Part shown: positions 1 through 64,000 of the stretch, piece after piece
Position numbering within the stretch: the first letter of the stretch is position 1
How the letters are laid out: the number at the start of each line of letters is the position of its first letter
Assembly: GCF_024346135.1 (NCBI RefSeq)
Contig: NZ_JAGQCJ010000005.1
Span: 62,001 to 126,000, forward strand
DNA length: 64,000 nt
Direction of reading: 5' to 3'
Origin: Cyanobium sp. CH-040
Lineage (GTDB): Bacteria; Cyanobacteriota; Cyanobacteriia; PCC-6307; Cyanobiaceae
Notes under the pieces: generated by a model
What the model saw: the letters and a program-made list of their open reading frames with translations, nothing else
Told to the model about the DNA's origin: nothing
Database searches by the model: none
Translations under genes and position numbers: made by a program

Positions 1-113
1 TCCCCAGTGGTCAGCGGTTGAGCGCATGAGTATCGATCTTGGTGCTGTTCCGATAGGAATCCAGCAGCACGCTGCAGAAACAAGCCATTCCCTCACCCAC
101 CCCATTCCCACAC

Positions 114-1196
114 TCAGTAGCTGTAGTTGGCCTCATACAGGGGAGCGCCGTCGGAGGGCTCCGAGCCGGCCACGTAGAAGCCCTGGGCGGCCTGGCCATT
201 GGCTCGCGCCCGGGCCAGCAGCGCCTGCTGCCCCCCGTGCACGTCATGGCCGGCCCAGTGCTTCAGGCACGACTGCTGCAGGGCGCGGCCGTAGGAGAAG
301 CCCAGGTGCCAGGGCGCCGGTGAGAGGGTCTGGTTGATGGCGTTGAGATACACGCTGGCCTCCTCCTCGCTGAGGCCGCCGGAGAGAAACAGGATCGCCG
401 GCACGCTCACCGGCACGGTGCGCTCCAGGGTGCGCAGGGTGAATTCGGCCACCTGATCAGGGCTGGGCGCACCGGGGCAGGCCATGCCCGGCAGGGTCAT
501 CGAGGGCTTGAGCAGGCTCCCCTCCAGAAACACGCCGTTGCGGCTGAGAGCCTCGTACACCGTGCGCAGCACCCACTCCTGCACGGCGGCGGTGGTCTCG
601 AGGTCGTGGTCGCCGTCCATCAGGATCTCCGGCTCCACGATCGGCACCAGGCCCTCCTCCTGCACGGTGCGGGCGTAGCGGGCCAACCCCCAGGCGTTCT
701 CGCGCACGCACAGCTCCGACGGCGCACCCTCCGGTGTGATCTTCAGCACGGCGCGCCACTTGGCGAAGCGCGCGCCGCGGGCGTAGTAGCGGGCGGCCCG
801 TTCCTGCAGACCCTTGAGGCCGGTGCACCAGCTCTCGCCGGGCAGGCCGCCGGGCAGCGGCTCCACCCCCTGGTCCACCTTGATGCCGGGCACGATTCCC
901 TGCCCCTCGAACAGCTCCACGATCGGCGGGCCCGGCGCACCGCTGGCGTCGAGGCTGTCCTGGAACAGGGTTTCCTCGTAGAGAATCACGCCGCTGATGG
1001 CCTCGGCCAGGCCTGGCGCGGTGGCCAGCAGGCTGCGGTAAGCGCAGCGGTTCGCCTCGGTGTTCTCCACGCCGACGGCCGCGAAGCGCTTGCCGATGGT
1101 GCCGGTGGATTCATCGGCCGCCAGCAGGCCCTTTCCCTGGGAGGCGATCGCGCAGGCGGTGGCCGCCAGCTCGTCGCGGAAGCTGTCGAGCGTCAT
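114..1196 (-). CDS. fda: Class I fructose-bisphosphate aldolase
   Basis: Cleaves or forms fructose-1,6-bisphosphate through a Schiff base with lysine, so it serves glycolysis and the Calvin cycle in the cytosol. The 360-residue protein matches the usual class I length. It has the GKGLLAADEST segment near residues 21-31, the VEPEILMDGDHD block, and the GSLLKPSMTLPG block whose lysine is the expected Schiff-base residue. It is transcribed away from the exonuclease gene. The 113 bases downstream, at the window edge, show no gene. Recognition is clear from family motifs. Confidence 0.95.
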   Translation of the reverse strand: MTLDSFRDELAATACAIASQGKGLLAADESTGTIGKRFAAVGVENTEANRCAYRSLLATAPGLAEAISGVILYEETLFQDSLDASGAPGPPIVELFEGQGIVPGIKVDQGVEPLPGGLPGESWCTGLKGLQERAARYYARGARFAKWRAVLKITPEGAPSELCVRENAWGLARYARTVQEEGLVPIVEPEILMDGDHDLETTAAVQEWVLRTVYEALSRNGVFLEGSLLKPSMTLPGMACPGAPSPDQVAEFTLRTLERTVPVSVPAILFLSGGLSEEEASVYLNAINQTLSPAPWHLGFSYGRALQQSCLKHWAGHDVHGGQQALLARARANGQAAQGFYVAGSEPSDGAPLYEANYSY

Positions 1197-1322
1197 GGCG
1201 GATCCCGGCGCGAGGAGACACGGGGCCCCTGGGGGCCCCCCTCTCCCTAGGCACGCAGGCGGGGCGTGTCAACGCAGGATGTGGCCAGGATCACGGCCCG
1301 CGCCGCCGTCACGCCCCAGCCC

Positions 1323-2387
1323 ATGGCCCTGCCCGCCGACGGTCTGCTGCAGCTCACCCCCCAGGGCCTCCACTGCCCCGCCGCCGGCGCCTGGATCGAT
1401 CCCTGGCGGCCGGTGCCGCGGGCCCTGATCACCCATGCCCACGCGGATCACGCCCGGCCGGGCTGCGGCGAATACTGGGCCGTCGGCGCCAGCGAGGCGA
1501 TCCTGCGCCAGCGCCTCGGGGCCACCATCAACCTCATCCCGGTGGACTACGGCCAGCTGCACCGCATCGGCGATGCCCGCGTGTCGTTCCACTCCGCCGG
1601 CCACGTGCTCGGCAGCGCCCAGATCCGCCTGGAGGCCGGTGGCGAGAGCTGGCTGGTGAGCGGCGACTACAAGCGCTGCGCCGACCCCAGCTGCACCCCC
1701 TTCGAGCCGGTGCGGGCCGATGTGTTCATCACCGAGGCCACCTTCGCTCTGCCGATCTACCGCTGGCAGAGCGGCGCGGCGGTGGCGGCGGAGATCCTGC
1801 GCTGGTGGCGGCAGGCGCCGGAGCGGCCCTCGATCCTGGTCGCCTACGCCTTCGGCAAGGCCCAGCGGCTGCTCGCCGAACTGGCCGCCATCGGCGTGGG
1901 CGCACCAGGCCAGCCCGGGGCCGAGGGGCACGAGATCCTGTTGCACGGCGCGGTGGAGGCGCTGATGCCGGCCTACCGGGAGGCGGGGGTGGCGATGCCG
2001 CCCACGCTGCCGGCCAGCGCCATCGGCAAGGGCGATTCCCTGGCCGGCCGGCTGGTGATCGCGCCGCCGTCGGCCCACCGCTCGCCGTGGATGAAGCGCT
2101 TCCGCCTGCCGCAGACGGCCTTCGTGAGCGGCTGGATGGCCGTGCGCGGCGCCCGCCGCCGGCGCGGCTACGAGCGCGGCTTCGTGATGAGCGACCATGC
2201 CGACTGGCCCGGCCTGATCCAGAGCGTGAAGGACAGCGGCGCCCGCCAGGTGTACGTAACCCACGGCAACAGCGACGGCCTGGCCCGCTACCTGCGCGAG
2301 GTGGAGGGCATCAGCGCTGAGCCCCTGGAGGGCGGCTTCGCGGCGGAGCGGGGGGACGAGCACGCGCCCGGCGCGGCCCTGTCCTGA
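1323..2387 (+). CDS. Ligase-associated DNA exonuclease (metallo-beta-lactamase / beta-CASP fold)
   Basis: Predicted nuclease of the ligase-associated DNA damage response set, related to mRNA 3-prime end processing factors. The metal-binding motif THAHADH lies near residue 38, followed by SAGHVLGSAQI and SGDYK, and the C-terminus has the family block GFVMSDHADW and VTHGNSDG. The ATG at 1323 (MALPADGLLQL) is preferred over an in-frame GTG at 1266 because homology begins there. Its usual partners are elsewhere in this window: ATP-dependent ligase (6.9 kb), Lhr-like helicase (15.7 kb) and PdeM (23.2 kb). Confidence 0.9.
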   Translation: MALPADGLLQLTPQGLHCPAAGAWIDPWRPVPRALITHAHADHARPGCGEYWAVGASEAILRQRLGATINLIPVDYGQLHRIGDARVSFHSAGHVLGSAQIRLEAGGESWLVSGDYKRCADPSCTPFEPVRADVFITEATFALPIYRWQSGAAVAAEILRWWRQAPERPSILVAYAFGKAQRLLAELAAIGVGAPGQPGAEGHEILLHGAVEALMPAYREAGVAMPPTLPASAIGKGDSLAGRLVIAPPSAHRSPWMKRFRLPQTAFVSGWMAVRGARRRRGYERGFVMSDHADWPGLIQSVKDSGARQVYVTHGNSDGLARYLREVEGISAEPLEGGFAAERGDEHAPGAALS

Positions 2388-2428
2388 GCCCGCCACCATG
2401 GGCGCGCCCGCGTCGACCCACCCCAGCC

Positions 2429-3163
2429 ATGCCGATCCCGCTGGCGACGCGGCAACGCCTGCCGGAGCTGATGGATCAGCCCGGGCTCGACCCGGCTGAG
2501 CACCAGCGGGCGCTGGCGGGGCTGCGCCGCATCAACGCCATCAGCCGCTGCTCGGCCAGCCTGCTGGCCCCGATCCAGGCGCTGGCCGCCGTCCGGCCCG
2601 GCCAGCGCCTGCGGGTGCTGGATCTGGCCTGCGGCGGCGGCGACACGGCCATCGATCTGGCCCTCGCAGGCCAGCGGCGCGGCCTCCAGCTCAGCGTGGA
2701 GGGCTGCGACCTCAACCCCGAGGCGGTGCGGATCGCGGCGGCCAACGCCGCCCGCCGCGGCGCCGCGGTGCGTTTCTTCCAGGCCGATGCCCTCGCCGAT
2801 CCCTGGCCCCAGGGACCGGACGGGGCCGATCCGGAGGGCTACGACGTGGTGCTCTGTTCACTGTTCCTGCACCACCTCGACGATCACGACGCCGAATGGC
2901 TGCTGGCCCTGATGGCCCGGCGCGCCCGCCGGCTGGTGCTGGTGAACGACCTCATCCGCAGCCCCCTGGGCTACGCCCTGGCCTGGGCCGGCACCCGCCT
3001 GCTGAGCCGCTCGCCGGTGGTGCACACCGACGGGCCGCTGTCGGTGCGGGGGGCGTTCCGGCTGGCCGAGGTGGCCGCCATGGCCGAGCGGGCAGGACTG
3101 GCGGGCGCACGGCTGCGGCGCTGCTGGCCCGAGCGTTACCTTCTCAGCTGGAGCCGGGGTTGA
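2429..3163 (+). CDS. Class I SAM-dependent methyltransferase of the type III PKS cluster
   Basis: A 244-residue Rossmann-fold methyltransferase. The SAM-binding motif I, VLDLACGGGDTA, is near residue 65, and an acidic-loop segment (VEGCDLNPEAVR) and VVLCSLFLHHL follow at the expected spacings. It ends 2 bases before the FAD oxidoreductase, which in turn overlaps the polyketide synthase, so the three are one operon. By family precedent (SrsA/B/C-like operons) it would methylate a phenolic or quinone polyketide. The substrate is inferred, not seen. Confidence 0.85.
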   Translation: MPIPLATRQRLPELMDQPGLDPAEHQRALAGLRRINAISRCSASLLAPIQALAAVRPGQRLRVLDLACGGGDTAIDLALAGQRRGLQLSVEGCDLNPEAVRIAAANAARRGAAVRFFQADALADPWPQGPDGADPEGYDVVLCSLFLHHLDDHDAEWLLALMARRARRLVLVNDLIRSPLGYALAWAGTRLLSRSPVVHTDGPLSVRGAFRLAEVAAMAERAGLAGARLRRCWPERYLLSWSRG

Positions 3164-3164
3164 G

Positions 3165-4382
3165 ATGGGTTCCGTCGGCGCCGGCCCCGGCAGCGAGCCC
3201 GATCACGGCGACACCCCCCACTGGGACGTGGTGGTGGTGGGCGCCGGCCCGGCCGGGGCCCTGGCATCCTTCGATCTGGCCCGGCGGGGTCTGCGGGTGC
3301 TGCTGGTGGAGAAACGCCGCTTCCCGCGCTGGAAGGTGTGCGGCTGCTGTCTCAACGGCCAGGCCCGGGCCGTGCTCGAGGCCCTGGGGCTGGGCGAGCT
3401 GATCGAGCGCCAGGGCGGTGTACCGCTGCGGGGGATCCGCGTCGGGCTGGGGGGCCGCCAGGCTGACTTCCCCCTGCCCGACGGCCGGGCCCTGTCGCGG
3501 CAGCGCTTCGATCAGGCCCTGGTGCGGGCGGCGGTCAGCGCCGGGGCCAGCTTCCTGCCCCACACGTCCGCCCGGCTGGGGCCGGCCACGGCGGGCTGGC
3601 GCGGCGTGCACCTGCGTGCCGGCGGCAGCCGTGAGCAGCGGCAGGTGCACGCCGCCGTGGTGCTGGTGGCGGCGGGGCTGGCCCACCGCTGCCTCGATGG
3701 TGAACCCGGCACCGGCGTGCGCATCCAGCCCCGCTCACGGGTGGGGGCCGGCTGCCTGCTGCCCGCCACCAGCGACGGCTACGAGCCGGAACGCATCCAC
3801 ATGGCCGTGGGGCGCCAGGGCTATGTGGGGCTGGTGCGGCTGGAGGACGGCCGCCTCGACCTGGCGGCCGCCTTCGATCGCGCCCTGCTGGCCAGCGCCG
3901 GCGGACCGGCCGCCGCCGCCGCCCAGGTGCTGGAGCAGGCCGGCTTCGCCGTTCCGGCGGGCCTGGCCGGAGCCCGCTGGCAGGGCACGCCGGCGCTGAC
4001 GCGGCAGGCCACTCCCCTGGCGGGGGAACGCTTCCTGGTGCTCGGCGACGCGGCCGGCTACGTGGAGCCGTTCACCGGCGAGGGCATGGGCTGGGCCCTC
4101 ACCGCCGCCGCCGCCGCCACGCCCCTGGTGCTGCAGGGGGTGCGGGGCTGGGATCCGGCCCTGGAGCGCCTGTGGGTGCGCACGTTGCGGCGGCGGCTGG
4201 GGCGGCGCCAGCGGCTCTGCCGGGCCGTGACGGCTCTGCTGCGCCGGCCGGCCACGGCCGCCGCCCTGTTCGCCCTGGCCAACCGCCTGCCGCCGCTGCC
4301 CCGCCGGCTGATCCGCGCGCTCAACGAGCCGCCATCGGCCCCGGCCCCCTGCCCCTTGCCCGCAACCCTGCCATGGGCGTGA
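3165..4382 (+). CDS. FAD-dependent oxidoreductase of the geranylgeranyl-reductase / aromatic hydroxylase superfamily
   Basis: A 405-residue flavoprotein. The dinucleotide-binding motif VVGAGPAGALA is near residue 26 and the second FAD motif, LVLGDAAGYVEPFTGEGMG, near residue 288. Group 2 flavin monooxygenases and geranylgeranyl reductases share this layout. It is sandwiched between a methyltransferase and a type III PKS, and its stop codon overlaps the PKS start. That makes a tailoring role, oxidising or reducing the polyketide, more likely than chlorophyll or lipid reduction. The precise reaction cannot be read from the sequence. Confidence 0.85.
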   Translation: MGSVGAGPGSEPDHGDTPHWDVVVVGAGPAGALASFDLARRGLRVLLVEKRRFPRWKVCGCCLNGQARAVLEALGLGELIERQGGVPLRGIRVGLGGRQADFPLPDGRALSRQRFDQALVRAAVSAGASFLPHTSARLGPATAGWRGVHLRAGGSREQRQVHAAVVLVAAGLAHRCLDGEPGTGVRIQPRSRVGAGCLLPATSDGYEPERIHMAVGRQGYVGLVRLEDGRLDLAAAFDRALLASAGGPAAAAAQVLEQAGFAVPAGLAGARWQGTPALTRQATPLAGERFLVLGDAAGYVEPFTGEGMGWALTAAAAATPLVLQGVRGWDPALERLWVRTLRRRLGRRQRLCRAVTALLRRPATAAALFALANRLPPLPRRLIRALNEPPSAPAPCPLPATLPWA

Positions 4383-5458
4383 GCATCCGCGGCATCGGCA
4401 CCGCCCTGCCGGCCCATGGCGTGAACCAGGGCGACGCCATCGCCCTGGCCCGGCGCTTCAGCGCCGATTCGCGCGCGCGCGCGGCGCTGGTGGAGCGCAT
4501 CCAGCGCCGCAGCCGGGTGCAGCGCCGCCACAGCGTGCTGCTGGAGAGCGGCGAGCCGCAGCGGCCGGTCGCCGCGCGGCTGCCCTTCTACGGCGAGCGC
4601 AATCCCTCCACGGAGGAGCGCATGCTGCGCTTCGCGCGTCACGCGCCGGCGCTGGCCCTGGCGGCGTCACGGCGCGCCCTGGCCGACGCCGGGATTCACC
4701 CGGGGCGCATCACCCATCTGGTGACCGTGAGCTGCACCGGCTTTCAGGCGCCGGGATTCGACCTGGAGCTGATCGGCCAGCTGGAGCTGGACGCCGACGT
4801 GGAGCGCACCCACGTGGGCTTCATGGGCTGCCACGGCGCCCTCAACGGCCTGCGCGTGGCACGGGCCTTCGTGGAAGCCGATCCCCAGGCCTGCGTGCTG
4901 CTGTGTTCGGTGGAACTCTGCAGCCTGCATCTGCACTACGGCTGGGATCCGGAGAAGGTGGTGGCCAACGCCCTGTTCGCCGATGGGGCCGCGGCCCTGG
5001 TACTCAGCGCCGGCGGCGCCGAGGGCCCACGGGTGCTGGCCTCGGGCTCCACCGTGATCCCGGGCACGGCGGAGCTGATGTCGTGGACGATCGGCGACCA
5101 CGGCTTCGCCATGGGCCTCTCGCCGCGGGTGCCGGCGGCGGTGGCGGCCCACCTGCGCCCCTGGCTGGAGCGCTGGCTGCACGGGCACGGCCTGGAGATC
5201 GGCGCCATCGGCGCCTGGGCCCTGCACCCCGGCGGCCCGCGCATCCTGCAGGCCAGCGCCACGGCGCTGGATCTGGCGCCGGAGCACATCGCCGTGTCCG
5301 CAACCGTGCTGCGCGACCACGGCAACATGTCCTCGGCCACGATCCTGTTCATCCTGGAGCGGCTGCGCCGCGCCCTGGCCCCCGGTCCCTGGGTGGCCCT
5401 GGCCTTCGGGCCCGGTCTCACGGTGGAGGCCGCCCTGCTGGACACCCCGGAGCACTGA
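4373..5458 (+). CDS. Type III polyketide synthase
   Basis: Homodimeric chalcone/stilbene-synthase-like enzyme that extends an acyl starter with malonyl-CoA without an ACP. The 361-residue protein has an apparently intact catalytic triad: Cys153 in FMGCHGALNGLR, His285 in ALHPGGPRIL and Asn318 in RDHGNMSSAT. The terminal GFGPGLTVE-type motif reads AFGPGLTVEAALL. The start ATG at 4373 overlaps the previous gene by 10 bases; upstream in-frame sequence is only an open shadow. With the methyltransferase and flavoprotein it resembles srsABC-type operons that make alkylresorcinols and alkylquinones. The product here is unknown. Confidence 0.93.
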   Translation: MGVSIRGIGTALPAHGVNQGDAIALARRFSADSRARAALVERIQRRSRVQRRHSVLLESGEPQRPVAARLPFYGERNPSTEERMLRFARHAPALALAASRRALADAGIHPGRITHLVTVSCTGFQAPGFDLELIGQLELDADVERTHVGFMGCHGALNGLRVARAFVEADPQACVLLCSVELCSLHLHYGWDPEKVVANALFADGAAALVLSAGGAEGPRVLASGSTVIPGTAELMSWTIGDHGFAMGLSPRVPAAVAAHLRPWLERWLHGHGLEIGAIGAWALHPGGPRILQASATALDLAPEHIAVSATVLRDHGNMSSATILFILERLRRALAPGPWVALAFGPGLTVEAALLDTPEH

Positions 5459-5460
5459 CC

Positions 5461-6819
5461 ATGCAGGTCTACGACGTGCTGATCGCCTTCTCGGTGCTCA
5501 GCCTGCTGCTGCTGATCGCCCTGGTGCTGCGCCGCCGGCTGGCCTGGCTGCGCCGCCTGGGTCTGCCGGAAGCGCTGATCGCCGGCCTGCTGGGTCTGGC
5601 GATCGGCCCCTACGGACCGCTGCAGCTGGTGCCCGACACCGTGGTGGAGGTGTGGTCCCAGGCGCCGGCGGCCCTGATCGCCCTGGTGTTCGCCACCCTG
5701 TTTCTCGGGCAGAGGCTGCCCAGCCCCGGCCAGCTCTGGCAGCGGGCCGCCCACCAGACCGCCTTCTCGATGGTGATCGGCTTCGGCCAGTACCTGGTGG
5801 CCGGGCTGGTGGTGCTGGCCCTGCTGCAGCCCCTGCTGGGCAGCCATCCGCTGATGGCCACCCTGGTGGAGGTGGGCTTCGAGGGCGGCCACGGCACGGC
5901 GGCGGGCCTGGGCCGCACCTACCAGGAGCTGGGCTTTCCCGCCGGTCGCACCCTGGCCCTGGCGATGGCCACCGTGGGGGTGATGGCCTCGGTGCTGCTC
6001 GGCACCGCCCTGGTGCTGCTGGGCCAGGCCCGCCGCTGGCTGCTGCGCCAGCGGCACCGCAGTCCCGCCGCCCTGGTGGGGGGGCGCAAGGGCAGCTTCG
6101 GCGCCAGGGGCCGGCTGGCGGGGGAGCGTGCCGCCGGCCTGATTCCCAGCGGGCAGGAGATCAGCCTCGATGTGCTCACCCTCAACCTCACCCTGGCGGG
6201 GGTGGCGGTGGGCGTGGGCGCGCTGATCAAGCAGCTGCTGGTGCAGCTCTCAGCGGTGTTCGAGGCGCTGCCGGTGTTTCCCCTGGCGATGGTGGGCGGG
6301 CTGCTGGTGCAGCTTCTGCTGCAGAAGCTCGAGCAGCCGTTTCTGGCCTCGGCCACCGATCAGGCCAGCATCGCCTCGCTGGCGATGGATGTGCTGATCA
6401 CCGCCGCCATGGCCAGCCTCAACCTTCCCCTGCTGGCCGACAACCTGCTCCCGTTCACGCTGCTGGCCGTGACGGGCCTGGCCTGGAACGTGCTGATGGT
6501 GCTGCTGCTGGCGCCGCGGCTGTTTCCCGACGCCTGGTTCGAGCGCGGCATCGCCGATTTCGGCCAGGCCACCGGCACCACGGCCAACGGCCTGCTGCTG
6601 CTGCGCATGGCCGATCCCATGGGCCGCAGCCAGGTGCTGGAGGCGTTTTCGTTCAAACAGCTGCTGTTCGAGCCCTTCCTGGGTGGCGGGCTGATCACCG
6701 CCTTCGCCCCGCTGGCGATTGCGGGCATGGGGCTGGGCCGCTGGACGGCCCTCTGCCTGGTGCTCACCGTGGGCTGGCTGGTGGTGGGACTGAAGCTGCT
6801 GCCCCGAGCGACGCCATGA
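5461..6819 (+). CDS. gltS: Sodium/glutamate symporter family protein
   Basis: Inner-membrane Na+-coupled glutamate uptake carrier, 452 residues, about 10 or more hydrophobic segments. The two inverted-repeat signature regions are visible: VGFEGGHGTAAGLG near residue 140 and FGQATGTTANGLLLLRMADP near residue 366. The ATG at 5461 follows the PKS stop after two bases, so it may be cotranscribed with the polyketide cluster. Whether it carries glutamate or another carboxylate cannot be decided here. Confidence 0.9.
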   Translation: MQVYDVLIAFSVLSLLLLIALVLRRRLAWLRRLGLPEALIAGLLGLAIGPYGPLQLVPDTVVEVWSQAPAALIALVFATLFLGQRLPSPGQLWQRAAHQTAFSMVIGFGQYLVAGLVVLALLQPLLGSHPLMATLVEVGFEGGHGTAAGLGRTYQELGFPAGRTLALAMATVGVMASVLLGTALVLLGQARRWLLRQRHRSPAALVGGRKGSFGARGRLAGERAAGLIPSGQEISLDVLTLNLTLAGVAVGVGALIKQLLVQLSAVFEALPVFPLAMVGGLLVQLLLQKLEQPFLASATDQASIASLAMDVLITAAMASLNLPLLADNLLPFTLLAVTGLAWNVLMVLLLAPRLFPDAWFERGIADFGQATGTTANGLLLLRMADPMGRSQVLEAFSFKQLLFEPFLGGGLITAFAPLAIAGMGLGRWTALCLVLTVGWLVVGLKLLPRATP

Positions 6820-6887
6820 CGGGGCAGGTCCCGCTCCGAACCGTCGAGCGTCTCTCGACAGGTCGCAACAGCTGATTCACTCGGTCA

Positions 6888-8564
6888 ATGCGCCGCTTTG
6901 CTGAGCTCTACGCCGAACTCGATGGCCTCACCGGCACCAACGCCAGGGTGAACGCCCTGGTGCGTCACCTCAGCGATGCCGAGCCGGCCGATGCCGCCTG
7001 GGCCCTGCAGGTGCTTCTCGGCCAGCAGGGCCGGCGGCTGATCACCGGCCGCCGGCTGCGTCAGATCTGCCTGGAGGGTTCCTCCCTGCCGGAATGGCTG
7101 TTCGACGACTGTCATGCCCAGGTGGGCGATTCGGCCGAAACCATCGCCCTGCTCTGGCAGCAGCAGCATCCCGCCGGCCCCGACGCCCCCCTGGCCGGTG
7201 ACCAGCCCCTGCACCACTGGATGGAGGAGCTGCTGCCCCGGGCCGCCGCCCTCGAGCCGGAGGCCCAGTCCCAGGCGGTGCGCAGCCTCTGGAGCGCCCT
7301 GGGGCCCCACGAGCTGCTGGTGGTGAACAAGCTGCTCAGCGGCGGCCTGCGGGTGGGCGTGGCCCGGGGGCTGGTGATCCGCGCCCTGGCCCGCCTGAGT
7401 GGCCTGGAGGAGGCGCTGCTGGCCCACCGGCTGATGGGCGGCTTCGTGCCCTCGGCCCAGGCCTGGCGCCAGCTGATCGCCCCGGCGCAGGCGATGGAGG
7501 CGGCCCCCAGCCGGCCCTACCCCTTCTTCCTGGCCTCCCCCCTGGACCCACCCCTGCCCGGCGCCGCCACCAGCTGGCTGTGCGAGTGGAAGTGGGACGG
7601 CATCCGCGGCCAGCTGATCCGCCGCGCCGGCCAGAGCTTCCTCTGGAGCCGTGGCGAGGAGCTGATCAACGACGCCTTCCCGGAGCTGACCGCGGCGGCG
7701 GCGGCGCTGCCCGATGGCACCGTGCTCGACGGCGAGATCCTCGTGTGGCCCGGTGCCAGCGACCGGCCGGCCCCCTTCGCCCAGCTGCAGCGTCGTCTGG
7801 GGCGCAAGGCGCCGGGGCGGCGGCTGCTGGCCGAGTGCCCCGCGGTGCTGCTGGCCTACGAACTGCTGGAGCACGGGGGCGAGGACCTGCGCCCCCAGCC
7901 CCTGAGCCAGCGCCGGGCCGCCCTGGAGGCCCTGCTGCGGCAGCCGGCGGCGGCGGCTGGCACCCCTGATCCCGGGCCCCTGCGCCTCTCCCCCCTTCTC
8001 TGCCTGCAGGCCTGGGATCAGCTGGAGCCGCTGCGCGGCCAGGCCAGCGCGGCCGGTGCCGAGGGCCTGATGCTCAAGGCCGCCGACTCGCCCTACCTGG
8101 CCGGTCGGCGGCGGGGGCACTGGTGGAAGCACAAGCGCGATCCCTTCCGCCTCGACGCCGTTCTGCTCTACGCCCAGGCCGGCAGCGGCCGCCGCGCCAA
8201 CCTGTTCACCGACTACACCTTCGGCCTCTGGGAGCGGTCACCCGCCCCTGCCGGCGAGCCCGGCGACGGCGCCGAGCCCCCGCGGCTGGTGACCTTCGCC
8301 AAGGCCTATTCCGGCCTCGACGACGGCGAGATCGACGAGCTCGACCGCTGGATCCGCAGCCACACCACCGAGCGCTTCGGGCCGGTGCGTGCCGTGCAGC
8401 CGCTGCAGGTGTTCGAGCTGGCCTTCGAGGGGCTGCAGCGCTCCAGCCGCCACCGCAGCGGCATCGCCGTGCGCTTCCCGCGCATCAGCCGCTGGCGCCG
8501 CGACAAACCGACCGCCGAGGCCGACACCCTGGCCAGTGCCCTGGCCCTGCTGCCCGAGGCGTGA
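6888..8564 (+). CDS. ATP-dependent DNA ligase (ligase-associated DNA damage response)
   Basis: Seals nicks using ATP. The 558-residue protein has an N-terminal DNA-binding domain (1-200) and the adenylation motif EWKWDGIRGQL with catalytic Lys235. Further motifs are LDGEILVWP, AEGLMLKAADSPY and WWKHKRDPFRLDAVLLYA, followed by an OB-fold. It is additional to the NAD-dependent LigA expected in any bacterium. It belongs with the exonuclease at 1.3 kb; here the polyketide cluster and gltS lie between them, although the family members are often adjacent. Confidence 0.93.
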   Translation: MRRFAELYAELDGLTGTNARVNALVRHLSDAEPADAAWALQVLLGQQGRRLITGRRLRQICLEGSSLPEWLFDDCHAQVGDSAETIALLWQQQHPAGPDAPLAGDQPLHHWMEELLPRAAALEPEAQSQAVRSLWSALGPHELLVVNKLLSGGLRVGVARGLVIRALARLSGLEEALLAHRLMGGFVPSAQAWRQLIAPAQAMEAAPSRPYPFFLASPLDPPLPGAATSWLCEWKWDGIRGQLIRRAGQSFLWSRGEELINDAFPELTAAAAALPDGTVLDGEILVWPGASDRPAPFAQLQRRLGRKAPGRRLLAECPAVLLAYELLEHGGEDLRPQPLSQRRAALEALLRQPAAAAGTPDPGPLRLSPLLCLQAWDQLEPLRGQASAAGAEGLMLKAADSPYLAGRRRGHWWKHKRDPFRLDAVLLYAQAGSGRRANLFTDYTFGLWERSPAPAGEPGDGAEPPRLVTFAKAYSGLDDGEIDELDRWIRSHTTERFGPVRAVQPLQVFELAFEGLQRSSRHRSGIAVRFPRISRWRRDKPTAEADTLASALALLPEA

Positions 8565-8573
8565 GCCGGGGAA

Positions 8574-9245
8574 TCAGTCCGCGGCGCTCCGGTACACCGA
8601 GCGGCCGTCGCCAGGCAGCAGGGTGAGGCTGCGGGGATCGATCAGCCGCCCGGCGGTGGCCTCGATCTCCGCATCCGCCTGGGCACCGCCGGCCTGAGCC
8701 CAGACCTCCAGCCCCAGCACGCGCTCGCCCGGCCCCGTGTAGTCGGCGAAACGGCAGCGGCCCAGGCGCTGGTTCATGCGCCGGTGACTGGCGGTCACGC
8801 TGGCGGTGCCCTGCTCCTGGAGCCGGTAGGTGGCGCCGTGCCAGGTGAGTTCCGGCGGCAGCGGCAGGGGCGGCGGCGGCACCAGGTCCACCGGCTCCAG
8901 CCAGCTCACCTCCAGCCAGTCGTCCTCGCACACCACCAGCCAGCGGCTGCGGCCGCCGTCGCGCAGCAGATACTCCAGCCACTGGAAGCCGTCCTGGTCG
9001 TAGAGCAGGCGGTCCTCCACCACCCAGTCGGCGGCCTCGGCCTGCACGATGTCGCCCAGGCGCAGGTCGAAGAGCGTGCGCTCCCGCTCCCGGGCCTCCC
9101 GGCGGCGCTGGGCCGCCTGGCGGCGCCGGCGCTGCAGCAGCAGCACCCCCACGCCGGCGAGCACCAGCAACGCCAGCAGGAACACGGCCATGACGGCGGG
9201 GTGCAACAGATGGAGACCTGCCCAGGCTATGGCGGGTCCCCGCAC
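8574..9245 (-). CDS. DUF4178-type membrane-anchored protein
   Basis: A 223-residue protein with one N-terminal membrane segment (about 14-36, AVMAVFLLALLVLAGVGVLL), a basic Arg-rich stretch, and a soluble domain starting RLGDIVQAEAADWVVEDRL. That start is characteristic of DUF4178, with tryptophan/glutamate-rich strands after it. DUF4178 genes typically sit near DUF350 and spermidine-synthase-like genes, and both occur 2-5 kb away here. Biochemical function is unknown. It is convergent with the ligase gene and divergent from ocp. Confidence 0.75.
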   Translation of the reverse strand: MRGPAIAWAGLHLLHPAVMAVFLLALLVLAGVGVLLLQRRRRQAAQRRREARERERTLFDLRLGDIVQAEAADWVVEDRLLYDQDGFQWLEYLLRDGGRSRWLVVCEDDWLEVSWLEPVDLVPPPPLPLPPELTWHGATYRLQEQGTASVTASHRRMNQRLGRCRFADYTGPGERVLGLEVWAQAGGAQADAEIEATAGRLIDPRSLTLLPGDGRSVYRSAAD

Positions 9246-9310
9246 CAGTCGGGTCGGGGATGCAGCACCTACCTTTCAGGGCAGTCCCTTGCTCCCTGGA
9301 GACCCGCGCC

Positions 9311-10264
9311 ATGTTCACCCTGGATAAGGCCACCAAGATCTTTCCCGAAACGCTGTCGGCCGATGCGGTTCCCGCCCTCACCGCCCGCTACCGGCTGCTC
9401 AGCGCCGAAGACCAGCTGGCCCTGATCTGGTACGCCTACCTGGAGATGGGCAAGACGATCACGATCGCAGCCCCCGGTGCGGCCCGCATGCAGTTCGCCG
9501 AACCGGTGCTGAACCGGATCAAGGCGATGGATTTCACCGAACAGAGCCAGGTGATGTGTGATCTGGCCAATAGCGCCGACACCGAGATCGGCCGCACCTA
9601 CGCCAACTGGTCGGTGAACATCAAGCTGGGCTTCTGGTACCAGCTGGGTGTGTGGATGGACGAGGGCATCGTGGCGCCGATCCCCGAGGGCTATCAGCTC
9701 TCCGCCAACGCCGCCTCCGTGCTCGCCAGCCTGCGCGGCCTGGAGGGTGGTCAGCAGATCACCGTGCTGCGCAACTTCGTGGTGGACATGGGCTTCGATC
9801 CCACCAAGGGCGAAGGACAGAAGGTGATGGAGCCGGTGGTGGTGCCCACCCCCGAGGAGCAGCGGAAAAAGGTGTTCATCGAAGGGGTGCTCAACCCCAC
9901 GGTGTTCTCCTACATGGAGCTGCTCAACGCCAACGACTTCGACAACCTCATCCAGCTGTTCCTGCCCGACGGCGCCCTGCAGCCGCCGTTCAAGCAGCCG
10001 ATCGTGGGCAGCGAGGCGATCCTGCGCTTCTTCCGCGAGGAGTGCCAGAACCTGAGCCTGTTGCCCGAACGCGGCTACAGCGAGCCCACCGACGGCGGCT
10101 TCACCCAGATCAAGGTCACCGGCAAGGTGCAGACCCCCTGGTTCGGCGCGAATGTGGGCATGAACGTGGCCTGGCGCTTCCTGCTCGATCCCGACAACAA
10201 GATCTACTTCGTGGCCATAGACCTGCTGGCCTCCCCGGCCGAGCTGCTCAAGCTCGGCAAGTGA
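9311..10264 (+). CDS. ocp: Orange carotenoid protein
   Basis: Blue-light-activated carotenoid protein that quenches phycobilisome energy. It has 317 residues, the usual length, with an all-helical N-terminal domain (about 1-165), a linker, and an NTF2-like C-terminal domain (about 195-317). Tyr201 and Trp288 (keto-group hydrogen bonds) and the interface residues Trp277 and Glu244 sit at the canonical Synechocystis numbers. Their partners Arg154 and Asn103 are offset by one. It overlaps crtW by four bases (GTGA) and is followed by frp, so all parts needed to load and reset the switch are co-located. Confidence 0.97.
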   Translation: MFTLDKATKIFPETLSADAVPALTARYRLLSAEDQLALIWYAYLEMGKTITIAAPGAARMQFAEPVLNRIKAMDFTEQSQVMCDLANSADTEIGRTYANWSVNIKLGFWYQLGVWMDEGIVAPIPEGYQLSANAASVLASLRGLEGGQQITVLRNFVVDMGFDPTKGEGQKVMEPVVVPTPEEQRKKVFIEGVLNPTVFSYMELLNANDFDNLIQLFLPDGALQPPFKQPIVGSEAILRFFREECQNLSLLPERGYSEPTDGGFTQIKVTGKVQTPWFGANVGMNVAWRFLLDPDNKIYFVAIDLLASPAELLKLGK

Positions 10265-11001
10265 TCAGCCGAGGCACCGCCGTCGCCCTGGGTCTGATCG
10301 GCGGCTGGTGCCTCAGCCTGCTGCTGCTGGCCCTCGCTCCGGCCCTGCCGGCGGGGGCCGCCCTGGTGGCGGTGCTGCTGCGCACCCAGCTGCAGACCGG
10401 TCTGTTCATCGTCGGCCACGACGCCATGCACCGCTCCCTGGTGCCGGCCAGCCGCGGGCTCAACGACGGGCTCGGCCACCTGGCCCTGGCGCTCTACGCC
10501 TGCCTGCCCTACGGCATCTGCCGCCGCAACCACCTGCTGCACCACCGCGCCCCCGGCAGCGCCCGCGATCCCGACTTCCACGCCCCGCACCGGCCCGGGC
10601 CGGTGGGCTGGTTCCTGCGCTTTCTGGGCGGCTATCTCGGGCCCCGCACCCTGGCCCTGCTGGCGCTGCTCTGGCTCAGCGCCGCCCTGCTGGTTTCAGC
10701 CCGCCACGGCCACGGCCTGCAGGTGGTGCTCTGTTACTGGATCCTGCCGCTGGTCCTCAGTGCCGTGCAGCTGTTCCTGTTCGGCACCTACCTGCCCCAC
10801 CGCCGCCAGAGCGGCGACGCCAGCCATGGCGCCGTCACGCTGGCCTGGCCCGAACCGCTGTCACTGCTGGCCTGCTTCCACTTCGGCTACCACGTGGAGC
10901 ACCACAGCCATCCCTCCCTGCCCTGGTATGCATTGCCCGCCTGCCACCGCCGGCTGCGGCGCCAGGCGGGCGCGCTCGCGGTGGCATCACAGGCGCTGTA
11001 G
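10261..11001 (+). CDS. crtW: Beta-carotene ketolase (CrtW type)
   Basis: Membrane di-iron oxygenase adding 4-keto groups to beta-carotene, giving echinenone or canthaxanthin, the chromophores OCP needs. It is 246 residues from a GTG at 10261 whose GTGA overlaps the ocp stop, implying translational coupling. Histidine motifs are GHDAMH (52-57), RNHLLHH (89-95), DPDFH, and FGYHVEHHSHPSLPWY near the C-terminus. Several hydrophobic helices surround them. The desaturase-fold protein at 42 kb is a different enzyme. Confidence 0.92.
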   Translation: MISRGTAVALGLIGGWCLSLLLLALAPALPAGAALVAVLLRTQLQTGLFIVGHDAMHRSLVPASRGLNDGLGHLALALYACLPYGICRRNHLLHHRAPGSARDPDFHAPHRPGPVGWFLRFLGGYLGPRTLALLALLWLSAALLVSARHGHGLQVVLCYWILPLVLSAVQLFLFGTYLPHRRQSGDASHGAVTLAWPEPLSLLACFHFGYHVEHHSHPSLPWYALPACHRRLRRQAGALAVASQAL

Positions 11002-11037
11002 CGTCCACGACATCACGTTTCAGACCGCGGCACAGGG

Positions 11038-11421
11038 ATGGGAGGACAGGCAGCCGAGCACCCGTCAGCGACCCGGTCAACCGCTCCATCCCAGGCCCCG
11101 GCCGACGATGCCGGCTGGAGTGAAGCCGAGCAGATCATCGCCCGGTGCGCCTTCGACAGGGCTCAGCAGCGGGCGATCGCATCCCTGGTGCAGACCGTCC
11201 AGGCCCATGCCCGCACGCTGGACAGCGTCGAAAGCGTCTGGACCCTGCACGACTTCCTCAGCATCCAGCGCCACGCCATCGAGGGCCGCTTCGACTTCCG
11301 TCTCTCCGGCCTGCTGTTCGTGTTCGCCAGCCTGGTGCGCGACGAGCTGCTGACGCTGGAGGAACTCGACGGCCTCGATGCCGTCAAGCTCGCTAAGATC
11401 TCGGCGATGTCGCGGATCTAG
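11038..11421 (+). CDS. frp: Fluorescence recovery protein
   Basis: Small helical protein that binds activated OCP and speeds its return to the orange, non-quenching form. It has 127 residues, with an extra low-complexity N-terminus of about 25 residues compared with short FRPs. The conserved surface patch is VWTLHDFLSIQRH, with Trp68, His71, Asp72 and Arg78 matching the residues known to matter in Synechocystis FRP. It lies 36 bases downstream of crtW on the same strand. Its stop codon forms part of a hairpin shared with the convergent speE-like gene. Confidence 0.93.
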   Translation: MGGQAAEHPSATRSTAPSQAPADDAGWSEAEQIIARCAFDRAQQRAIASLVQTVQAHARTLDSVESVWTLHDFLSIQRHAIEGRFDFRLSGLLFVFASLVRDELLTLEELDGLDAVKLAKISAMSRI

Positions 11422-11437
11422 GCGCCAGGGCGCCTAG
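11418..11437. terminator. Hairpin shared by two convergent genes
   Basis: A perfect inverted repeat, CTAGGCGC / GCGCCTAG, with a 4-base CAGG loop lies between frp and the convergent aminopropyltransferase gene. Both stop codons (TAG at 11419 and TAG on the minus strand at 11434-11436) are inside the stem arms. There is no clear U-tract, so a bidirectional terminator or transcript-end stabiliser is inferred. Confidence 0.55.
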
Positions 11438-12993
11438 GGCCAGCCCTGCTGCCAGCGGCTGCGGCGCTGGTACTCCGCCAGAACGGGCCGCCCCAGGCGG
11501 TTCGGCAGCACCGTCTCTCCCGGATCCGGCCGCAGGTCGCGCGGCAGCTCGAACAGCCGCTCGAGCTCCGTGGCATCCACCCAGCGTCCGGTGAAGGGCA
11601 GCGGTGCGAAGCCACGCTCCGGGCCGGAGCGCTGGGCCAGCACGAACCCCCACGGCCCGAAGCTGGGCACGCTGACGCTGTAGGGCCGGGTGCGCAGCCC
11701 CAGGTGCTCCAGGCTGGCCTGGATCGAGGCCAGCACCCGGGGCGTGAAGAAGGGGGTGGAGGCCTGGGTCACCAGCACGCCATCGCCGGCCAGGCGCTGG
11801 CGCAGGCGGCCGTAGAAGGCCACGCTGTAGAGCCGTGCCACGGCGGCTGTGGCGGGATCGGGGAAATCGGCGATCACCACGTCGTAGGGCCCATCCAGCT
11901 CGGCCACCCGGGCGAAGGCATCGCCCACGTGCACGCGCACGCGCGGATCGGCGAGGCTGCCTGCGTTGAGGCGGCGCAGCAGCGGGTGGCGGCGGGCCAG
12001 CTGCAGCATCGCCGGATCGAGCTCCAGCAGATCCACCTGCCGCACCGCCGGCCAGCGCAGCACCTCGCGCAGGGCCAGGCCGTCGCCGGCGCCGAGCAGC
12101 AGCACCCGCTGCGGCCGGCCGTGCAGGGCCATGGCCGGGTGCACCAGGGCCTCGTGGTAGCGGTATTCGTCCAGGCTGGAGAACTGCAGGCTGCCGTCCA
12201 GATAGAGGCGCAGGTCGCCGCGGCGCCGGGTGAGCACGATGCGCTGGTGGCGCGACTGCATCCGTCCCACCACCGGATCGGCGTAGAGGCTGTCCTCGAT
12301 GCGATCGCCCAGCGGACCCACCACCGCGCCGGCCAGCAGCGTCAGCGGCACGGCGGCGCCGAGGGGCCAGCGCCAGCGCCGCAGCTCCGGAAACCGCCAG
12401 GCCAGCAGGGCGCTGGTGACCAGGGGCACCACCGCCAGGGCGGCGGCGGTGGGCAGCAGCCCCAGCCAGGGCAGCAGCACCAGCGGGAAGAGCAGCGCTC
12501 CGGCCAGGGCGCCGAGGTAGTCGAGCGCCAGCACCCGCGCCAGGGCGGTGCGCAGCTGCTGCTGGTTCTCCAGCAGGCGGGTGATCAGGGGCAGTTCCAT
12601 CCCCCCCAGCACCCCAACCAGCAGCGTCAGCAGCACCACCGCCAGCCAGATCGGGCCGTCGACGGCGAACAGGGCGAACAGGGCCAGGGGGCCCAGCAGA
12701 CACAGTGGACTCAGCCCCAGTTCCACCCGCAGCAGCGCCCGCAGCAGCTGGCGCTGGGGGTCACCGGCGGTGGCCAGGAACTGGCTCAGCCAGGCCCCCA
12801 GCCCCATGGCCGCCAGGAAGGTGCCCACCACCACCCCCGTGGCCAGGGCGGCATCGCCCACCAGGTAGCTGGCCTGGGCCACCAGCAGCAGCTCCAGCAC
12901 CAGGCCCACACAGGAGGAGATGGCGGCGGTGATCAGCAGCAGCTGCACCTGGCCGCCGCTCAGGCGCCGCGACGACGGTGCGGATCGGCTCAC
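11434..12993 (-). CDS. Membrane-anchored spermidine-synthase-like aminopropyltransferase
   Basis: A 519-residue two-part protein. The first 225 or so residues are hydrophobic with about seven membrane segments (ITAAISSCVGLVLELLLVAQ onward). The rest is a spermine/spermidine-synthase Rossmann domain with YRYHEALVHPAMALHG, VLLLGAGDGLALREVL, LLELDPAM and YDVVIADFPDP. The ATPAT-type aspartate is present. It overlaps the upstream 74-residue gene by four bases. The substrate may not be a free polyamine, since membrane-fused members are linked to DUF4178/DUF350 genes of unknown pathway. Confidence 0.88.
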   Translation of the reverse strand: MSRSAPSSRRLSGGQVQLLLITAAISSCVGLVLELLLVAQASYLVGDAALATGVVVGTFLAAMGLGAWLSQFLATAGDPQRQLLRALLRVELGLSPLCLLGPLALFALFAVDGPIWLAVVLLTLLVGVLGGMELPLITRLLENQQQLRTALARVLALDYLGALAGALLFPLVLLPWLGLLPTAAALAVVPLVTSALLAWRFPELRRWRWPLGAAVPLTLLAGAVVGPLGDRIEDSLYADPVVGRMQSRHQRIVLTRRRGDLRLYLDGSLQFSSLDEYRYHEALVHPAMALHGRPQRVLLLGAGDGLALREVLRWPAVRQVDLLELDPAMLQLARRHPLLRRLNAGSLADPRVRVHVGDAFARVAELDGPYDVVIADFPDPATAAVARLYSVAFYGRLRQRLAGDGVLVTQASTPFFTPRVLASIQASLEHLGLRTRPYSVSVPSFGPWGFVLAQRSGPERGFAPLPFTGRWVDATELERLFELPRDLRPDPGETVLPNRLGRPVLAEYQRRSRWQQGWP

Positions 12994-13214
12994 TTCGCTC
13001 CGCCCGGTCCCCGCCCCTGGAAGCCGCCCCAGCCCCGCTGGCCCGCGGCCGGCTGCCAGCGGCCGCCGACGCTGCGACCGCGGAAGGCCACGGCCCCTGT
13101 GGTGCGCGGCGTGCCGTCCTGACCGATGCGGTACAGGGCCGGGCGGGTGACCGCCAGGCCGGAGCCCAGCAGCAGGGCCAGCACGGCCAGCAGCAGCAGC
13201 AGCTGACGTTCCAT
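12990..13214 (-). CDS. Small secreted Gly/Arg-rich protein in the aminopropyltransferase operon
   Basis: A 74-residue product beginning MERQLLLLLAVLALLL, a clear signal peptide or anchor, followed by RPALYRIGQDGTPRT and a glycine-rich tail with GRSVGGRW. It is not recognised as a named family. Reality is supported by tight coupling: its ATG overlaps the stop of the upstream 353-residue gene by one base, and its own stop overlaps the aminopropyltransferase ATG by four. An envelope-located partner of that enzyme is plausible but inferred. Confidence 0.65.
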   Translation of the reverse strand: MERQLLLLLAVLALLLGSGLAVTRPALYRIGQDGTPRTTGAVAFRGRSVGGRWQPAAGQRGWGGFQGRGPGGAK

Positions 13215-14275
13215 CACCCGGGGCTGCGCAGGGGGGTCACGGCCACCGGCCAGGCGGTGACCACGCCATCCTCGACCAGCAGCTGGATCCACTCAAGCTC
13301 CACCGCCCCGCCGGCCAGGGGATCGGGCAGGGAGGCCCGCAGGCGCAGGCTGGCGGGCTCGCTCAGGCGCAGGTAGCGGCTCGTGTTCACCACCCACCAG
13401 TGGTCGCCATCGTTGCTGTAGTGACGCAGCGGCACCTCCAGCCGTTCACGCAGCAGCACCGCCCCCCAGGCATCGCTCACCGCCAGCTCCAGCTCCACCT
13501 GGCGCGGCGCCGGCTGCGGCCGGACCGGCGGCAGATCCGGTTCCTCGTAGCGGGCCAGCACCTGCACCCGCACCAGGCCGGCTCCGCCCAGCTCCAGCCG
13601 CAGGGCCGCCCCGTCGTCGTCCACCCGCAGGCGCCGGCGCTGGCGGCAGTCGCCGTACACCGCCACCCACAGCAGCCGCACCAGCACAGCCGTGACGGCC
13701 GCGGTGATCAGCAGCAGCCCACCGTCGACGCTGTGGTTGTCCACCACCAGCGCCACCCGCAGCGACGCCGGCAGGGGCCGGCCGGCGGCATCCGTGAACT
13801 CCTCCAGCGCCAGTCGCAGGGTGTGGTCTCCCCCCTGGCGGGGCCGCAGCTGCAGCCGCAGTTCCGCGTCGCTCTCGTCGTAGCGGCCGCTCTCACCGTC
13901 CTCCTGCCAGATCCCCTGCTCGCGCCAGCCCTCCTGGTCGAACTGCAGCACCGTCTGGCCGGCGGGATCGAGCAGATCCACCGCCAGCGCCATGGCGGTG
14001 TTGGGCGGCAGTTCCGCGCGCAGACGGATCTCGGGGCTGCCCAGCCAGCCGTCGTGCAGGCGGAACGGACGGCTCGACGCCGGCTGCTCCCCCTCCAGCA
14101 CCACCAGCTGACGCTGGCGGGGAACGCTCACCGCCGCCAGCAGCACCAGCAGCGGCGCCAGCGGCAGCAGCAGCGCCAGCTGGGGCCAGCGCACCACCTC
14201 CGCGCCGCGGCTGATGTCCCGGGCCGGTGACACCGTGGCAGGGGGAGGTTGCCGCGGCGATGACGGCATCGCCAT
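13214..14275 (-). CDS. Membrane protein of unknown function, first gene of the aminopropyltransferase operon
   Basis: A 353-residue protein with a membrane segment at about 31-50 (LALLLPLAPLLVLLAAVSV) and a second near 190-210 (LLLITAAVTAVLVRLLWVAV). Between them is an extracytoplasmic beta-rich domain (RPFRLHDGWLGSPEIRLRAELPP region), and a cytoplasmic-side beta-rich C-terminus has HYSNDGDHWWVVNTSRYLRL. No enzymatic motif was recognised. Gene order 353 aa, 74 aa, aminopropyltransferase with overlaps suggests a single membrane complex. It diverges from the DUF350 gene. Confidence 0.7.
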   Translation of the reverse strand: MAMPSSPRQPPPATVSPARDISRGAEVVRWPQLALLLPLAPLLVLLAAVSVPRQRQLVVLEGEQPASSRPFRLHDGWLGSPEIRLRAELPPNTAMALAVDLLDPAGQTVLQFDQEGWREQGIWQEDGESGRYDESDAELRLQLRPRQGGDHTLRLALEEFTDAAGRPLPASLRVALVVDNHSVDGGLLLITAAVTAVLVRLLWVAVYGDCRQRRRLRVDDDGAALRLELGGAGLVRVQVLARYEEPDLPPVRPQPAPRQVELELAVSDAWGAVLLRERLEVPLRHYSNDGDHWWVVNTSRYLRLSEPASLRLRASLPDPLAGGAVELEWIQLLVEDGVVTAWPVAVTPLRSPG

Positions 14276-14333
14276 CTCGGCTCAGGCGCTGCCGATAGCG
14301 TAGGGAACGCGTTCCAGCCCCCTGCTGGCTGCC

Positions 14334-14543
14334 ATGGCTCCTCGGCTCACGCAACTGCTGCTCACCATCGGCTGGACCGTCGTCGGCGTGCTGCTGATCT
14401 ACGGCGGCACCTGGCTGTTCGACCTGCTCGCCCCGATCGACTACCGGAGCGAGATCCGCAGGGGCAATGTGGCGGCCGGCCTGGTGGTGGCCGCCGTGAT
14501 CCTGGGGGTGGCCGCGGTGGTGGTGTCGGTGCTGCTGACCTGA
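14334..14543 (+). CDS. DUF350 family small membrane protein
   Basis: A 69-residue protein with two membrane helices (LLLTIGWTVVGVLLIYGGTW and AAGLVVAAVILGVAAVVVSV) flanking a polar loop IDYRSEIRRGNVAAG, as in DUF350 repeats. Only one repeat is present, whereas many members have two. It lies near DUF4178 and aminopropyltransferase genes, the usual company of this family. It is divergent from the 353-residue gene with a 58-base gap that must hold both promoters. Confidence 0.75.
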   Translation: MAPRLTQLLLTIGWTVVGVLLIYGGTWLFDLLAPIDYRSEIRRGNVAAGLVVAAVILGVAAVVVSVLLT

Positions 14544-14547
14544 AGGG

Positions 14548-15579
14548 CTAGCGGCGGGCGCACCAGAGCGGGAAGCGCAGGCCGATCGGCGCTGTCTCCA
14601 CTGCGGATTCGCACTCCATGACGGGTTCGGGCTCCCTGGCCGGGCCAGGCGCGAGCGCCGATCCGGCAAGGTGGCGGCAGGTGCGCTCCTGCACCACCGC
14701 CCGCACGAACCCATACACCTGCTCCGGCTCGGCCCGGCGCCAGGCGTCGGGGGCGTAGCGCTCGATCGAATCGGCGATCACGGCGCCGGCGTTCACCAGC
14801 GGATCGGGCAGCACCGTCACCCCCCGCTGGGCCAGATCGTCGGCCAGGCAGGCCCGCTGGAAGGGGGCGTTGGCCGCCGGCACGACCGCAGCCGCCTGCA
14901 GCTGGCGGGCGATGGCGCCGCCGATCAGGCCCGACACCGAGCAGGGCAGCAGCACGTCCACCTCCTGGCGCCACCAGGCACCGTCGGGGTCCAGCGGGCG
15001 CGCGCCGGGCAGGGCGGCGCGGCGGCCATCGCGATCCACGGTCCACACCCGCCAACCCGCGTCCACCAGGGAGCGGGCCACCACTCCACCCACGGCGCCG
15101 CAGCCATGCACCAGGGCGCTGCCGGGACGGGGGCGCAGGGCCTCCAGGGCACCGAGCACGCCGTGGGCGGTGCAGGCGCTGGGGTCGATGCGGCTGCCCA
15201 CGGCCGCCAGCACGTGGGGGGTCCAGCGCACCAGCCGCTCCATGTCTTCGCGGCCGGTGTTGAGATCGCAGCCCGTCACCATGCTGCCGCCCAGCGACTC
15301 CAGCAGCAGGGCGGTGACCTGCAGCACCCGCTGCTTGAGGCCCCGGGGATCGGCGGCCCGGGCCACCACCTTGCCGCCGCTGAAGCCGGTGCCATAGAGG
15401 CTGTGCTTCTGCTCCATCAGGGCTGCCAGCCGGCGGGCGTCGGCCAGGGCGGCGCCGTCGGAGCGGTAGGGCAGCAGGCGCAGACCCCCGTTGGCCGGGC
15501 CGCCGGGATCGCAGCCGCTGGTGACGACGAACACGGAGAGATCGGGGGCCACGTGGCGGGCCCGCACGCAGGTGGGCAT
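14548..15579 (-). CDS. Glu/Leu/Phe/Val dehydrogenase family protein (leucine-dehydrogenase-like)
   Basis: NAD(P)-dependent oxidative deaminase family. The catalytic region is MEQKHSLYGTGFSGGKVV, with both expected lysines, followed by GCDLNTGREDMERLV. The cofactor domain has LVHGCGAVGGVVA, DVLLPCSVSGLI, PAANAPF and PDPLVNAGAVIADS, matching leucine dehydrogenases block by block. The start at 15579 (MPTCVRARHV) gives 343 residues; a longer in-frame start at 15672 adds unlikely sequence. The GGGK core is modified to SGGK, so the substrate is uncertain. It is divergent from the helicase gene. Confidence 0.82.
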   Translation of the reverse strand: MPTCVRARHVAPDLSVFVVTSGCDPGGPANGGLRLLPYRSDGAALADARRLAALMEQKHSLYGTGFSGGKVVARAADPRGLKQRVLQVTALLLESLGGSMVTGCDLNTGREDMERLVRWTPHVLAAVGSRIDPSACTAHGVLGALEALRPRPGSALVHGCGAVGGVVARSLVDAGWRVWTVDRDGRRAALPGARPLDPDGAWWRQEVDVLLPCSVSGLIGGAIARQLQAAAVVPAANAPFQRACLADDLAQRGVTVLPDPLVNAGAVIADSIERYAPDAWRRAEPEQVYGFVRAVVQERTCRHLAGSALAPGPAREPEPVMECESAVETAPIGLRFPLWCARR

Positions 15580-15736
15580 GGCACGGATCGGAAGTGGCCC
15601 GAGGGTATGGAGCGCCGGCGGAGCGGGTGTGGCCCGCGCTACCGGCCCGCCCCCGGGCCAGGAGATCCACACCGGGCCGGCACAGCCCCAGCCGCCCTCC
15701 CACCTGCTGGACTGTGGGCATTGCGTGTGCCGCCGC

Positions 15737-18241
15737 GTGGATGCCGCCGCCGCCCTGGCGCCGATCGAGGCCTGGTTCGCACGCCGGGGCTGGACGCCGC
15801 TGCCCTTTCAGCGCCAGACCTGGCGGGCCTACCTGGCCGGCCGCAGCGGCCTGATCCAGGTGCCCACCGGCTCCGGCAAAACCTATGCCGCGGTGATGGG
15901 TCCGATCGCCGAGCTGCTCGCTGAAGCGGGCTGGAGCGCGGAGCGGCCCGGTGAAGCACCCGGCGCCCTGCGCCTGCTCTACATCACGCCGCTGCGGGCC
16001 CTCAGCCGCGACCTGGCCCTGGCCATCCAGGAACCGATCGAGGCCATGGGCTGGCCGCTGCGGGTGGCGATCCGCAACGGCGACACCAGCAGCAGTGAGC
16101 GCAGCCGGCAGCTGCGCCGGCCCCCCGAGATCCTGATCACCACGCCCGAGTCGCTGTCGCTGCTGCTGGCCAGTCCCAGCGCCCCGGAGCTGTTCAGCGG
16201 CCTGCAGGCAATGGTTCTCGACGAGTGGCACGAGCTGATGGGCGGCAAGCGCGGCAGCCAGACCGAGCTCTGCCTGAGCTGGCTGCGGGCACTGCGGCCG
16301 GCGCTGCGCACCTGGGCGATCAGCGCCACCATCGGCAACCTCCAGGAGGCCGCCCGGGCGGCGGTGGGCACGGGCAGCGGCGAACCCCTGATCATCAGCG
16401 CCGCCATCGAGCGGCCCACCGCCATCCGCAGCCTGCTGCCCGAAACGATCGACGGCTTCCCCTGGGCCGGCCACCTGGGCCTGCGCATGTACGAGGAGCT
16501 GGTGGCGGCCCTCGATCCCGCCGTCTCCACGCTGCTGTTCACCAACACCCGCAACCAGGCCGAGCGCTGGCACCAGTGCCTCCGCTACGCCTGCCCGGAG
16601 ATGGAGGACGCCCTGGCCCTGCACCACAGCGCCATCGACCGGGCCGAACGCGAGGCGATCGAGGCGGCCGTGAAGAGCGGCGCTCTGCGCTGGGTGGTGT
16701 GCACCAGCTCCCTGGATCTGGGCGTCGACTTCCAGCCGGTGGAGCGGGTGGTGCAGATCGGTTCGGCCAAGAACCTGGCGCGGCTGCTGCAGCGGGCCGG
16801 CCGCAGCGCCCACTGCCCCGGCGGCACCGCCCAGGTGCTGTTCATGCCCACCAACGCCCTCGAACTGCTGGAGGTGAGCGCCATGCGGCGCGGCCTCGCC
16901 GAGGGCCTGGTGGAGACCCGCCGGCCGCCCGAGGCGCCGCTCGACGTGCTGCTCCAGCACCTCACCACCCTGGCCTGCGGGCCGGGCTTCGATCCCGAGC
17001 GGGAGTGGGCCGTGGTGCGCACGGCCTGGAGCTTCCGCGGCCTCAGCCCCGGCGACTGGCAGTGGTGCCTGCGCTTCCTGGAGGAGGGCGGCGAGTGCCT
17101 GGGGGCCTATCCCCGCTATCGCAAGCTGGAGCGCCAGCCGGCCGGCGACGGGTTCCGCTACGTGGTGCGCGAGAAGGCGATCGCCCGCCTGCACCGCCTG
17201 CACATCGGCACGATCACCGCCGACCGTGCGGTGACCGTGCGCTACGTGCGCGGCGCCGTGCTCGGCCATGTGGAGGAGACCTTCATCTCCCGCCTCCGGC
17301 CGGGTGATGTGTTCTTCTTCGCCGGCCGCCAGCTGGAGTTCGTGCGCCTGCGGGAGATGACCGCCCAGGTGAAGGCCACCACGAAGAAGAGTTCCGCAGT
17401 GCCGGCCTGGGCGGGGGGCCAGATGGCCCTCTCCGATCTGCTCAGCGAGGGGCTCCGGGCCGAGGTGGACCGCTGCGCCCGGGCCCTCGCGGGGGATGGC
17501 GAGCTCGACACCCCCGAACTGCAGGCCCTGGAACCGCTGCTGCGCCGCCAGGCCGACCTCTCGCGCCTGCCCCGTCGCGATGAGTTCCTGGTGGAGGTGT
17601 GCCGCAGCCGCGAGGGCAGCCACCTCTACGCCTATCCCTTCGAGGGGCGGTTCGTGCACGAGGGCCTGGGTTTCCTGTGGGCCTGGCGGCTGGCCCGCCA
17701 CCGGCCCGGCACGATCACGGTGTCGGTGAACGACTACGGCTTCGAGTTGCTGGCGCCGCGCGGCTATCCGTTCGAGGAGCTGTTCGAGCTCCACGGCGAC
17801 GCGCTGCTGGAGGTGGAGCGGCTGGAGGAGGATCTGGAGCAGGCGGTGAATCTCTCGGAACTGGGACGGCGCCGCTTCCGCTCCATCGCCCAGATCGCCG
17901 GCCTGGTGCGCAACTGCTATCCCGGCCAGAGCCGCAGCGGCGGCCAGCTGCAGATCAGCGCCGCCCTGCTCCACGACGTGTTCAGCCGCCACGAGCCCGG
18001 CAACCGGCTGCTGGCCCAGGCGCGGCGCGAGGTGCTGCAGGAGCAGCTGGAGCTGCCGCGCATCCGCGCCGCCCTGGAGCGGCTGCTCGGTTGCCGCCTG
18101 CTTCTGGAGCGCACCCCCCGGCCGGGGCCGCTGGCCTTCCCGCTGCTGGCCGAGCGTCTCAACAACCGCATGAGCAACGAGTCGCTGCTGGAGCGCATCG
18201 AGCGGCTGCGGGCCGAGGCGGAACGGGCGGAAGCCTGCTAG
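15737..18241 (+). CDS. lhr: Ligase-associated DEXH helicase (Lhr family)
   Basis: ATP-dependent 3-to-5 DNA helicase of the ligase-associated DNA repair set. Motifs in order are the Walker A IQVPTGSGKTYAA, TPLRALSRDL, TTPESLSLLLAS, motif II VLDEWHEL, SATIGN, LLFTNTRNQAERW, SSLDLGVDF and RAGRSAH. A winged-helix and DUF4910-like C-terminal region follow. The GTG at 15737 (VDAAAALAPIEAWF) is chosen because the family begins near there, giving 834 residues. An ATG at 15578 is possible but would add 53 non-homologous residues. Confidence 0.92.
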   Translation: MDAAAALAPIEAWFARRGWTPLPFQRQTWRAYLAGRSGLIQVPTGSGKTYAAVMGPIAELLAEAGWSAERPGEAPGALRLLYITPLRALSRDLALAIQEPIEAMGWPLRVAIRNGDTSSSERSRQLRRPPEILITTPESLSLLLASPSAPELFSGLQAMVLDEWHELMGGKRGSQTELCLSWLRALRPALRTWAISATIGNLQEAARAAVGTGSGEPLIISAAIERPTAIRSLLPETIDGFPWAGHLGLRMYEELVAALDPAVSTLLFTNTRNQAERWHQCLRYACPEMEDALALHHSAIDRAEREAIEAAVKSGALRWVVCTSSLDLGVDFQPVERVVQIGSAKNLARLLQRAGRSAHCPGGTAQVLFMPTNALELLEVSAMRRGLAEGLVETRRPPEAPLDVLLQHLTTLACGPGFDPEREWAVVRTAWSFRGLSPGDWQWCLRFLEEGGECLGAYPRYRKLERQPAGDGFRYVVREKAIARLHRLHIGTITADRAVTVRYVRGAVLGHVEETFISRLRPGDVFFFAGRQLEFVRLREMTAQVKATTKKSSAVPAWAGGQMALSDLLSEGLRAEVDRCARALAGDGELDTPELQALEPLLRRQADLSRLPRRDEFLVEVCRSREGSHLYAYPFEGRFVHEGLGFLWAWRLARHRPGTITVSVNDYGFELLAPRGYPFEELFELHGDALLEVERLEEDLEQAVNLSELGRRRFRSIAQIAGLVRNCYPGQSRSGGQLQISAALLHDVFSRHEPGNRLLAQARREVLQEQLELPRIRAALERLLGCRLLLERTPRPGPLAFPLLAERLNNRMSNESLLERIERLRAEAERAEAC

Positions 18242-18285
18242 GCCAGAGGTGTCTTAACGGGGACCCGGCCCCAGGAGCCGACGGC

Positions 18286-20151
18286 GTGGCCACACCGCCA
18301 GAGCCACCAGGACGCCGCCCCGGGGGAGGGCAGGCAGCGCCGCTCGCCCGGCTGGCGAAGGGGCTGCAGGCCGCCCCCCTGCAGGCGCTGCCGCCGCTGG
18401 TGCTGGCGGGCGGGCTGCTGCTCACCGGCGTGGTGACGGCGGGGATGCACCGCGCGGCCCTGGCCGAGCAGCGGCGCCTGGAGCAGGCGCTGCTGCTGCA
18501 GGCCGGTGGGGCCATCCGCGCGGCCCTGGCCGAGGACATCCAGCTGCTGCAGGCGGTGGCGGGGCTGCTGCGGGTGGCCGCACCGGTGCGGGAGGCGGAC
18601 TTCCGCAGCTTCGCAGCGGCCCTCGCCGGCGAGGGCCGGGTGCTGGGCTTCGCCCGGCGCCTGGAACCGCTGGCTGCGCCGGGCGCAGCGCCGATCCGCA
18701 GCCGGGTGGAGCTGGTGGCGCCCTCCGCTGCCGCCCATCGGCCACTGCTGGGAGAGGATCCGGCCGCCGTGCCCGCCCGTCGCGAGGCCCTGGAGCGCTC
18801 GGCCCGAACGGGCCTGGCCAGCCTCAGCGGCGGGCCGGAGCCGGCCCTGCTGGCGCTGGCGGTGCCGGCGGCGGCAGCGGGTGGTCCCCCCCAGGGCTGG
18901 GCGCTGACGGTTGTCGAGAGCGACGGGCTGCTGGCCCGGGGTCTGGCACGGCTGAGAGAAGGCCAGTGGCTGGCTGGCCGCCTGCGCCTCACGGGCAGCG
19001 GTCGGGAGCCGCCACCCCTTCCGGAAACCGGCGGCGATCCATCCGGCGGCAGCCTCAGCCAGCCGCTGGATCTGGCCGGCCGCACCTGGACCCTCACGCT
19101 CCTGCGGGCCGGCCCGGGGGAAGGCCCGGGCGCGGACCGGCGCGGCCTGTGGCTGCCGCTGGCCTGCGGGCTGGCCGCCACCACCCTGGCCGCCCTCAGC
19201 ACCCGGGCGCTGGTGAACAGCCATCTGGCGATGCGCGCGGCCCTGGCCGTGAACCAGGCCGCCGGGGAGGAGCGGGCCCTGGCCAGCACGGTGTTCGAGG
19301 CCTCGCGGCTGGGGATCGTGGTGAGCGACCCCCAGGGCAGGATCCTGATGGTGAACGAGGCCTTCGGCCGCCTCAGCGGCTACCGGCCGGTGGAGGTGCT
19401 CGGGCGGCACACCAACCTGCTGCGTTCCGGCCGCCACGACGACGCCTTCTACGGCGAACTCTGGAGCAGCCTGCACAGCCAGGGCCACTGGCAGGGCGAC
19501 CTCTGGAACCGGGTGCGCAGCGGCGAACTGCGCCGCCACCACCTCTCGATCTCCACCGTGCGCGGACCGGATCACCAGCCCCGCTACTTCGTGGGCATGC
19601 TGGAGGACATCACCGACCGCTACGCCGAGGAGAAGGCGGTCCACCACCAGGCGCGCCACGACGTGCTCACCGGCCTGGGCAACCGCGCCCTGCTGATGGA
19701 GCAGCTGGAGCGGGATCTGGCCCTGGCGCAGCGCCACCACTGGGCCCTGGCGGTGCTCTATCTCGATCTCGACGGCTTCAAGGAGGTGAACGACCGCCAC
19801 GGCCATGCCGTGGGTGACCGGGTGCTGCAGGTGATGGCCCGGCGCCTGCAGGCCGTGCTGCGCAGCACCGATGTGATCTGCCGTCAGGGGGGTGACGAGT
19901 TCGTGGTGCTGGTGCCCCATGCCGGCGGCGAGGGGGAGCTGCTGCGGATCGCCGACAAGCTGATCGAAACCTGCAGGGAACCGCTCACGGAAGTGGGCCT
20001 GGATCCGGGGCTGTCGGCGAGCGTCGGCATCGCCCGCTACCCCGAACACGGCCGCACGGTGCGGCAGCTGCTGGTGGCCGCGGACCAGGCGATGTACGCA
20101 GCCAAGGCTCAGGGAGCCTGCGTGCGCATGGCCTCCCTGCTGCCCCTGTGA
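18286..20151 (+). CDS. CHASE-PAS-GGDEF diguanylate cyclase
   Basis: Predicted c-di-GMP synthase in the membrane, about 621 residues from a GTG at 18286 (the start is uncertain). A membrane helix (residues about 33-55) precedes a CHASE-like extracytoplasmic sensor with FGFxRR-like motif GFARRLEPL. A second helix near 285-305 leads to a PAS domain (ASTVFEASRLGIVVSDPQGRI) and a GGDEF domain. The active motif is intact (RQGGDEFVVLVPHA) and the RxxD inhibition site is not obvious. No EAL domain is present. The protein resembles many cyanobacterial signalling enzymes. Confidence 0.88.
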   Translation: MATPPEPPGRRPGGGQAAPLARLAKGLQAAPLQALPPLVLAGGLLLTGVVTAGMHRAALAEQRRLEQALLLQAGGAIRAALAEDIQLLQAVAGLLRVAAPVREADFRSFAAALAGEGRVLGFARRLEPLAAPGAAPIRSRVELVAPSAAAHRPLLGEDPAAVPARREALERSARTGLASLSGGPEPALLALAVPAAAAGGPPQGWALTVVESDGLLARGLARLREGQWLAGRLRLTGSGREPPPLPETGGDPSGGSLSQPLDLAGRTWTLTLLRAGPGEGPGADRRGLWLPLACGLAATTLAALSTRALVNSHLAMRAALAVNQAAGEERALASTVFEASRLGIVVSDPQGRILMVNEAFGRLSGYRPVEVLGRHTNLLRSGRHDDAFYGELWSSLHSQGHWQGDLWNRVRSGELRRHHLSISTVRGPDHQPRYFVGMLEDITDRYAEEKAVHHQARHDVLTGLGNRALLMEQLERDLALAQRHHWALAVLYLDLDGFKEVNDRHGHAVGDRVLQVMARRLQAVLRSTDVICRQGGDEFVVLVPHAGGEGELLRIADKLIETCREPLTEVGLDPGLSASVGIARYPEHGRTVRQLLVAADQAMYAAKAQGACVRMASLLPL

Positions 20152-20164
20152 AGGAACGCGACCC

Positions 20165-20245
20165 TCAGGCCTGCTCCAGGCGCTTGACGATCCAGGCCAT
20201 CAGCGCCAGCGAGGCGGCCAGGGCGATCAGCAGGGCGGTGGTCAT
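20165..20245 (-). CDS. Possible 26-residue single-membrane-helix peptide
   Basis: A short frame, MTTALLIALAASLALMAWIV then KRLEQA, lies 35 bases downstream of the polyferredoxin gene on the same strand. Hydrophobic helix plus basic end is typical of small photosynthetic or accessory membrane peptides. It does not match the small photosystem subunits I know, and no Shine-Dalgarno is visible. It is a weak call based on composition and position. Confidence 0.25.
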   Translation of the reverse strand: MTTALLIALAASLALMAWIVKRLEQA

Positions 20246-20280
20246 GGAGGTGCGGGGGGCGGCTGGGGGGTTGGGCGCCA

Positions 20281-22467
20281 TTATCCCGGCGGCAGGACAG
20301 CCAGGGGCTGCTGCAGCTGCGGCAGGGCCACCAGCCAGCGGCCGCCGGCGGCCAGCAGCAGGAACACCCCCAGTCCGGCCAGCTGCAGCCGCGGCGCCGG
20401 CCACAGCCGCCGCAGCAGCACCGCCGACCAGCCCAGCCCCAGCAGCACCGCGGCGCTCTGGCAGAAGGCGATCACGTGGACGTCGGCGCTCCAGGCGGGC
20501 AATGAGGCCGCTCCGGCCAGCAGCGGCGCCAGGCTCACCGGCAGGATGCGGCCGGCCTCGGCCATGCCCAGGGGCAGGTGGCGGGCCAGCAGCAGCGCCC
20601 AGAGCAGGGGCAGCAGGGCGTAGAGCGGCAGGCGGCGCTGGCCCGCCGGGAGCAGCGGCCGGCTCAGGAGAAACAGCAGGGCTGGCAGGGCCAGGGCCAG
20701 GCAGCCGAACGCCAGCCTCGGCAGCAGCGGCCCGGCCTGCAGGCTGCCGGGCGCCAGCGGCAGCCAGCCCAGCAGCCGTTGCCAGTGGTGCAGGCCGATG
20801 CCGCCGGCCAGCACCAGGATCAGCCCCGCCTCCCCGGCCGGCGCCTCCATCTCCCGCTGCAGGTCGGCGGCGGGGGGGCGCAGGCGCAGCTGCACGGAGC
20901 GGTGCGGGCACGCCGCGGCGCAGGTGAGGCAGAGCACGCAGTTGCGATTGTCGGCCAGGTGGGCGGGGTGGGTGCCGAGGGGACAGCCGGCGGTGGCCAG
21001 ACCCTCACCCACCGCCGGACCGCCCTTGAAGCAGCCGTAGGTGCTGCAGCTGCCGCTGCAGGTGCCGGCCTGGGCCCGCAGCTCCAGGATCGAGAGCTTG
21101 GCGAACAGGCCGTTCATGCCGCCCACCGGGCAGAGGTAACGGCACCAGAAGCGCTTCTCGAACAGCAGCGAGCCCAGCACCGCCCCGGCGGTGATCAGCA
21201 GCAGCAGGCAGCTGCTCAGCCAGGCGGTGTTCTCCAGGTCCCACACCTCCTCCCAGAGCAGGATCAGGGCGAAGCCGGCAGCCAGCAGCGGCGCCCCCCA
21301 GGCGTCGCTGTCGCCCCGGGGCCAGGAGCGCGGCCGCCAGCCCAGGGCGCGGGCGAGGCGCTGGCTGATCTCGCCCCACACCATGAACGGACAGAAGGAG
21401 CACCACAGCCGCCCCACCAGCGGATAGGCCAGCAGGATCAGCGGCCACCACCAGGCCCAGAACAGGTTCAGGGCGCCGTTGTGGGCCCGGTCCTGGGGAC
21501 CGAGCCAGAGCCACAGGTTCACCAGCACGAACACCCAGCTCACCAGGCCGAAGAGCAGGGCGTTCCAGAGCCGGGGGGAGCGCATCGCGAAGCGCAGCCG
21601 CGGCTTCCAGCGCCAGAGGTCGAAGCGGGCCCGGCCCGGCCGGGCGCCGGTCCAGAACACCTCATCGGGCAGGGTGGCGGGCAGGCTGGCGAAGGGGGCG
21701 CCGGGCCGTTCACTGGAGCTGTCGGCGGCGGCCTGGCGCAGGGCCCGTTCGATCACGCCCTCCAGCTCCGTCACGTTGCCCGGGAAGTCGTGGCTCTGGA
21801 GCCGCTTCACCACCGCCTCGCTCACCTGCGGCGGCAGCCGCCAGCCCAGCCCCCGGGCCCGCTGGCGGATGCCGTAGCGCAGCCACTCGCCCAGGTCCTG
21901 GCGCCGCACCCGCAGCGGCGGCACCCGGATCACGGTGGCGCAGCGGTCGAACTCCGCCAGGGCCGACTCGGTGGTGGCGAACACCCGGCCGCAGAACCGG
22001 CGCTCGCGGCCGGCAGGGCCCGGCGCCCGCCAGCGGCCTTCGCGCAGCAGCTCCAGCAGCCGCGGGCGCAGGCGGGGATCGGCCCGGTCGAGGTTGTCGA
22101 TGAGCAGGGCGCCGTCCCCCAGGCAGTCGAGCAGCGAACCGTCACCGCCGGAGGAGGCGCTGCCGAACAGGGCGGCCCCGTCATCGCCCAGGGTGGCGGC
22201 GTCGATGCGGGCCATCAGGCGCCGCCGCTGCGGGCTGCCGTAGTGGATCAGGGCAGCCAGGTTGTCCTTGCCCAGCCCGGGTTCGCCGCAGATCAGCACC
22301 GGCCCGGCCCCCGGGTCGGCGGCCGCCTGGCGCACGGCCTCGCGCAGACGCTCGGCGTAACGGCTGCTGCCCACCACCCCCCGGCGCGTGCGGCCCACCA
22401 GGTGGGGGGCCAGCTGCAGCAGGCAGGCCTGGCGGTCCGGGTCTCCGTGGGTGCCGTGCTCCGCCAT
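20281..22467 (-). CDS. AAA+ domain fused to a NapH/NosR-like membrane polyferredoxin
   Basis: A 728-residue fusion. Residues 1-250 resemble the AAA+ domain of sigma-54 activators: Walker A GEPGLGKDNL (61-70), ALFG (99-102), LLIDNLD (121-127) and FPGNVTELEGVIERAL. Residues about 300-500 are membrane helices with cluster motifs WCSFCPF and WCRYLCPVGGMNG. Then come CSGSCSTYGC and a ferredoxin motif CVLCLTCAAACP, ending in more helices. The GAFTGA loop is missing, the Walker B glutamate is Asn and the sensor-2 Arg is Thr. A redox-sensing or electron-transfer role is inferred. Start ATG at 22467. Confidence 0.8.
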   Translation of the reverse strand: MAEHGTHGDPDRQACLLQLAPHLVGRTRRGVVGSSRYAERLREAVRQAAADPGAGPVLICGEPGLGKDNLAALIHYGSPQRRRLMARIDAATLGDDGAALFGSASSGGDGSLLDCLGDGALLIDNLDRADPRLRPRLLELLREGRWRAPGPAGRERRFCGRVFATTESALAEFDRCATVIRVPPLRVRRQDLGEWLRYGIRQRARGLGWRLPPQVSEAVVKRLQSHDFPGNVTELEGVIERALRQAAADSSSERPGAPFASLPATLPDEVFWTGARPGRARFDLWRWKPRLRFAMRSPRLWNALLFGLVSWVFVLVNLWLWLGPQDRAHNGALNLFWAWWWPLILLAYPLVGRLWCSFCPFMVWGEISQRLARALGWRPRSWPRGDSDAWGAPLLAAGFALILLWEEVWDLENTAWLSSCLLLLITAGAVLGSLLFEKRFWCRYLCPVGGMNGLFAKLSILELRAQAGTCSGSCSTYGCFKGGPAVGEGLATAGCPLGTHPAHLADNRNCVLCLTCAAACPHRSVQLRLRPPAADLQREMEAPAGEAGLILVLAGGIGLHHWQRLLGWLPLAPGSLQAGPLLPRLAFGCLALALPALLFLLSRPLLPAGQRRLPLYALLPLLWALLLARHLPLGMAEAGRILPVSLAPLLAGAASLPAWSADVHVIAFCQSAAVLLGLGWSAVLLRRLWPAPRLQLAGLGVFLLLAAGGRWLVALPQLQQPLAVLPPG

Positions 22468-22579
22468 CCCCAGCCCCCGCCGCCACTGCTTCGACACTGC
22501 TTCGATTGTGTGCCCCAGGCCCGGCGGCGGCAGCCCTCCGGCGGCCCATAGGCTGGCCGGCGCTCCCGCCCAGGCCCCC

Positions 22580-23191
22580 ATGACCCTCACCCTCTACGGC
22601 GGCGCCCGCACCCGCGCCTCCATGCCCCGCTGGTACCTGGAGGAGAAGGGCATCCCCTACCGCCTGGTGGAGCTCGACCTGCAGGCCGGCGAGCACCGCG
22701 AAGCGGCCTTCACCGCCATCAACCCCTTCGCCAAGCTGCCGGCCCTGGAGGACGACAGTCTCGAGGCCCCCGGCGGCGGGCCGCTGCGGCTGTTCGAGAG
22801 CGGCGCCATCCTGCTGCACCTGGCCGAGCGCCACGGCGGCGAATTCAACCCTGAGCTGGTGGGCGGGCCGGACGCCGCGGCCGCCCGCCGGGCCCTGGTG
22901 GCCCAGTGGCTGCTGTTCGCCAACGCCACCCTGGCGGTGGCCCTGTTCGTGCCCAGCAACCGCGAGCGCGAATTTCCGCGGCTGATGGACGTGCTCAACG
23001 CGCAGCTGGCCGGCGGCGGGCCGCTGGTGGGCGAGGCCTGGGGCGCCGCCGACTGCGCCGTGCAGGCCTATCTGGCCTACCTGCCGATCTTCTTGCCCCA
23101 GATCGACCTCAGCCCCTGGCCCCAGGTGCAGGCCACGATCGCCGCCGCCCAGGCGCGGCCGGCCTACCGGCTGGCCATCGGCCCGCGGTGA
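22580..23191 (+). CDS. Glutathione S-transferase family protein
   Basis: A 203-residue soluble protein. The N-terminal thioredoxin-like domain begins MTLTLYGGARTRASMPRWYLEE, with INPFAKLPALED carrying the cis-proline glutathione-binding motif and LFESGAILLHLAE the Glu-Ser pair that binds glutathione. An all-helical C-terminal domain includes GEAWGAADCAVQAYL. It overlaps pdeM by GTGA. The target is unknown; many cyanobacterial members detoxify electrophiles. Confidence 0.88.
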   Translation: MTLTLYGGARTRASMPRWYLEEKGIPYRLVELDLQAGEHREAAFTAINPFAKLPALEDDSLEAPGGGPLRLFESGAILLHLAERHGGEFNPELVGGPDAAAARRALVAQWLLFANATLAVALFVPSNREREFPRLMDVLNAQLAGGGPLVGEAWGAADCAVQAYLAYLPIFLPQIDLSPWPQVQATIAAAQARPAYRLAIGPR

Positions 23192-23877
23192 ACGCCAGCT
23201 TCCACTGGCGCGGCGAGCATCTGGAGCTGCTGGGCGTCCGGGCCGCCCTCGACCCCCGGCGCGGGGTGCTGCTGGTGGCCGACGTGCACCTGGGCAAGGC
23301 CGAGACCTTCCAGGTGCATGGCGTGCCCCTGCCCAGCGACGGCGACGCCGGCAGCCTCAACCGGCTGCTGGAGCTCAGCCACCGGCACCGTCCGCACCGG
23401 GTGGTGGTGCTCGGCGATCTGATCCACAGCCGCCTCGGCCTCACCGCCGAGCTGCGGGCCAAGCTGGCGGCGCTGCCCGAGCTGCTGGGGTGTGCGCTGG
23501 AGCTGGTGGGGGGCAACCACGAGCGCGGCAGCTGGATCGCCGGCCTGCCCCAGCAGCCCAGCCAGGCCCTGGGGCCGTGGTGGCTCAGCCATGAGCCCGA
23601 GCCGCGCCCGGGCCTGCTCAACATCTGCGGCCACCTGCACCCGGTGGCCGTGATCGGCCGCGGCGCCGACCGCCTGCGGCTGCCGTGCTTCAGCTACGAC
23701 CCCAGGGCTGAGCGCCTGGCGCTGCCCGCCTTCGGCGAGCTCACCGGCGGCCATCCCAGCCCGACCGGGGAGCGGCAGTGGCTGGTGGCGGAGGGCGCGG
23801 TGGTTCCCTGGAGCGCCGCGGACGGGGCGGCGCTCAGGCCTCGGCGGCCAGGGCCCGCACCACGTCGCCGCGGGTGA
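23188..23877 (+). CDS. pdeM: Ligase-associated DNA damage response endonuclease PdeM
   Basis: Metallophosphoesterase of the Lhr/ligase DNA repair set. Metal ligand motifs are all present: VADVHLGKAE (Asp, His), VVLGDLIHSRLG, GGNHERG and CGHLHPV. The 229-residue length and the opening NASFHWRGEHLELL fit the family. The GTG at 23188 overlaps the GST stop (GTGA). The last 44 bases overlap the 3-prime end of the convergent CBS gene. With the exonuclease, ligase and Lhr it completes the four-member set in one 23-kb region. Confidence 0.9.
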   Translation: MNASFHWRGEHLELLGVRAALDPRRGVLLVADVHLGKAETFQVHGVPLPSDGDAGSLNRLLELSHRHRPHRVVVLGDLIHSRLGLTAELRAKLAALPELLGCALELVGGNHERGSWIAGLPQQPSQALGPWWLSHEPEPRPGLLNICGHLHPVAVIGRGADRLRLPCFSYDPRAERLALPAFGELTGGHPSPTGERQWLVAEGAVVPWSAADGAALRPRRPGPAPRRRG

Positions 23878-24325
23878 GCACGCCCACCGGCCGGCGGGCG
23901 TCGTCGAGCACGAACAGGCGCTGGGTACCGCCCTCGTGCAGCTGCCGGGCCGCGGCAGGCAGCTGCAGGTCGGCGCCGCAGCTGTGGGGATTGCGCCGCA
24001 TCACCTCGCCCACCGTGCTGCCCAGCACCTGGTGCACCTCCCGCTCCCAGCTGAGGGGATTGCGCAGGTAGATCACGGCGTCGAGCAGCATCACGTAGGG
24101 ACCCGGCTGGAAGCCGCTCTCGCGCACCATCAGGTCCTGCTCGGTGAGTTCCCCCACCAGGGCGCCGCTCTCGTCCACCACCGGCAGGCCGCTGATGTGG
24201 TGGTCGCTCATCAGCTTCACGGCGTTCTGCAGGGGGGTGTCGACCGTGACGCTGAGCACCGGGGCGGTCATCACGGCGGAGACGGGCTGTTGCACCACGG
24301 CGGCAGGGGCGGGCTGTGGGGGCAT
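23834..24325 (-). CDS. Tandem CBS-domain protein
   Basis: A 163-residue cytosolic protein made of two CBS motifs: VMTAPVLSVTVDTPLQNAV with HISGLPVVDESGALVGEL, and VMRRNP with RLFVLDDARRPVGVLTRGDVV. Stand-alone CBS pairs bind adenine nucleotides and tune partner enzymes. The inserted segment PYVMLLDAVIYLRNPLSWERE is typical of the cyanobacterial and plant CBSX-like family, which regulates thioredoxins in chloroplasts. The partner here is unknown. It is convergent with pdeM, overlapping 44 bases. Confidence 0.85.
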   Translation of the reverse strand: MPPQPAPAAVVQQPVSAVMTAPVLSVTVDTPLQNAVKLMSDHHISGLPVVDESGALVGELTEQDLMVRESGFQPGPYVMLLDAVIYLRNPLSWEREVHQVLGSTVGEVMRRNPHSCGADLQLPAAARQLHEGGTQRLFVLDDARRPVGVLTRGDVVRALAAEA

Positions 24326-24383
24326 TCTGAGCCTGGGCCGGCGCCGCCTTCACAATGGGCAGAAGCTGCAGCCGCAAGCGGGG

Positions 24384-24590
24384 ATGGGGCGCTTCCAGGA
24401 GTTGCTGCGCGCGGCCGACAGTCTGCGACTGCTGACCGCCATCGCCCGCCGGGCCGCCTGTCTGGCCGCGGTGCGCTGGGAAGAGGGCTGGCACAGGCCC
24501 GTGCGCCAGGGGCGTGAGGAGCTGGGCATCAGCGATCCGGCCGACGCCGAGCCCTATGGCCTCCACGCCCAGCTGGGGCCGCTGCCATGA
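24384..24590 (+). CDS. Small conserved-looking hypothetical protein upstream of the PgsA-like gene
   Basis: A 68-residue product, MGRFQELLRAADSLRLLTAI at its start and DPADAEPYGLHAQLGPLP at its end, with no membrane segment. Its stop overlaps the ATG of the phosphatidyltransferase gene (ATGA), which supports translation and cotranscription. No family was recognised. It diverges from the CBS gene. Confidence 0.6.
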   Translation: MGRFQELLRAADSLRLLTAIARRAACLAAVRWEEGWHRPVRQGREELGISDPADAEPYGLHAQLGPLP

Positions 24591-25144
24591 GCGGCAGGTC
24601 AGCGGCGGGTTTCAGCATCCGGGCTCGGCGGCTGGCCGACGGCCTCACCGTGGCGCGGGCCCTGCTGGGCCTGCCGCTGATCCTGGCCTTGGGCGCCGGC
24701 CAGGCGGCCCTGGCCTGGTGGCTGCTGCTGCTGGGTGGCCTCAGCGACGGCCTCGACGGCTGGTTGGCCCGCCGCGCCGGTGGCGGTTCGGAATGGGGGG
24801 CGCGCCTCGATCCCCTCACCGACAAGATCCTGATCGCCGCGCCGCTTCTGTGGCTGGCCGCCCAGCCGGCGTGGCCCCAGCAGCTGCCGCTCTGGGCGGT
24901 GTGGCTGCTGCTGGCCCGCGAGCTGCTGATCTCCGGCTGGCGCGCCGGAGCCAGCGGAGGCGGCCCAGCCTCCCTGTCCGGCAAGGCCAAGACCGTGCTG
25001 CAGTTCACCAGCCTGCTGCTGCTGCTCTGGCCGCCGGGTTGGCAACCCGATCCAGCGGCCCTGCATCAACTGGGCTGGTGGCTGTTCTGGCCGTCGCTGC
25101 TGCTGGCGCTGAGCTCGGCCCGGGGGTACCTGCGGCGCAGCTGA
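24587..25144 (+). CDS. CDP-alcohol phosphatidyltransferase (PgsA-like)
   Basis: Integral membrane phospholipid synthase, likely making phosphatidylglycerol phosphate from CDP-diacylglycerol and glycerol-3-phosphate. The family motif is complete at about residues 52-79: SDGLDGWLAR, then G, LDPLTDK, with all four aspartates. The 185-residue length and five or six hydrophobic helices fit. It is coupled to the 68-residue gene upstream by ATGA. Substrate specificity within the family is inferred from size and motif only. Confidence 0.87.
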   Translation: MSGRSAAGFSIRARRLADGLTVARALLGLPLILALGAGQAALAWWLLLLGGLSDGLDGWLARRAGGGSEWGARLDPLTDKILIAAPLLWLAAQPAWPQQLPLWAVWLLLARELLISGWRAGASGGGPASLSGKAKTVLQFTSLLLLLWPPGWQPDPAALHQLGWWLFWPSLLLALSSARGYLRRS

Positions 25145-25278
25145 ACCCGTTCAGCCGCTACGTCGATGCCCGCAGCCGCAGGCTCGAGGCCCTGGCCCGC
25201 TTCGAAGCCGTGGCCTCAAGCAGCACCGGCAGCAGCGCAGAACCCTGGACGCGCGATGAGCTTCACCAGCCCCGCTGA
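25145..25278 (+). pseudogene. Remnant of an antitoxin gene
   Basis: An open frame ends RFEAVASSSTGSSAEPWTRD then ELHQPR, at TGA 25276-25278. That stop overlaps the PIN-domain ATG as TGATG, the usual coupling of toxin-antitoxin pairs. No in-frame ATG exists and the frame abuts the stop of the phosphatidyltransferase gene, so the N-terminal half appears lost. Family not recognised; the call rests mainly on position. Confidence 0.4.
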
Positions 25279-25580
25279 TGCGGGCGTTCATCGACTCCAA
25301 CCTCTGGGCCTACCGCCTCGACCAGCGAAATCCCGGGAAATCCGAACGGATCCGCCACTGGTTGGCGCAGGTCTGTGCTGACCACGAGGTGGTGACCACC
25401 GACACGACGCTGGTGCTCGATGCGCATCTGCTGAGCACGCGCGAACAGCTGAGCTGGTTAGATGCCCTGATCGCCGAAGCCGCCATCCGCAGCCGCTGTG
25501 ATGTGCTCTTCAGCGAGGACTTCAACCACGGCGGCCGGATCGGCGCTCTCCGCCTGATCAACCCTTTGGTGGATCGCTGA
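25278..25580 (+). pseudogene. Internally deleted PIN-domain (VapC-like) toxin
   Basis: A 100-residue frame with the PIN start MRAFIDSNLWAYRLD and end SWLDALIAEAA ... CDVLFSEDFNHG. That keeps three of the four catalytic acidic positions. PIN toxins are about 135 residues; the region between RHWLAQVC and VVTTDTTLVL is too short, and the conserved central Glu helix is missing. An in-frame deletion of about 35 codons is inferred. The protein could still be expressed but is probably not an active RNase. Confidence 0.65.
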
Positions 25581-25608
25581 AGCCTGGCTCAGCCGCGAGT
25601 GGGCACCA

Positions 25609-26526
25609 TCAACCGATCAGGGCCGCGTCGCCGCTGCAGTCGGGCTCGGCGGGCGGGCGCAGGGCGTAGTCGTTTCGGTAGCTGTCCGCCAGGGTGGCGT
25701 CCAGATCGAAGGCCGGCTCCCAGGCCAGCTCCCGCCGCACCCGGGTGATGTCGGTGAGGAAGTGAGCCAGGCGCAGGGGGAAGGCCTTGCGTGCCTTCTT
25801 GTCCAGCCCGGCGGGATCGAAGCTGCGGATCTCCACAGCAGCCGGATCCACACCGGCGGCACGGGCGGCGCTGTGCACCAGCCCGCGGAAGGTGACGCCC
25901 TGGCGGCCGCTGCAGTTGTAGACGCGGTTGGCGGCGGCCTCCACCTCGATGCAGCGGGCCATGGCGGCGGCCAGGTCCTGCACATGACCGAGCTGGGTGA
26001 TCGTGCTGCCGTCGCCGGGCAGCGGCACCGGCCGGCCGTGCACGATGCGGTCGAAGAACCAGCTCTCCACGGGGTTGTAGTTCCCCGGGCCGACGATGTA
26101 GGTGGGGCGGAAGCTGGTGAAGGGGATGCCCTGGGCGCGCAGCCAGTCCTCCGTCTCCGCCTTGCCGGCATGGCGGCTGGCGGGATCGGTGGGGCTGCTC
26201 TCATCGAGGGGCCAGAGCTCGCTGTCGGCATAGACGCCGGCCGAGCTCACGTACACGACGCGGTGGGCGGGTGCGTCGGTACGGGCGATCACGGCGCGGG
26301 TGTCGGCGAGGGTGCGGCCCGAGCTGTCCACGATCACGTCGAACCGCCGGCCCTGCAGCACCTCCAGTCCCTCCGGCGCGCTGCGGTCTCCCACCAGGTG
26401 CTCCACGCCGCCCGGCACGGGATTGCGGCCGCGGGTGAACAGGGTGAGCTCGTGGCCCTGGGCCAGCAGCAGCTCCACCAGGGGCCGGCCCACGAAGCGG
26501 GTGCCGCCCATCACCAGGATCCTCAT
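25609..26526 (-). CDS. NAD-dependent epimerase/dehydratase family protein (CSP41-like)
   Basis: A 305-residue atypical short-chain dehydrogenase. The NAD motif MRILVMGGTRFVGRPLVELL opens the protein, followed by DVIVDSSGRTLADT, VYVSSAGVYADS, and FRPTYIVGPGNYNPVESWFF, typical of the CSP41 ribosome/RNA-associated proteins of chloroplasts and cyanobacteria. The classic YxxxK pair is not intact, with an HAGK segment in its place. ATG at 26526 is chosen because the fold begins there; an upstream ATG adds 13 residues. Confidence 0.82.
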   Translation of the reverse strand: MRILVMGGTRFVGRPLVELLLAQGHELTLFTRGRNPVPGGVEHLVGDRSAPEGLEVLQGRRFDVIVDSSGRTLADTRAVIARTDAPAHRVVYVSSAGVYADSELWPLDESSPTDPASRHAGKAETEDWLRAQGIPFTSFRPTYIVGPGNYNPVESWFFDRIVHGRPVPLPGDGSTITQLGHVQDLAAAMARCIEVEAAANRVYNCSGRQGVTFRGLVHSAARAAGVDPAAVEIRSFDPAGLDKKARKAFPLRLAHFLTDITRVRRELAWEPAFDLDATLADSYRNDYALRPPAEPDCSGDAALIG

Positions 26527-26565
26527 GCCGCCTGAGTCCGCCGGAGCGTCCGAACTGGGCGCCAT

Positions 26566-27453
26566 TCAAGCCCCGAGGGGGAGGCCGGCGCCGAGGGCCC
26601 AGGCCCACAGCGGCACCGACACCAGGGCCAGCAATGTGCTCCAGAGCACGAGGGCCGCCGCCTCGGTGGCGGCCTCGGGCCCCTCAACCGCTGAGCCGGC
26701 GGCCTCCGAGAGCAGCAGCACCGCCACGGCCGTGGGTGCCGCCGCCTGCAGCACCACCGCCGAGCGGGCGGGTTCCTCCAGGCCCAGCAGCTCCACGCCG
26801 GCCAGCAGCAGCAACGGGAACACCAGCAGCTTCACCAGCAGGGCCGGCAGCAGGCGCAGGGGCAGCCGCGCCCCCAGCACCGGCCCCAGCCGCAGGCCCA
26901 CCACCACCAGCGACAGCCAGATCACCAGCCGCGCCGGCCACCAGAGGGCAGCGGCCAGGACCTGGTGCCAGGGGGTGCCCTGCAGCAGCAGAGCTCCCAG
27001 CAGCCCCTGGGTGGCCGGGCTGGCCGCCATGGATTTCAGCAGCACCCCGGCCCGCAGCGGCACGCCCCGGATCAGCGAGGGGCCGATGCACCAGGTGAAC
27101 AGGGTGGCGGCGAGGTCGTAGCTGATGCTGTAGCCCACGGCGCCGGCGGGCAGCAGAGCCAGGGCCGCGGGAATGCCGAAGTAGGCGGTGTTGCCCACCA
27201 CGGCGCCCAGCCGCTGCTGGGGCGTGCGAAAGGCGGCCCGCAGCGGCGGCACCAGAGCCAGGAGCAGCAGCGCACAGAGCACGGCCGCGGCGGCCAGCAG
27301 CAGCACCTGGCCGTAGCTCCAGTGCAGGCCGCTGCGCAGCAGCAGGCCGGTGATGCTCACCGGCACGCCCCAGCGCAGCAGCGGCACCGCCAGGCGACCG
27401 GCCAGGTGGGGATGCCCACGGGCCAGCAGCATGCCCGCCGCCAGGGCCGGCAC
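26566..27453 (-). CDS. AEC (auxin efflux carrier) family transporter
   Basis: A 295-residue inner-membrane protein with about nine helices. It has the crossover-type NTAYFGIPAAL segment and the second-half PTAVAVLLLSEAAG segment typical of bile-acid/AEC carriers. The start is uncertain: GTG at 27453 is used, but the coding frame (AFVLAFLLELVPALAAGM) extends a few codons further to a TGA and contains hydrophobic residues belonging to helix 1, without an ATG. The transported substrate is unknown. It is divergent from hisA. Confidence 0.78.
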   Translation of the reverse strand: MPALAAGMLLARGHPHLAGRLAVPLLRWGVPVSITGLLLRSGLHWSYGQVLLLAAAAVLCALLLLALVPPLRAAFRTPQQRLGAVVGNTAYFGIPAALALLPAGAVGYSISYDLAATLFTWCIGPSLIRGVPLRAGVLLKSMAASPATQGLLGALLLQGTPWHQVLAAALWWPARLVIWLSLVVVGLRLGPVLGARLPLRLLPALLVKLLVFPLLLLAGVELLGLEEPARSAVVLQAAAPTAVAVLLLSEAAGSAVEGPEAATEAAALVLWSTLLALVSVPLWAWALGAGLPLGA

Positions 27454-27534
27454 CAGCTCCAGGAGGAAGGCCAGGACGAACGCAGCCGCGGTCCTTCAGG
27501 ATGGCCGGCGCGTGGAGTGCGAGGCCAGCCAGCG

Positions 27535-28308
27535 ATGCAGATCATCCCCGCCATCGACCTGCTCGACGGCCAGTGCGTGCGGCTGCACCAGGGCGACTAC
27601 AGCCAGGTGACGCGCTTCAGCGACGACCCGGTGGCCCAGGCCCTGAGCTGGCAGGAGCAGGGTGCCGCCCGCCTGCATCTGGTGGATCTGGACGGCGCCC
27701 GCAGCGGCCTGCCGGTGAACGACGCCGCCGTGAAGGCGATCACCGCCGCGCTGACGATTCCGGTGCAGCTCGGCGGCGGCGTGCGCACGGCCGAGCGGGC
27801 CGAGGAGCTGCTCGCCTGCGGCCTCGACCGGGTGATTCTGGGCACGGTGGCGCTGGAACGGCCGGAGCTGGTGCAGAAGCTGGCGGCGCGCCACCCGGGC
27901 CGGATCGTGGTGGGCATCGACGCCCGCAACGGCAAGGTGGCCACGCGCGGCTGGATCGAGGAGAGCGGCACCGACGCCACCGATCTGGCCCGGCGCTTCA
28001 GCGGCAGCGGCATCGCCGCGGTGATCAGCACTGACATCGCCACCGACGGCACCCTGGCGGGTCCGAACCTGACGGCGCTGCGGGCCATGGCCGAGGCCAG
28101 CGCCGTGCCCGTGATCGCCTCGGGCGGCATCGGCAGCCTCGAGCACCTGCTCTCGCTGCTGGCCCTCGAACCGCTGGGGGTGGAGGGCGTGATCGTGGGC
28201 CGGGCGCTCTACGACGGCCGGGTGGATCTGGCCGAGGCCCTGGGCGCGGTGGGCGACGGGCGCCTGCAGGACGTGGGCGATCCCCCCGCCAGCGCCGGCA
28301 TCGCGTAG
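27535..28308 (+). CDS. hisA: Phosphoribosylformimino-5-aminoimidazole carboxamide ribotide isomerase
   Basis: Fourth step of histidine synthesis, an Amadori rearrangement on a TIM barrel. The 257-residue protein opens with MQIIPAIDLLDGQCVRLHQG, where the first catalytic Asp lies. LGGGVRT, VVGIDARNGKVATRGW, STDIATDGTLAGPN with the second catalytic Asp, and VIASGGIGSLEHL follow. The start ATG at 27535 matches the family exactly. It stands alone, outside a histidine operon, as usual in cyanobacteria. Confidence 0.96.
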   Translation: MQIIPAIDLLDGQCVRLHQGDYSQVTRFSDDPVAQALSWQEQGAARLHLVDLDGARSGLPVNDAAVKAITAALTIPVQLGGGVRTAERAEELLACGLDRVILGTVALERPELVQKLAARHPGRIVVGIDARNGKVATRGWIEESGTDATDLARRFSGSGIAAVISTDIATDGTLAGPNLTALRAMAEASAVPVIASGGIGSLEHLLSLLALEPLGVEGVIVGRALYDGRVDLAEALGAVGDGRLQDVGDPPASAGIA

Positions 28309-28377
28309 GCGGACCGATTGCAGGTTGCTCTATAACGGACTGAGTCGTCCTGCTGCCGTCAAGAGCCGCTGCCACGC

Positions 28378-28869
28378 GTGAGTGCCGCCCCCGCCACAAC
28401 CGGGCTTGCCGCCAGCGGCTCCGCCACGGCGGCTCCCCCCGCCGCCGCTGACGCCGCAGGCTGCACCACCGTTGAGGAGGTGTACCGCCGCTGCCGCGAC
28501 CTGGGCATGCGCCTCAGCCGTCAGCGCCGCATGGTGCTCGATCTGCTCTGGAGCGAGAAGAGTCACCTCAGCGCCAGGGACATCTTCGAGAAGCTCAACG
28601 ATCTGGGCCGCAACATCGGCCATACCTCCGTCTACCAGAACCTCGAAGCCCTGCAGTCGGCCGGGGTGATCGAGTGCCTCGACCGCGCCAGCGGCCGCCT
28701 CTACGGCTACCGCAGCGATCCCCACAGCCACCTCACCTGTATGGAGTCGGGCGCGATCCGCGATCTGGACGTGGAACTGCCCCCGGAGCTGCTGCAGCAG
28801 ATCGAACAGCACACCGGCTACTGCATCGAGACCTACACCCTGCACCTCACCGGCCGCCCCCGCCGCTGA
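28378..28869 (+). CDS. Fur/PerR-family metal- or redox-responsive repressor
   Basis: A 163-residue winged-helix regulator from a GTG at 28378, with an alanine-rich N-terminal tail of about 35 residues. The DNA-binding domain has MRLSRQRRMVLDLLW, SARDIFEKL and GHTSVYQNLEALQSAGVIE. The metal region DPHSHLTCMES keeps two His but replaces the second Cys of the first CxxC, and no C-terminal CxxC exists, so the structural Zn site is absent. It may sense Fe, Mn or peroxide. Targets are not visible. Confidence 0.85.
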   Translation: MSAAPATTGLAASGSATAAPPAAADAAGCTTVEEVYRRCRDLGMRLSRQRRMVLDLLWSEKSHLSARDIFEKLNDLGRNIGHTSVYQNLEALQSAGVIECLDRASGRLYGYRSDPHSHLTCMESGAIRDLDVELPPELLQQIEQHTGYCIETYTLHLTGRPRR

Positions 28870-28943
28870 GCGGCGGCCGGTCCCCCAACCCGCAGGCCGT
28901 CTTGCCGGGGCCGGTACTCTGGGCCGACGCCAGGCGCCTGCGC

Positions 28944-30596
28944 GTGAGCACCGAGCTGCTGCTGATCGCCGAGCCCCTGCTGGCCGCCGCCCTCACCCGG
29001 CTGCTGGCCGACGAGCTCAGCGAACTCACGGTGGCCGAGGGCCCCGGCCGTCTCCAGGGCGCTCCGGCCCTGGTGCTCTGGCGGCCCAGCGCGGCCATGG
29101 CCGAGGCCAGCCTCCGGCGTGAAGCGCTGCTGCTGCGCGAGCGCTGGCAACCGGCGCCGCTGCTGGTGGTGCTGGGCGCCGGCCACGGCTTCGGCCGCGA
29201 GATGCTGCTGCAGCTCCCCTGCCAGGGCCTGATCGAGGACCCCACGCCGGAGCGGCTGCTGGAGGCGATCGCCACCCTGCGCGGCGGCGGCCGCGTGCTG
29301 CAGCTGCAGCCGGACGAGGGGCCGGCAACGGGCGCGAAGCCCGGCCTGGGCCAGGCCCTGCTGCTCAGCGGTCTCGATCAGATCGCCGTGGCCATGGCCG
29401 GCTGCAACCTGCTGCTGGCCCGCCCCTCGCTCCACCCCCTGGCCCGCCTGATGCTGGAGGGCCGCCTGCGGGAGCTGAGCTGGGCGCGCCGGCTGCTGCT
29501 GTGGCTCTGGGGCCCGCTCAGCATGGCCTGGAGCGACCCCCTGCCGGTGTCCGCCGAGGCTGCCGGCGCAGACCAGCTGCCCGGCGCAGGGGGCGCACTC
29601 ACCCTGCGCCAGCGCAGCGCCGGCGGCATCTGGGACACGGTGCGCGGCCGGCTCACGACAGCGATCGAGACCGGTCTGGCCAACCGCAGCGGCCAGCTGC
29701 TGGCGATCGAGGGCCTCAACAGCGACCGCCGCGTCGACCTGCTGATCGCCCTGGTGCACCAGCTCGACCGGCTGCGCCTGCAGCTGGCCGGGGAACTGGC
29801 CGGCGGCGGCTCTGGCAGTGGGGCCGGTGGCGGGAGCAGCGACCTGACGGCGCTGCTGGAGCGCTGGCAGGCACTGCAGCCCCAGCTGCGCGAGCAGGCG
29901 CTGCGCGAGATGGCCAGTCCCTACGTGCAGCTGCCCCAGGACGGCAGCCTCACGCCGGTGGCGGCCAGCCTGGTGCGCGCCAGCGACCTGCGGGCCGACG
30001 ACCCGGAGCTGCCCGACGCCCTGCCCATGGTCGCCGCCCTAGTGCTGGCCCGGCCGCTGCTGGTGGACGGCCAGCTGCTGCCGCCGGACGATCCCCGCGC
30101 CGTGCTGCACCTGGAACGGCTGGTGGCCAACTGGCTGCTGCGCAGCGCCGAACTGCTGGCCGCCGAGGTGCTGGCCAGCTGCGGCGCCTGGCCGGAGCTG
30201 CGCCGCTACCTGCTGCGCCCCGATCTGCTCTCCACCCGCAACCTGGAGCGGCTGCGCAACCAGCTCAATGCCCAGCAGCGCTGGCTGAGCTGGGTGGAGC
30301 GGCCGATCGCCCTCTACGAGAGCCGCCGCCAGCTGCTCTGCCTGGAGGGCACCGGCATCGCCAGCGTGCAGCTGCTCGAACCGCGCGACCGGGAACTGCG
30401 CCAGCTGGGCGGCCTGCAGCAGCTGGTGACCCTGGCCCTGGAAACCCGCGATGCCATCGCCCCCCAGCTGCGCACCCTGCTCAAGGGCATCGGCGATCTG
30501 CTGGTGGTGCTGCTCACCCAGGTGGTGGGCAGGGCCATCGGCCTGGTGGGCCGCGGCATCCTGCAGGGCATGGGGCGCAGCCTCACCCGCCCTTGA
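28944..30596 (+). CDS. DUF3685 (Ycf55-like) protein
   Basis: A 550-residue protein restricted to cyanobacteria and red-algal plastids. The N-terminal 110 or so residues (ELLLIAEPLLAAALTRLL onward) look like a receiver-type fold without a clear phosphoacceptor. The rest is the helical DUF3685 domain with IWDTVRGRLTTAIETGL and NRSGQLLAIEGLNSDRR. A hydrophobic C-terminal segment (GIGDLLVVLLTQVVGRAIGL) may touch the membrane. The GTG at 28944 (VSTELLLI) is chosen because family similarity begins there. Function unknown. Confidence 0.72.
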   Translation: MSTELLLIAEPLLAAALTRLLADELSELTVAEGPGRLQGAPALVLWRPSAAMAEASLRREALLLRERWQPAPLLVVLGAGHGFGREMLLQLPCQGLIEDPTPERLLEAIATLRGGGRVLQLQPDEGPATGAKPGLGQALLLSGLDQIAVAMAGCNLLLARPSLHPLARLMLEGRLRELSWARRLLLWLWGPLSMAWSDPLPVSAEAAGADQLPGAGGALTLRQRSAGGIWDTVRGRLTTAIETGLANRSGQLLAIEGLNSDRRVDLLIALVHQLDRLRLQLAGELAGGGSGSGAGGGSSDLTALLERWQALQPQLREQALREMASPYVQLPQDGSLTPVAASLVRASDLRADDPELPDALPMVAALVLARPLLVDGQLLPPDDPRAVLHLERLVANWLLRSAELLAAEVLASCGAWPELRRYLLRPDLLSTRNLERLRNQLNAQQRWLSWVERPIALYESRRQLLCLEGTGIASVQLLEPRDRELRQLGGLQQLVTLALETRDAIAPQLRTLLKGIGDLLVVLLTQVVGRAIGLVGRGILQGMGRSLTRP

Positions 30597-30647
30597 ACGC
30601 TCCGGCCGGACGCCACAATGGCGCCACCGCGATCGAGGGAGAGCAGC

Positions 30648-31291
30648 GTGCAGCAGGCCGGGGCCGACGGGCAGGGGATGGCGACACGCATGCCGCACCC
30701 CATGCCAACACGCACGCGGCTCACCGGCCTGCTGCTCAGACTGGCCCTGGCGCTGCTGCTGCTCCTGCCCGCGGCGCCGCTGCTGTGGCCCGCTCCGGCC
30801 CGGGCCGCCCTCGACAGCGACACCTACGACGGCAACATCTACGCCCTCTACGCCGGCAACGGCTCCCTGGTGCCGCCGCGCAGCACCCTGGCCCAGGCAC
30901 TCGGGGCCGGCCGCCCGGCCGTGGTGGTGTACTACCTCGATGACGACGCCGCCAGCAAGCGTTTCGCGCCGGTGGTGTCGGAACTGCAGCGGCTCTGGGG
31001 CAACAGCATCGAGCTGATCCCGCTGGTCACCGATCCCCTGCAGAACCGTGCCGACGGCGGCCCCGGCGACCCGGCCCACTACTGGCGCGGCCTCACCCCC
31101 CAGGTGGTGGTGTTCTCCGGCGGGGGCCGCGTGCTGCTGGACGCGGAGGGCGCCGTGGATCTGGACGTGATCAACGAGGCGGTGAGCGAAGCCACCGGCA
31201 TCCCCCTGCCCGAGGCCTTCCGCGGCGGCAGCAGCACCGTGAGCATCAACGAGCTCAACGCCGAGGTGGTGAGCGGCGGAGGCGCCCGCCG

Positions 31292-31295
<4 letters not shown>
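30648..31295 (+). CDS. Thioredoxin-fold thylakoid/lumenal protein, possibly a photosystem I accumulation factor
   Basis: A protein of about 215 residues with a signal peptide or anchor ([20 protein letters not shown]) and AxA-like cleavage site ARAAL. A thioredoxin-like domain follows: [19 protein letters not shown], but with no CxxC. The segment [20 protein letters not shown] recalls the cyanobacterial family named thylakoid membrane photosystem I accumulation factor; that name is from memory and tentative. GTG at 30648 has a GGGAG ribosome site upstream; ATGs at 30618 and 30678 are alternatives. It overlaps fumC by ATGA. Confidence 0.68.
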
Positions 31296-32709
<1,414 letters not shown>

Positions 32710-32713
<4 letters not shown>

Positions 32714-33339
32714 GCGCAAGCCTGGCCGGCCAGCTCTGGGCCGGCAACGCCGATCTGGCCCGGCGCACCCTGGAGCACCCGTTCGTGCAGGGTCTGGGCC
32801 AGGGCACCCTGCCGCGCGCGGCCTTCTGCGGCTACGTGGCCCAGGACGCCTACTTCCTGGAGAGCTTCGCCAGGGCCTATGCCCTGGCCATCGCCCACAG
32901 CCCCGACCGCGACAGCCTGGTGGCCTTCAATGCACTGCTGCAGGGGGTGCTGGAGGAACTCCGCCTCCATGCCGGCTACGCCAGCCGCTGGGCCATCGAT
33001 CTCGACGCCACCAGCCCCCTGCCGGCCACTACGGCCTACACGGAGTTTCTGCTCGCCACCGCCCGCGGCGGCGATGCCGGCCTGATCTGCGCCGCCATGA
33101 CCCCCTGCCTGCGGCTCTACGCCTGGCTGGGGCAGCAGCTGCGCGCCCAGGTGGGCCACCCCGGCCACGCCTACGCCGAGTGGATCGACACCTACGCCGA
33201 CCCCGCCTTCGCAGCCCTGGCCCGCCGCCTGGAGGCACTGCTCGACCGCCTGGCCAGCCCCGGCAAGGCGGTGGAAGCCACCTACCGGCGGGCGATGGAA
33301 CTGGAGCTCGCCTTCTTCGAGGCCCACGCGCCCGGCTGA
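32710..33339 (+). CDS. tenA: TenA-family thiaminase II / aminopyrimidine hydrolase
   Basis: A 209-residue helical protein that salvages thiamine breakdown products by hydrolysing aminopyrimidines. Motifs are the start [36 protein letters not shown], the Glu-containing VLEELRLH, the catalytic-Cys-type segment [14 protein letters not shown] and the C-terminal [13 protein letters not shown]. The ATG at 32710 overlaps the fumC stop. No other thiamine gene is nearby. Confidence 0.88.
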
Positions 33340-33384
33340 TCCGCACCCCTTCCAGGCTCAGGCGGGCCCAGCCGGGGTCGGCGC

Positions 33385-34509
33385 TCAGGCGGGTGAAGCG
33401 TTGAGATCGGCCCGGAACTCACGGCTCAACGCCGCCACCACCTCCCGGGGACCGCCACCGCGCCGAAGCCGGCGGCGCTGGCGGGCGTAGGGGAGCCCAG
33501 CGGCGATCGAGGCGTCGAGGCGATCGAGCCAGGGCCGCTCATCGGCCGCAGCCCAGGGGCGCACCCACGCGAGCACCTGATCGGCGATGGCGCGCAGGGA
33601 CATCAGCTCACCCTCCTGGCTGGCGATCAGCCGGGCCTCGAGCCCATCGCGGGAGGCGATGAAGCAGTTGTCCCGCAGGGTCCACCAGGGCTGGGGGGCC
33701 AGCACCGCGGGCGGCGTCCAGGAGCCGCGGGAGGCCTGGAGACAGCGCACCAGCGCCCGCAGCAGCGCAGCCAGCGCCAGCGCCTCGCTGAGTGTGGGCT
33801 GGGCGTCCATCACCCGCACCTCCAGGGTGCCGAAGTGGGGACAGGGCCTCAGATCCCAGTGGAGGTCGCGGGCCGTGTGCAGCACCCTGGCCCGGGCCAT
33901 GGCGGCGAAGAAGCGCTCGAAGGCCGGCCAGTCGGGGAAATCGGGCGGGATGCCGTAGCTGCGCGAGGCGGCCAGCACCCGGTGGCGGAAGGCCGCGAAA
34001 CGGGTGTCGCTGCCATGCCAGCAGGGGGAGCTGGCGGAGAGCGCCACCAGCAGGGGCAGGAACGGCTTGAGCTCGCGCATCAGGGTCACGGCCTCCTCGC
34101 CGCCGGGCAGGCCCAGATGCACATGGGTGGCGAAGGTCACCTGGTTCTGCCCCAGCCAGCCGGAGGACTTCTCCATCAGCCGGTAGCGCTCGCCTGGGGT
34201 GAACAGCGCCGGCTGGGTGTTGAAGGGATGGGTGCCGGCGCCGCAGACCCCCAGCCCCAGCCCGTCGAGGTGCCCCAGCAGTTCGCGCAGCAGGGTGCGC
34301 AGGCTGGTCTCCAGCTCGCTGAGATCCGCCGTCACCGGCGACACCACCTCCACCGTGTTCTGCAGGAACTCCGGCTTCACGAAGGACTGGTCGGGATAGG
34401 TCGCCAGCAGCGGCAGCACCGCGTCGGTGAGGTTGAGGGTGTGGGGATCGAGCAGCTGCAGCTCCAGTTCCATCCCCACCGAGAAGGCCGGCGACGGCGT
34501 GAAGTCCAT
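33385..34509 (-). CDS. GCS2-type carboxylate-amine ligase (glutamate-cysteine-ligase-like)
   Basis: ATP-dependent ligase, 374 residues, close to the YbdK/GCS2 length. Motifs include SVGMELELQLLDP at the start, FLQNTVEVVSPVT, the GTHPF segment of the family, HVHLGLPGGEEAV, and GTLEVRVMDAQPTL. Some cyanobacteria and plants use this type as gamma-glutamylcysteine synthetase, others have no known substrate. Without a second glutathione gene nearby, the precise reaction is left open. It is followed closely upstream by the M20 hydrolase on the same strand. Confidence 0.85.
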   Translation of the reverse strand: MDFTPSPAFSVGMELELQLLDPHTLNLTDAVLPLLATYPDQSFVKPEFLQNTVEVVSPVTADLSELETSLRTLLRELLGHLDGLGLGVCGAGTHPFNTQPALFTPGERYRLMEKSSGWLGQNQVTFATHVHLGLPGGEEAVTLMRELKPFLPLLVALSASSPCWHGSDTRFAAFRHRVLAASRSYGIPPDFPDWPAFERFFAAMARARVLHTARDLHWDLRPCPHFGTLEVRVMDAQPTLSEALALAALLRALVRCLQASRGSWTPPAVLAPQPWWTLRDNCFIASRDGLEARLIASQEGELMSLRAIADQVLAWVRPWAAADERPWLDRLDASIAAGLPYARQRRRLRRGGGPREVVAALSREFRADLNASPA

Positions 34510-34526
34510 GGCCCGCGCCTCCGCCG

Positions 34527-35711
34527 TCAGGCCGGCGGCGCTCCCTGCAGGGGCGATCGTTCCGCCTCGCGCACCACCGCCTCGAAGAAGGCGGCGCCCA
34601 CCGGCAGCACCCCCTCGTCGATGTCGAAGGCCGGACTGTGCAGGGGCACGTACGGGCTGCCCTCGGGCCTGGCCCCGAAGCGCACGTAGCAGCCGGGGAT
34701 CCGCTCCAGGTAGTAGGCGAAGTCCTCACTGCCCATGCTGGGGTGGTCCAGCGCCATCAGGCCGGCGTCCCCCACCACCTGGCGGGCGGCGCGCTCCGCC
34801 AGGCGGGCTTCAGCGGCGGTGTTCACCACCGGCGGATAGCCGCTCTGGAGCGTCACCTCCACCTCGGCGCCGTGCAGGTCGCCCAGGGCGCGGGCCATGC
34901 GCCGCAGGCCGGCATGGAGCTGATCGCGCACCGCCGGCAGGGTGGTGCGGATGCTGCCCTCCAGCACGGCCGTCTCGGCGATCACGTTCGGCGCCGAACC
35001 CGCCTGCACCTGGCCGATCGTCACCACCGAGGGGTGCACGGGATCGATCTCCCGTGACACCAGGGTCTGCAGGGCGGTGATCAGGAAACCCGTGATCACC
35101 ACGGCGTCGGTGGCCTCGTGGGGCCTGGCGCCGTGGCCGCCGCGGCCGCGCACGTCGATCCGGAAGCGGTCCGACTGGGCGGTAATCACCCCGGCCGCCA
35201 CCATGATCTGGCCCACCCGGTAGTGATGGGTCACATGGGCGCCGAAGATCGCGCTCACCCCCTCCAGGGCGCCGGCGGCGATCACGGTGCGGGCACCGCC
35301 GCCCTTCTCCTCGGCCGGCTGGAACACCAGCCGCACCCCCACCACCGGCGGCGCGGCCGCCAGCAGGTGGGCCGCCCCCAGCACCATCGCCACATGGGCG
35401 TCGTGGCCGCAGGCGTGCATGCGCCCCGGCTCCTGGGACGCGAAGGGCAGCTGGGTCGACTCCTCCCCGGGAAGGGCGTCCATGTCGGCCCGCAGGGCGA
35501 TGGTGGTGACGGGCTGGGATGGCCCCAGCCGGCCGATCACGCCGCTGCCCACACCGCCGTAGTCGCAGGCGATGCCGAGGGCCTCGAGCTCGGCCATGAT
35601 CCGTGCCGCCGTGCGCTCCTCCTGGAAGGCCAGCTCGGGGTGGCGGTGCAGGTCGCGGCGGATCTCCCGCATGCGGGCGATGACGCCTTCGGGGACGGCG
35701 CTGTGATGCAT
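34527..35711 (-). CDS. M20-family amidohydrolase (hippurate / N-acyl amino acid hydrolase)
   Basis: Zinc or manganese dependent amidohydrolase, 394 residues from ATG 35711 (MHHSAVPEG); a longer ATG at 35753 is possible. Motifs are IRRDLHRHPELAFQE, IALRADMDALP, HACGHDAHVAMVLGAA, QPAEEKGGGA and MGSEDFAYYLERIPGCY, with all expected metal ligands. Members split N-acyl amino acids, or auxin conjugates in plants. The natural substrate here is unknown. Confidence 0.88.
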   Translation of the reverse strand: MHHSAVPEGVIARMREIRRDLHRHPELAFQEERTAARIMAELEALGIACDYGGVGSGVIGRLGPSQPVTTIALRADMDALPGEESTQLPFASQEPGRMHACGHDAHVAMVLGAAHLLAAAPPVVGVRLVFQPAEEKGGGARTVIAAGALEGVSAIFGAHVTHHYRVGQIMVAAGVITAQSDRFRIDVRGRGGHGARPHEATDAVVITGFLITALQTLVSREIDPVHPSVVTIGQVQAGSAPNVIAETAVLEGSIRTTLPAVRDQLHAGLRRMARALGDLHGAEVEVTLQSGYPPVVNTAAEARLAERAARQVVGDAGLMALDHPSMGSEDFAYYLERIPGCYVRFGARPEGSPYVPLHSPAFDIDEGVLPVGAAFFEAVVREAERSPLQGAPPA

Positions 35712-35838
35712 GAGGTGCCTCCCTGCAGCCGGGGCTCTCTCTTCAGGGTGCACACGATCGAGGCCGAAAGGAGCCTGCGTGGCCCTGGCTGATGGGGCTG
35801 TCTAGCTTCGGGTTGAGCGTCAGCAGGGGAGACAAGCC

Positions 35839-36564
35839 GTGATCGAGACGATTGCGGGGCTGCCGGAAGGGACCCTGGGCTTCACCTTCAGCGGGCGGAT
35901 CACCGGCGGGGACTACGACAGCGTGCTGGTGCCGGCCATCGACCGCGCGATCGAGATGCACGATCGCATCAAGGTCCTGATGGTCTTCGGCGAGGGGTTC
36001 GAGGGCTACGACCTCGCCGCCGTCTGGGACGACGCCCGCCTGGGCCTGCGCCACTGGCGCGGCTTCGAGCGCATCGCGGTCATCAGCGACGTGCCCTGGC
36101 TGCGCACGGCGGTGCGGGCCATGGGTGTGGCGCTGCCCTGTCCGGTGCGTCTGTTCGCCGGCGGCGACGAGCAGGAAGCCCGCCGCTGGCTTGCCGAATC
36201 GCTGGGCGCGATCCACCTGGAGGAACGGGATGGGGTGGTCCGCGTGCGGCTGATCGGCCAGCTGGAGCCCAGCGCCTACGACGGGGTGGAGGAGGAGATC
36301 GCCCGGCTGTTCGCCAGCTCCCAGCCGGTGCGCCTGCTGGTGGACCTGCGGGAGTTCGACGGCTGGAGCGGCCTGGCGGCTCTGGGCGACCATCTCTCGC
36401 TGGTGCGCGAGCACCGCCGCACGCCACGGCGCGTGGCGGTGCTGGGCGATCAGGCCTGGGAGAAACTGGCGTCACGGCTGCTCTCCCGCTTCACCGAGGC
36501 GGAGACACGCTTCTTCGACGGCGCCCATGCCGAGCAGGCGGAGCTCTGGGCCCGCGGCGGCTGA
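35839..36564 (+). CDS. Tandem SpoIIAA/STAS-like protein
   Basis: A 241-residue soluble protein made of two copies of the SpoIIAA-like fold. Copy one runs about 1-120 (FTFSGRITGGDYDSVLVPAI, VLMVFGEGFEGYDL) and copy two about 125-241 (VRVRLIGQLEPSAYDGVEEEI, LLVDLREFDGWSG). It starts with GTG after GGGAGACAAGCC. Proteins of this family are often lipid- or stress-linked in bacteria. Nothing shows its partner. It precedes the guanidine riboswitch but ends before it. Confidence 0.75.
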   Translation: MIETIAGLPEGTLGFTFSGRITGGDYDSVLVPAIDRAIEMHDRIKVLMVFGEGFEGYDLAAVWDDARLGLRHWRGFERIAVISDVPWLRTAVRAMGVALPCPVRLFAGGDEQEARRWLAESLGAIHLEERDGVVRVRLIGQLEPSAYDGVEEEIARLFASSQPVRLLVDLREFDGWSGLAALGDHLSLVREHRRTPRRVAVLGDQAWEKLASRLLSRFTEAETRFFDGAHAEQAELWARGG

Positions 36565-36642
36565 GGCCGGTCGATTCCAGCGGGGCTGGTAGCCGTCGCC
36601 ACAACGCACCTGCCGGTGTGGGGTGAATCTGGCTCAGCGGAA

Positions 36643-36780
36643 GCAGCTTCTAGGGTTCCGATCCCCACCCTGCGTGCCGTGCGCGACTTTGCGTGCCGTG
36701 CGCCTCCGAGGGATGCCTGGTCCGAGAGAAGCTCACCGGGTTCGCCCGGTTGCACGGAGGGACAAAAGCCCGGGAGACCG
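36643..36780 (+). ncRNA. Guanidine-I (ykkC class) riboswitch
   Basis: The three near-invariant blocks of the guanidine-I aptamer occur in order: CTAGGGTTCCG at 36650-36660, CTGGTCCGAGAG at 36717-36728 and GCACGGAGGGACAAAAGCC beginning 36752, ending CGGGAGA. Between the last two sits a perfect helix ACCGGG-TTCG-CCCGGT (36735-36750). The motif lies 20 bases before the start of the guanidine hydrolase gene. Free guanidine is therefore expected to turn the operon on. A variable hairpin region at 36661-36716 contains a 14-base direct repeat. Confidence 0.95.
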
Positions 36781-36798
36781 CTTCAGTCCACTCCGTGC

Positions 36799-38007
36799 AT
36801 GCCCATGAGCGATCCCACCGGCGCGACCACCGGCCCTGAAGGCGCGTTCGAACCTCCGCGCGGCCGTCAGGGCGCCGAGGCCCTCGAGAAGGAGGCCCGC
36901 CTGCCCCTCACCGGCTGGCAGCAGGAGGTGGACCAGGGCCACCGCTGGGGCCTGGAGGCCGCCGAGAGCATCGTCGACCGGCGCATCTCCACCTTCTCCC
37001 GCGGCGAACTGCCCCACTTCGCGGGCATCAACACGTTCATGAAGGCGCCCTACATCGAGGACGTGAACCGGGTGGGGGAATTCGACGTGGCGGTGGTGGG
37101 GGTCCCCCACGATTCCGGCACCACCTACCGGCCCGGCACCCGCTTCGGTCCCCAGGGCATCCGGCGGATCTCGGCCCTCTACACCCCCTACAACTACGAG
37201 ATGGGGGTGGATCTGCGCGAGCAGATCAAGCTCTGCGACGTGGGCGACATCTTCACGATTCCGGCCAACAACGAGAAGAGCTTCGACCAGATCTCCAAGG
37301 GCATCGCCCACATCTTCGCCAGCGGTGCCTTTCCGATCATCCTCGGCGGCGACCACTCGATCGGCTTCCCCACCGTGCGCGGCGTCTGCCGGCATCTGGG
37401 CGACAAGAAGGTGGGCATCATCCACTTCGACCGCCACGTCGACACCCAGGAGATCGACCTCGACGAGCGCATGCACACCTGTCCGTGGTTCCACGCCACG
37501 AACATGGCCAACGCCCCCGCCAGGAACCTGGTGCAGCTGGGCATCGGTGGCTGGCAGGTGCCGCGCGAAGGCGTGAAGGTGTGCCGCGAGCGGGGCACCA
37601 ACGTGCTCACCGTCACCGACATCTGCGACATGGGCCTGGAGGCGGCGGCGCAGTACGCCATCGAGCGCGCCACCGACGGCACCGACTGCGTGTACATCTC
37701 CTTCGACATCGACTGCATCGACGCCGGCTTCGTGCCCGGCACCGGCTGGCCCGAACCCGGCGGCCTGCTGCCGCGCGAGGCCCTCAAGCTGCTGGAGCTG
37801 ATCGTGCGCAACGTGCCGGTGTGCGGCCTGGAGGTAGTGGAGGTGTCGCCGCCCTACGACATCAGCGACATGACCTCACTGATGGCCACCCGGGTGATCT
37901 GCGACACCATGGCCCACCTGGTGGTGAGCGGCCAGCTGCCGCGGAAGGAGAAGCCCAGCTGGATCAGCGACGTCTGCAACATGAACGTCGATCAGACGTG
38001 GAGATGA
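36799..38007 (+). CDS. gdmH: Nickel-dependent guanidine hydrolase (arginase/agmatinase superfamily)
   Basis: Hydrolyses guanidine to urea and ammonium in the cytosol. The 402-residue ureohydrolase has His186 (GGDHS), Asp211, His213 and Asp215 (HFDRHVD), and Asp303 and Asp305 (FDIDCIDAG) as metal ligands. It has an N-terminal extension of about 90 residues beyond agmatinase, as known for Synechocystis Sll1077. The guanidine-I riboswitch and HypA/HypB-like genes on either side argue strongly for GdmH, not agmatinase. ATG at 36799 is used (36805 also possible); a frame from 36616 would run through the riboswitch. Confidence 0.93.
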   Translation: MPMSDPTGATTGPEGAFEPPRGRQGAEALEKEARLPLTGWQQEVDQGHRWGLEAAESIVDRRISTFSRGELPHFAGINTFMKAPYIEDVNRVGEFDVAVVGVPHDSGTTYRPGTRFGPQGIRRISALYTPYNYEMGVDLREQIKLCDVGDIFTIPANNEKSFDQISKGIAHIFASGAFPIILGGDHSIGFPTVRGVCRHLGDKKVGIIHFDRHVDTQEIDLDERMHTCPWFHATNMANAPARNLVQLGIGGWQVPREGVKVCRERGTNVLTVTDICDMGLEAAAQYAIERATDGTDCVYISFDIDCIDAGFVPGTGWPEPGGLLPREALKLLELIVRNVPVCGLEVVEVSPPYDISDMTSLMATRVICDTMAHLVVSGQLPRKEKPSWISDVCNMNVDQTWR

Positions 38008-38011
38008 GGCC

Positions 38012-38404
38012 ATGCATGAAGTCGACATGACCAAATGCCTGCTCCTCTCCATGAACGCCTGGAAGCAGCAGCACGCCCCGCACACGCCCCAGGTGGAGCG
38101 GGTGCATCTGCAGGTGGGCGCCTTCACCTGCGTGGAACCCGACCAGTTGGTCACCACCTGGCGGGTTGCCGTGCAGGGCAGCTGGCTCGATGGCGCCGAC
38201 CTGGCGATCGAAACCGTGCCCCTGGTGGGGCGCTGTTTGATCTGCAACAGCACCTACAGCCCCGATCCCCGGCAGGCCTACCGCTCCCCCTGCTGCGATC
38301 ACCCGATGGAGGAGATCGTCAGTGGCCGCGAGCTGCGCATCCGCTCCGTCGATTACCTGCTTCGCGATCCAACCCGCCCTTCACGAACCGCCGCTGCGCG
38401 CTGA
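38012..38404 (+). CDS. ghaA: HypA-like nickel chaperone for guanidine hydrolase
   Basis: A 130-residue HypA homologue. The N-terminal nickel-binding motif MHEVDMT is intact, and the zinc region has RCLICNSTY and a second cysteine pair in SPCCDHP. It sits four bases after gdmH and directly before a HypB-like GTPase, with no hydrogenase genes in the window. By the Synechocystis precedent the pair loads nickel into GdmH (GhaA/GhaB). Confidence 0.9.
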
Positions 38405-38409
38405 CCGCC

Positions 38410-39117
38410 ATGCACATGCCCCTGGAAGACACCCTCGGCCTCAACCTGCTGGCTGCCAACCAGCACCAGGCCGAGCACAACCGCGAGCACTTCGACGCCT
38501 GGCGGCTGCTCTGCCTGAACGTGATGAGCAGCCCCGGCGCCGGCAAGACCTCGCTGCTGGAACGCAGCCTCGCCGCCCTGGCCGGCGAGTACGCCATGGC
38601 GGTGCTGGAGGGCGACATGACCACCCAGCTGGACGCCGAGCGCCTGGAGGCGGTGGGGGTGCCGGTGGTGCCGATCACCACCGGCCGCAGCTGCCACCTG
38701 GATGCGGCGATGGTGAGCGGTGGCCTCAAGCTGCTGCGCCAGCGCCTCGATCCCGCCGCTCTCGACATCCTCTGGGTGGAGAACGTGGGCAACCTGGTGT
38801 GCCCGGCAGAGTTCGAGGTGGGCGAGCACCGCAAGGTGGCGCTGCTGAGCGTCACCGAGGGCGACGACAAGCCGCTCAAGTACCCGGTGATGTTCCGCGA
38901 AGCCCACTGCGTGCTGATCACCAAGACCGATCTGCTGCCCTACCTGCCGGTGCAGCTGGAGCGCATCGAGGCCCACATCCGCCAGGTGAACCCCCGCTGC
39001 GCAGTGATCCCGGTGTCCGCCACCAGCGGCGAGGGGATCGAGGCCTGGCACCAGTGGCTGGGGGCGCAGCTCGCGGCCATCGCGCCGGCGGCCCCCGCCG
39101 CCCTGGTGAGCGCATGA
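38410..39117 (+). CDS. ghaB: HypB-like nickel-insertion GTPase for guanidine hydrolase
   Basis: A 235-residue SIMIBI GTPase. Motifs are the P-loop [12 protein letters not shown] (about residues 40-51), the switch region [13 protein letters not shown], the metal-region [18 protein letters not shown] with the conserved Cys, and the base-specificity motif TKTD. It lacks the His-rich nickel-storage tail of some HypB proteins. It follows ghaA after five bases. Nickel delivery to GdmH is inferred from operon context and family knowledge. Confidence 0.9.
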
Positions 39118-39262
39118 CGGACGCCTCCAGGCCACGCCAGCGCCAGCCGGAACCCTTCTGAGCCATCGCCGGCCGCCCCCCGATCCAGCGGCACCTCGCC
39201 GCAGCGGAGCTCCTGGGTCAGGAACTCCCCGCCCATCCCCCACCACCGCTCGATTGCCAGCC

Positions 39263-40276
39263 ATGCGTCTTCCCTTCCTGCGCCGCCCCAGCACCGGCCG
39301 TCGCCGCCTGCTCGCCACCCTGCTGCTGGTGGGCCTCGGGGCCACCACCCTCAGCGCCTGCGGCGGCGGCACGCCGGAAGGCGCGGTGCGCATCGGCTAC
39401 AGCGCCTGGCCGGGCTGGATCCCCTGGAAGGTCACCGAGGAGAAGGGGCTGTTCGGCGTGCCGGTGACCCTGCAGTGGTTCGACGGCTACCTCGATTCGA
39501 TCAACGCCCTCAACGCCGGCCAGCTTGACTGCAACAGCCAGACCCTCAACGACACGATCAGTTCGATCGCCGGCGGCGCCGATCTGCAGGTGGTGCTCAC
39601 CAACGACAACTCCACCGGCAACGACCAGATCATCGTGGCCGAGGGGATCAGGACGGTGGCCGACCTGAAGGGCAAGCGGGTGGCGGCCGAGGAGGGCACG
39701 GTGGATCACTACCTGCTGCTGCTGGGCCTGGAGAAGGCGGGCCTGAGCGCCGACGACATCACCTTCGTGCCGCTGGAGACCGGGGCCGCCGCCGCCGCCT
39801 TCGTGGCCGGCCAGGTGGATGCCGTGGGCGTGTTCGCCCCCTTCACCACCCAGGCCCTGAAGCGCCCGGGCAGCTCCACCCTGTTCACCTCCGCCGACTT
39901 CCCGGGCGCCATCAGCGATCACCTGGTGTGCCGCCGCGAGTTCGTGGAGGCCAACCCCGAGAAGGTGCAGAAGATCGTCGACGCCTGGTTCGCCACCCTG
40001 GCCGAGATGCAGGCCAACCCGGAGGCCTCGCTGGCCATCCTCAGCGCCCGGGCCGGCGTGAGCGAGGAGGAGTACAGGGCCTACGAGGCCGGCACCACCC
40101 TGTTCAGCCTCGAGGACAACCTCAAGGCGCTGGCGCCCGGCAGCACCATGGCATCGCTGCCCTACGCCGCCGGCCAGATCAGCGCTTTCCTGCAGCAGGT
40201 GGGCCTGGCGCAGAGCCCGCCGAAGCTGGAGGGCCTGTTCGAGGGCCGCTTCCTGAAAGCGGTCAAGGCGAACTGA
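39263..40276 (+). CDS. ABC transporter substrate-binding lipoprotein, guanidine-linked
   Basis: Periplasmic binding protein of the SsuA/NMT1 type, 337 residues. It has an RRRLLATLLLVGLGATTLSAC signal and lipobox with the lipidation Cys. RIGYSAWPGWIPWKVTEEKG and DGYLDSINALNAGQLDC form the ligand cleft. The same gene order (gdmH-ghaA-ghaB-SBP-permease-ATPase) is known from Synechocystis sll1077-sll1082, where the transporter imports guanidine. ATG at 39263 is preferred to an in-frame TTG at 39254. Confidence 0.88.
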   Translation: MRLPFLRRPSTGRRRLLATLLLVGLGATTLSACGGGTPEGAVRIGYSAWPGWIPWKVTEEKGLFGVPVTLQWFDGYLDSINALNAGQLDCNSQTLNDTISSIAGGADLQVVLTNDNSTGNDQIIVAEGIRTVADLKGKRVAAEEGTVDHYLLLLGLEKAGLSADDITFVPLETGAAAAAFVAGQVDAVGVFAPFTTQALKRPGSSTLFTSADFPGAISDHLVCRREFVEANPEKVQKIVDAWFATLAEMQANPEASLAILSARAGVSEEEYRAYEAGTTLFSLEDNLKALAPGSTMASLPYAAGQISAFLQQVGLAQSPPKLEGLFEGRFLKAVKAN

Positions 40277-40297
40277 GCGGGGGGCGGGAGAGGGGCC

Positions 40298-41065
40298 ATG
40301 GCACGCGCGAAGGACCTGCTGCACCACCCCTGGGTCCTGGGACTCACCGGGGTGCTGGTGGTGCTGCTGATCTGGACGCTGGTCACGAGCCTGAGGCTGG
40401 TGGACCCCCTGTTCCTGCCCAGCCCGGCGGCTGTACTGGCAGCGGGCCGGGCCCAGGCCGGCCAGGGGCTGCTCTGGGCCGATCTGCTGGCCAGCGTGGG
40501 GCGGGTGCTGGGCGGCTTCGCCCTCTCGGCGGCGGTCGCCCTGCCGCTGGGCATCGCCATGGGCACCAGCACGGTGATCAACCGGCTGCTGGAGCCGCTG
40601 ATGGGCCTGATCCGCTACATGCCGGCCCCGGCCTTCATTCCCCTGCTGATCATCTACTTCGGCCTGGGGGAGCTGCCGAAGATTCTGCTGATCTTCATCG
40701 GCACCCTGTTCTTCAACACGCTGATGATCATGGATGCGGTGAAGTTCGTGCCGCGCGAACTGGTGGAGACGGCCCTCACCCTCGGCGGGCGCACCTCCCA
40801 GGTGCTGCTTCGGGTGATCACGCCCTGCATCGCGCCCCAGGTGATCGACGCCTACCGGATCAACATGGCCGCCGCCTGGAATCTGGTGATCGTGGCCGAG
40901 CTGGTGGCCGCCAACGAAGGGCTGGGCAAGCGGATCAGCCTGGCCCAGCGGTTTCTGCGCACCGACGAGATCTTCCTCGGCCTGATCGTGATCGGCCTGA
41001 TCGGCCTGGTGATCGATCTGGGCTTCCGGCTGGTGATGCGCCGGGCCTGCGCCTGGGCCAACTGA
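40298..41065 (+). CDS. ABC transporter permease, guanidine-linked
   Basis: A 255-residue inner-membrane permease of the SsuC/TauC type with six predicted helices. The ATPase-coupling EAA loop is seen as ETALTLGGRTSQVLLRVITP near residue 160. It lies 21 bases after the binding protein and 28 bases before the ATPase gene. Together they make a guanidine importer by analogy to Synechocystis. Confidence 0.9.
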   Translation: MARAKDLLHHPWVLGLTGVLVVLLIWTLVTSLRLVDPLFLPSPAAVLAAGRAQAGQGLLWADLLASVGRVLGGFALSAAVALPLGIAMGTSTVINRLLEPLMGLIRYMPAPAFIPLLIIYFGLGELPKILLIFIGTLFFNTLMIMDAVKFVPRELVETALTLGGRTSQVLLRVITPCIAPQVIDAYRINMAAAWNLVIVAELVAANEGLGKRISLAQRFLRTDEIFLGLIVIGLIGLVIDLGFRLVMRRACAWAN

Positions 41066-41093
41066 ACGGCACTCTCACCGCACGACCTTCCCC

Positions 41094-41870
41094 ATGCAGC
41101 TGCGCGTCGACCAGGTGGAGAAGAGCTTCGGCAGCGGCCGCAGCCGCAAGCTCGTGCTCGACCGGATCAGCTTCACCGTGAACACCGGCGAGTTCGTGGC
41201 GCTGGTGGGCAGCTCGGGGTCGGGGAAATCGACGATGATGCGCCTGGTGGCCGGTCTGGACCGCCCCACCGCCGGCGTGATCAGCATTGACGGCACCCCC
41301 GTGCGCGGGCCGGGATCGGACCGGGGGATGGTGTTTCAGAAGTACAGCCTCTACCCCTGGCTCACGGCCGCCCAGAACGTGGCCTTCGGCATGGAGCTGC
41401 AGGGGCTGAACCGGCGCGAGATCCGCGAGCGCACCAGCTACTTCCTGGAGGTGGTGGGGCTGGCGGACGCGGCCCGGCGGCTGCCGCGGGAACTCTCCGG
41501 CGGCATGCAGCAGCGGGTGGCGATCGCCCGCGCCCTGGCCGCCCAGCCCCGGGTGCTGCTGCTCGATGAACCCTTCGGCGCGCTGGATCTGCAGATCCGC
41601 GAGTCGATGCAGGAGTTCATGCACGATCTCTGGCAGCGCACCGGCCTCACAGCCCTGCTGATCACCCACGACCTGGAGGAGGCGCTGCTGCTGGCCCGGG
41701 AGGTGCACATCCTGGCGCCCAATCCCGGCCGCATCGTGCGTTCGGTGGCCGTCGACCTCGACAGGGGCGACCTGCGCCACCTGCGCCTGTCGCCGCAGTT
41801 CCTGGAGCTGCGGGAAGAGCTCGCCAGCTGCCTGCGCGGCATGGAGCCGGCGCTCACCCCGGCGCCGTGA
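41094..41870 (+). CDS. ABC transporter ATPase, guanidine-linked
   Basis: A 258-residue ATPase of the SsuB/TauB type. Walker A GSSGSGKST is near residue 42, Q-loop VFQKYSLYPWL, signature LSGGMQQRVAIARAL, Walker B VLLLDEPFGALD, and the switch His in LLITHDLEEAL. It is the last gene of the guanidine operon. Its final 17 bases overlap the 3-prime end of a small convergent gene. Confidence 0.9.
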   Translation: MQLRVDQVEKSFGSGRSRKLVLDRISFTVNTGEFVALVGSSGSGKSTMMRLVAGLDRPTAGVISIDGTPVRGPGSDRGMVFQKYSLYPWLTAAQNVAFGMELQGLNRREIRERTSYFLEVVGLADAARRLPRELSGGMQQRVAIARALAAQPRVLLLDEPFGALDLQIRESMQEFMHDLWQRTGLTALLITHDLEEALLLAREVHILAPNPGRIVRSVAVDLDRGDLRHLRLSPQFLELREELASCLRGMEPALTPAP

Positions 41871-42036
41871 ACTCCTCGGGCCGGATGCCCAGGTACACCG
41901 CCTCCTGGAACAGGGCCTGCTTGGCGGCGGCATCCTGACGCCGCTCGGCGTCGGCGTAACGGCTGCGCAGGGACTGAACCAGCGCCGGCCGGCGGGGATC
42001 GGCGCTGGTCTCGGAGGGGAGCTCGGACTGGCTCAT
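41854..42036 (-). CDS. Small hypothetical protein convergent to the guanidine operon
   Basis: A 60-residue charged, soluble protein, MSQSELPSETSADPRRPALV at the start and AVYLGIRPEEFTAPG at the end, with a helix rich in Ala, Arg and Gln (SRYADAERRQDAAAKQALFQ). No family was recognised. The ATG at 42036 gives the compact form; an upstream frame would add 37 non-descript residues. Its end overlaps the ABC ATPase gene on the other strand. Confidence 0.5.
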   Translation of the reverse strand: MSQSELPSETSADPRRPALVQSLRSRYADAERRQDAAAKQALFQEAVYLGIRPEEFTAPG

Positions 42037-42231
42037 GAACAACGACGACGCCATCGACAGGGGGAGAGGGGGATGCGCTGGGGGACCCCCCGCGAACCAG
42101 GGACCGGAATCAGACGAATCCAGCCTAGGTAGCGCACCAGTGACCATGCCTACCGCAGCGGCGCCGGCGGGGCTGCTGGGATGGCGCCCAGGGCCCCGCC
42201 TGCCCCCTCCCGCCCTCGCCGATCCCGACCC

Positions 42232-43164
42232 ATGCCCGCGTCCCCATCCGTGCTGCTCGAGCGCTCACGGCTGGCTGAACTCAACGAGCTGCGCAGTGGA
42301 CCGGCGGCGCTGCGCCTGGCCTGCCACCTGGGGCTGATCGGGGCCGGCGGCCTGCTCTGGGGACTGCAGACCCTGCCCCTGGGCCTGCGCCTGCTCGGCC
42401 TGGTGGCCAGCGGGGTGGGGCTGGCCACCGCCTTCGCGGGCCTGCACGAGTGCAGCCACCGCACCGCCTTCAGCAGCAGGCGCGTCAACGACGCAGTGGC
42501 CTGGCTGCTGGGGCTGCTGAGCTTCTACAACGCCACCGCCTACCGGCGCTACCACCAGTGGCACCACCGCTACACCCACCAGCCCGGCCTGGATCCGGAG
42601 CTGGATGATCCCGTGCCCACCAGCCCCGGGGCCTACCTGCTGGAGCTGAGCGGCTGGCAGTGGTGGACCGGCAAGCTGCAGGGCTATGCCCGGCTGCTGT
42701 GGGGCGACCTCTCGGCGGTGCCCTACCTGAATGCCGAGGTGATCCCCCAGGTGCGTCGCTCGGTGTGGCTGCAGGCGGGCCTCTACCTGCTGCTGGCGGC
42801 GCTGTCGCTGATCGGCGGCAACGGCTTCCTGCTCCGGTTCTGGCTGCTGCCCCTGGCCGTGGGCCAGCCGTTCCTGCGCTTCGTGCTGCTGGCCGAGCAC
42901 AGCGGCTGCAGCTTCAGCGCCGACGGCACCGCCAACACCCGCACCACCCTCACCAACCCCGTGGTGCGCTGGCTGATGTGGAACATGCCCTTCCACGCAG
43001 AGCACCACCTCTACCCCTCGCTGCCCTTCCATGCCCTGCCGGCGGCCCATGAGCTGATCGGGCCGCACCTGCAGCACCTGGACCGGGGGTACGTGGCCGT
43101 GCACCGCCGCCTGCTGGCCAACCTGCCCGCCCTGGCCCTGCCCGCCGCCAGCGGCGCGGCATGA
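42232..43164 (+). CDS. Membrane fatty-acid-desaturase-family protein
   Basis: Di-iron membrane oxygenase, 310 residues. Histidine boxes: HECSHR (near residue 80), HQWHHRYTHQ and HAEHHLYPSLP near 260, with four hydrophobic helices between. Fatty acid desaturases, carotenoid hydroxylases and sphingolipid enzymes share this pattern, so the substrate is open. It begins 195 bases past the small convergent gene, an intergenic stretch with no other feature seen, and is followed 10 bases later by an alpha/beta hydrolase. Confidence 0.85.
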   Translation: MPASPSVLLERSRLAELNELRSGPAALRLACHLGLIGAGGLLWGLQTLPLGLRLLGLVASGVGLATAFAGLHECSHRTAFSSRRVNDAVAWLLGLLSFYNATAYRRYHQWHHRYTHQPGLDPELDDPVPTSPGAYLLELSGWQWWTGKLQGYARLLWGDLSAVPYLNAEVIPQVRRSVWLQAGLYLLLAALSLIGGNGFLLRFWLLPLAVGQPFLRFVLLAEHSGCSFSADGTANTRTTLTNPVVRWLMWNMPFHAEHHLYPSLPFHALPAAHELIGPHLQHLDRGYVAVHRRLLANLPALALPAASGAA

Positions 43165-43174
43165 GGACGGCGTC

Positions 43175-44182
43175 ATGAGCCCCTCCGCAGCGGCGCCAGC
43201 GGCACCACCCCGGCAGCAGGGGTTGCATGCCCTGGGCCCTTTCCCCCTCAGCTGCGGCCGCACCATCACCGACGCCCGGGTGAGCTACCTGCGCATCGGC
43301 GCGCTCAACGCCGAGGGCAGCAACCTGATCCTGGTGCCCAGCTCCTACGGCGCCCGGGTGGAGGACCTGGCCTGGCTGGCCGGGCCGGTGTTCGATCCGC
43401 AGCGCTGGTGCGTGCTGATCGCCGGCATGTTCGGCAACGGCGCCTCCAGCAGCCCCAGCCACGGCGCCATGGGCCTGGCGGAGCAGGGCTGGGTGGTGGA
43501 TCAGCGCGACAACGTGGCCGCCCAGCGGCGGCTGCTGGCGGAGCTGTTCGGGGTGGAACGGCCGGCGCTGGTGTACGGCTGGTCGATGGGGGCCCAGCAG
43601 GCCTACCGCTGGGCGGTGGACCATCCCGAGGCGGTGGCGCGCATCTGCTGCGTGTGCGGCACGGCGCGCACCTCCCCCCACAACCGCCTGTTCCTGCTCA
43701 GCCTGCGCCAGGCCCTCACCGCCGACCGGCACTGGACGGGAAGCGGCTTCAGCGCACCGCCGGAGCAGGGGCTGCTCACCTACGCCCTGATCTACGCCAG
43801 CTGGGCCGCCAGCCAGCCCTTCTTCCGCACCATCGCCGAACCGGTGGAGGAGCACGTGCGCCAGCAGTGGCTGCCCCACTACCAGCGCCACGACCCGCGC
43901 GACCTGATCGCCATGCTCGACACCTGGCTGGCCCACGACGTGGCCGACGGCGGCGACCTGACCGCGACCCTGGGGCAGGTGCGGGCCCGCACCGCCGTGG
44001 TGGCCGGCAGCCACGACCTCTACTTCCCCCCCGCCGACCTGGAGGCCGACGCCAGAGCCATCCCGGGGGCGAGCTTCCACCGGATCGAATCCGAGCTCGG
44101 CCACCGGGCCGGCAACCCCCACAGCAGCGCGCCGGAGCAGGAGCAGCTGCGGAGCATCGCAGAGCAGCTGCTGGCCAGCTGA
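43175..44182 (+). CDS. Alpha/beta hydrolase of the MetX (homoserine acetyltransferase) fold
   Basis: A 335-residue hydrolase-fold protein with nucleophile elbow VYGWSMGAQQAYRWAV (Ser near residue 141), LVPSSYGARVEDLAWLAG, MFGNGASSSPS, and a late Asp/His pair AGSHDLYFPP and ESELGHRAGNP. MetX-like members acylate homoserine, but similar proteins near GlnT-type synthetases act as amide or ester hydrolases of unknown substrate. It is located between a desaturase and glnT on the same strand. Confidence 0.8.
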   Translation: MSPSAAAPAAPPRQQGLHALGPFPLSCGRTITDARVSYLRIGALNAEGSNLILVPSSYGARVEDLAWLAGPVFDPQRWCVLIAGMFGNGASSSPSHGAMGLAEQGWVVDQRDNVAAQRRLLAELFGVERPALVYGWSMGAQQAYRWAVDHPEAVARICCVCGTARTSPHNRLFLLSLRQALTADRHWTGSGFSAPPEQGLLTYALIYASWAASQPFFRTIAEPVEEHVRQQWLPHYQRHDPRDLIAMLDTWLAHDVADGGDLTATLGQVRARTAVVAGSHDLYFPPADLEADARAIPGASFHRIESELGHRAGNPHSSAPEQEQLRSIAEQLLAS

Positions 44183-44251
44183 TCACGCCATCCCTCCATC
44201 CGCTACCCCTTCACTCCACCACCGTCGCCCCATCCCCCCATCCACCCCGCC

Positions 44252-45583
44252 ATGACCGATCTCGCCAGCCAGGCCCGCGAGCTGCAGCTGAGGTTCCTGC
44301 TGATCTCCTTCACCGACCTGTTCGGCATCCAGCGGGCCAAGCTCGTGCCCGCTTCGGCGATTGCGGCCATGGCCCGCGACGGGGCCGGGTTCGCCGGCTT
44401 CGCCGCCTGGCTGGATCTGTCTCCCGCCGACGGCGACGTGATGGCGATCCCCGATCCCGCCAGCCTCACTCCCCTGCCCTGGCAGCCGGAGGTGGGCTGG
44501 GTGGCGGCCGAGCTGGTGCTGGCCGGCACACCGATGGCCCAGTGTCCGCGCCGCCTGCTGCGAACCCAGCTGGAGCGGGCGGCGTCCCTGGGCTACGAGC
44601 TGCGCAGCGGCGTGGAGGCCGAGTTCTTCCTGCTGGGGGCCGACGGCGGCGGCATCGCCGATCCGGCCGACCACCAGGAGAAACCCTGCTACGACCAGCT
44701 GGCGCTGATGCGCCGTTACGGCCTGATCGGGCCGCTGCTGGAGGCGATGGAGCAGCTGGGCTGGGGGCCGTACCAGGCCGACCACGAAGACGCCAACGGC
44801 CAGTTCGAGGTGAACTGGACCTTCGCCCACGCCCTCACCACCGCCGACCGCCACGCCTTCTTCAAGGTGATGGTGAAGACGCTGGCGGAACAGCAGGGCC
44901 TCAAGGCCAGCTTCATGGCCAAGCCCTTCGCCGAACGCACCGGCAACGGCTGCCACACCCATCTCTCCCTCTGGGGCACGCCGGGCAACGCCAGCGCCGG
45001 CACCAGCGGCGCCCAGACCAACCTGTTCCACGATCCCGCCGGCGAGCTGGGGCTCTCGGTGTTGGCCTACCAGTTCCTGGCGGGCCTGCTGGAGCACGCC
45101 CCGGCCCTGTGCGCCCTCACCAACCCCACGGTGAACAGCTACCGGCGCCTGGCGGCGCCGCCCACCACCTCCGGCGCCACCTGGAGCCCGGCGGGCATCA
45201 GCTACAGCGGCAACAACCGCACCCACATGCTGCGCATCCCCGACGACCAGCGGCTGGAGCTGCGGTTGCCGGACGGTTCGGCCCATCCCTACCTGCTCCA
45301 GGCCGGCATCCTGGCGGCGGGCCTCGACGGCATCGAACGCCAGCTGCAACCCGGCCCGCGCCGGGACAACGACAACTACGCCGCCCCGCTCGCGCCCGAC
45401 ATCTGCCCGCGGCTGCCGGCCGATCTGGGTGAAGCGCTGGATGCCTTCGACGGCGACAGCCGCCTGCGGGCGGCCCTGGGGGAGGAGTTCTGCCAGGCCT
45501 ACGGCCGCCCGCGTCGCCGCCAATGGCTGCGCGACCGGGGCGACATCAGCGACGCGGAGCGGCTGGCGTGTCTGGATTGTTGA
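44252..45583 (+). CDS. glnT: GlnT-type (type III) glutamine synthetase family ligase
   Basis: Makes a gamma-glutamyl amide from glutamate, ATP and an amine, normally ammonium. The 443-residue protein has the GS metal glutamates in SGVEAEFFLL and DANGQFEVNW, the GNGCHTHLSLW segment replacing the usual GSGMHVHQS, NPTVNSYRRL, and SYSGNNRTHMLRIP. It is additional to whatever main GlnA exists elsewhere. Nearness to the guanidine operon suggests it may capture ammonium released there; gamma-glutamylmethylamide synthesis is an alternative. Confidence 0.85.
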   Translation: MTDLASQARELQLRFLLISFTDLFGIQRAKLVPASAIAAMARDGAGFAGFAAWLDLSPADGDVMAIPDPASLTPLPWQPEVGWVAAELVLAGTPMAQCPRRLLRTQLERAASLGYELRSGVEAEFFLLGADGGGIADPADHQEKPCYDQLALMRRYGLIGPLLEAMEQLGWGPYQADHEDANGQFEVNWTFAHALTTADRHAFFKVMVKTLAEQQGLKASFMAKPFAERTGNGCHTHLSLWGTPGNASAGTSGAQTNLFHDPAGELGLSVLAYQFLAGLLEHAPALCALTNPTVNSYRRLAAPPTTSGATWSPAGISYSGNNRTHMLRIPDDQRLELRLPDGSAHPYLLQAGILAAGLDGIERQLQPGPRRDNDNYAAPLAPDICPRLPADLGEALDAFDGDSRLRAALGEEFCQAYGRPRRRQWLRDRGDISDAERLACLDC

Positions 45584-45636
45584 ACGGGAGCCTGCAAGCG
45601 TGGCAACGCTGAACCGTAGCCGTGGCGGAGGTTGGG

Positions 45637-46608
45637 ATGACCCAGCAAACCAAGTCTCCCGGCCTGATCCAGCGCTACCGGGAAAAGCTCCAGACCCGCC
45701 ACTACGCCCGGCGCACAGTGAAGACCTACGAGCTATGGCTGCGGCGCTTTCTGCGGTTTCACGGCATGCGGCATCCCCGCGACATGGGCAGCGCCGAGGT
45801 GAACGCCTTCCTCACCCATCTGGCAGTGGACCTGAAAGTGAGCGCTTCCACCCAGAACCAGGCATTGGCGTCGCTGCTGTTTCTCTACCGCGAGCTGCTG
45901 GAACGGGACCTGGAGCTGGAGGGTGTAGTGCGGGCGCGGACACGACGACGGCTCCCAGTGGTGCTCAGCGAGGCCGAAGTCCAAACGGTGCGTGATCGCC
46001 TGGAGGGGCAGCCAGCGCTGGTGGTGGGGCTCCTGTATGGCAGCGGTCTGCGCCTGATGGAGGCCCTGCGGCTGCGCGTGAAGGATCTGCATTTCGAGCG
46101 GCGTGAGCTGACCGTACGGGATGGAAAAGGCGGCAAGGACAGACTCACCCTGCTTCCCCAGAGCCTGGTAGCAGAGTTGCAGCGACATCTGCTGGGTGTG
46201 CGGCGCCTGCATCAAGCGGATCTGACTGCAGGGTGGGGCCGGGTGCTGATGCCCAATGCCCTCGCCAGGAAATATCCAAATGCCGATCGAGAATGGGCCT
46301 GGCAGTGGGTGTTTCCACAGGAACATCGCTAGCACGATGGAGCATCAGGGATCCAGGGACGCCACCATCTGGATCCGAGCATCGTGCAGAAAGCCGTGAA
46401 GCGGGCGGTGACTGAGGCTGGGGTGACCAAGTCAGCCAGCTGCCATACCTTTCGCCATTCGTTTGCCACCCACCTACTGGAACGCGGCCAGGACATCCGC
46501 ACGATCCAGGAACTTCTGGGCCATCAGGATGTAAGCACCACCATGATCTACACCCATGTGCTGAACCGCGGGCCGCTGGGGGTCCGCAGCCCTGCGGACC
46601 TTGTGTAA
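45637..46608 (+). pseudogene. intI: Integron integrase IntI, interrupted by one in-frame TAG
   Basis: Tyrosine recombinase for cassette capture. The N-terminal part has the SAM-like domain (ARRTVKTYELWLRRFLRFHG) and catalytic Arg in GSGLRLMEALRLR and Lys in DGKGGKDR. The IntI-specific patch LARKYPNADREWAWQWVFPQ follows, then TAG at 46330-46332. Translation in the same frame continues with [20 protein letters not shown], the [12 protein letters not shown] box and catalytic Tyr in [13 protein letters not shown]-to-TAG change at a usually-Trp position is the simplest explanation. GGAGG lies before the ATG at 45637. Confidence 0.9.
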
Positions 46609-46692
46609 CACCACGAACAGTTGGTTTGCGGACCCGTGAACCACAGCTAGATTTGCGAAGGTTGATCCTGAAATCACTTGCCACAACAGGTG

Positions 46693-46711
46693 GCTCGCGC
46701 ATTAAGCGAGC
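46693..46711 (+). terminator. Hairpin downstream of intI
   Basis: A perfect GCTCGC / GCGAGC stem with 7-base loop GCATTAA lies 84 bases after the integrase frame and ahead of the first cassette. No U-tract follows, so it may be a terminator, part of attI, or leftover cassette DNA. Confidence 0.3.
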
Positions 46712-46774
46712 TTCTCCCGCCTTGGTTACCGGAAAGCGAAGGGCTGATGGAGGTGGTTCACAGAACCCTCCAAT

Positions 46775-46786
46775 GACTTGTTAGGC
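46775..46786 (+). other. Integron insertion core site (attI or attC R-prime half)
   Basis: GACTTGTTAGGC ends with the canonical GTTRRRY core (GTTAGGC at 46780-46786), 13 bases before the KAP ATG. It is the exact reverse complement of GCCTAACAAGTC at the truncated attC (49946). That makes it more like the right half of an attC than a classical attI. It marks the left border of the first cassette. Confidence 0.7.
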
Positions 46787-46799
46787 AGATCGGAAGGCT

Positions 46800-48959
46800 A
46801 TGGGCTGGATACGACGCTGGTTTCGACGAGAAAGCACCGAGACGGTGGATGACGTCTCCGGGATGGAGCGCATGCCTCAGATCGCAGGCAACGCAGCCAA
46901 GGTCACCGCAGACAATCCAATTACCAGGCCGGAAGACGACGCGCTTGGGCGCACTAAACTCGCACAATCATTCGCGGAGCAGGTTCTCGCCCTTGATTCA
47001 ACCGAAGGCGTTGTTGTGGGAGTCCTAGGGCCTTGGGGTTCCGGCAAAACATCCTTCGTCAATCTTGCTCACAAACGACTGAGGCAGGCAGGCGTTACGG
47101 TACTTGAATTCAACCCTTGGATGTTTAGCGGTGCGGATCAGCTTGTTCAGGCTTTCTTCGTAGAACTCTCTGCTCAGCTAAAGCTGCAACGAGATCTCGC
47201 CGAGATCGGCAAGCTTGTCGAGGACTATGGTGAAACCTTCTCCGGCCTTGCGTGGCTACCGCTTGTAGGCCCGTGGATCGAGCGCGGTCGAGCAGCAAGC
47301 AAGATTCTGGCTAAGCTACTGCAACGGAAGAAAGAGGGCATTCGGGGTCGCCAGTCAAAGGTCCGCGATGCTCTTTCTAAGCTTCCGAACCCAATCGTAG
47401 TGGTCCTAGATGACATCGACCGGCTAACCACGCCTGAAATCAGGGATGTATTCAAGTTGGTACGGCTTACGGCCAACTTCCCCAATGTTATCTATTTGTT
47501 GGCGTTCGATCGCATTAGGGTCGAGCAGGCCCTCGCCGAACAAGGAATACCAGGGCGCGACTACCTTGAGAAGATTTTACAGATAGGCATCGACCTGCCA
47601 GCCGTGCCTGCAGATGTACTGAACTCGCAGATCTTCGCAGCAATCGATAAAGCACTCGGCAGCATTCAGAACCCAGGGAATTTCGATCCGGAAGTGTGGC
47701 CGGATGTGTTTATTGAGGTCGTTCGACCTCTTATCCGAAACATGCGGGACGTTCGGCGATATTCGGCCGCAATTCATGGGACAGTGCTCGACTTGGGCGG
47801 ACAGGTTGCTCTTGTTGATGTATTAGCGCTTGAGGCAATTCGCGTATTTCTCCCTGACGTATTCCGCAATCTGCACTCTACCGTTGACGGACTCACAAAT
47901 ACCTCGGATGGCTATGGCCACCGGGGAGACCTACCCCACCTTAAGCAACAGATCGAGGTGCTAATCAAGGCCGCCGGCGACCGTGTAGAGGTCGTGCGAG
48001 ACTTAGTTCAACGACTGTTTCCCGCGGGCCAGCGGCACTTGGGCGGCACTCACTTCGGCGGCGATTGGAAGAACCGGTGGCTTCGGGAACGACGAGTGGC
48101 GCATGAAGATGTTTTGCGCTTCTATCTAGAGCGGGTCATGGGCGAGCGACTTCAGTCCTTTGCGGAAGCTGAGAACGCATGGACACGCATGACTGATCGG
48201 ACTGCCTTCGAAACCTATCTCCACTCCCTGCCAGTTGAACGACTGCAGGACGTTATTTCATCGCTCGAAGTATATGAAGACCAGTTCGGCCCCGAGCATG
48301 TAGTTCCGGCTACGATCGTGCTCCTCAATCTTCTACCAAGCCTTCCCGAGCGCCAGCGCGGGATGTTCGATCTAGATACACGATTGGTTGTTGGGAGAGT
48401 TGTTTATCGCCTCGTGCGATCACTGAAGGACCCTCAAGCGGTGGAGGCAGCGGTTCGCGAGATACTTCCTCACGTTGCGTCTTTGTCATCAAGGCTTGAG
48501 CTAATTACGGACGTCGGATATAGAGAGGGCGCAGGGCACAAACTTGTGTCCGAGACAGCTGCGAAAAGCCTGGAAAAGGAGTGGCGTGATGCAGTTCGCG
48601 CTAGCGACGCGGATACTCTGGCGCGGGAAACGGATCTTCTCCGAATTCTCATTATTACCAAGAGGGGTGCTGGGCTTGAAGAGCCTGCGTTCACGGTTCC
48701 TGGCTCGGTGGCAGTCACACAGGCGCTCCTGAAAGCGGCCCGGAGCGAAGTACGAAGTCAATCAATGGGCAGCCGGGTAGTTCGCCGCAAGCCACGGCTC
48801 GCCTGGGATGCATTGATCGAAGTATGCGGTAACGAGATTGCGCTTCGCCAGCGTATCGAAGCACTTAAGGCATCCAGGCCGGAGAACATCGGCGACTTGC
48901 TTGAACTCGCGGACAAATACCTCTCGGGATGGCGACCTAAGGACTTCGGCGATGACTAG
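46800..48959 (+). CDS. KAP-family P-loop NTPase, integron cassette gene
   Basis: A 719-residue intact protein with Walker A GPWGSGKT (77-84), the KAP-typical FNPWMFSGADQL just after, and Walker B VVVLDDIDRLT (near 201-210). A long helical C-terminal half follows. The two membrane segments inserted in some KAP members are weak here (SGLAWLPLVGPWIE). KAP NTPases occur in candidate antiphage systems. It occupies one cassette between the core site at 46780 and a full attC at 48975, and its lower GC marks foreign origin. A defence role is inferred. Confidence 0.85.
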   Translation: MGWIRRWFRRESTETVDDVSGMERMPQIAGNAAKVTADNPITRPEDDALGRTKLAQSFAEQVLALDSTEGVVVGVLGPWGSGKTSFVNLAHKRLRQAGVTVLEFNPWMFSGADQLVQAFFVELSAQLKLQRDLAEIGKLVEDYGETFSGLAWLPLVGPWIERGRAASKILAKLLQRKKEGIRGRQSKVRDALSKLPNPIVVVLDDIDRLTTPEIRDVFKLVRLTANFPNVIYLLAFDRIRVEQALAEQGIPGRDYLEKILQIGIDLPAVPADVLNSQIFAAIDKALGSIQNPGNFDPEVWPDVFIEVVRPLIRNMRDVRRYSAAIHGTVLDLGGQVALVDVLALEAIRVFLPDVFRNLHSTVDGLTNTSDGYGHRGDLPHLKQQIEVLIKAAGDRVEVVRDLVQRLFPAGQRHLGGTHFGGDWKNRWLRERRVAHEDVLRFYLERVMGERLQSFAEAENAWTRMTDRTAFETYLHSLPVERLQDVISSLEVYEDQFGPEHVVPATIVLLNLLPSLPERQRGMFDLDTRLVVGRVVYRLVRSLKDPQAVEAAVREILPHVASLSSRLELITDVGYREGAGHKLVSETAAKSLEKEWRDAVRASDADTLARETDLLRILIITKRGAGLEEPAFTVPGSVAVTQALLKAARSEVRSQSMGSRVVRRKPRLAWDALIEVCGNEIALRQRIEALKASRPENIGDLLELADKYLSGWRPKDFGDD

Positions 48960-48974
48960 GTTCAGGACGGAGTT

Positions 48975-49037
48975 GCCTAACAACCGCATGCAGCCGACGC
49001 GCAGAAGGCAGCGCGCGGCAGATGCCGGACGTTAGGC
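48975..49037 (+). repeat. Complete attC recombination site
   Basis: 63 bases bounded by GCCTAAC (48975-48981) and GTTAGGC (49031-49037), exact complements. The inner arms GCCGACGCGC (48993) and GCGCGCGGC (49011) pair around an 8-base loop, leaving one unpaired A, the type of extrahelical base by which integrases recognise the bottom strand. It follows the KAP stop by 15 bases. Confidence 0.9.
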
Positions 49038-49048
49038 CCACATAAAGC

Positions 49049-49926
49049 ATGAGCATCGCAGGCGGCACAATGACTTTACGAGCCCCCACAATTCCTTGCG
49101 CACCGAGATCAATTCAAAAGGGCACGCCACTTAAGGTATTGCTCGACTAAGAGGCCGTCGAGTGCTTGGCTCAAAATATCCTATACGTTCACAACGCATT
49201 TGATGTCAAAGGATTCCGCGAGTCCGCATTAACAGACATTGAGCAGCTTGAATTGATGCAGAGAGGCCAGCAAATCGCTAAAGCCCTGCATCAGTTTCTT
49301 CCTAGAGGTTATTCAGAGGCGATTGATATCATTATTGCGTCACTCACACCCGCACAAACAGAAGCAGAGGAATTCTGGCTGGCAGGGTTTTTCTATCTGC
49401 CGCACAGCTTCTTCATTTCTGAATACGGGCAAGAAATTGAATACAACAGCGGCAAAGACCCGTTTGAAGCATCAATGGGGGCATTGTACGCATTAACCTC
49501 ACGCTTCACGCCTGAGTTTGCAATCGCACGTTTCTCATCCATCAGCAAGAGCGCACGCTGACAAAGGTCTCAGATTGGTTAAATGACCCCAACCCTCATG
49601 TAAGGCGACTTTGCGTCGAGGGCACGCGTCCAAGATTGCCATGGGGAAAGCGCATTCCTTCGCTTATCACCAATCCGCAACCAACATTACACTTGCTGGA
49701 AACTCTAAAGAACGATAAATCTCTCTATGTTCGCCGCAGCGTCGCCAATCATCTTGGGGACATCGCAAAAGACCATCCAGAAGTAGCATTTTCCATATGT
49801 GAACGCTGGTTGAAGGAGGATCCATCCAAGGATTTACAGTGGCTTATTCGCCATGCAGTTCGTCATCCCGCTAAGAAGGGTGACGCATGGGCGCTAGAAA
49901 TCCGTCTAGCAGCACAAGGCGACTAG
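49049..49926 (+). pseudogene. AlkD-like DNA alkylation repair gene, disabled by a stop and a frameshift
   Basis: HEAT-repeat DNA glycosylase family. The frame from ATG 49049 (MSIAGGTMTLRAP) gives TPLKVLLD, then an in-frame TAA at 49148-49150, then EAVECLAQNILYVHNAFD. Near 49519 one base is missing: reading moves from frame TPEFAIA to FLIHQQERTLTKVSDWL and on to PNPHVRRLCVEGTRPRLPW and DKSLYVRRSVANHLGD. Joined, the product is a full-length AlkD-type protein. It is the second cassette, AT-richer than its surroundings. Confidence 0.85.
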
Positions 49927-49945
49927 TTTCATGGGATATATCTTG

Positions 49946-49975
49946 GCCTAACAAGTCCATCAAGTGGAACGGCCT
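49946..49975 (+). repeat. Truncated attC (left half only)
   Basis: GGCCTAACAAGTCCATCAAG begins at 49945, 19 bases after the AlkD-like frame, and shows the R'' and L'' half of an attC. No GTTAGGC partner occurs before the next gene at 50051. Its first 12 bases (GCCTAACAAGTC) are the exact complement of the core at 46775. The right half has been lost, so this cassette probably cannot be excised. Confidence 0.75.
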
Positions 49976-50050
49976 CCTGAAAGAATCTGGCTCCAGCATA
50001 CAATCCCTGCCTGCCACTCGGGGCAGCCTTAGCCCTACTGGAGGGAAGAC

Positions 50051-50601
50051 ATGAGCTCGGAAGTAATCGTCTACATTGCAGCCAGTCTCGATGGCTACAT
50101 CGCTCACTCGGACGGGTCAATTGATTGGCTCGACATCACAGGACCTGAGGAAACCGAGCGAAACATGTCTGACTTCGTCGAGCTATTGAAGACCGTCGAC
50201 TGTCTCGTCATGGGTCGGATGACGTTCGATACGGTGAAGCAGTTCAGCCCTTGGCCGTACGGAGCGCTTCCAATCGTTGTCCTGAGCACTACTCTCAGCG
50301 AGACACCGCTGATTGAAGGGGCCAATATCCGGATCCGCTCGGCCCAACCGGCTGATCTGCTTCGCGACCTGGAGAGCGAGGGTCTTTCCAGAATCTACGT
50401 CGACGGAGGTGTACCATCCACGGTTTCTTGCGGGAAGGCCTGATCGACAGCATAACCGTCGCGACCGTGCCGATCCTTCTCGGTTCTGGCAGACCGCTCT
50501 TCCCAGAGACGGCACAAGAGTTGAAGCTCAAACTGGAGAGCAGCGTAGCCCTTGAATCCGGAATAGTGAAATCGACATACCGGCGGCAACCGAAGGTCTA
50601 G
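50051..50601 (+). pseudogene. DHFR/RibD-like reductase gene with a frameshift
   Basis: Dihydrofolate-reductase-fold protein of the YyaP/YwjB family. ATG 50051 reads VIVYIAASLDGYIA, GSIDWLD, VDCLVMGRMTFDTV and RIYVDGG. Near 50413 one base is missing (GTACCATC where GTAACCATC is expected), so the frame breaks. The other frame continues IHGFLREGLIDSITVATVPI and LLGSGRPLFPET to TAG at 50599. The full protein would be about 183 residues. No attC follows it before the phoH-like gene. Confidence 0.82.
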
Positions 50602-50628
50602 CAAGCTGATCGAACGGACGGAGATGAG

Positions 50629-52005
50629 TCACAGCAGATTCGCCGCCAGCTCCGCCAGCTCGCTGCGCTCGCCCCGCTGCAGCGTCACGTGGCCGGCCAG
50701 GGCCTGGCCCTTGAAGCGCTCCACCAGCCAGGTGAGGCCATTGCTCTCGGCATCCACGTAGGGATTATCGATCTGATAGGGGTCGCCGGTGAGCACGATC
50801 TTGGTGCCCTCGCCCACCCGGGTCACGATCGTCTTCACCTCGTGGGGGGTGAGGTTCTGGGCCTCGTCCACCACCATGTACTGCCCCGGGATCGAGCGGC
50901 CGCGGATGTAGCTGATCGCCTCCACCTCCAGCAGGCCCATGCCCTTGAGGTCGCTCCAGTTGCTGCGCGGCGGCCGGCTGCCGCCACGGGAACTCGTGCC
51001 CTTGTGGTGGTCGTCGCCGCCGAGCAGGAAATCGAGGTTGTCGATGATCGGCTGCATCCAGGGGCCCATCTTCTCCTCGATGTCGCCGGGCAGGAAGCCC
51101 AGTTCCTTGCCCAGGGAGATCACCGGCCGGGTCACCAGCATCCGCTCGTACAGCCGCTCCTCGGCCACCTGGTTGAGCCCGGCGGCCAGGGCCAGCAGGG
51201 TCTTGCCGGTGCCGGCCTTGCCCACCAGCGTCACCAGCTGCACGGCCGGATCCAGCAGCAGATCGAGGGCGAAGGTCTGCTCGCGGTTGCGGGCGTGGAT
51301 CCGCCCCAGCTTCACCTTCGACACCCGCTGCAGGGGCTGCAGCGTCGCGGTGGCGGCCTGGTAGCGGGCCAGCAGGGTGTGGCTGGGCTGGGCGCGGTCG
51401 ATCAGCGTCACCCCCTCATTGGCCTGCAGCGGCTGCTCCAGGTCCAACGGTTCCACGGGCAGGCCGGGCGGCTCCTTCACCCGGTCCATCTGCTCGGCGT
51501 TCACCCACACCTCGCGCACGCCCGGATAGAGATCGGCGATCGCCACCCGGTCGCTGGTGTAGTCCTGGGCGATCAGGCCCACCGCATCGGCCTTGATGCG
51601 CAGGTTGGTGTCCTTCGTCACCAGGATCACCGGCGGCTGATCGCCGATCACCGCCTGCAGCTGCTGCTGCTCCAGCGCCACCGCCAGGATGTTGTTGTCG
51701 CCGTTGCCGCCCTTCAGCTCCGGCGGCAGGGTGGTGAGGGTGTCGCTGCGGCAGAACACCACCTTGAGCACGCCACCCTGCTCGTCGATCTCCACCCCCT
51801 CGGCCAGGTTGCCCCGGCCGCGCAGCTCATCCAGCAGCCGCGACACCTCCCGGGCGTTGCGGCCCTTCTCGGCCGGATCGCGCTTGAAGCGGTCGATCTC
51901 CGCCACCACCTCGATGGGGATGACGATGTTGTTGTCCTCGAAGCGGGTGAGGGCGTCGGGATCGTGCAGCAGCACGTTGGTGTCGAGCACGAACGTCTTG
52001 CGCAT
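50629..52005 (-). CDS. PIN-PhoH fusion ATPase (PhoH-like, YlaK type)
   Basis: A 458-residue two-domain protein: an N-terminal PIN RNase (KTFVLDTNVLLHDP with Asp at 8, VIPIEVVAEIDRFK, DNNILAVAL, LVTKDTNLR) and a C-terminal PhoH ATPase. The ATPase has the P-loop TLVGKAGTGKTLLALAA near residue 265, VTRPVISLGKELGFLPGD and VVDEAQNLTP. Such fusions act as unwinding RNases. It converges on the integron's right end and is GC-rich core genome. Cellular target is unknown. Confidence 0.9.
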   Translation of the reverse strand: MRKTFVLDTNVLLHDPDALTRFEDNNIVIPIEVVAEIDRFKRDPAEKGRNAREVSRLLDELRGRGNLAEGVEIDEQGGVLKVVFCRSDTLTTLPPELKGGNGDNNILAVALEQQQLQAVIGDQPPVILVTKDTNLRIKADAVGLIAQDYTSDRVAIADLYPGVREVWVNAEQMDRVKEPPGLPVEPLDLEQPLQANEGVTLIDRAQPSHTLLARYQAATATLQPLQRVSKVKLGRIHARNREQTFALDLLLDPAVQLVTLVGKAGTGKTLLALAAGLNQVAEERLYERMLVTRPVISLGKELGFLPGDIEEKMGPWMQPIIDNLDFLLGGDDHHKGTSSRGGSRPPRSNWSDLKGMGLLEVEAISYIRGRSIPGQYMVVDEAQNLTPHEVKTIVTRVGEGTKIVLTGDPYQIDNPYVDAESNGLTWLVERFKGQALAGHVTLQRGERSELAELAANLL

Positions 52006-52085
52006 CGCGCCACCGGCCTCTGAAGTCGGGTGAGGCTAGGGCGACAGTCGGCGCCTACGCTCCGGCGGTTCGCGCCCCGTCGCAC

Positions 52086-53273
52086 TTGCTGCTCCTGGTT
52101 CTGCTCAAGCTGGCCCTGCTCGCCGCCCTGCTGTTCGGCCTGCTGCTGCTCTGGCTGGAGCTGCGCCACCGCCTGCGGCCGGCCTCACCGCTGCGGCTGG
52201 CCGCCTCGCCCTTCGCCGTCGAGCCCCTCAGCGGCGGCGGCCTGCAGGTGAGCGGCGAGATCACGATCAGCAACCCCCACCGGCGCATGGAGGTGTTCGT
52301 GCCTGAGCTGGAGCTGCGCCCCACCCTGCTGGGCCGCGGCGATCTGGCCGGCGTCAGCCTGCGCACCGGCGTCACCGCCCTTCATCCCGACGAGGAAGAG
52401 CGGCCCGACGGCTACTGGGCCGCCTACATCGTCAAGGGCCGCAAGGCCACCCGCGCCCGGCTCACGGTGGAGATCCGCGGCGAGCCCGGCGTCGATCTGC
52501 AGGCCCTGCTCGACACCCTCTGGCTCGAGGTGCTGTGGGTGAACTACGGGCCCTTCGGCCGCCTCCGGGCCCGCGACGGCATCCTCATCCCCCTGCGCCG
52601 GCCCGAGCCCCAGCAGCCCGCCACCGCCAGCTGGCGCGAGGGGGAGCGCTGCCGGGTGCTGCCGGTGCGCACCCATCTGCTCGGCACCCTCGACGACCCC
52701 GAACAGGTGCTGCGCCACTACGCCGGCGGTGTGCTGGAGCCCGGCGACGTGCTCACCATCGGCGAGACGCCCCTGGCGGTGATGCAGGGCCGCTACCACC
52801 ATCCCAAAACCGTGCGGCCCTCGGCCCTGGCCCGGCTGCTCTGCCGCGTGTTCCACCCCACCAGCTCCCTGGCCACCGCCTGCGGCATGCAGAGCCTGAT
52901 CGACCTGGTGGGCCCCGCCCGGGTGCTCTGCGCCTGGCTGGCCGGCACCGCCCTCAAGCTGGTGGGCTCCAAGGGCTGGTTCTACCGCCTGGCCGGCGAG
53001 CAGGCCCGCCTGATCGACGACGTGACCGGCACCACCCCGCCCTACGACCAGACGATCGTGCTCGGGCCCGACCGTCCCGAGGCCTTCTGCGAGGCGATGG
53101 CCCAGGCCCTCGGGGTGGGCGTGGCAGTGGTGGACGTCAACGACCTGGGGCGGGTGAAGGTGCTCGCGGCCAGCCGCGGCTGCGACGAGGAGCTGCTGCA
53201 GCGGGCCCTGCGGCCCAACCCCGCCGGCAACGCCAACGAGCGCACACCTCTGGTGCTGGTGCGGCCCGCCTGA
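52086..53273 (+). CDS. Membrane-anchored CofE-like (F420-0 gamma-glutamyl ligase fold) protein
   Basis: A 395-residue protein from a TTG at 52086 (no nearby ATG). It has one N-terminal membrane helix (LLLVLLKLALLAALLFGLLL), a beta-rich domain with GEITISNPHRRMEVFVPEL, and then a CofE-like domain: VLPVRTHLLGTLDDPEQVL, VLEPGDVLTIGETPLAVMQG and TGTTPPYDQTIVLGPDRPE. Cyanobacteria do not in general make F420 with CofE of this form, so the substrate is unknown. The region before it (52006-52085) is short and holds no other feature. Confidence 0.68.
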   Translation: MLLLVLLKLALLAALLFGLLLLWLELRHRLRPASPLRLAASPFAVEPLSGGGLQVSGEITISNPHRRMEVFVPELELRPTLLGRGDLAGVSLRTGVTALHPDEEERPDGYWAAYIVKGRKATRARLTVEIRGEPGVDLQALLDTLWLEVLWVNYGPFGRLRARDGILIPLRRPEPQQPATASWREGERCRVLPVRTHLLGTLDDPEQVLRHYAGGVLEPGDVLTIGETPLAVMQGRYHHPKTVRPSALARLLCRVFHPTSSLATACGMQSLIDLVGPARVLCAWLAGTALKLVGSKGWFYRLAGEQARLIDDVTGTTPPYDQTIVLGPDRPEAFCEAMAQALGVGVAVVDVNDLGRVKVLAASRGCDEELLQRALRPNPAGNANERTPLVLVRPA

Positions 53274-53331
53274 TCAGCGGCGTCCGGGCAGCGTCGGTAC
53301 AGTTGATGTGGCCCCTGCGGACTGCCCTGGG

Positions 53332-54465
53332 ATGACAGCGCAATCCCCACCGGCGCAATCCCCTTCAGCGCGATCCATCCCGGTGCAGGCCCCCCGTGAC
53401 GAAGCCGAGTCCGGGGCAGACGGGTCCGGCGGCGGCGGCCTGCTGATCGAGCCCCTGGCGGGCTGGCACCTGCCCCTGCTCACCGATCCGGCCTTCGTGC
53501 CCCTGCAGCCGCTGCTGCAGCGCACCACCCTGCTGCGACTGCCCGGGCAGGTGCTGCAGTGGCTGCCCATTCCGACCCCCAGCAGCTGCAGCCGCCAGGT
53601 GCTGATCGCCCGCCGGGGCGCCACGCCCCTGGGCCTGATCGTCACCCGCCCGGAAAACCGCAGCGGCAGCTGCTGGCGGGTGCAGCACCTGCGCCTGGCG
53701 CTGGAGAGCGGCAAGCGGGCACTGGCCGGCGAACTGCTGCGGGAGGCGATCCTGCGCGCCCACGGCGCCGGCAGCTGGATCGCCACCGCCTCCACCCTCG
53801 ACGGCGACCGCCTCGCCGCCTTGCGCGAGCAGGGATTCCAGCCCCTGCGCACCGAACGGCTCTGGCGCTGGCCTGGCCAGCTGCCGGAAGCGACCGGCGC
53901 GGGCGATGGCGCCGGAGCCGCCCCCGGCGACTGGACGCTGCGGCCGCTCAACCGCCGCACCGCCCGCAGCCTCTGGCAGCTGGAGCAGGCGGCCTGCCCC
54001 GGCCTGCTGCGCCAGCTGCTCGACCGCCACGTGGACGACCTGCTGGAGCGCAGCAACGGCCGCGGCTGGATGCTCATGGACCCCTGCCGCGACCAGGCCG
54101 TGGCGGCGGTGCGCTGGCTGGGCGAGCACGCCGGCGGCGGTCACGACCTCGAGCTCACGGTCCATCCCGGCTGGCGGCACCTGATCGGCACTCCCCTGAC
54201 CGCCCTGCTGGTCCAGGCCGCCCGCACCCTCGGCACCGAGAGCTCCCTGTGGCTGCGCAGCGACGTGAACGACAAGGCGCTGGAGCGCTGGCTGCGCGAG
54301 CTCCAGGCCGAACCCCGCGGCGAGCAGGTGCTGATGGCCCGCAGCGTCTGGCGCCGCCAGGAGCTGCAGGTGCCCGCCCAGGCGGCCGCCCGCCGTCTCC
54401 AGGAGGTGCTGCAGCAGCTGCAGCCCCGCCGCCGCCCGCTGCCCACCCCGGTGGTGCCCCGCTGA
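53332..54465 (+). CDS. GNAT-fold acetyltransferase-like protein
   Basis: A 377-residue protein with a low-complexity first 40 residues, then two GNAT-like halves: RVQHLRLALESGKRALAGEL resembling a degenerate acyl-CoA loop, and WTLRPLNRRTARSLWQLEQ with HDLELTVHPGWRHLIGTPLT in the second half. The acetyl-CoA motif is not canonical, and the activity is unconfirmed. It overlaps ruvX by the bases CTGA. ATG 53332 is the first plausible start. Confidence 0.6.
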   Translation: MTAQSPPAQSPSARSIPVQAPRDEAESGADGSGGGGLLIEPLAGWHLPLLTDPAFVPLQPLLQRTTLLRLPGQVLQWLPIPTPSSCSRQVLIARRGATPLGLIVTRPENRSGSCWRVQHLRLALESGKRALAGELLREAILRAHGAGSWIATASTLDGDRLAALREQGFQPLRTERLWRWPGQLPEATGAGDGAGAAPGDWTLRPLNRRTARSLWQLEQAACPGLLRQLLDRHVDDLLERSNGRGWMLMDPCRDQAVAAVRWLGEHAGGGHDLELTVHPGWRHLIGTPLTALLVQAARTLGTESSLWLRSDVNDKALERWLRELQAEPRGEQVLMARSVWRRQELQVPAQAAARRLQEVLQQLQPRRRPLPTPVVPR

Positions 54466-54944
54466 CGGCCGCCCCCCGGCCACGCTCGGCCCTGGCCCTC
54501 GATGTGGGCCGGCGACGCATCGGCCTGGCGGGCTGCGACCCCCTGGGGCTCACGGTCACGCCCCTGCCGGCCCTGGCCCGCGCCAGCTTCGACGCCGACC
54601 TGGAACGGCTGCAGGCCCTGATCCGCCAGCGGCGCGTGCAGGCCCTGGTGGTGGGACTGCCCCTCGACAGCGCCGGCCGGCCCGGCGAGCAGAGCCGCCA
54701 CTGCCGCCGCTACGGCGAGCGGCTGGCCCGGGCCACCGGCCTGCCCCTGGCCTGGGTGAACGAACACGCCAGCAGCTGGGCCGCCGCCGAGCGGCACGGA
54801 TTGCACGGTGATCGCAGCGGCAGGCTCGACAGCGCCGCAGCCGCCCTGCTCCTGGAGCAGTGGCTGCAGGAGGGTCCCGAACCGCTGCCGGTGGCGGCGG
54901 CCACACGCGATCCGGGCAGGCTGAGCGGCGTTGATCCATCCTGA
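54462..54944 (+). CDS. ruvX: YqgF/RuvX Holliday-junction resolvase-like protein
   Basis: RNase-H-like nuclease linked to rRNA 16S 5-prime processing and junction resolution. Motifs are the opening LALDVGRRRIGLAGCDPLG (Asp), VVGLPLDSAG, the acidic segment WVNEHASSWAAA, and LDSAAAALLLEQWL. No ATG, GTG or TTG exists in-frame near its N-terminus. A CTG at 54462 overlaps the preceding stop as CTGA, like the ATGA/GTGA overlaps used throughout this region, and is proposed as the start (160 residues). Confidence 0.82.
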   Translation: MTAAPRPRSALALDVGRRRIGLAGCDPLGLTVTPLPALARASFDADLERLQALIRQRRVQALVVGLPLDSAGRPGEQSRHCRRYGERLARATGLPLAWVNEHASSWAAAERHGLHGDRSGRLDSAAAALLLEQWLQEGPEPLPVAAATRDPGRLSGVDPS

Positions 54945-54962
54945 GGGCACAGCTCCACTCCT

Positions 54963-55532
54963 GTGAGCGCCGCGGAATCCTTCATGACTGGCTCGGGCGA
55001 ACTCCCCACCGACGTGCCGACTGTTCTGGTGAGCGACCAGAGGGGGCGCCAGCTGCTCTGCTTCCTGGAACAGCTGATCCCGCTCGACGGTCACGACTAC
55101 GTGCTGCTCACCCCGGTGGACACCCCCGTGTGCCTGTTCCGCCTGCGCGAGGGGGAGGAACCCGCGCCGATCGACACGATCGAGGCCACCGAGCCGATCC
55201 TCTCGGTGGCGGATGTGGTGCTGCAGGAACACGACCTCACCCTGGTGCGCTCGGCCGTGACCCTCACCGTGAGCGGCGAACTCGACGAGCCGGAACCCGA
55301 CGACCTTGACGACGAGGACGACGAGGAGGACGACGAGGAGGTGGAGACCTACGAGCTGCTGGTGAGCTTCCTGGTGGACGACCAGGAGTACGGCCTCTAC
55401 ATCCCGCTCGATCCCTACTTCGTGGTGGCCCGCATGGACGGGTCCGACGCGGTGCTGGTGGAAGGCGAGGAATTCGACCGCGTCCAGCCCCGCATCGAAG
55501 CGGAGCTGGGGGAGCGGGAGGGCCTGCAGTGA
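54963..55532 (+). CDS. DUF3727 protein
   Basis: A 189-residue cyanobacterial/plastid-type protein, starting GTG at 54963. Two related beta-rich halves (VLVSDQRGRQLLCFLEQLIP, and YELLVSFLVDDQEYGLYIPL) flank a very acidic linker (EPDDLDDEDDEEDDEEVE). The pattern fits DUF3727, often next to yqeG. No catalytic residues are apparent. It overlaps yqeG by four bases (GTGA), so they are likely cotranslated. Confidence 0.75.
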   Translation: MSAAESFMTGSGELPTDVPTVLVSDQRGRQLLCFLEQLIPLDGHDYVLLTPVDTPVCLFRLREGEEPAPIDTIEATEPILSVADVVLQEHDLTLVRSAVTLTVSGELDEPEPDDLDDEDDEEDDEEVETYELLVSFLVDDQEYGLYIPLDPYFVVARMDGSDAVLVEGEEFDRVQPRIEAELGEREGLQ

Positions 55533-56041
55533 GCCTGCGTCAGCTGCTGCAGCCCGACTGGCTGCTGGAGCGCACCCTGGCCGAGGTGCCGCTGCAGCAG
55601 CTGCTCGAGCGCGGCATCGCCGCCCTGGTGCTGGACGTGGACCGCACGCTGCTGCCCCGGCGCCAGGCCACGCTGCCGGAGAACTGCCGGCACTGGCTCG
55701 AGGAGGCGCGGCGGCAGCTGCCCATCCACCTGCTCAGCAACAATCCCTCCCGCCAGCGCATCAGCGCCGTGGCGGCGGAGATCGGCGTGCCCTTCACCAC
55801 CTCCGCCGGCAAGCCCCGCCGCGCCGCCCTGCGCCGGGTGCTGCAGCAGTTCCAGCTGCCCCACCGCCAGGTGGCGCTGATCGGCGACCGCCTGTTCACC
55901 GACGTGATCGCCGGCAACCGGCTGGGGCTCTACACCGTGCTGGTGAAGCCCATCGATCCCCTGGGCCAGCCCTGCCAGCGCGACCGGCTGCAGAAGCTGG
56001 AACTGCACCTGGCGAAATGGCTGGGTACCACGCTGGGATGA
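55529..56041 (+). CDS. yqeG: YqeG-family HAD phosphatase
   Basis: A 170-residue HAD IIIA phosphatase. Motif I is VLDVDRTLLPRR, with LSNNPSRQRI, the Lys of AGKPRRAALRRVL, and motif III IGDRLFTDVIAGNRLGL. Plant and cyanobacterial relatives include phosphatidylglycerophosphate phosphatases, so it could act after the PgsA-like enzyme at 24.6 kb. This link is inferred. It overlaps proB by four bases. Confidence 0.87.
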   Translation: MSLRQLLQPDWLLERTLAEVPLQQLLERGIAALVLDVDRTLLPRRQATLPENCRHWLEEARRQLPIHLLSNNPSRQRISAVAAEIGVPFTTSAGKPRRAALRRVLQQFQLPHRQVALIGDRLFTDVIAGNRLGLYTVLVKPIDPLGQPCQRDRLQKLELHLAKWLGTTLG

Positions 56042-57129
56042 GGGCCGGGATGGACGGGGAGAACGGGATGCGCCGGGTGGTGAAGGTGGGCACCAGCCTG
56101 CTGCGCGGCTCCGGCGAGCGGCCCACCGCCGCCGTGATCGCCGATCTGGCCGCCAGCCTCAACCGCGCCCGGCGCCGCGGCGATGCCATCGCCCTGGTCA
56201 CCAGTGGCGCCGTGGGCCTCGGCTGCGCCGTGCTGGCGATGGAGAAGCGGCCCGGCGAGGTGGCCGCCCTCCAGGCGGCCGCCGCCGTGGGCCAGGGCCA
56301 TCTGATGGCCCTCTACCAGGACGCCTTCGCGGTGCGCGGGCTGACGGCGGCCCAGGTGCTGCTCACCCGCGGCGACCTGGCCTCCCGGCGCCGCTACCAG
56401 AACGCCTGCCGCACCCTCGAACAGCTGCTCGCCTGGGGCGTAGTGCCGGTGGTGAACGAGAACGACACCCTGGCCACCGACGAGCTGCGCTTCGGCGACA
56501 ACGACACCCTTTCGGCCCTGGTGGCGGTGGCCGTGCAGGCCGACGAACTGATCCTGCTCACCGATGTGGACCGGCTCTACTCCGGCGATCCCCGCAGCGA
56601 CGCCTCGGCCGAACCGATCGAGGAGGTGCGCGACCTGGCCGAACTGGAGCGGCTGGCCCATGTGGCCGGCGGCGGCGGCCGCTGGGGCACCGGCGGCATG
56701 ACCACCAAGCTGGCGGCGGCGCGCATCGCCACCTCCAGCGGCATCCGCGTGCACCTGGCCGACGGCCGCGATCCGGCGGTGCTCGACGCCCTGCTGGCCG
56801 GACAGCGCGTGGGCACCGTGTTCCAGCCCTCCGCCGAGCCCCTGCCCGACCGCAAGCGCTGGCTGGCCCATGCCCTGGTGCCCAAGGGAGCGCTGCGGCT
56901 CGACGCCGGCGCCGAGCGGGCGCTGGTGGCCCGGGGCGCCTCCCTGCTGGCCGTGGGCGTGACGGCGGTGGAGGGCGACTTCACCGCCCGCGAGGCGGTG
57001 CGCCTGCTGGGCCCCGACGGCCGGGAACTGGGCCGGGGGCTGGCCAGCCTGGACAGCGCCGAACTGCGGCGGCTGATGGGCCGGGCCGGGGTGGAGGTGG
57101 TGCACCGCGACCGCCTCGCCCTGCTCTAG
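56038..57129 (+). CDS. proB: Glutamate 5-kinase with PUA domain
   Basis: First step of proline synthesis. A 363-residue amino-acid kinase fold (RRVVKVGTSLLRGSGE, ALVTSGAVGLG, NENDTLATDELRFGDNDTLS, GTGGMTTKLAAARIA) with a C-terminal PUA domain (about 280-363, GALRLDAGAERALVARGASL). The ATG at 56038 overlaps the yqeG stop by four bases. Feedback inhibition by proline is expected from the family, not visible in sequence. Confidence 0.95.
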   Translation: MRAGMDGENGMRRVVKVGTSLLRGSGERPTAAVIADLAASLNRARRRGDAIALVTSGAVGLGCAVLAMEKRPGEVAALQAAAAVGQGHLMALYQDAFAVRGLTAAQVLLTRGDLASRRRYQNACRTLEQLLAWGVVPVVNENDTLATDELRFGDNDTLSALVAVAVQADELILLTDVDRLYSGDPRSDASAEPIEEVRDLAELERLAHVAGGGGRWGTGGMTTKLAAARIATSSGIRVHLADGRDPAVLDALLAGQRVGTVFQPSAEPLPDRKRWLAHALVPKGALRLDAGAERALVARGASLLAVGVTAVEGDFTAREAVRLLGPDGRELGRGLASLDSAELRRLMGRAGVEVVHRDRLALL

Positions 57130-57168
57130 GGCCCTGCCTACGATCCGCCCAGCCGAAAGCCTGCGGGG

Positions 57169-58272
57169 ATGCGCTTCAGCCAGTTGCTCGGCCATCTCAG
57201 CGAGCTGCGCTCCACCAGCGGCCTGCGCTCCGCTGCCGAAGCCAGAGCCGAAACCGGCCGCGATCTGGCCGCCGACCCGGAGCTGAGCGGCTGCGGCGCC
57301 CTGGCCGAGGCCGAAGCCGGCCAGCTCAGCTTCCTCGAGGCCGGCAGCCCCCTGGCTGCAGCCCTGGCCAGCACCGCCGCCAGCGCCGTGCTGCTGCCCG
57401 CGAGCGACGCCGAGGGGCTGGGCCCGCAGCTCAGCGCGCGGGGCATCGCCTGGGTGGCCCTGGCCGATCCACGCCTGGGATTCGCCGAGGCCCTGGAGGC
57501 ACTGCACCCCCGGCCCCTGCCGCCCCCGGGCATCCACGCCAGCGCCGTGGTCGATCCCTCGGCCGTGGTGGGGGTGGGCAGCCACGTGGGCGCCCAAGTG
57601 TGCATCGGCGAGCGGGTGCGCATCGGCACGGGCTGCGTCCTCCACCCCCACGTGGTGCTCTACGCCGACGTGGAGCTGGGCGACGGCTGCGAACTCCACG
57701 CCGGTGCCGTGGTGCACCCCGGCAGCCGCCTGGGACGGGGCTGCGTGATCCAGGCCAATGCCGTGATCGGCGGCGAGGGCTTCGGCTTCGTGCCCACCGC
57801 CGCCGGCTGGCGCAAGATGCCCCAGACCGGCCGCGTGGTGCTGGAAGACGGCGTGGAGGTGGGCTCGGGCAGCACCATCGACCGCCCGGCGGTGGGTGAG
57901 ACGCGCATCGGCGCCGGCACCAAGATCGACAACCTGGTGCACATCGGCCATGGCGTCAGCACCGGCCGCGGCTGCGCCCTGGCGGCCCAGGTGGGCATCG
58001 CCGGCGGCGCCCGCCTCGGCAACGGCGTGATCCTGGCCGGCCAGGTGGGCCTGGCCAACCGGGCGGTGATGGGCGACCGGGCGATCGCCAGCTCCAAGTC
58101 AGGGGTACACGGCGAGGTGGCCGCCGGCGAGGTGGTGAGCGGCTACCCGGCGATTCCCAACCGCCTCTGGCTGCGCTGCTCGGCGGCGTTCAACCGGCTG
58201 CCCGAGCTCGCACGGACCCTCCGCCAGCTGGAGAAGGGCACAGGCCGGGGGAGCGGCCACCCAGAGCCCTAG
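57169..58272 (+). CDS. lpxD: UDP-3-O-acylglucosamine N-acyltransferase
   Basis: Third step of lipid A synthesis in the cytosol. The 367-residue protein has an N-terminal uridine-binding domain (1-110), the hexapeptide-repeat left-handed helix beginning near residue 115 ([15 protein letters not shown]), and the catalytic-His segment [21 protein letters not shown] short C-terminal helix ends it. Lipid A genes are usually dispersed in cyanobacteria, as here. Confidence 0.93.
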
Positions 58273-58310
58273 CCTCCGCGGCTGGCCCACCCGCTCCCCA
58301 CGCCGGCACC

Positions 58311-59411
58311 ATGACCACGACCCACCGCATCACCCTGCTCGCGGGCGACGGCATCGGCCCGGAGATCACGGCGGTGGCCCGGCTGCTGCTGGAGGCGGTG
58401 GGCCGGCGGCATGGCTTCAGCCTCAGCTTCAACGAACAGCCGATCGGCGGCGCCGCCATCGACGCCACCGGCGAACCGCTGCCCGCCAGCACCCTGGAGG
58501 CCTGTCGGCAGGCGGATGCAGTGCTGATGGGCTCGATCGGCGCACCCCGCTATGACACCCTGCCCCGCGACAAGCGGCCGGAAACCGGCCTGCTGGGTCT
58601 GAGGCGGGGGATGGGGCTGTTCGCCAACCTGCGGCCGGTGGCGATCAGCCCCTCCCTGATCGACGCCTCCACCCTCAGGCGGGAGGTGATCGAGGGGGTG
58701 GACCTGATGGTGGTGCGCGAGCTCACCGGCGGCATCTACTTCGGCACCCCCAAGGGACGCGTGGACGCCGAGGACGGAGTGCGGGCCTTCAACACCATGG
58801 CCTACAGCGATCACGAGATCGACCGCATCGCCCGCGTGGCCTTCGAGCTGGCCCGCCAGCGCCGGGGCCGGCTCTGCAGCGTGGACAAGGCCAACGTGCT
58901 CGACGTGAGCCAGCTCTGGCGCGAGCGCGTCGAGGCGATCCACCTCACCTCCTTCAGCGAGATTTCGCTGAGCCACATGTACGTGGACAACGCCGCCATG
59001 CAGCTGGTGCGCGATCCGCGCCAGTTCGACGTGCTGCTCACCGGCAACCTCTTCGGGGACATCCTCAGCGACGAGGCGGCCATGCTCAGCGGCTCGATCG
59101 GCATGCTGCCCTCGGCCTCCCTCGGCGAGAGCGGCCCGGGCCTGTTCGAGCCGATCCACGGTTCCGCCCCGGACATCGCCGGCCAGGACAAGGCCAATCC
59201 CCTGGCCACGGTGCTCAGCGCCGCCATGCTGCTGCGCATCGGCCTGAAGGAGGAGGAGGCGGCGGCTGATCTGGAGCAGGCCGTGGAGCAGGTGCTGGCG
59301 GCGGGCTACCGCACCGCCGACCTGATGGCCCCGGGCTGCAGACCGCTGGGCTGCATGGCCATGGGCGATCAGCTGCTGGCGGCCGTGGAGAACAGCCCGT
59401 CTGCGGGCTGA
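58311..59411 (+). CDS. leuB: 3-Isopropylmalate dehydrogenase
   Basis: Third committed step of leucine synthesis, NAD-dependent. The 366-residue protein has [20 protein letters not shown], the catalytic [12 protein letters not shown], the metal segment [20 protein letters not shown], and the NAD adenosine-loop [18 protein letters not shown]. Isocitrate dehydrogenase and tartrate dehydrogenase are excluded by length and motif wording. It stands between lpxD and prk with separate spacings. Confidence 0.95.
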
Positions 59412-59483
59412 CGCCGGAGGCCCGCCCGCGGGTTCGGACCGGCGACCTGCCAAACTCGCCCACGTCTCCCGTTCTCCCGCGCC

Positions 59484-60386
59484 ATGTCGAAGCGTCACCC
59501 GGTTGTGGCTGTCACCGGTTCCTCCGGCGCCGGAACCACCACCGTGAAGCGGGCCTTCGAGTACATCTTCAGCCGCGAAGGCATCACCCCGGCGGTGGTG
59601 GAGGGCGACAGCTACCACCGCTACGAGCGCGGCCCCATGAAGGAGGCCATGGCGGCGGCGATCGCCCGGGGCGAGAACTTCTCCCACTTCGGCCCGGAGG
59701 CGAACGTGTTCGAGAAGCTGGAGGAGCTGTTCCGCACCTACGGCGAAACCGGCAGCGGCGAGAAGCGCTACTACCTGCACTCCCCGGAGGAGGCGGCGGA
59801 GCACAACGGCCGCCTGGGCACCAGCCTCGAACCCGGCCAGTTCACCCCCTGGGAGCCGATCCCCTCCGGCACCGACCTGCTCTTCTACGAAGGTCTGCAC
59901 GGCGGCGTGGTTGGTGACGGCTACGACGTGGCCTCCCTGGTGGACCTGCTGGTGGGCGTGGTGCCGATCACCAACCTGGAGTGGATCCAGAAGATCGCCC
60001 GCGACAATGCCGAGCGCGGCTACTCGGCCGAGGCGATCGTGGACACGATCCTGCGGCGCATGCCCGACTACATCAACCACATCTGCCCCCAGTTCAGCCG
60101 CACGGACATCAACTTCCAGCGGGTGCCCACGGTGGACACCTCCAACCCCTTCAAGATCCGCAGCATCCCCACCGCGGACGAGTCGTTCGTGATCATCCAC
60201 TTCCGCAAGGGGGCCCGCGAGAAGTGGGGGATCGACTTCCCCTACCTACTCGACATGATTCACGACTCCTTCATGTCCAGCCCCACCTCGATCGTGGTGA
60301 ACGGCGGCAAGATGAGCTTCGCCATGGAGCTGATCCTCACCCCGGTGATTCACCGTCTGATCGAGGAGAAGAACAAGCTGGCCTGA
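59484..60386 (+). CDS. prk: Phosphoribulokinase, class I (proteobacterial) type
   Basis: Phosphorylates ribulose-5-phosphate for the Calvin cycle. The 300-residue protein has P-loop VTGSSGAGTTTVKRAFEYIF, VVEGDSYHRYERGPMKEA, LLFYEGLHGGV and DYINHICPQFS. These are class I features. Class II (plant/beta-cyanobacterial) enzymes have a different P-loop and the CP12-sensitive cysteine pair. Cysteine regulation is therefore not expected. Two hairpins follow the gene. Confidence 0.93.
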   Translation: MSKRHPVVAVTGSSGAGTTTVKRAFEYIFSREGITPAVVEGDSYHRYERGPMKEAMAAAIARGENFSHFGPEANVFEKLEELFRTYGETGSGEKRYYLHSPEEAAEHNGRLGTSLEPGQFTPWEPIPSGTDLLFYEGLHGGVVGDGYDVASLVDLLVGVVPITNLEWIQKIARDNAERGYSAEAIVDTILRRMPDYINHICPQFSRTDINFQRVPTVDTSNPFKIRSIPTADESFVIIHFRKGAREKWGIDFPYLLDMIHDSFMSSPTSIVVNGGKMSFAMELILTPVIHRLIEEKNKLA

Positions 60387-60392
60387 GAAACC

Positions 60393-60440
60393 GGGCTGAG
60401 AAAGCCCAGGGGCGGCGGTCACCCTGCGATGCCGCCCTTA
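60393..60440 (+). terminator. Double hairpin after prk
   Basis: GGGCT-GAGAA-AGCCC at 60393-60407 is followed by GGGCGGC (60410-60416) pairing with GCCGCCC (60431-60437) and then TTAATCT. A rho-independent-like end of the prk transcript is inferred. The T-run is weak. Confidence 0.5.
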
Positions 60441-60554
60441 ATCTGGGCAGTGAACCGGAGTCGGTGAGCCATCACCAACGTCCCTTCCCAGAACCCGTCT
60501 GCTGCATCGCAGCCAGCTGCATCTCAGCGAGCTGCATCCAAACCACCTGCACCG

Positions 60555-60848
60555 ATGCCGTCGTTTCCGATCTCGGGAGCGACCACGTCCGCCGCTCCCG
60601 CCCTGCGTCTGGATCGCATCAACAGTCAGCAGGTGTTTCAGCAGGCCAGGCTGGTGATCTACCGCTATCAGGAAGTCTGTCCCGGAGGTCCGGAACCCTG
60701 CGGGGTGGTGCTGCAGGGGGCGCGGGGACGGGTGGTGTTCGACCAGCCGGTGCTGCTGCCCGACGAGCAGTTCGTGCCGCTCGACCTGCTGCAGGGGCGT
60801 GCCTCCCCCCGCGCCGGTGCGCGCATCCGCATGCCCCGCAGCCGTTGA
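60555..60848 (+). CDS. Conserved-looking small hypothetical protein upstream of pilD
   Basis: A 97-residue soluble protein with a core RINSQQVFQQARLVIYRYQE, EPCGVVLQGARGRVVFDQPV and PDEQFVPLDLLQGR. A one-domain beta-rich fold seems likely. No family was recognised. It ends 25 bases before the prepilin peptidase start. The 168-base gap after prk holds the terminator hairpins and a low-complexity repeat of GCTGCATC-type words. Confidence 0.6.
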   Translation: MPSFPISGATTSAAPALRLDRINSQQVFQQARLVIYRYQEVCPGGPEPCGVVLQGARGRVVFDQPVLLPDEQFVPLDLLQGRASPRAGARIRMPRSR

Positions 60849-60872
60849 CCGTCCTCCCGTGACCGTCCTCCC

Positions 60873-61706
60873 GTGACCGCCCTGCTCGCCAGTCCCGCGC
60901 TGCCGCTGCTGGCGGCCCTGCTGGGCGCCTGCGTGGGCAGCTTCCTCAACGTGGTGGCCTGGCGGCTGCCCCGCCAGGAGTCGCTGCTGCGGCCCGCCAG
61001 TCACTGCCCGCGCTGCGGCACCCCGCTGGCCTGGTTCGAGAACCTGCCGGTGCTGGGCTGGCTGTGGCTGAGAGGACGCTGCCGCCACTGCGGCGCCGGC
61101 ATCGCCGCCCGCTACCCCCTGGTGGAACTGCTCACCGCGGGGCTGTGGGTGGCGGCGGTGGGCGCGCAGCCGGGGAGCATGGGCCCGCTGCCACCGCCGC
61201 TGCCGCTGCTGCTCGCCGGCTGGCTGCTGCTGAGCTGGCTGATTCCGCTCACCCTGATCGACCTCGACCGCCTCTGGCTGCCGGAGCCCCTCTGCCGCAG
61301 CGGCCTGCTGCTGGGGCTGGCCTGCACGGCGCTGCTGGGCTGGAGCCAGAGCGCCGAGCTGGGCCGGCAGCTGCTCTTCCACCATCTGGTGGCGGCCGGC
61401 GTGGGCCTGCTTGGCTTCGAACTGGTGAGCGCGCTGGGGGAACGGCTCCTGGGCAAACCGGCCCTGGGGCTGGGCGACGCCAAGCTGGCGGCCATGCTGG
61501 GGGCCTGGCTTGGGCTCACGGGTCTCGGGCTCACCGTGATCCTGGCCGTGTTCAGCGGCGCGCTGGTGGGCGTGCTGGGCCGCCTCAGCGGTCGGCTGGG
61601 CCGGCAGCAGCCCTTTCCCTTCGGGCCCTTCCTGGCCGCCGGCGGGGCCGCCGTGTGGCTGCTCGGCCGGGATGCCTGGCTGGCGACGCTGGGGCTGCTG
61701 CCCTAG
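60873..61706 (+). CDS. pilD: Type IV prepilin peptidase / N-methyltransferase (A24)
   Basis: Cleaves and methylates type IV pilin and pseudopilin leaders in the inner membrane. The 277-residue protein has GACVGSFLNVVAWRLP, two CxxC pairs in HCPRCGTPL and RCRHCGAGI, and the two catalytic aspartates in LIDLDRLWLP and GLGDAKLAAM. About seven helices. GTG at 60873 is used. Two copies of a 14-base unit precede it. Confidence 0.92.
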   Translation: MTALLASPALPLLAALLGACVGSFLNVVAWRLPRQESLLRPASHCPRCGTPLAWFENLPVLGWLWLRGRCRHCGAGIAARYPLVELLTAGLWVAAVGAQPGSMGPLPPPLPLLLAGWLLLSWLIPLTLIDLDRLWLPEPLCRSGLLLGLACTALLGWSQSAELGRQLLFHHLVAAGVGLLGFELVSALGERLLGKPALGLGDAKLAAMLGAWLGLTGLGLTVILAVFSGALVGVLGRLSGRLGRQQPFPFGPFLAAGGAAVWLLGRDAWLATLGLLP

Positions 61707-61762
61707 GGGGGCTCCTTTAATGGAGGCATCCCGTGCCCGGCGCCCGCAGCGGTGCCTCCCGC

Positions 61763-62638
61763 ATGTCGCTGTTCGACTGGTTCGCCGACCGCCGCAAGAA
61801 CGCTCCCGCCGTGCGCAACCCGCAGGAGCCGGAGGAGGGCGGCGGGCTGTGGAGCAAGTGCCCCGACTGCGGGCTGGTGGTGTACCGCAAGGACCTGGTG
61901 GCCAATGCCAGCGTCTGCAAGGGCTGCGGCTACCACCACCGCATCCACAGCGAGGAGCGGATCCGGCTGATTGCCGACCCCGGCAGCTTCGAGCCCCTCG
62001 ACACCGATCTGGCCCCCACCGATCCCCTGGCCTTCAAGGACCGGCGCAGCTACGCCGACCGCCTGCGCGACAGCCAGCGCAGCACCGGCCTGCGTGACGC
62101 GGTGGTGACCGGGCTGTGCCGCTGCAGCGGCCTGCCCCTGGCCCTTGGGGTGATGGATTTCCGCTTCATGGGCGGCTCCATGGGCTCGGTGGTGGGGGAG
62201 AAGCTCACCCGGCTGATCGAAGAGGCCACCGCCCGGCGCATGCCCGTGCTGATCGTCTGCGCCTCCGGTGGCGCGCGCATGCAGGAGGGCATGCTCAGCC
62301 TGATGCAGATGGCCAAGATCTCCGGGGCGCTGCAGCGGCACCGGCAGGCCGGGTTGCTCTACATCCCCCTGCTCACCCACCCCACCACCGGGGGGGTGAC
62401 CGCCAGCTTCGCCATGCTCGGCGACCTCATCCTGGCCGAACCGAAGGCCCTGATCGGCTTCGCCGGCCGCCGCGTGATCGAGCAGACCCTGCGCGAGAAA
62501 CTGCCCGATGGCTTCCAGACCGCCGAGTACCTGCGGGACCACGGCTTCGTGGACGCGATCGTGGACCGCACCCAGCTGCGCTCCACCCTGGCCAGCCTGC
62601 TGCGCATCCATGGCTGCCGTGAGCGCGTCACCGCCTGA
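61763..62638 (+). CDS. accD: Acetyl-CoA carboxylase carboxyltransferase beta subunit
   Basis: Transfers carboxyl from biotin to acetyl-CoA with AccA, first step of fatty acid synthesis. The 291-residue protein begins [15 protein letters not shown], with a four-cysteine zinc ribbon ([19 protein letters not shown]) and the crotonase-like domain containing [28 protein letters not shown] and [15 protein letters not shown]. The start at 61763 is supported by the canonical N-terminus. Confidence 0.96.
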
Positions 62639-62639
62639 G

Positions 62640-63113
62640 ATGCCGGCCGCCCGACCGCTGATGCGACCCGCAGGCACCGCGACCCTGCAAGCGGCGGCCG
62701 TCCGCTGGCTGGCCGGGCTGATCGCCTGCTGCGCCCTCCTGCTGCTCCTGCCTGTGCTGCCGGCGGCGCGCCCGGCGCCCGCCCTGGCGGCCTCGGTGGA
62801 GTGGCGGGAGGTGCCCGCCAGCGAGGCCGGCCGCCAGTGGTGGGACGCAGGCAGCCTGCGGCTCACCTCGGGCGGCAACCTCAGCGTTCTCAGCCGCTTC
62901 CAGCCCGCCGCCACGGACGGCCAGGCACGCCCCCGCATGGGCGATCTCTATGTGATGGAGATCGACTGCGGCCAGAACCTCTACCGCGACACCTCGGTGA
63001 ACGGCCTGCCGCGCTTCCGGGCCGAGTGGCAGCCCGCCGACGGCGACCCGCTGCTGATGGCGGTGATCGCCGCCAGCTGCGAGGCCGGTGCGCCGCTGCT
63101 GCAGGCTGGCTGA
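62640..63113 (+). CDS. Secreted protein of unknown function
   Basis: A 157-residue protein with a Sec-type signal (LAGLIACCALLLLLPVLPAA then APALAA) and a mature domain starting VEWREVPASEAGRQWWDAGS, with LTSGGNLSVLSRFQPAA, GDLYVMEIDCGQNLYRD and AVIAASCEAGA. Two cysteines could form a disulfide outside the cytosol. The pattern recalls small cyanobacterial periplasmic or lumenal proteins, but none was named. The ATG at 62640 touches the accD stop. Confidence 0.65.
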   Translation: MPAARPLMRPAGTATLQAAAVRWLAGLIACCALLLLLPVLPAARPAPALAASVEWREVPASEAGRQWWDAGSLRLTSGGNLSVLSRFQPAATDGQARPRMGDLYVMEIDCGQNLYRDTSVNGLPRFRAEWQPADGDPLLMAVIAASCEAGAPLLQAG

Positions 63114-63129
63114 ACCTCGCTCCGCGTCC

Positions 63130-64000
63130 ATGGCCACCACTCCCGCCGCCGCCGCCCGGCCCCTGGGCGTGGCGATCGCCGGCCTCGGGTTCGGCGAGGC
63201 GGTGCACCTGCCGGCGCTGCGGTCCTGCCCCGGCACCGAACCGGTGGCGCTCTGGCATCCGCGCGCCGAACGCCTGGAGGCCGCCTGCCGGCAGGCGGAG
63301 CTGCCCGGCCACAGCGATTTCGAGGCCCTGCTGGCCGATCCGGCCGTGGAGGCGGTGGTGATCGCCACACCGCCGGAACCGCGCTTCGAGCTGGCGTGCC
63401 GGGCCCTGGAGGCGGGCAAGCACCTGATGCTGGAGAAGCCCGTGGCCCTCAGCGCCCGGCAGGCCGAGGAGCTGCAGCGGCTGGCCATGGCCCGGGGCCT
63501 CACCGTGGCGGTGGACTTCGAATACCGGGCGGTGCCCCTGTTCCGCCAGCTGCACGCGCTGGTGAGTGCGGGCGTGCTGGGGGAGCTGGTGCTGGTGAAG
63601 CTCGACTGGCTGATGGGCAGCCGTGCCGATCCGACCCGCCCCTGGAGCTGGTATTCCCAGGCCGCGGCCGGCGGTGGCGTGCTCGGCGCCCTGGGCACCC
63701 ATGCCTTCGACCTGCTGCACTGGCTGGTGGGACCCACCCGCAGGCTTCAGGCCCAGCTGAACACGAGCATCGACGAGCGGCCCCTGGCCGACGGCAGCGG
63801 CCGCACGGGCGTGGTGGACGCGGAGGACATCGCCCTGGTGCAGCTGCAGCTGGACGGACCGACGGGCCGGACGGTGCCGGCCCAGGTGAACCTGGCCTCG
63901 GTGACCCGGCGCGGGCGGGGCTGCTGGCTGGAGCTCTACGGGCGCGAGGGCACCGCGGTTCTGGGCTCCGACAACCAGGCCGACTACGTGCACGGCTTCA
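63130..64000 (+). CDS. Gfo/Idh/MocA-family NAD(P)-dependent oxidoreductase (runs off the window)
   Basis: The first 290 residues are visible. The Rossmann motif LGVAIAGLGFGEAVHLPAL is near residue 13, then EAVVIATPPEPRFELAC, GKHLMLEKPVAL with the catalytic Lys, and ALGTHAFDLLHWLVGP in the central domain. Members oxidise or reduce sugars, inositols and biliverdin-like molecules. The substrate is open. The frame is still open at base 64000. ATG at 63130. Confidence 0.9.
   Translation, partial: MATTPAAAARPLGVAIAGLGFGEAVHLPALRSCPGTEPVALWHPRAERLEAACRQAELPGHSDFEALLADPAVEAVVIATPPEPRFELACRALEAGKHLMLEKPVALSARQAEELQRLAMARGLTVAVDFEYRAVPLFRQLHALVSAGVLGELVLVKLDWLMGSRADPTRPWSWYSQAAAGGGVLGALGTHAFDLLHWLVGPTRRLQAQLNTSIDERPLADGSGRTGVVDAEDIALVQLQLDGPTGRTVPAQVNLASVTRRGRGCWLELYGREGTAVLGSDNQADYVHGF

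What the first reader, a model, noticed from the sequence alone, without database searches (positions are those of the whole stretch)
20281..22467. AAA+ domain with lost catalytic residues fused to a membrane polyferredoxin
The N-terminus resembles sigma-54 activators, yet cyanobacteria lack sigma-54. Direct reading shows no GAFTGA loop, Walker B Glu replaced by Asn, and the sensor-2 Arg replaced by Thr. The C-terminus carries at least three [4Fe-4S]-type cysteine groups in a NapH/NosR-like membrane frame. It may be an ATP-binding redox device rather than a transcription factor.
Basis: partly seen in the sequence, partly recalled or inferred. Interest (0 to 1): 0.65.

Follow-up and report, generated by a model that had tools for sequence, protein, structure and literature searches.

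The report
Inactive AAA+ joined to membrane polyferredoxin
This picocyanobacterial gene joins a worn-out relative of sigma-54 activator ATPases to a membrane protein that should hold three iron-sulphur sites; the same joined protein, of unknown function, is found in most cyanobacteria sampled and is probably a redox protein, not the gene regulator that databases often call it.

Summary
The 728-aa minus-strand ORF at 20281-22467 has an AAA+ domain related to sigma-54 activators (residues 29-250) joined to a NapH-like membrane polyferredoxin (297-530) and a C-terminal membrane region. It belongs to a large cyanobacterial family: strong matches in 141 of 195 genomes of the class. Across 120 homologues the GAFTGA loop, Walker B glutamate, sensor-1 asparagine and arginine-finger segment are absent, but the Walker A lysine and 12 cysteines are invariant. 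The sensor-2 Thr is only a variable site. The AAA+ part is under purifying selection (dN/dS 0.1-0.3). This genome has no rpoN, and no DNA-binding domain was found. Relatives outside the picocyanobacteria usually carry an extra cNMP-binding-like domain. A paralogous clade lies directly upstream of cysK in 19 of 29 loci. Most likely it is a cytoplasm-facing membrane redox protein whose ATPase-derived module is kept as a non-hydrolysing regulatory or assembly part. Electron transfer, nucleotide binding and physiological role are inferred. I found no paper on this architecture. Interest is moderate: a widespread uncharacterised family built from known parts.

The parts
20281..22467 (-). 728-aa fusion protein gene (ATG start at 22467)
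   Evidence: homologues in 120 aligned loci
21952..22383 (-). AAA+ core, residues 29-172, related to sigma-54 activators, catalytic residues lost
   Evidence: structure match to 1ny5, Z 18.8, rmsd 3.5 over 226 residues for 27-273
21718..21951 (-). AAA+ lid, residues 173-250 (AAA_lid_14 at 186-246)
22264..22287 (-). Walker A GEPGLGKD (61-68); Lys67 invariant
22093..22107 (-). Walker B remnant LLIDN (121-125); catalytic Glu replaced by Asn
21967..21975 (-). sensor-1 position (165-167), TTE; the Asn is replaced by Glu
21769..21771 (-). sensor-2 position, Thr233 instead of Arg
20878..21579 (-). NapH-like membrane polyferredoxin, residues 297-530
   Evidence: Fer4_5, NapH/MauN profile at 344-527, model helices
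21388..21402 (-). C356-x2-C359-P motif at the end of the second membrane helix
   Evidence: invariant; helices
21127..21144 (-). C442-x3-C446-P motif after the fourth membrane helix
   Evidence: invariant
20980..21060 (-). C470-x3-C474-x4-C479 ... C495-P, cysteines of the soluble stretch
   Evidence: invariant
20905..20940 (-). C510-x2-C513-x2-C516-x3-C520-P, classic [4Fe-4S] motif
   Evidence: invariant; weak Fer4 matches
20329..20832 (-). C-terminal membrane region, residues 546-713, several helices, no named family

Best explanation
It is a membrane redox protein, not a transcription activator. The C-terminal half is a NapH-like membrane polyferredoxin with two Cys pairs at the cytoplasmic ends of membrane helices and two [4Fe-4S]-type motifs facing the cytoplasm, so it should pass electrons between a cytoplasmic donor or acceptor and the membrane. 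The N-terminal module descends from a sigma-54-activator AAA+ ATPase that has lost the sigma-54 loop and the hydrolysis machinery; it is kept, most likely, as a non-hydrolysing regulatory or oligomerisation module that sets the activity or assembly of the redox part. Shown: architecture, losses, conservation, purifying selection, no rpoN. Inferred: cluster binding, topology, direction of electron flow, regulation.
For: 12 cysteines invariant in 120 of 120 homologues; GAFTGA, Walker B Glu, sensor-1 Asn and arginine-finger segment absent family-wide. No rpoN in the own genome; in 339 genomes of the class only 2 matches pass the cut-off (62 and 24 bits). No DNA-binding domain in Pfam. AAA+ fold retained in the model: 1ny5 Z 18.8, rmsd 3.5, 226 residues. 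dN/dS about 0.1-0.3 for the AAA+ part in 10 pairs. The membrane part is the most conserved (60% identity between the window clade and clade A, against 40% for the AAA+ part) and occurs without the AAA+ part in other bacteria (Deinococcus, 32% over 281 aa). The paralogous clade B lies upstream of cysK in 19 of 29 distinct loci.
Against: No biochemical data for any member were found. The ferredoxin stretch (461-525) is modelled with low confidence and the membrane part has no clear solved relative. No conserved partner gene beside the window clade. Clade B keeps a GxGKT P-loop, so some members may bind or even turn over nucleotide.
Confidence: 0.6

Rival explanations
1. A membrane-bound redox sensor that regulates gene expression or another protein, as has been proposed for polyferredoxins of the NosR and RdxA kinds (own knowledge): the cluster state is read out through the AAA+ module to a partner.
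For: Regulatory ancestry of the AAA+ part and, in relatives, a cNMP-binding-like domain; clusters on the same side of the membrane as the AAA+ part (inferred).
Against: No DNA-binding domain; no conserved partner beside the window clade.
Confidence: 0.25
2. A transcription regulator that works with sigma-70, as TyrR and HupR do although they lack an intact GAFTGA loop (PMC3162934).
For: Same AAA+ ancestry; precedent for GAFTGA-less regulators.
Against: No helix-turn-helix domain in Pfam; joined to a polytopic membrane protein.
Confidence: 0.04
3. A sulphur- or thiol-linked electron donor acting with cysteine synthase under sulphidic or low-oxygen conditions.
For: Clade B sits directly upstream of cysK in 19 of 29 loci; some loci carry alternative psbA, petC, thioredoxin-like or heterodisulphide-reductase-like genes.
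Against: Holds for the paralogous clade only; clade A and the window clade have no cysK neighbour at +1.
Confidence: 0.1
4. A decaying gene: the AAA+ half is dead weight.
For: Catalytic residues lost.
Against: dN/dS well below 1 in the AAA+ part, and 141 of 195 genomes of the class keep a strong homologue.
Confidence: 0.01

Closest known systems
Bacterial enhancer-binding proteins (NtrC/PspF/NifA AAA+ domain)
   Same: AAA+ core and lid by sequence and model
   Different: no GAFTGA, no Walker B Glu, no sensor-1 Asn, no arginine-finger segment, no DNA-binding domain found, no sigma-54 in the genome
NapH/MauN membrane ferredoxin-type proteins (TIGR02163)
   Same: match over 344-527 with two membrane Cys motifs and a C-terminal ferredoxin stretch
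   Different: 43 bits against a cut-off of 213; AAA+ module in front and a further membrane region behind
Stand-alone '4Fe-4S binding protein' of Deinococcus plasmid pDFI1 (WP_027463891.1)
   Same: 32% identity over 281 aa including the Cys motifs
   Different: 452 aa, no AAA+ part
'Cyclic nucleotide-binding domain-containing protein' WP_281009908.1 of Pseudanabaena and 'nitrogen assimilation regulatory protein' BAZ78296.1 of Aulosira
   Same: paralogous clade B of the same fused family
   Different: about 900 aa, with an N-terminal cNMP-binding-like stretch; cysK directly downstream
GAFTGA-less regulators TyrR, HupR, VpsR
   Same: sigma-54-activator descent with a broken loop (PMC3162934)
   Different: they are soluble DNA-binding regulators (own knowledge); this protein is membrane-bound and no such domain was found

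Membership tests
sigma-54 activator (bEBP) | AAA+ core and lid of this clade | tested here: met
sigma-54 activator (bEBP) | GAFTGA loop | tested here: not met
   deleted in the window protein and the aligned homologues
sigma-54 activator (bEBP) | Walker B Asp-Glu | tested here: not met
   Glu absent in 120 of 120
sigma-54 activator (bEBP) | arginine fingers | tested here: not met
   segment missing in the alignment
sigma-54 activator (bEBP) | sigma-54 present in the genome | tested here: not met
   no PF04552 match in G000; controls ring
sigma-54 activator (bEBP) | DNA-binding domain | tested here: not met
   none found by Pfam at E up to 1; some true bEBPs also lack one (own knowledge)
NapH/MauN ferredoxin-type protein | two membrane Cys motifs plus a 4Fe-4S stretch | tested here: met
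NapH/MauN ferredoxin-type protein | score over the curated cut-off of TIGR02163 | tested here: not met
   43.4 bits against 213.05
NosR/NirI | N-terminal FMN-binding domain | tested here: not met
   no such domain in Pfam
NosR/NirI | membrane polyferredoxin | tested here: met
cAMP-receptor type regulator | cNMP-binding domain | tested here: not met
   absent here; present in relatives, where by eye the phosphate-cassette Arg is mostly missing
Fe-S protein | bound clusters | not testable with these tools
   needs EPR or absorption spectra

The most novel reading that the evidence does not exclude
A pseudo-ATPase derived from a transcription activator was recruited, early in cyanobacteria, as the nucleotide-responsive gate of a membrane electron conduit, so that electron flow through it is set by nucleotide binding and not by hydrolysis.
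Probability: 0.25. Interest if true: 0.75.

Novelty: new variant of a known kind. Interest (0 to 1): 0.5.

Why it matters
Most cyanobacterial genomes sampled carry this protein, relatives are annotated as a nitrogen regulator or a cyclic-nucleotide binder, and I found no paper on its architecture. If it is a regulated membrane redox protein it is an uncounted component of cyanobacterial electron flow, and a case of a transcription-activator ATPase turned to another use.

Tried and rejected
Loss of the cNMP-like domain through loss of cAMP signalling: not supported, the genome keeps seven adenylate/guanylate-cyclase-type matches. Functional neighbours of the window clade: the recurring flanking genes look like ordinary synteny. 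The TAATG-linked microprotein downstream: conserved but often elsewhere in the genome and also present without this gene, so probably not a partner. Solved relatives of the membrane part: no convincing match by profile, Foldseek or VIA-align 2, which does not show a new fold. slr0593 of Synechocystis ('cAMP binding membrane protein', lower at early points of iron deprivation, PMC3516471): I could not check whether it is a member. Paper searches for this architecture gave nothing. Spread outside cyanobacteria was not scanned in full: the single genome-contig scan kept only the 80 best loci, all with picocyanobacterial sequence; in 72,556 plasmid records only two cyanobacterial plasmids matched both parts.

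Full report
What is there. The minus-strand ORF 20281-22467 encodes 728 aa. Pfam gives Sigma54_activat at 32-172, AAA_lid_14 at 186-246 and two Fer4_5 stretches, all over the curated cut-off, and weak Fer4 matches at 505-522. NCBIfam gives several activators (NtrX, PspF, NorR, NifA) and NapH/MauN at 344-527, all far under their cut-offs.

The AAA+ part. Aligned with NifA (9qq6), the window protein has Walker A GEPGLGKD, no GAFTGA loop, D124-N125 at Walker B, TTE at sensor 1, a gap over the two arginine fingers and T233 at sensor 2. In 120 homologues the Walker A Lys is always kept, while the Walker B Glu and the sensor-1 Asn are never found and the finger and loop segments are missing. The glycine before the Lys is mostly Glu in the window clade (75 of 82) and in clade A (18 of 28), but Gly in the window protein and in all ten clade-B sequences. 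Sensor 2 varies. The predicted structure keeps the AAA+ fold (mean pLDDT 76.7 for the whole protein; 1ny5 Z 18.8, rmsd 3.5 over 226 residues). In ten close pairs dN/dS of this part is about 0.1-0.3, below that of the C-terminal region in eight of them. It is therefore a conserved pseudo-ATPase by sequence; whether it binds nucleotide is untested.

The membrane part. Twelve cysteines are invariant in 120 of 120. Two pairs follow predicted membrane helices 2 and 4, and eight lie in the following soluble stretch in two [4Fe-4S]-type patterns. With the AAA+ part in the cytoplasm, all fall on the cytoplasmic side (inference from helix count, and loop charges). This part is the most conserved of the protein. 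A stand-alone relative in Deinococcus shares 32% over 281 aa.

Not a sigma-54 activator. The own genome has no rpoN, and a survey paper reports sigma-54 and its activators absent from 29 cyanobacteria (PMC3162934). In 339 genomes of the class two matches pass the cut-off, at 62 and 24 bits.

Family. Strong matches occur in 141 of 195 genomes of the class (my count of rows with E at or below 1e-90; 157 have any match) and 94 of 200 of the own family (leaving out one weak row). The tree of 120 gives three groups: the picocyanobacterial clade with the window, clade A, and clade B. The clade A and B members scanned carry an N-terminal cNMP-binding domain, whose phosphate-cassette Arg is mostly missing by eye across the clades; the picocyanobacterial members are shorter and lack it, and a few clade-A ORFs of about 730 aa do too. 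On two plasmids it lies among psbA, petC, rhodanese, DsrE, glutaredoxin-like or thioredoxin-like genes, and in L147/L148 behind heterodisulphide-reductase-like genes.

Reading. I judge a membrane redox protein with a regulatory pseudo-ATPase most likely (0.6). A redox sensor comes next. The parts are known kinds; the combination, its spread and its lack of study are the point of interest.

Noticed in passing
window 20165-20281 (-): A small ORF starts in the stop codon of the gene (TAATG) and ends in a 26-aa single-helix microprotein (MTTALLIALAASLALMAWIVKRLEQA) found in 71 of 101 genomes of the family, often elsewhere in the genome and also where the fusion gene is absent. I could not identify it.
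   Followed up: partly
window 22580-23191 (+): A glutathione S-transferase-type gene lies divergently beside the fusion gene; a 209-aa gene in that place and orientation recurs in 28 picocyanobacterial loci.
   Followed up: partly
L147, L148: Clade-B genes lie behind genes with CCG-domain, 4Fe-4S dicluster and DUF4405 proteins, like a heterodisulphide-reductase island.
   Followed up: partly
G521:C25:15916-18030 and G533:C1:201687-203765 (L181, L182): Two picocyanobacterial genomes hold a second, clade-B-like copy (39% identity, ORFs of 1227 and 894 aa), both followed by cysK.
   Followed up: partly
G486:C8:7146-9193; G251:C1:2174879-2176856: The fusion is split into two overlapping ORFs: in G486 near the border between the AAA+ and membrane parts, in G251 within the ferredoxin stretch. 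Frameshift or real split not decided.
   Followed up: no
L076: A contig whose record title names Bifidobacterium breve holds a 72%-identical picocyanobacterial fusion gene; the label is probably wrong.
   Followed up: no
G119:C1:411956-412339: A 207-aa ORF in a genome of the class matches the sigma-54 DNA-binding domain (62 bits), unexpected in cyanobacteria.
   Followed up: no

Follow-up and report, generated by a model that had tools for sequence, protein, structure and literature searches.

A predicted Synechocystis-type operon for scavenging nitrogen from guanidine, in reduced form, in a Cyanobium-like cyanobacterium

The window (the whole stretch of 64,000 nucleotides from Cyanobium sp. 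CH-040 that we analyzed) contains a ureohydrolase gene between a riboswitch and genes for nickel chaperones and an ABC importer. Which compound does this operon act on, and how does it compare to the operons of related cyanobacteria? We estimate a probability of about 0.9 that it serves nitrogen scavenging under induction by guanidine, as a reduced version of the Synechocystis-type operon in a Cyanobium-like cyanobacterium. The operon spans 36639-41870 on the + strand, and its riboswitch and six genes are contiguous, in the order riboswitch, GdmH, HypA, HypB, lipoprotein binding protein, permease, and ATPase. This matches what a sequence-only reading had described, and all six genes have profile matches to the families that it named. 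The features are:

36639..36778, + strand: aptamer of a guanidine-I (ykkC) riboswitch, RF00442, whose variable hairpin is enlarged (cmscan; model positions 1-107 of 107)
36671..36703, + strand: tandem duplication in the aptamer's variable hairpin, with exact copies (x2) of the 14-base repeat TGCGTGCCGTGCGC at 36671 and 36690 (19-base period)
36751..36799, + strand: proposed expression platform, in which TGCACGGAG of the aptamer (36751-36759) can pair with CTCCGTGCA (36791-36799) just 5' of the start codon (minimum-energy fold)
36805..38007, + strand: putative GdmH-type nickel-dependent guanidine hydrolase (Arginase PF00491, 260.5 bits), with the threonine and tryptophan of the specificity pair
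38012..38404, + strand: HypA-type nickel chaperone, GhaA-like (PF01155, 86.7 bits)
38410..39117, + strand: HypB-type GTPase, GhaB-like (TIGR00073; CobW/HypB PF02492, 74.1 bits)
39114..39161, + strand: apparent scar of a deleted glutamine-synthetase-like gene, whose start codon overlaps the hypB stop and which runs for 15 codons to a stop at the lost gene's stop position (blastn against L003, ORF translation)
39263..40276, + strand: lipoprotein substrate-binding protein of an ABC importer (SsuA-type TIGR01728; lipobox LSAC in the sequence)
40298..41065, + strand: ABC permease (BPD_transp_1 PF00528, 85.1 bits)
41094..41870, + strand: ABC ATPase (ABC_tran PF00005, 118.1 bits)

The guanidine-I riboswitch that had been proposed ahead of the operon was confirmed with Infernal: RF00442 matches at full length with 81.2 bits (gathering score 63; E = 6.7e-13), starting at 36639 instead of 36643. 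This is the only Rfam match in the window that reaches its gathering score, and a genome search found a single copy of the riboswitch. From its class, the aptamer would be expected to bind guanidine and to switch expression. The two exact copies of TGCGTGCCGTGCGC in the window are a local tandem duplication, and the duplicated region forms a longer stem in the predicted fold. A dispersed genomic repeat was ruled out, as the first 13 bases of TGCGTGCCGTGCGC have no other exact copies in the genome.

Because of the predicted pairing of the aptamer with the start region, and because we found no terminator-like site between the aptamer and the hydrolase gene, the switch may well be of the translational type. 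Among 62 leaders, a complement between the aptamer and the start region reached a shuffle p of 0.05 or below in 25 and was above p = 0.05 in 37. The hydrolase frame is open from its first ATG at 36799, and we used that start for our searches, but the start at 36805 (ATGAGC) is more likely because the ATG at 36799 is missing in the close relatives L002 and L003.

To which ureohydrolases is the protein most similar? Among protein structures, it is most similar to 7ESR/7OI1 (769 bits), which are labelled “agmatinase 2” (an old name) yet are guanidinases, and then to 9fek (577 bits). The next non-guanidinase scored 170 bits and the agmatinase 7lol scored 127 bits. Thus, its nearest characterized relatives are guanidinases, not agmatinases, and the alignments bear out the earlier assignment to the type of Synechocystis GdmH. 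The ureohydrolase motifs GGDH, FDRHVD, and DIDCID are all present, and presumably include the metal-binding residues. In our alignment, Thr97 and Trp305 (Synechocystis numbering) correspond to T109 and W317 of the window's protein, given an inferred offset of 2 between the PDB chain and native numbering. These two residues of GdmH are tied to guanidine specificity in the accessible part of PMC11410670. Regarding a virus origin of GdmH, a scan of viral_contigs gave no relative.

We considered whether the hydrolase might instead be an agmatinase, or act on another guanidino acid, within a polyamine operon. It does score above the cut-off of the agmatinase model TIGR01230 (180.9 versus 174.3 bits), and Sll1077 was also once annotated as an agmatinase (PMC8390497, in part). 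Against this, the two crystallized guanidinases score several hundred bits higher than any other listed ureohydrolase, a guanidine riboswitch precedes the gene, a separate second ureohydrolase is encoded on contig C2, and the protein has the tryptophan at the specificity position. This alternative is therefore highly improbable. A different alternative accepts guanidine as the substrate and holds that the operon serves mainly for detoxification rather than nitrogen supply. We found no match to an SMR/Gdx-type exporter in the genome, which may leave hydrolysis as the principal defence, and guanidine is described as toxic to a cyanobacterium without the enzyme (sections of PMC8390497). On the other hand, the operon includes a dedicated importer with its binding protein, and the genome encodes urease, so we consider detoxification as the main role to be unlikely, if less so than an agmatinase.

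We return to nitrogen scavenging as the favored reading. In the proposed pathway, guanidine would bind the leader aptamer and free the start region of the messenger; the ABC importer would take up guanidinium; GdmH, supplied with nickel by HypA and HypB as for the characterized homolog, would convert it to urea and ammonium; and chromosomal urease would complete the breakdown. The Synechocystis homolog is reported to degrade guanidine (PMC8390497, in part). The hydrolase gene is accompanied by hypA- and hypB-like genes for nickel loaders, as judged by profile matches, and the expected end of the pathway is present, as urease alpha was found in the genome with 966.9 bits. Guanidinium is the probable substrate of the importer, given its place in the operon and the Synechocystis case. 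Contig C1 encodes a second HypA, close to a NiFe hydrogenase.

Automatic annotation had been predicted to mislabel these genes. This held for the agmatinase model (above), for hypB (TIGR00073, 275.5 bits; cut-off 121.2), and for sulfonate binding (TIGR01728, 227.1 bits; cut-off 163.5), but not for HypA, which at 83 bits is under the TIGR00100 cut-off of 88.1.

In the guanidine operon sll1077-sll1082 of Synechocystis PCC 6803 (GdmH, GhaA/GhaB, ABC importer), the gene order is hydrolase, two nickel loaders, binding protein, permease, and ATPase. That operon shares the riboswitch class and these six genes with the window (PMC8390497, PMC12186494, and PMC12930504, each in part). The window differs in belonging to the high-GC Cyanobium lineage, in the scar of an extra gene, and in its enlarged aptamer hairpin. 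The arrangement in a picocyanobacterium had been singled out as the point of interest, but it is not new, because it was already printed for Synechococcus/Cyanobium by Dore et al. 2023 (PMC10119275), because the accessible text of that paper also gives the same cluster for Prochlorococcus (riboswitch unstated), and because, in our search of 300 genomes from this family, 92 had the riboswitch. The published clusters, Pro-eCAG_004 and Syn-eCAG_001, contain speB2 (guanidinase), hypA, hypB, and a TauABC-like transporter, with a ykkC riboswitch upstream in Synechococcus (PMC10119275, in part); the window has this gene set of riboswitch, guanidinase, hypA, hypB, and three ABC genes. The core gene order is the same in relatives. 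Relative to the Synechocystis gene set, the operon is complete, as the sequence-only reading had claimed, but relative to many of its own relatives it is not: these also have a glutamine-synthetase-like gene, a Rieske gene, or both.

The clearest comparison is with L003, a Cyanobium CSSed165cm MAG that has the same core genes and downstream neighbors and whose GdmH is 96% identical. In L003, an intact GmaS/GlnT-type gene separates hypB from the gene for the binding protein. In a blastn comparison, the L003 sequence flanking a stretch of 1338 bases aligns with the window, which lacks the stretch itself; in L003 the stretch holds this gene of 458 amino acids. The 15-codon remnant keeps the lost gene's first and last codons, and its last codons and stop align with L003 11673-11695; a global alignment spreads the 15-codon stretch across the absent gene, which leaves the inner breakpoints approximate. 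A GmaS/GlnT-type glutamine synthetase gene is found at this position in 6 of the 11 riboswitch-bearing genomes of the genus (6/10 besides the window). Because the start and stop of the scar match and the nearest relatives carry the gene (L002, which is the nearest row in our tree and in which the gene is cut by the contig end, and the clade-mate L003), we infer that an ancestral gene between hypB and the importer was deleted in the window's lineage.

Could the window's lineage never have had this gene, with the relatives having gained it? In the tree, 11 far-side rows, including those of marine Synechococcus and Prochlorococcus, lack such a gene at this position, and changes on the tree cannot separate gain from loss. 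But the window retains a start codon over the hypB stop as well as the stop codon with its preceding bases, which, together with the close genomes that carry the gene, rules against ancestral absence and makes it very unlikely. The sister genomes L127 and L128 have junctions that differ from the window's, and L007 has a 71-residue remnant of the gene. We also rejected the idea that the deleted gene had relocated: of the genome's four Gln-synt_C proteins, the best has 43% identity (window 44252-45583) and the other three have 27-32%, and none is the missing gene.

What kind of enzyme was lost? The closest solved relatives of the gene are GmaS, or glutamate-methylamine ligase (9qur, E = 2.8e-111; 7cql, E = 2.4e-99). 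Equivalents of GmaS Asp177 and Glu186, whose catalytic roles are described in part of PMC7948447, are present in 43/43 operon copies, whereas the pocket residues Gln175 and Asn188 are replaced by serine and aspartate in all 43. We dropped an Asp50-like residue as a marker of ammonium versus amine enzymes, as the column varies with the aligner (HMMER or MAFFT). The gene probably belongs to guanidine metabolism, because a cyanobacterium of another family has such a gene inside its guanidine operon at a different position. The accessible part of the main text of PMC10119275 does not mention glutamine synthetase, and among the papers that our literature search covered, we found none that names the ligase gene of these operons.

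The other gene that the window lacks encodes a Rieske oxygenase. It is the gene next after the ATPase in 48 of the 65 tree rows that were scored, and in most but not all Synechococcus/Cyanobium clusters according to PMC10119275 (in part). We found no match for it in the window's genome at E = 1e-30, nor in the window at 1e-3, so this gene, downstream of the importer in many relatives, is likewise absent. (The contig of L002 ends within the ligase gene, before the Rieske position.) Among the 92 riboswitch-bearing genomes, 46 have both ligase and Rieske genes, 10 have only the ligase, 16 have only the Rieske gene, and 20 have neither (Fisher p = 0.00025, ignoring relatedness). The ligase-only group takes in G203, where the ligase gene runs into the contig end, and G035, where the ligase match is split in two. 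The tree offered too few independent pairs, and the median p of a sign test was 0.5. For this reason, and since L133 carries the ligase without matching the Rieske queries, we make no claim that the ligase is lost as a consequence of losing the Rieske gene.

We tentatively speculate, while considering it more likely wrong than right, that the guanidine operons of Cyanobium-like cyanobacteria, and of one further family at least, contain a step not yet described: a GmaS-type ligase with invariant Ser175 and Asp188 in its pocket, coupling glutamate with ammonium or with an amine released from a guanidine compound. A Rieske oxygenase akin to carnitine/stachydrine-type demethylases would, in many of the Cyanobium-like operons, act on N-alkylguanidines, and the window's lineage would have lost both and gone back to plain guanidine.

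By gene content, this is one more Cyanobium-like genome that would be able to live on guanidine nitrogen, and genes that databases would name agmatinase, hydrogenase maturation, and sulfonate transport can be given corrected labels. The comparison also shows that these operons have a resident ligase gene of the GmaS/GlnT type, one that we did not meet in the literature we found. As close genomes have clean natural deletions of this gene, its role could be tested by comparing strains with and without it.

The guanidine operon of the window lacks a ligase gene, of the GmaS/GlnT type and glutamine-synthetase-like, that many relatives carry between hypB and the binding-protein gene. The window's genome has 2.9 Mb in 27 contigs and is 100% complete; GC in the window is 71%, and by GdmH, the guanidine hydrolase, the closest named relatives are Cyanobium and Synechococcus. 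The features are:

35839-36564, SpoIIAA-like gene, upstream neighbour of the operon
36639-41870, + strand, the operon: aptamer, then on the same strand ureohydrolase, HypA, HypB, SsuA-type lipoprotein, permease, ATPase
36639-36778, + strand, guanidine-I riboswitch aptamer (RF00442)
39114-39161, scar ORF of 15 codons; its ATG overlaps the hypB stop and it ends in TGA
41854-42147, opposite strand, small ORF, downstream neighbour; it overlaps the end of the ATPase gene and is present in many relatives

The aptamer, the only one in this genome, scored 81.2 bits (cut-off 63), so the riboswitch proposed in the sequence-only reading is confirmed. A tandem duplication with a 19-base period (36671-36703) lengthens its variable hairpin; the spacing between the conserved aptamer blocks (104 bases) is the same in L002, a relative's operon locus. 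In the predicted fold of the leader, the aptamer's TGCACGGAG pairs with CTCCGTGCA, which adjoins the start codon (energy z-score -2.58). Among 81 leader sequences, 62 had the aptamer core, and the longest leader complement reached p <= 0.05 against shuffles in 25 of these and not in the other 37; the sequences are related and the shuffles simple. A terminator scan found no site from the aptamer to the hydrolase. We infer that the riboswitch would control translation.

The proposal that the ureohydrolase is of the GdmH type also held up: it scored 769 bits against the crystallised guanidinases 7esr/7oi1 and 577 bits against 9fek, versus 170 bits or less for other PDB proteins (best 60 of 70 matched sequences). 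Guanidine specificity in Synechocystis is reportedly set by Thr97 and Trp305 (PMC11410670). Aligned to the PDB guanidinases, the equivalents are T109 and W317, with an apparent offset of two between PDB chain and native numbering. The hydrolase more likely starts at 36805 than at 36799, because the first ATG is absent from L002 and from L003, the operon of a Cyanobium MAG. The expected mis-annotation was largely seen with NCBIfam, which calls an agmatinase (180.9 bits, cut-off 174.3), a hydrogenase factor (HypB) and a sulfonate protein (the binding protein); the exception was HypA, whose model scored 83 against a cut-off of 88.1.

For Synechocystis, Wang et al. 2021 reported the hydrolase gene with its operon partners and raised expression in guanidine-producing strains (PMC8390497), and a 2025 review describes an operon that includes the importer and nickel loaders (PMC12186494). 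Dore et al. 2023 reported a speB2, hypA, hypB and TauABC-like cluster in Synechococcus and Prochlorococcus, with a riboswitch 5' of it in Synechococcus (PMC10119275). RF00442 was above cut-off in 92 of 300 sampled genomes of the family (strict filters may lose some). The contiguous arrangement, which had been singled out as of interest in a picocyanobacterium-like genome, is therefore ordinary for the group. The operons of four RCC307-like Synechococcus and Prochlorococcus (L039, L046, L065, L068) had no RF00442 match at the gathering score, so they are perhaps regulated in another way.

Nor is the operon complete, as had been claimed. The window aligns with L003 over 36637-39129 and resumes at 39139, and at this gap L003 carries 1338 extra bases, nearly all of the gene for a 458-residue protein. 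This protein matches the model for type III glutamate-ammonia ligase (TIGR03105, 566 bits, cut-off 469.6); the nearest solved structures are glutamate-methylamine ligase 9qur (2.8e-111) and 7cql (2.4e-99). The ATGA overlap at the end of hypB is identical in the window, L003 and L002, and the scar's stop is positioned where the L003 ligase stop falls. The inner breakpoints are fuzzy, as global alignment spreads the scar across the missing ligase.

Within the genus, the ligase is in 6 of 11 riboswitch-bearing genomes (the window's and ten that we fetched; one copy is cut at a contig end) and absent from five, including the window's. At 64% identity or above, and among the matches listed, it is in at least 58 of the 300 family genomes; copies are partial in G262 and G189, end with the contig in G203, and are in two pieces in G035. 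Among these same matches, 56 genomes have both ligase and riboswitch, 36 the riboswitch alone, 2 the ligase alone, and 206 neither (Fisher 1.9e-33, relatedness ignored). In 55 of the 56, the ligase is 2320-2728 bases 3' of the riboswitch on the same contig and strand; in G189 its main piece is on a separate contig. A tree was built from five operon proteins. Of its 74 rows, 4 had no ligase state; among the 70 that were scored, the ligase is present in 43, which takes at least 11 changes. The window, L002, L003, L127 and L128 form a clade (SH-aLRT 100; 94 for window and L002) in which only L002 and L003 have the ligase. By eye, the junctions of the window, L127 and L128 differ from each other, which points to separate deletions. 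L007 retains 71 residues of the ligase. In L131 (G192), hypB is joined to the permease gene, with binding protein and ligase missing and the Rieske gene kept; this could be an assembly artefact.

The Rieske gene, reported 3' of the cluster in most cluster-bearing Synechococcus/Cyanobium (PMC10119275), is in 70 of the 300 family genomes and was not found in the window's genome. Three examples have Rieske and catalytic domains (PF00355, PF00848). Because one is closest to carnitine monooxygenase and matches demethylase 4qup, these features suggest, without proving, an oxygenase for N-alkyl compounds. Many Cyanobium-type loci also have a xylose-isomerase-like TIM-barrel gene (PF01261; L005:15417-16280 and counterparts), convergent to or immediately 5' of the operon. 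It was not found in L124, L127, L128, L130 or the window, all of which lack the Rieske gene too.

Elsewhere in the genome are urease alpha (contig C3, 966.9 bits), a second ureohydrolase (C2) and a second HypA on C1, where the gene for a NiFe-hydrogenase large subunit is 2.6 kb away, so the operon's HypA/HypB pair is not the sole source of HypA. No SMR-type exporter (PF00893) was matched in this genome.

The window encodes another type III glutamate-ammonia ligase at 44252-45583 (TIGR03105, 575.9 bits; 7cql, 1.5e-160), which shares Gln175, Asp177 and Asn188 with GmaS. It adjoins genes for a MetX-like hydrolase and a fatty-acid-desaturase-like protein, a trio also seen in L034, L124, L127 and L128. 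An integron-integrase gene (45622-46332; TIGR02249, 286.6 bits, cut-off 265) stops early, with integrase-like sequence to about 46600. The adjoining stretch has lower GC3 and, by eye, attC-like sequence near 46775, 48976-49040 and 49946. Its KAP-family P-loop protein (46800-48959; 211 bits to PADLOC PifA) may be a defence cassette carried by a chromosomal integron of cyanobacterial type.

Asp177 and Glu186 are catalytic in GmaS (PMC7948447), and their equivalents are kept in all 43 operon ligases (the L034 copy has an internal stop). At Gln175 and Asn188 of GmaS, all 43 instead have Ser and Asp. Judging from these residues, the ligase would be GmaS-like in mechanism with a pocket of its own; candidate substrates are ammonium, alkylamines and guanidine itself. 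In the main-text passages covered, a literature search found no paper naming this ligase in guanidine operons, where it may be new.

In a phylum-wide draw, 6 of 386 genomes had a ligase match at E 1e-130, and a single one of the six lies beyond the family: G460, a 5.7-Mb genome from another family of the same class. Its ligase (64% identity) is encoded within a guanidine operon that has an RF00442 riboswitch (74 bits) and no match to our Rieske queries. The order there is GdmH, HypA, ligase, HypB, binding protein, permease, ATPase. Because the ligase's position differs in this operon, we argue that it is probably part of guanidine metabolism rather than a chance passenger.
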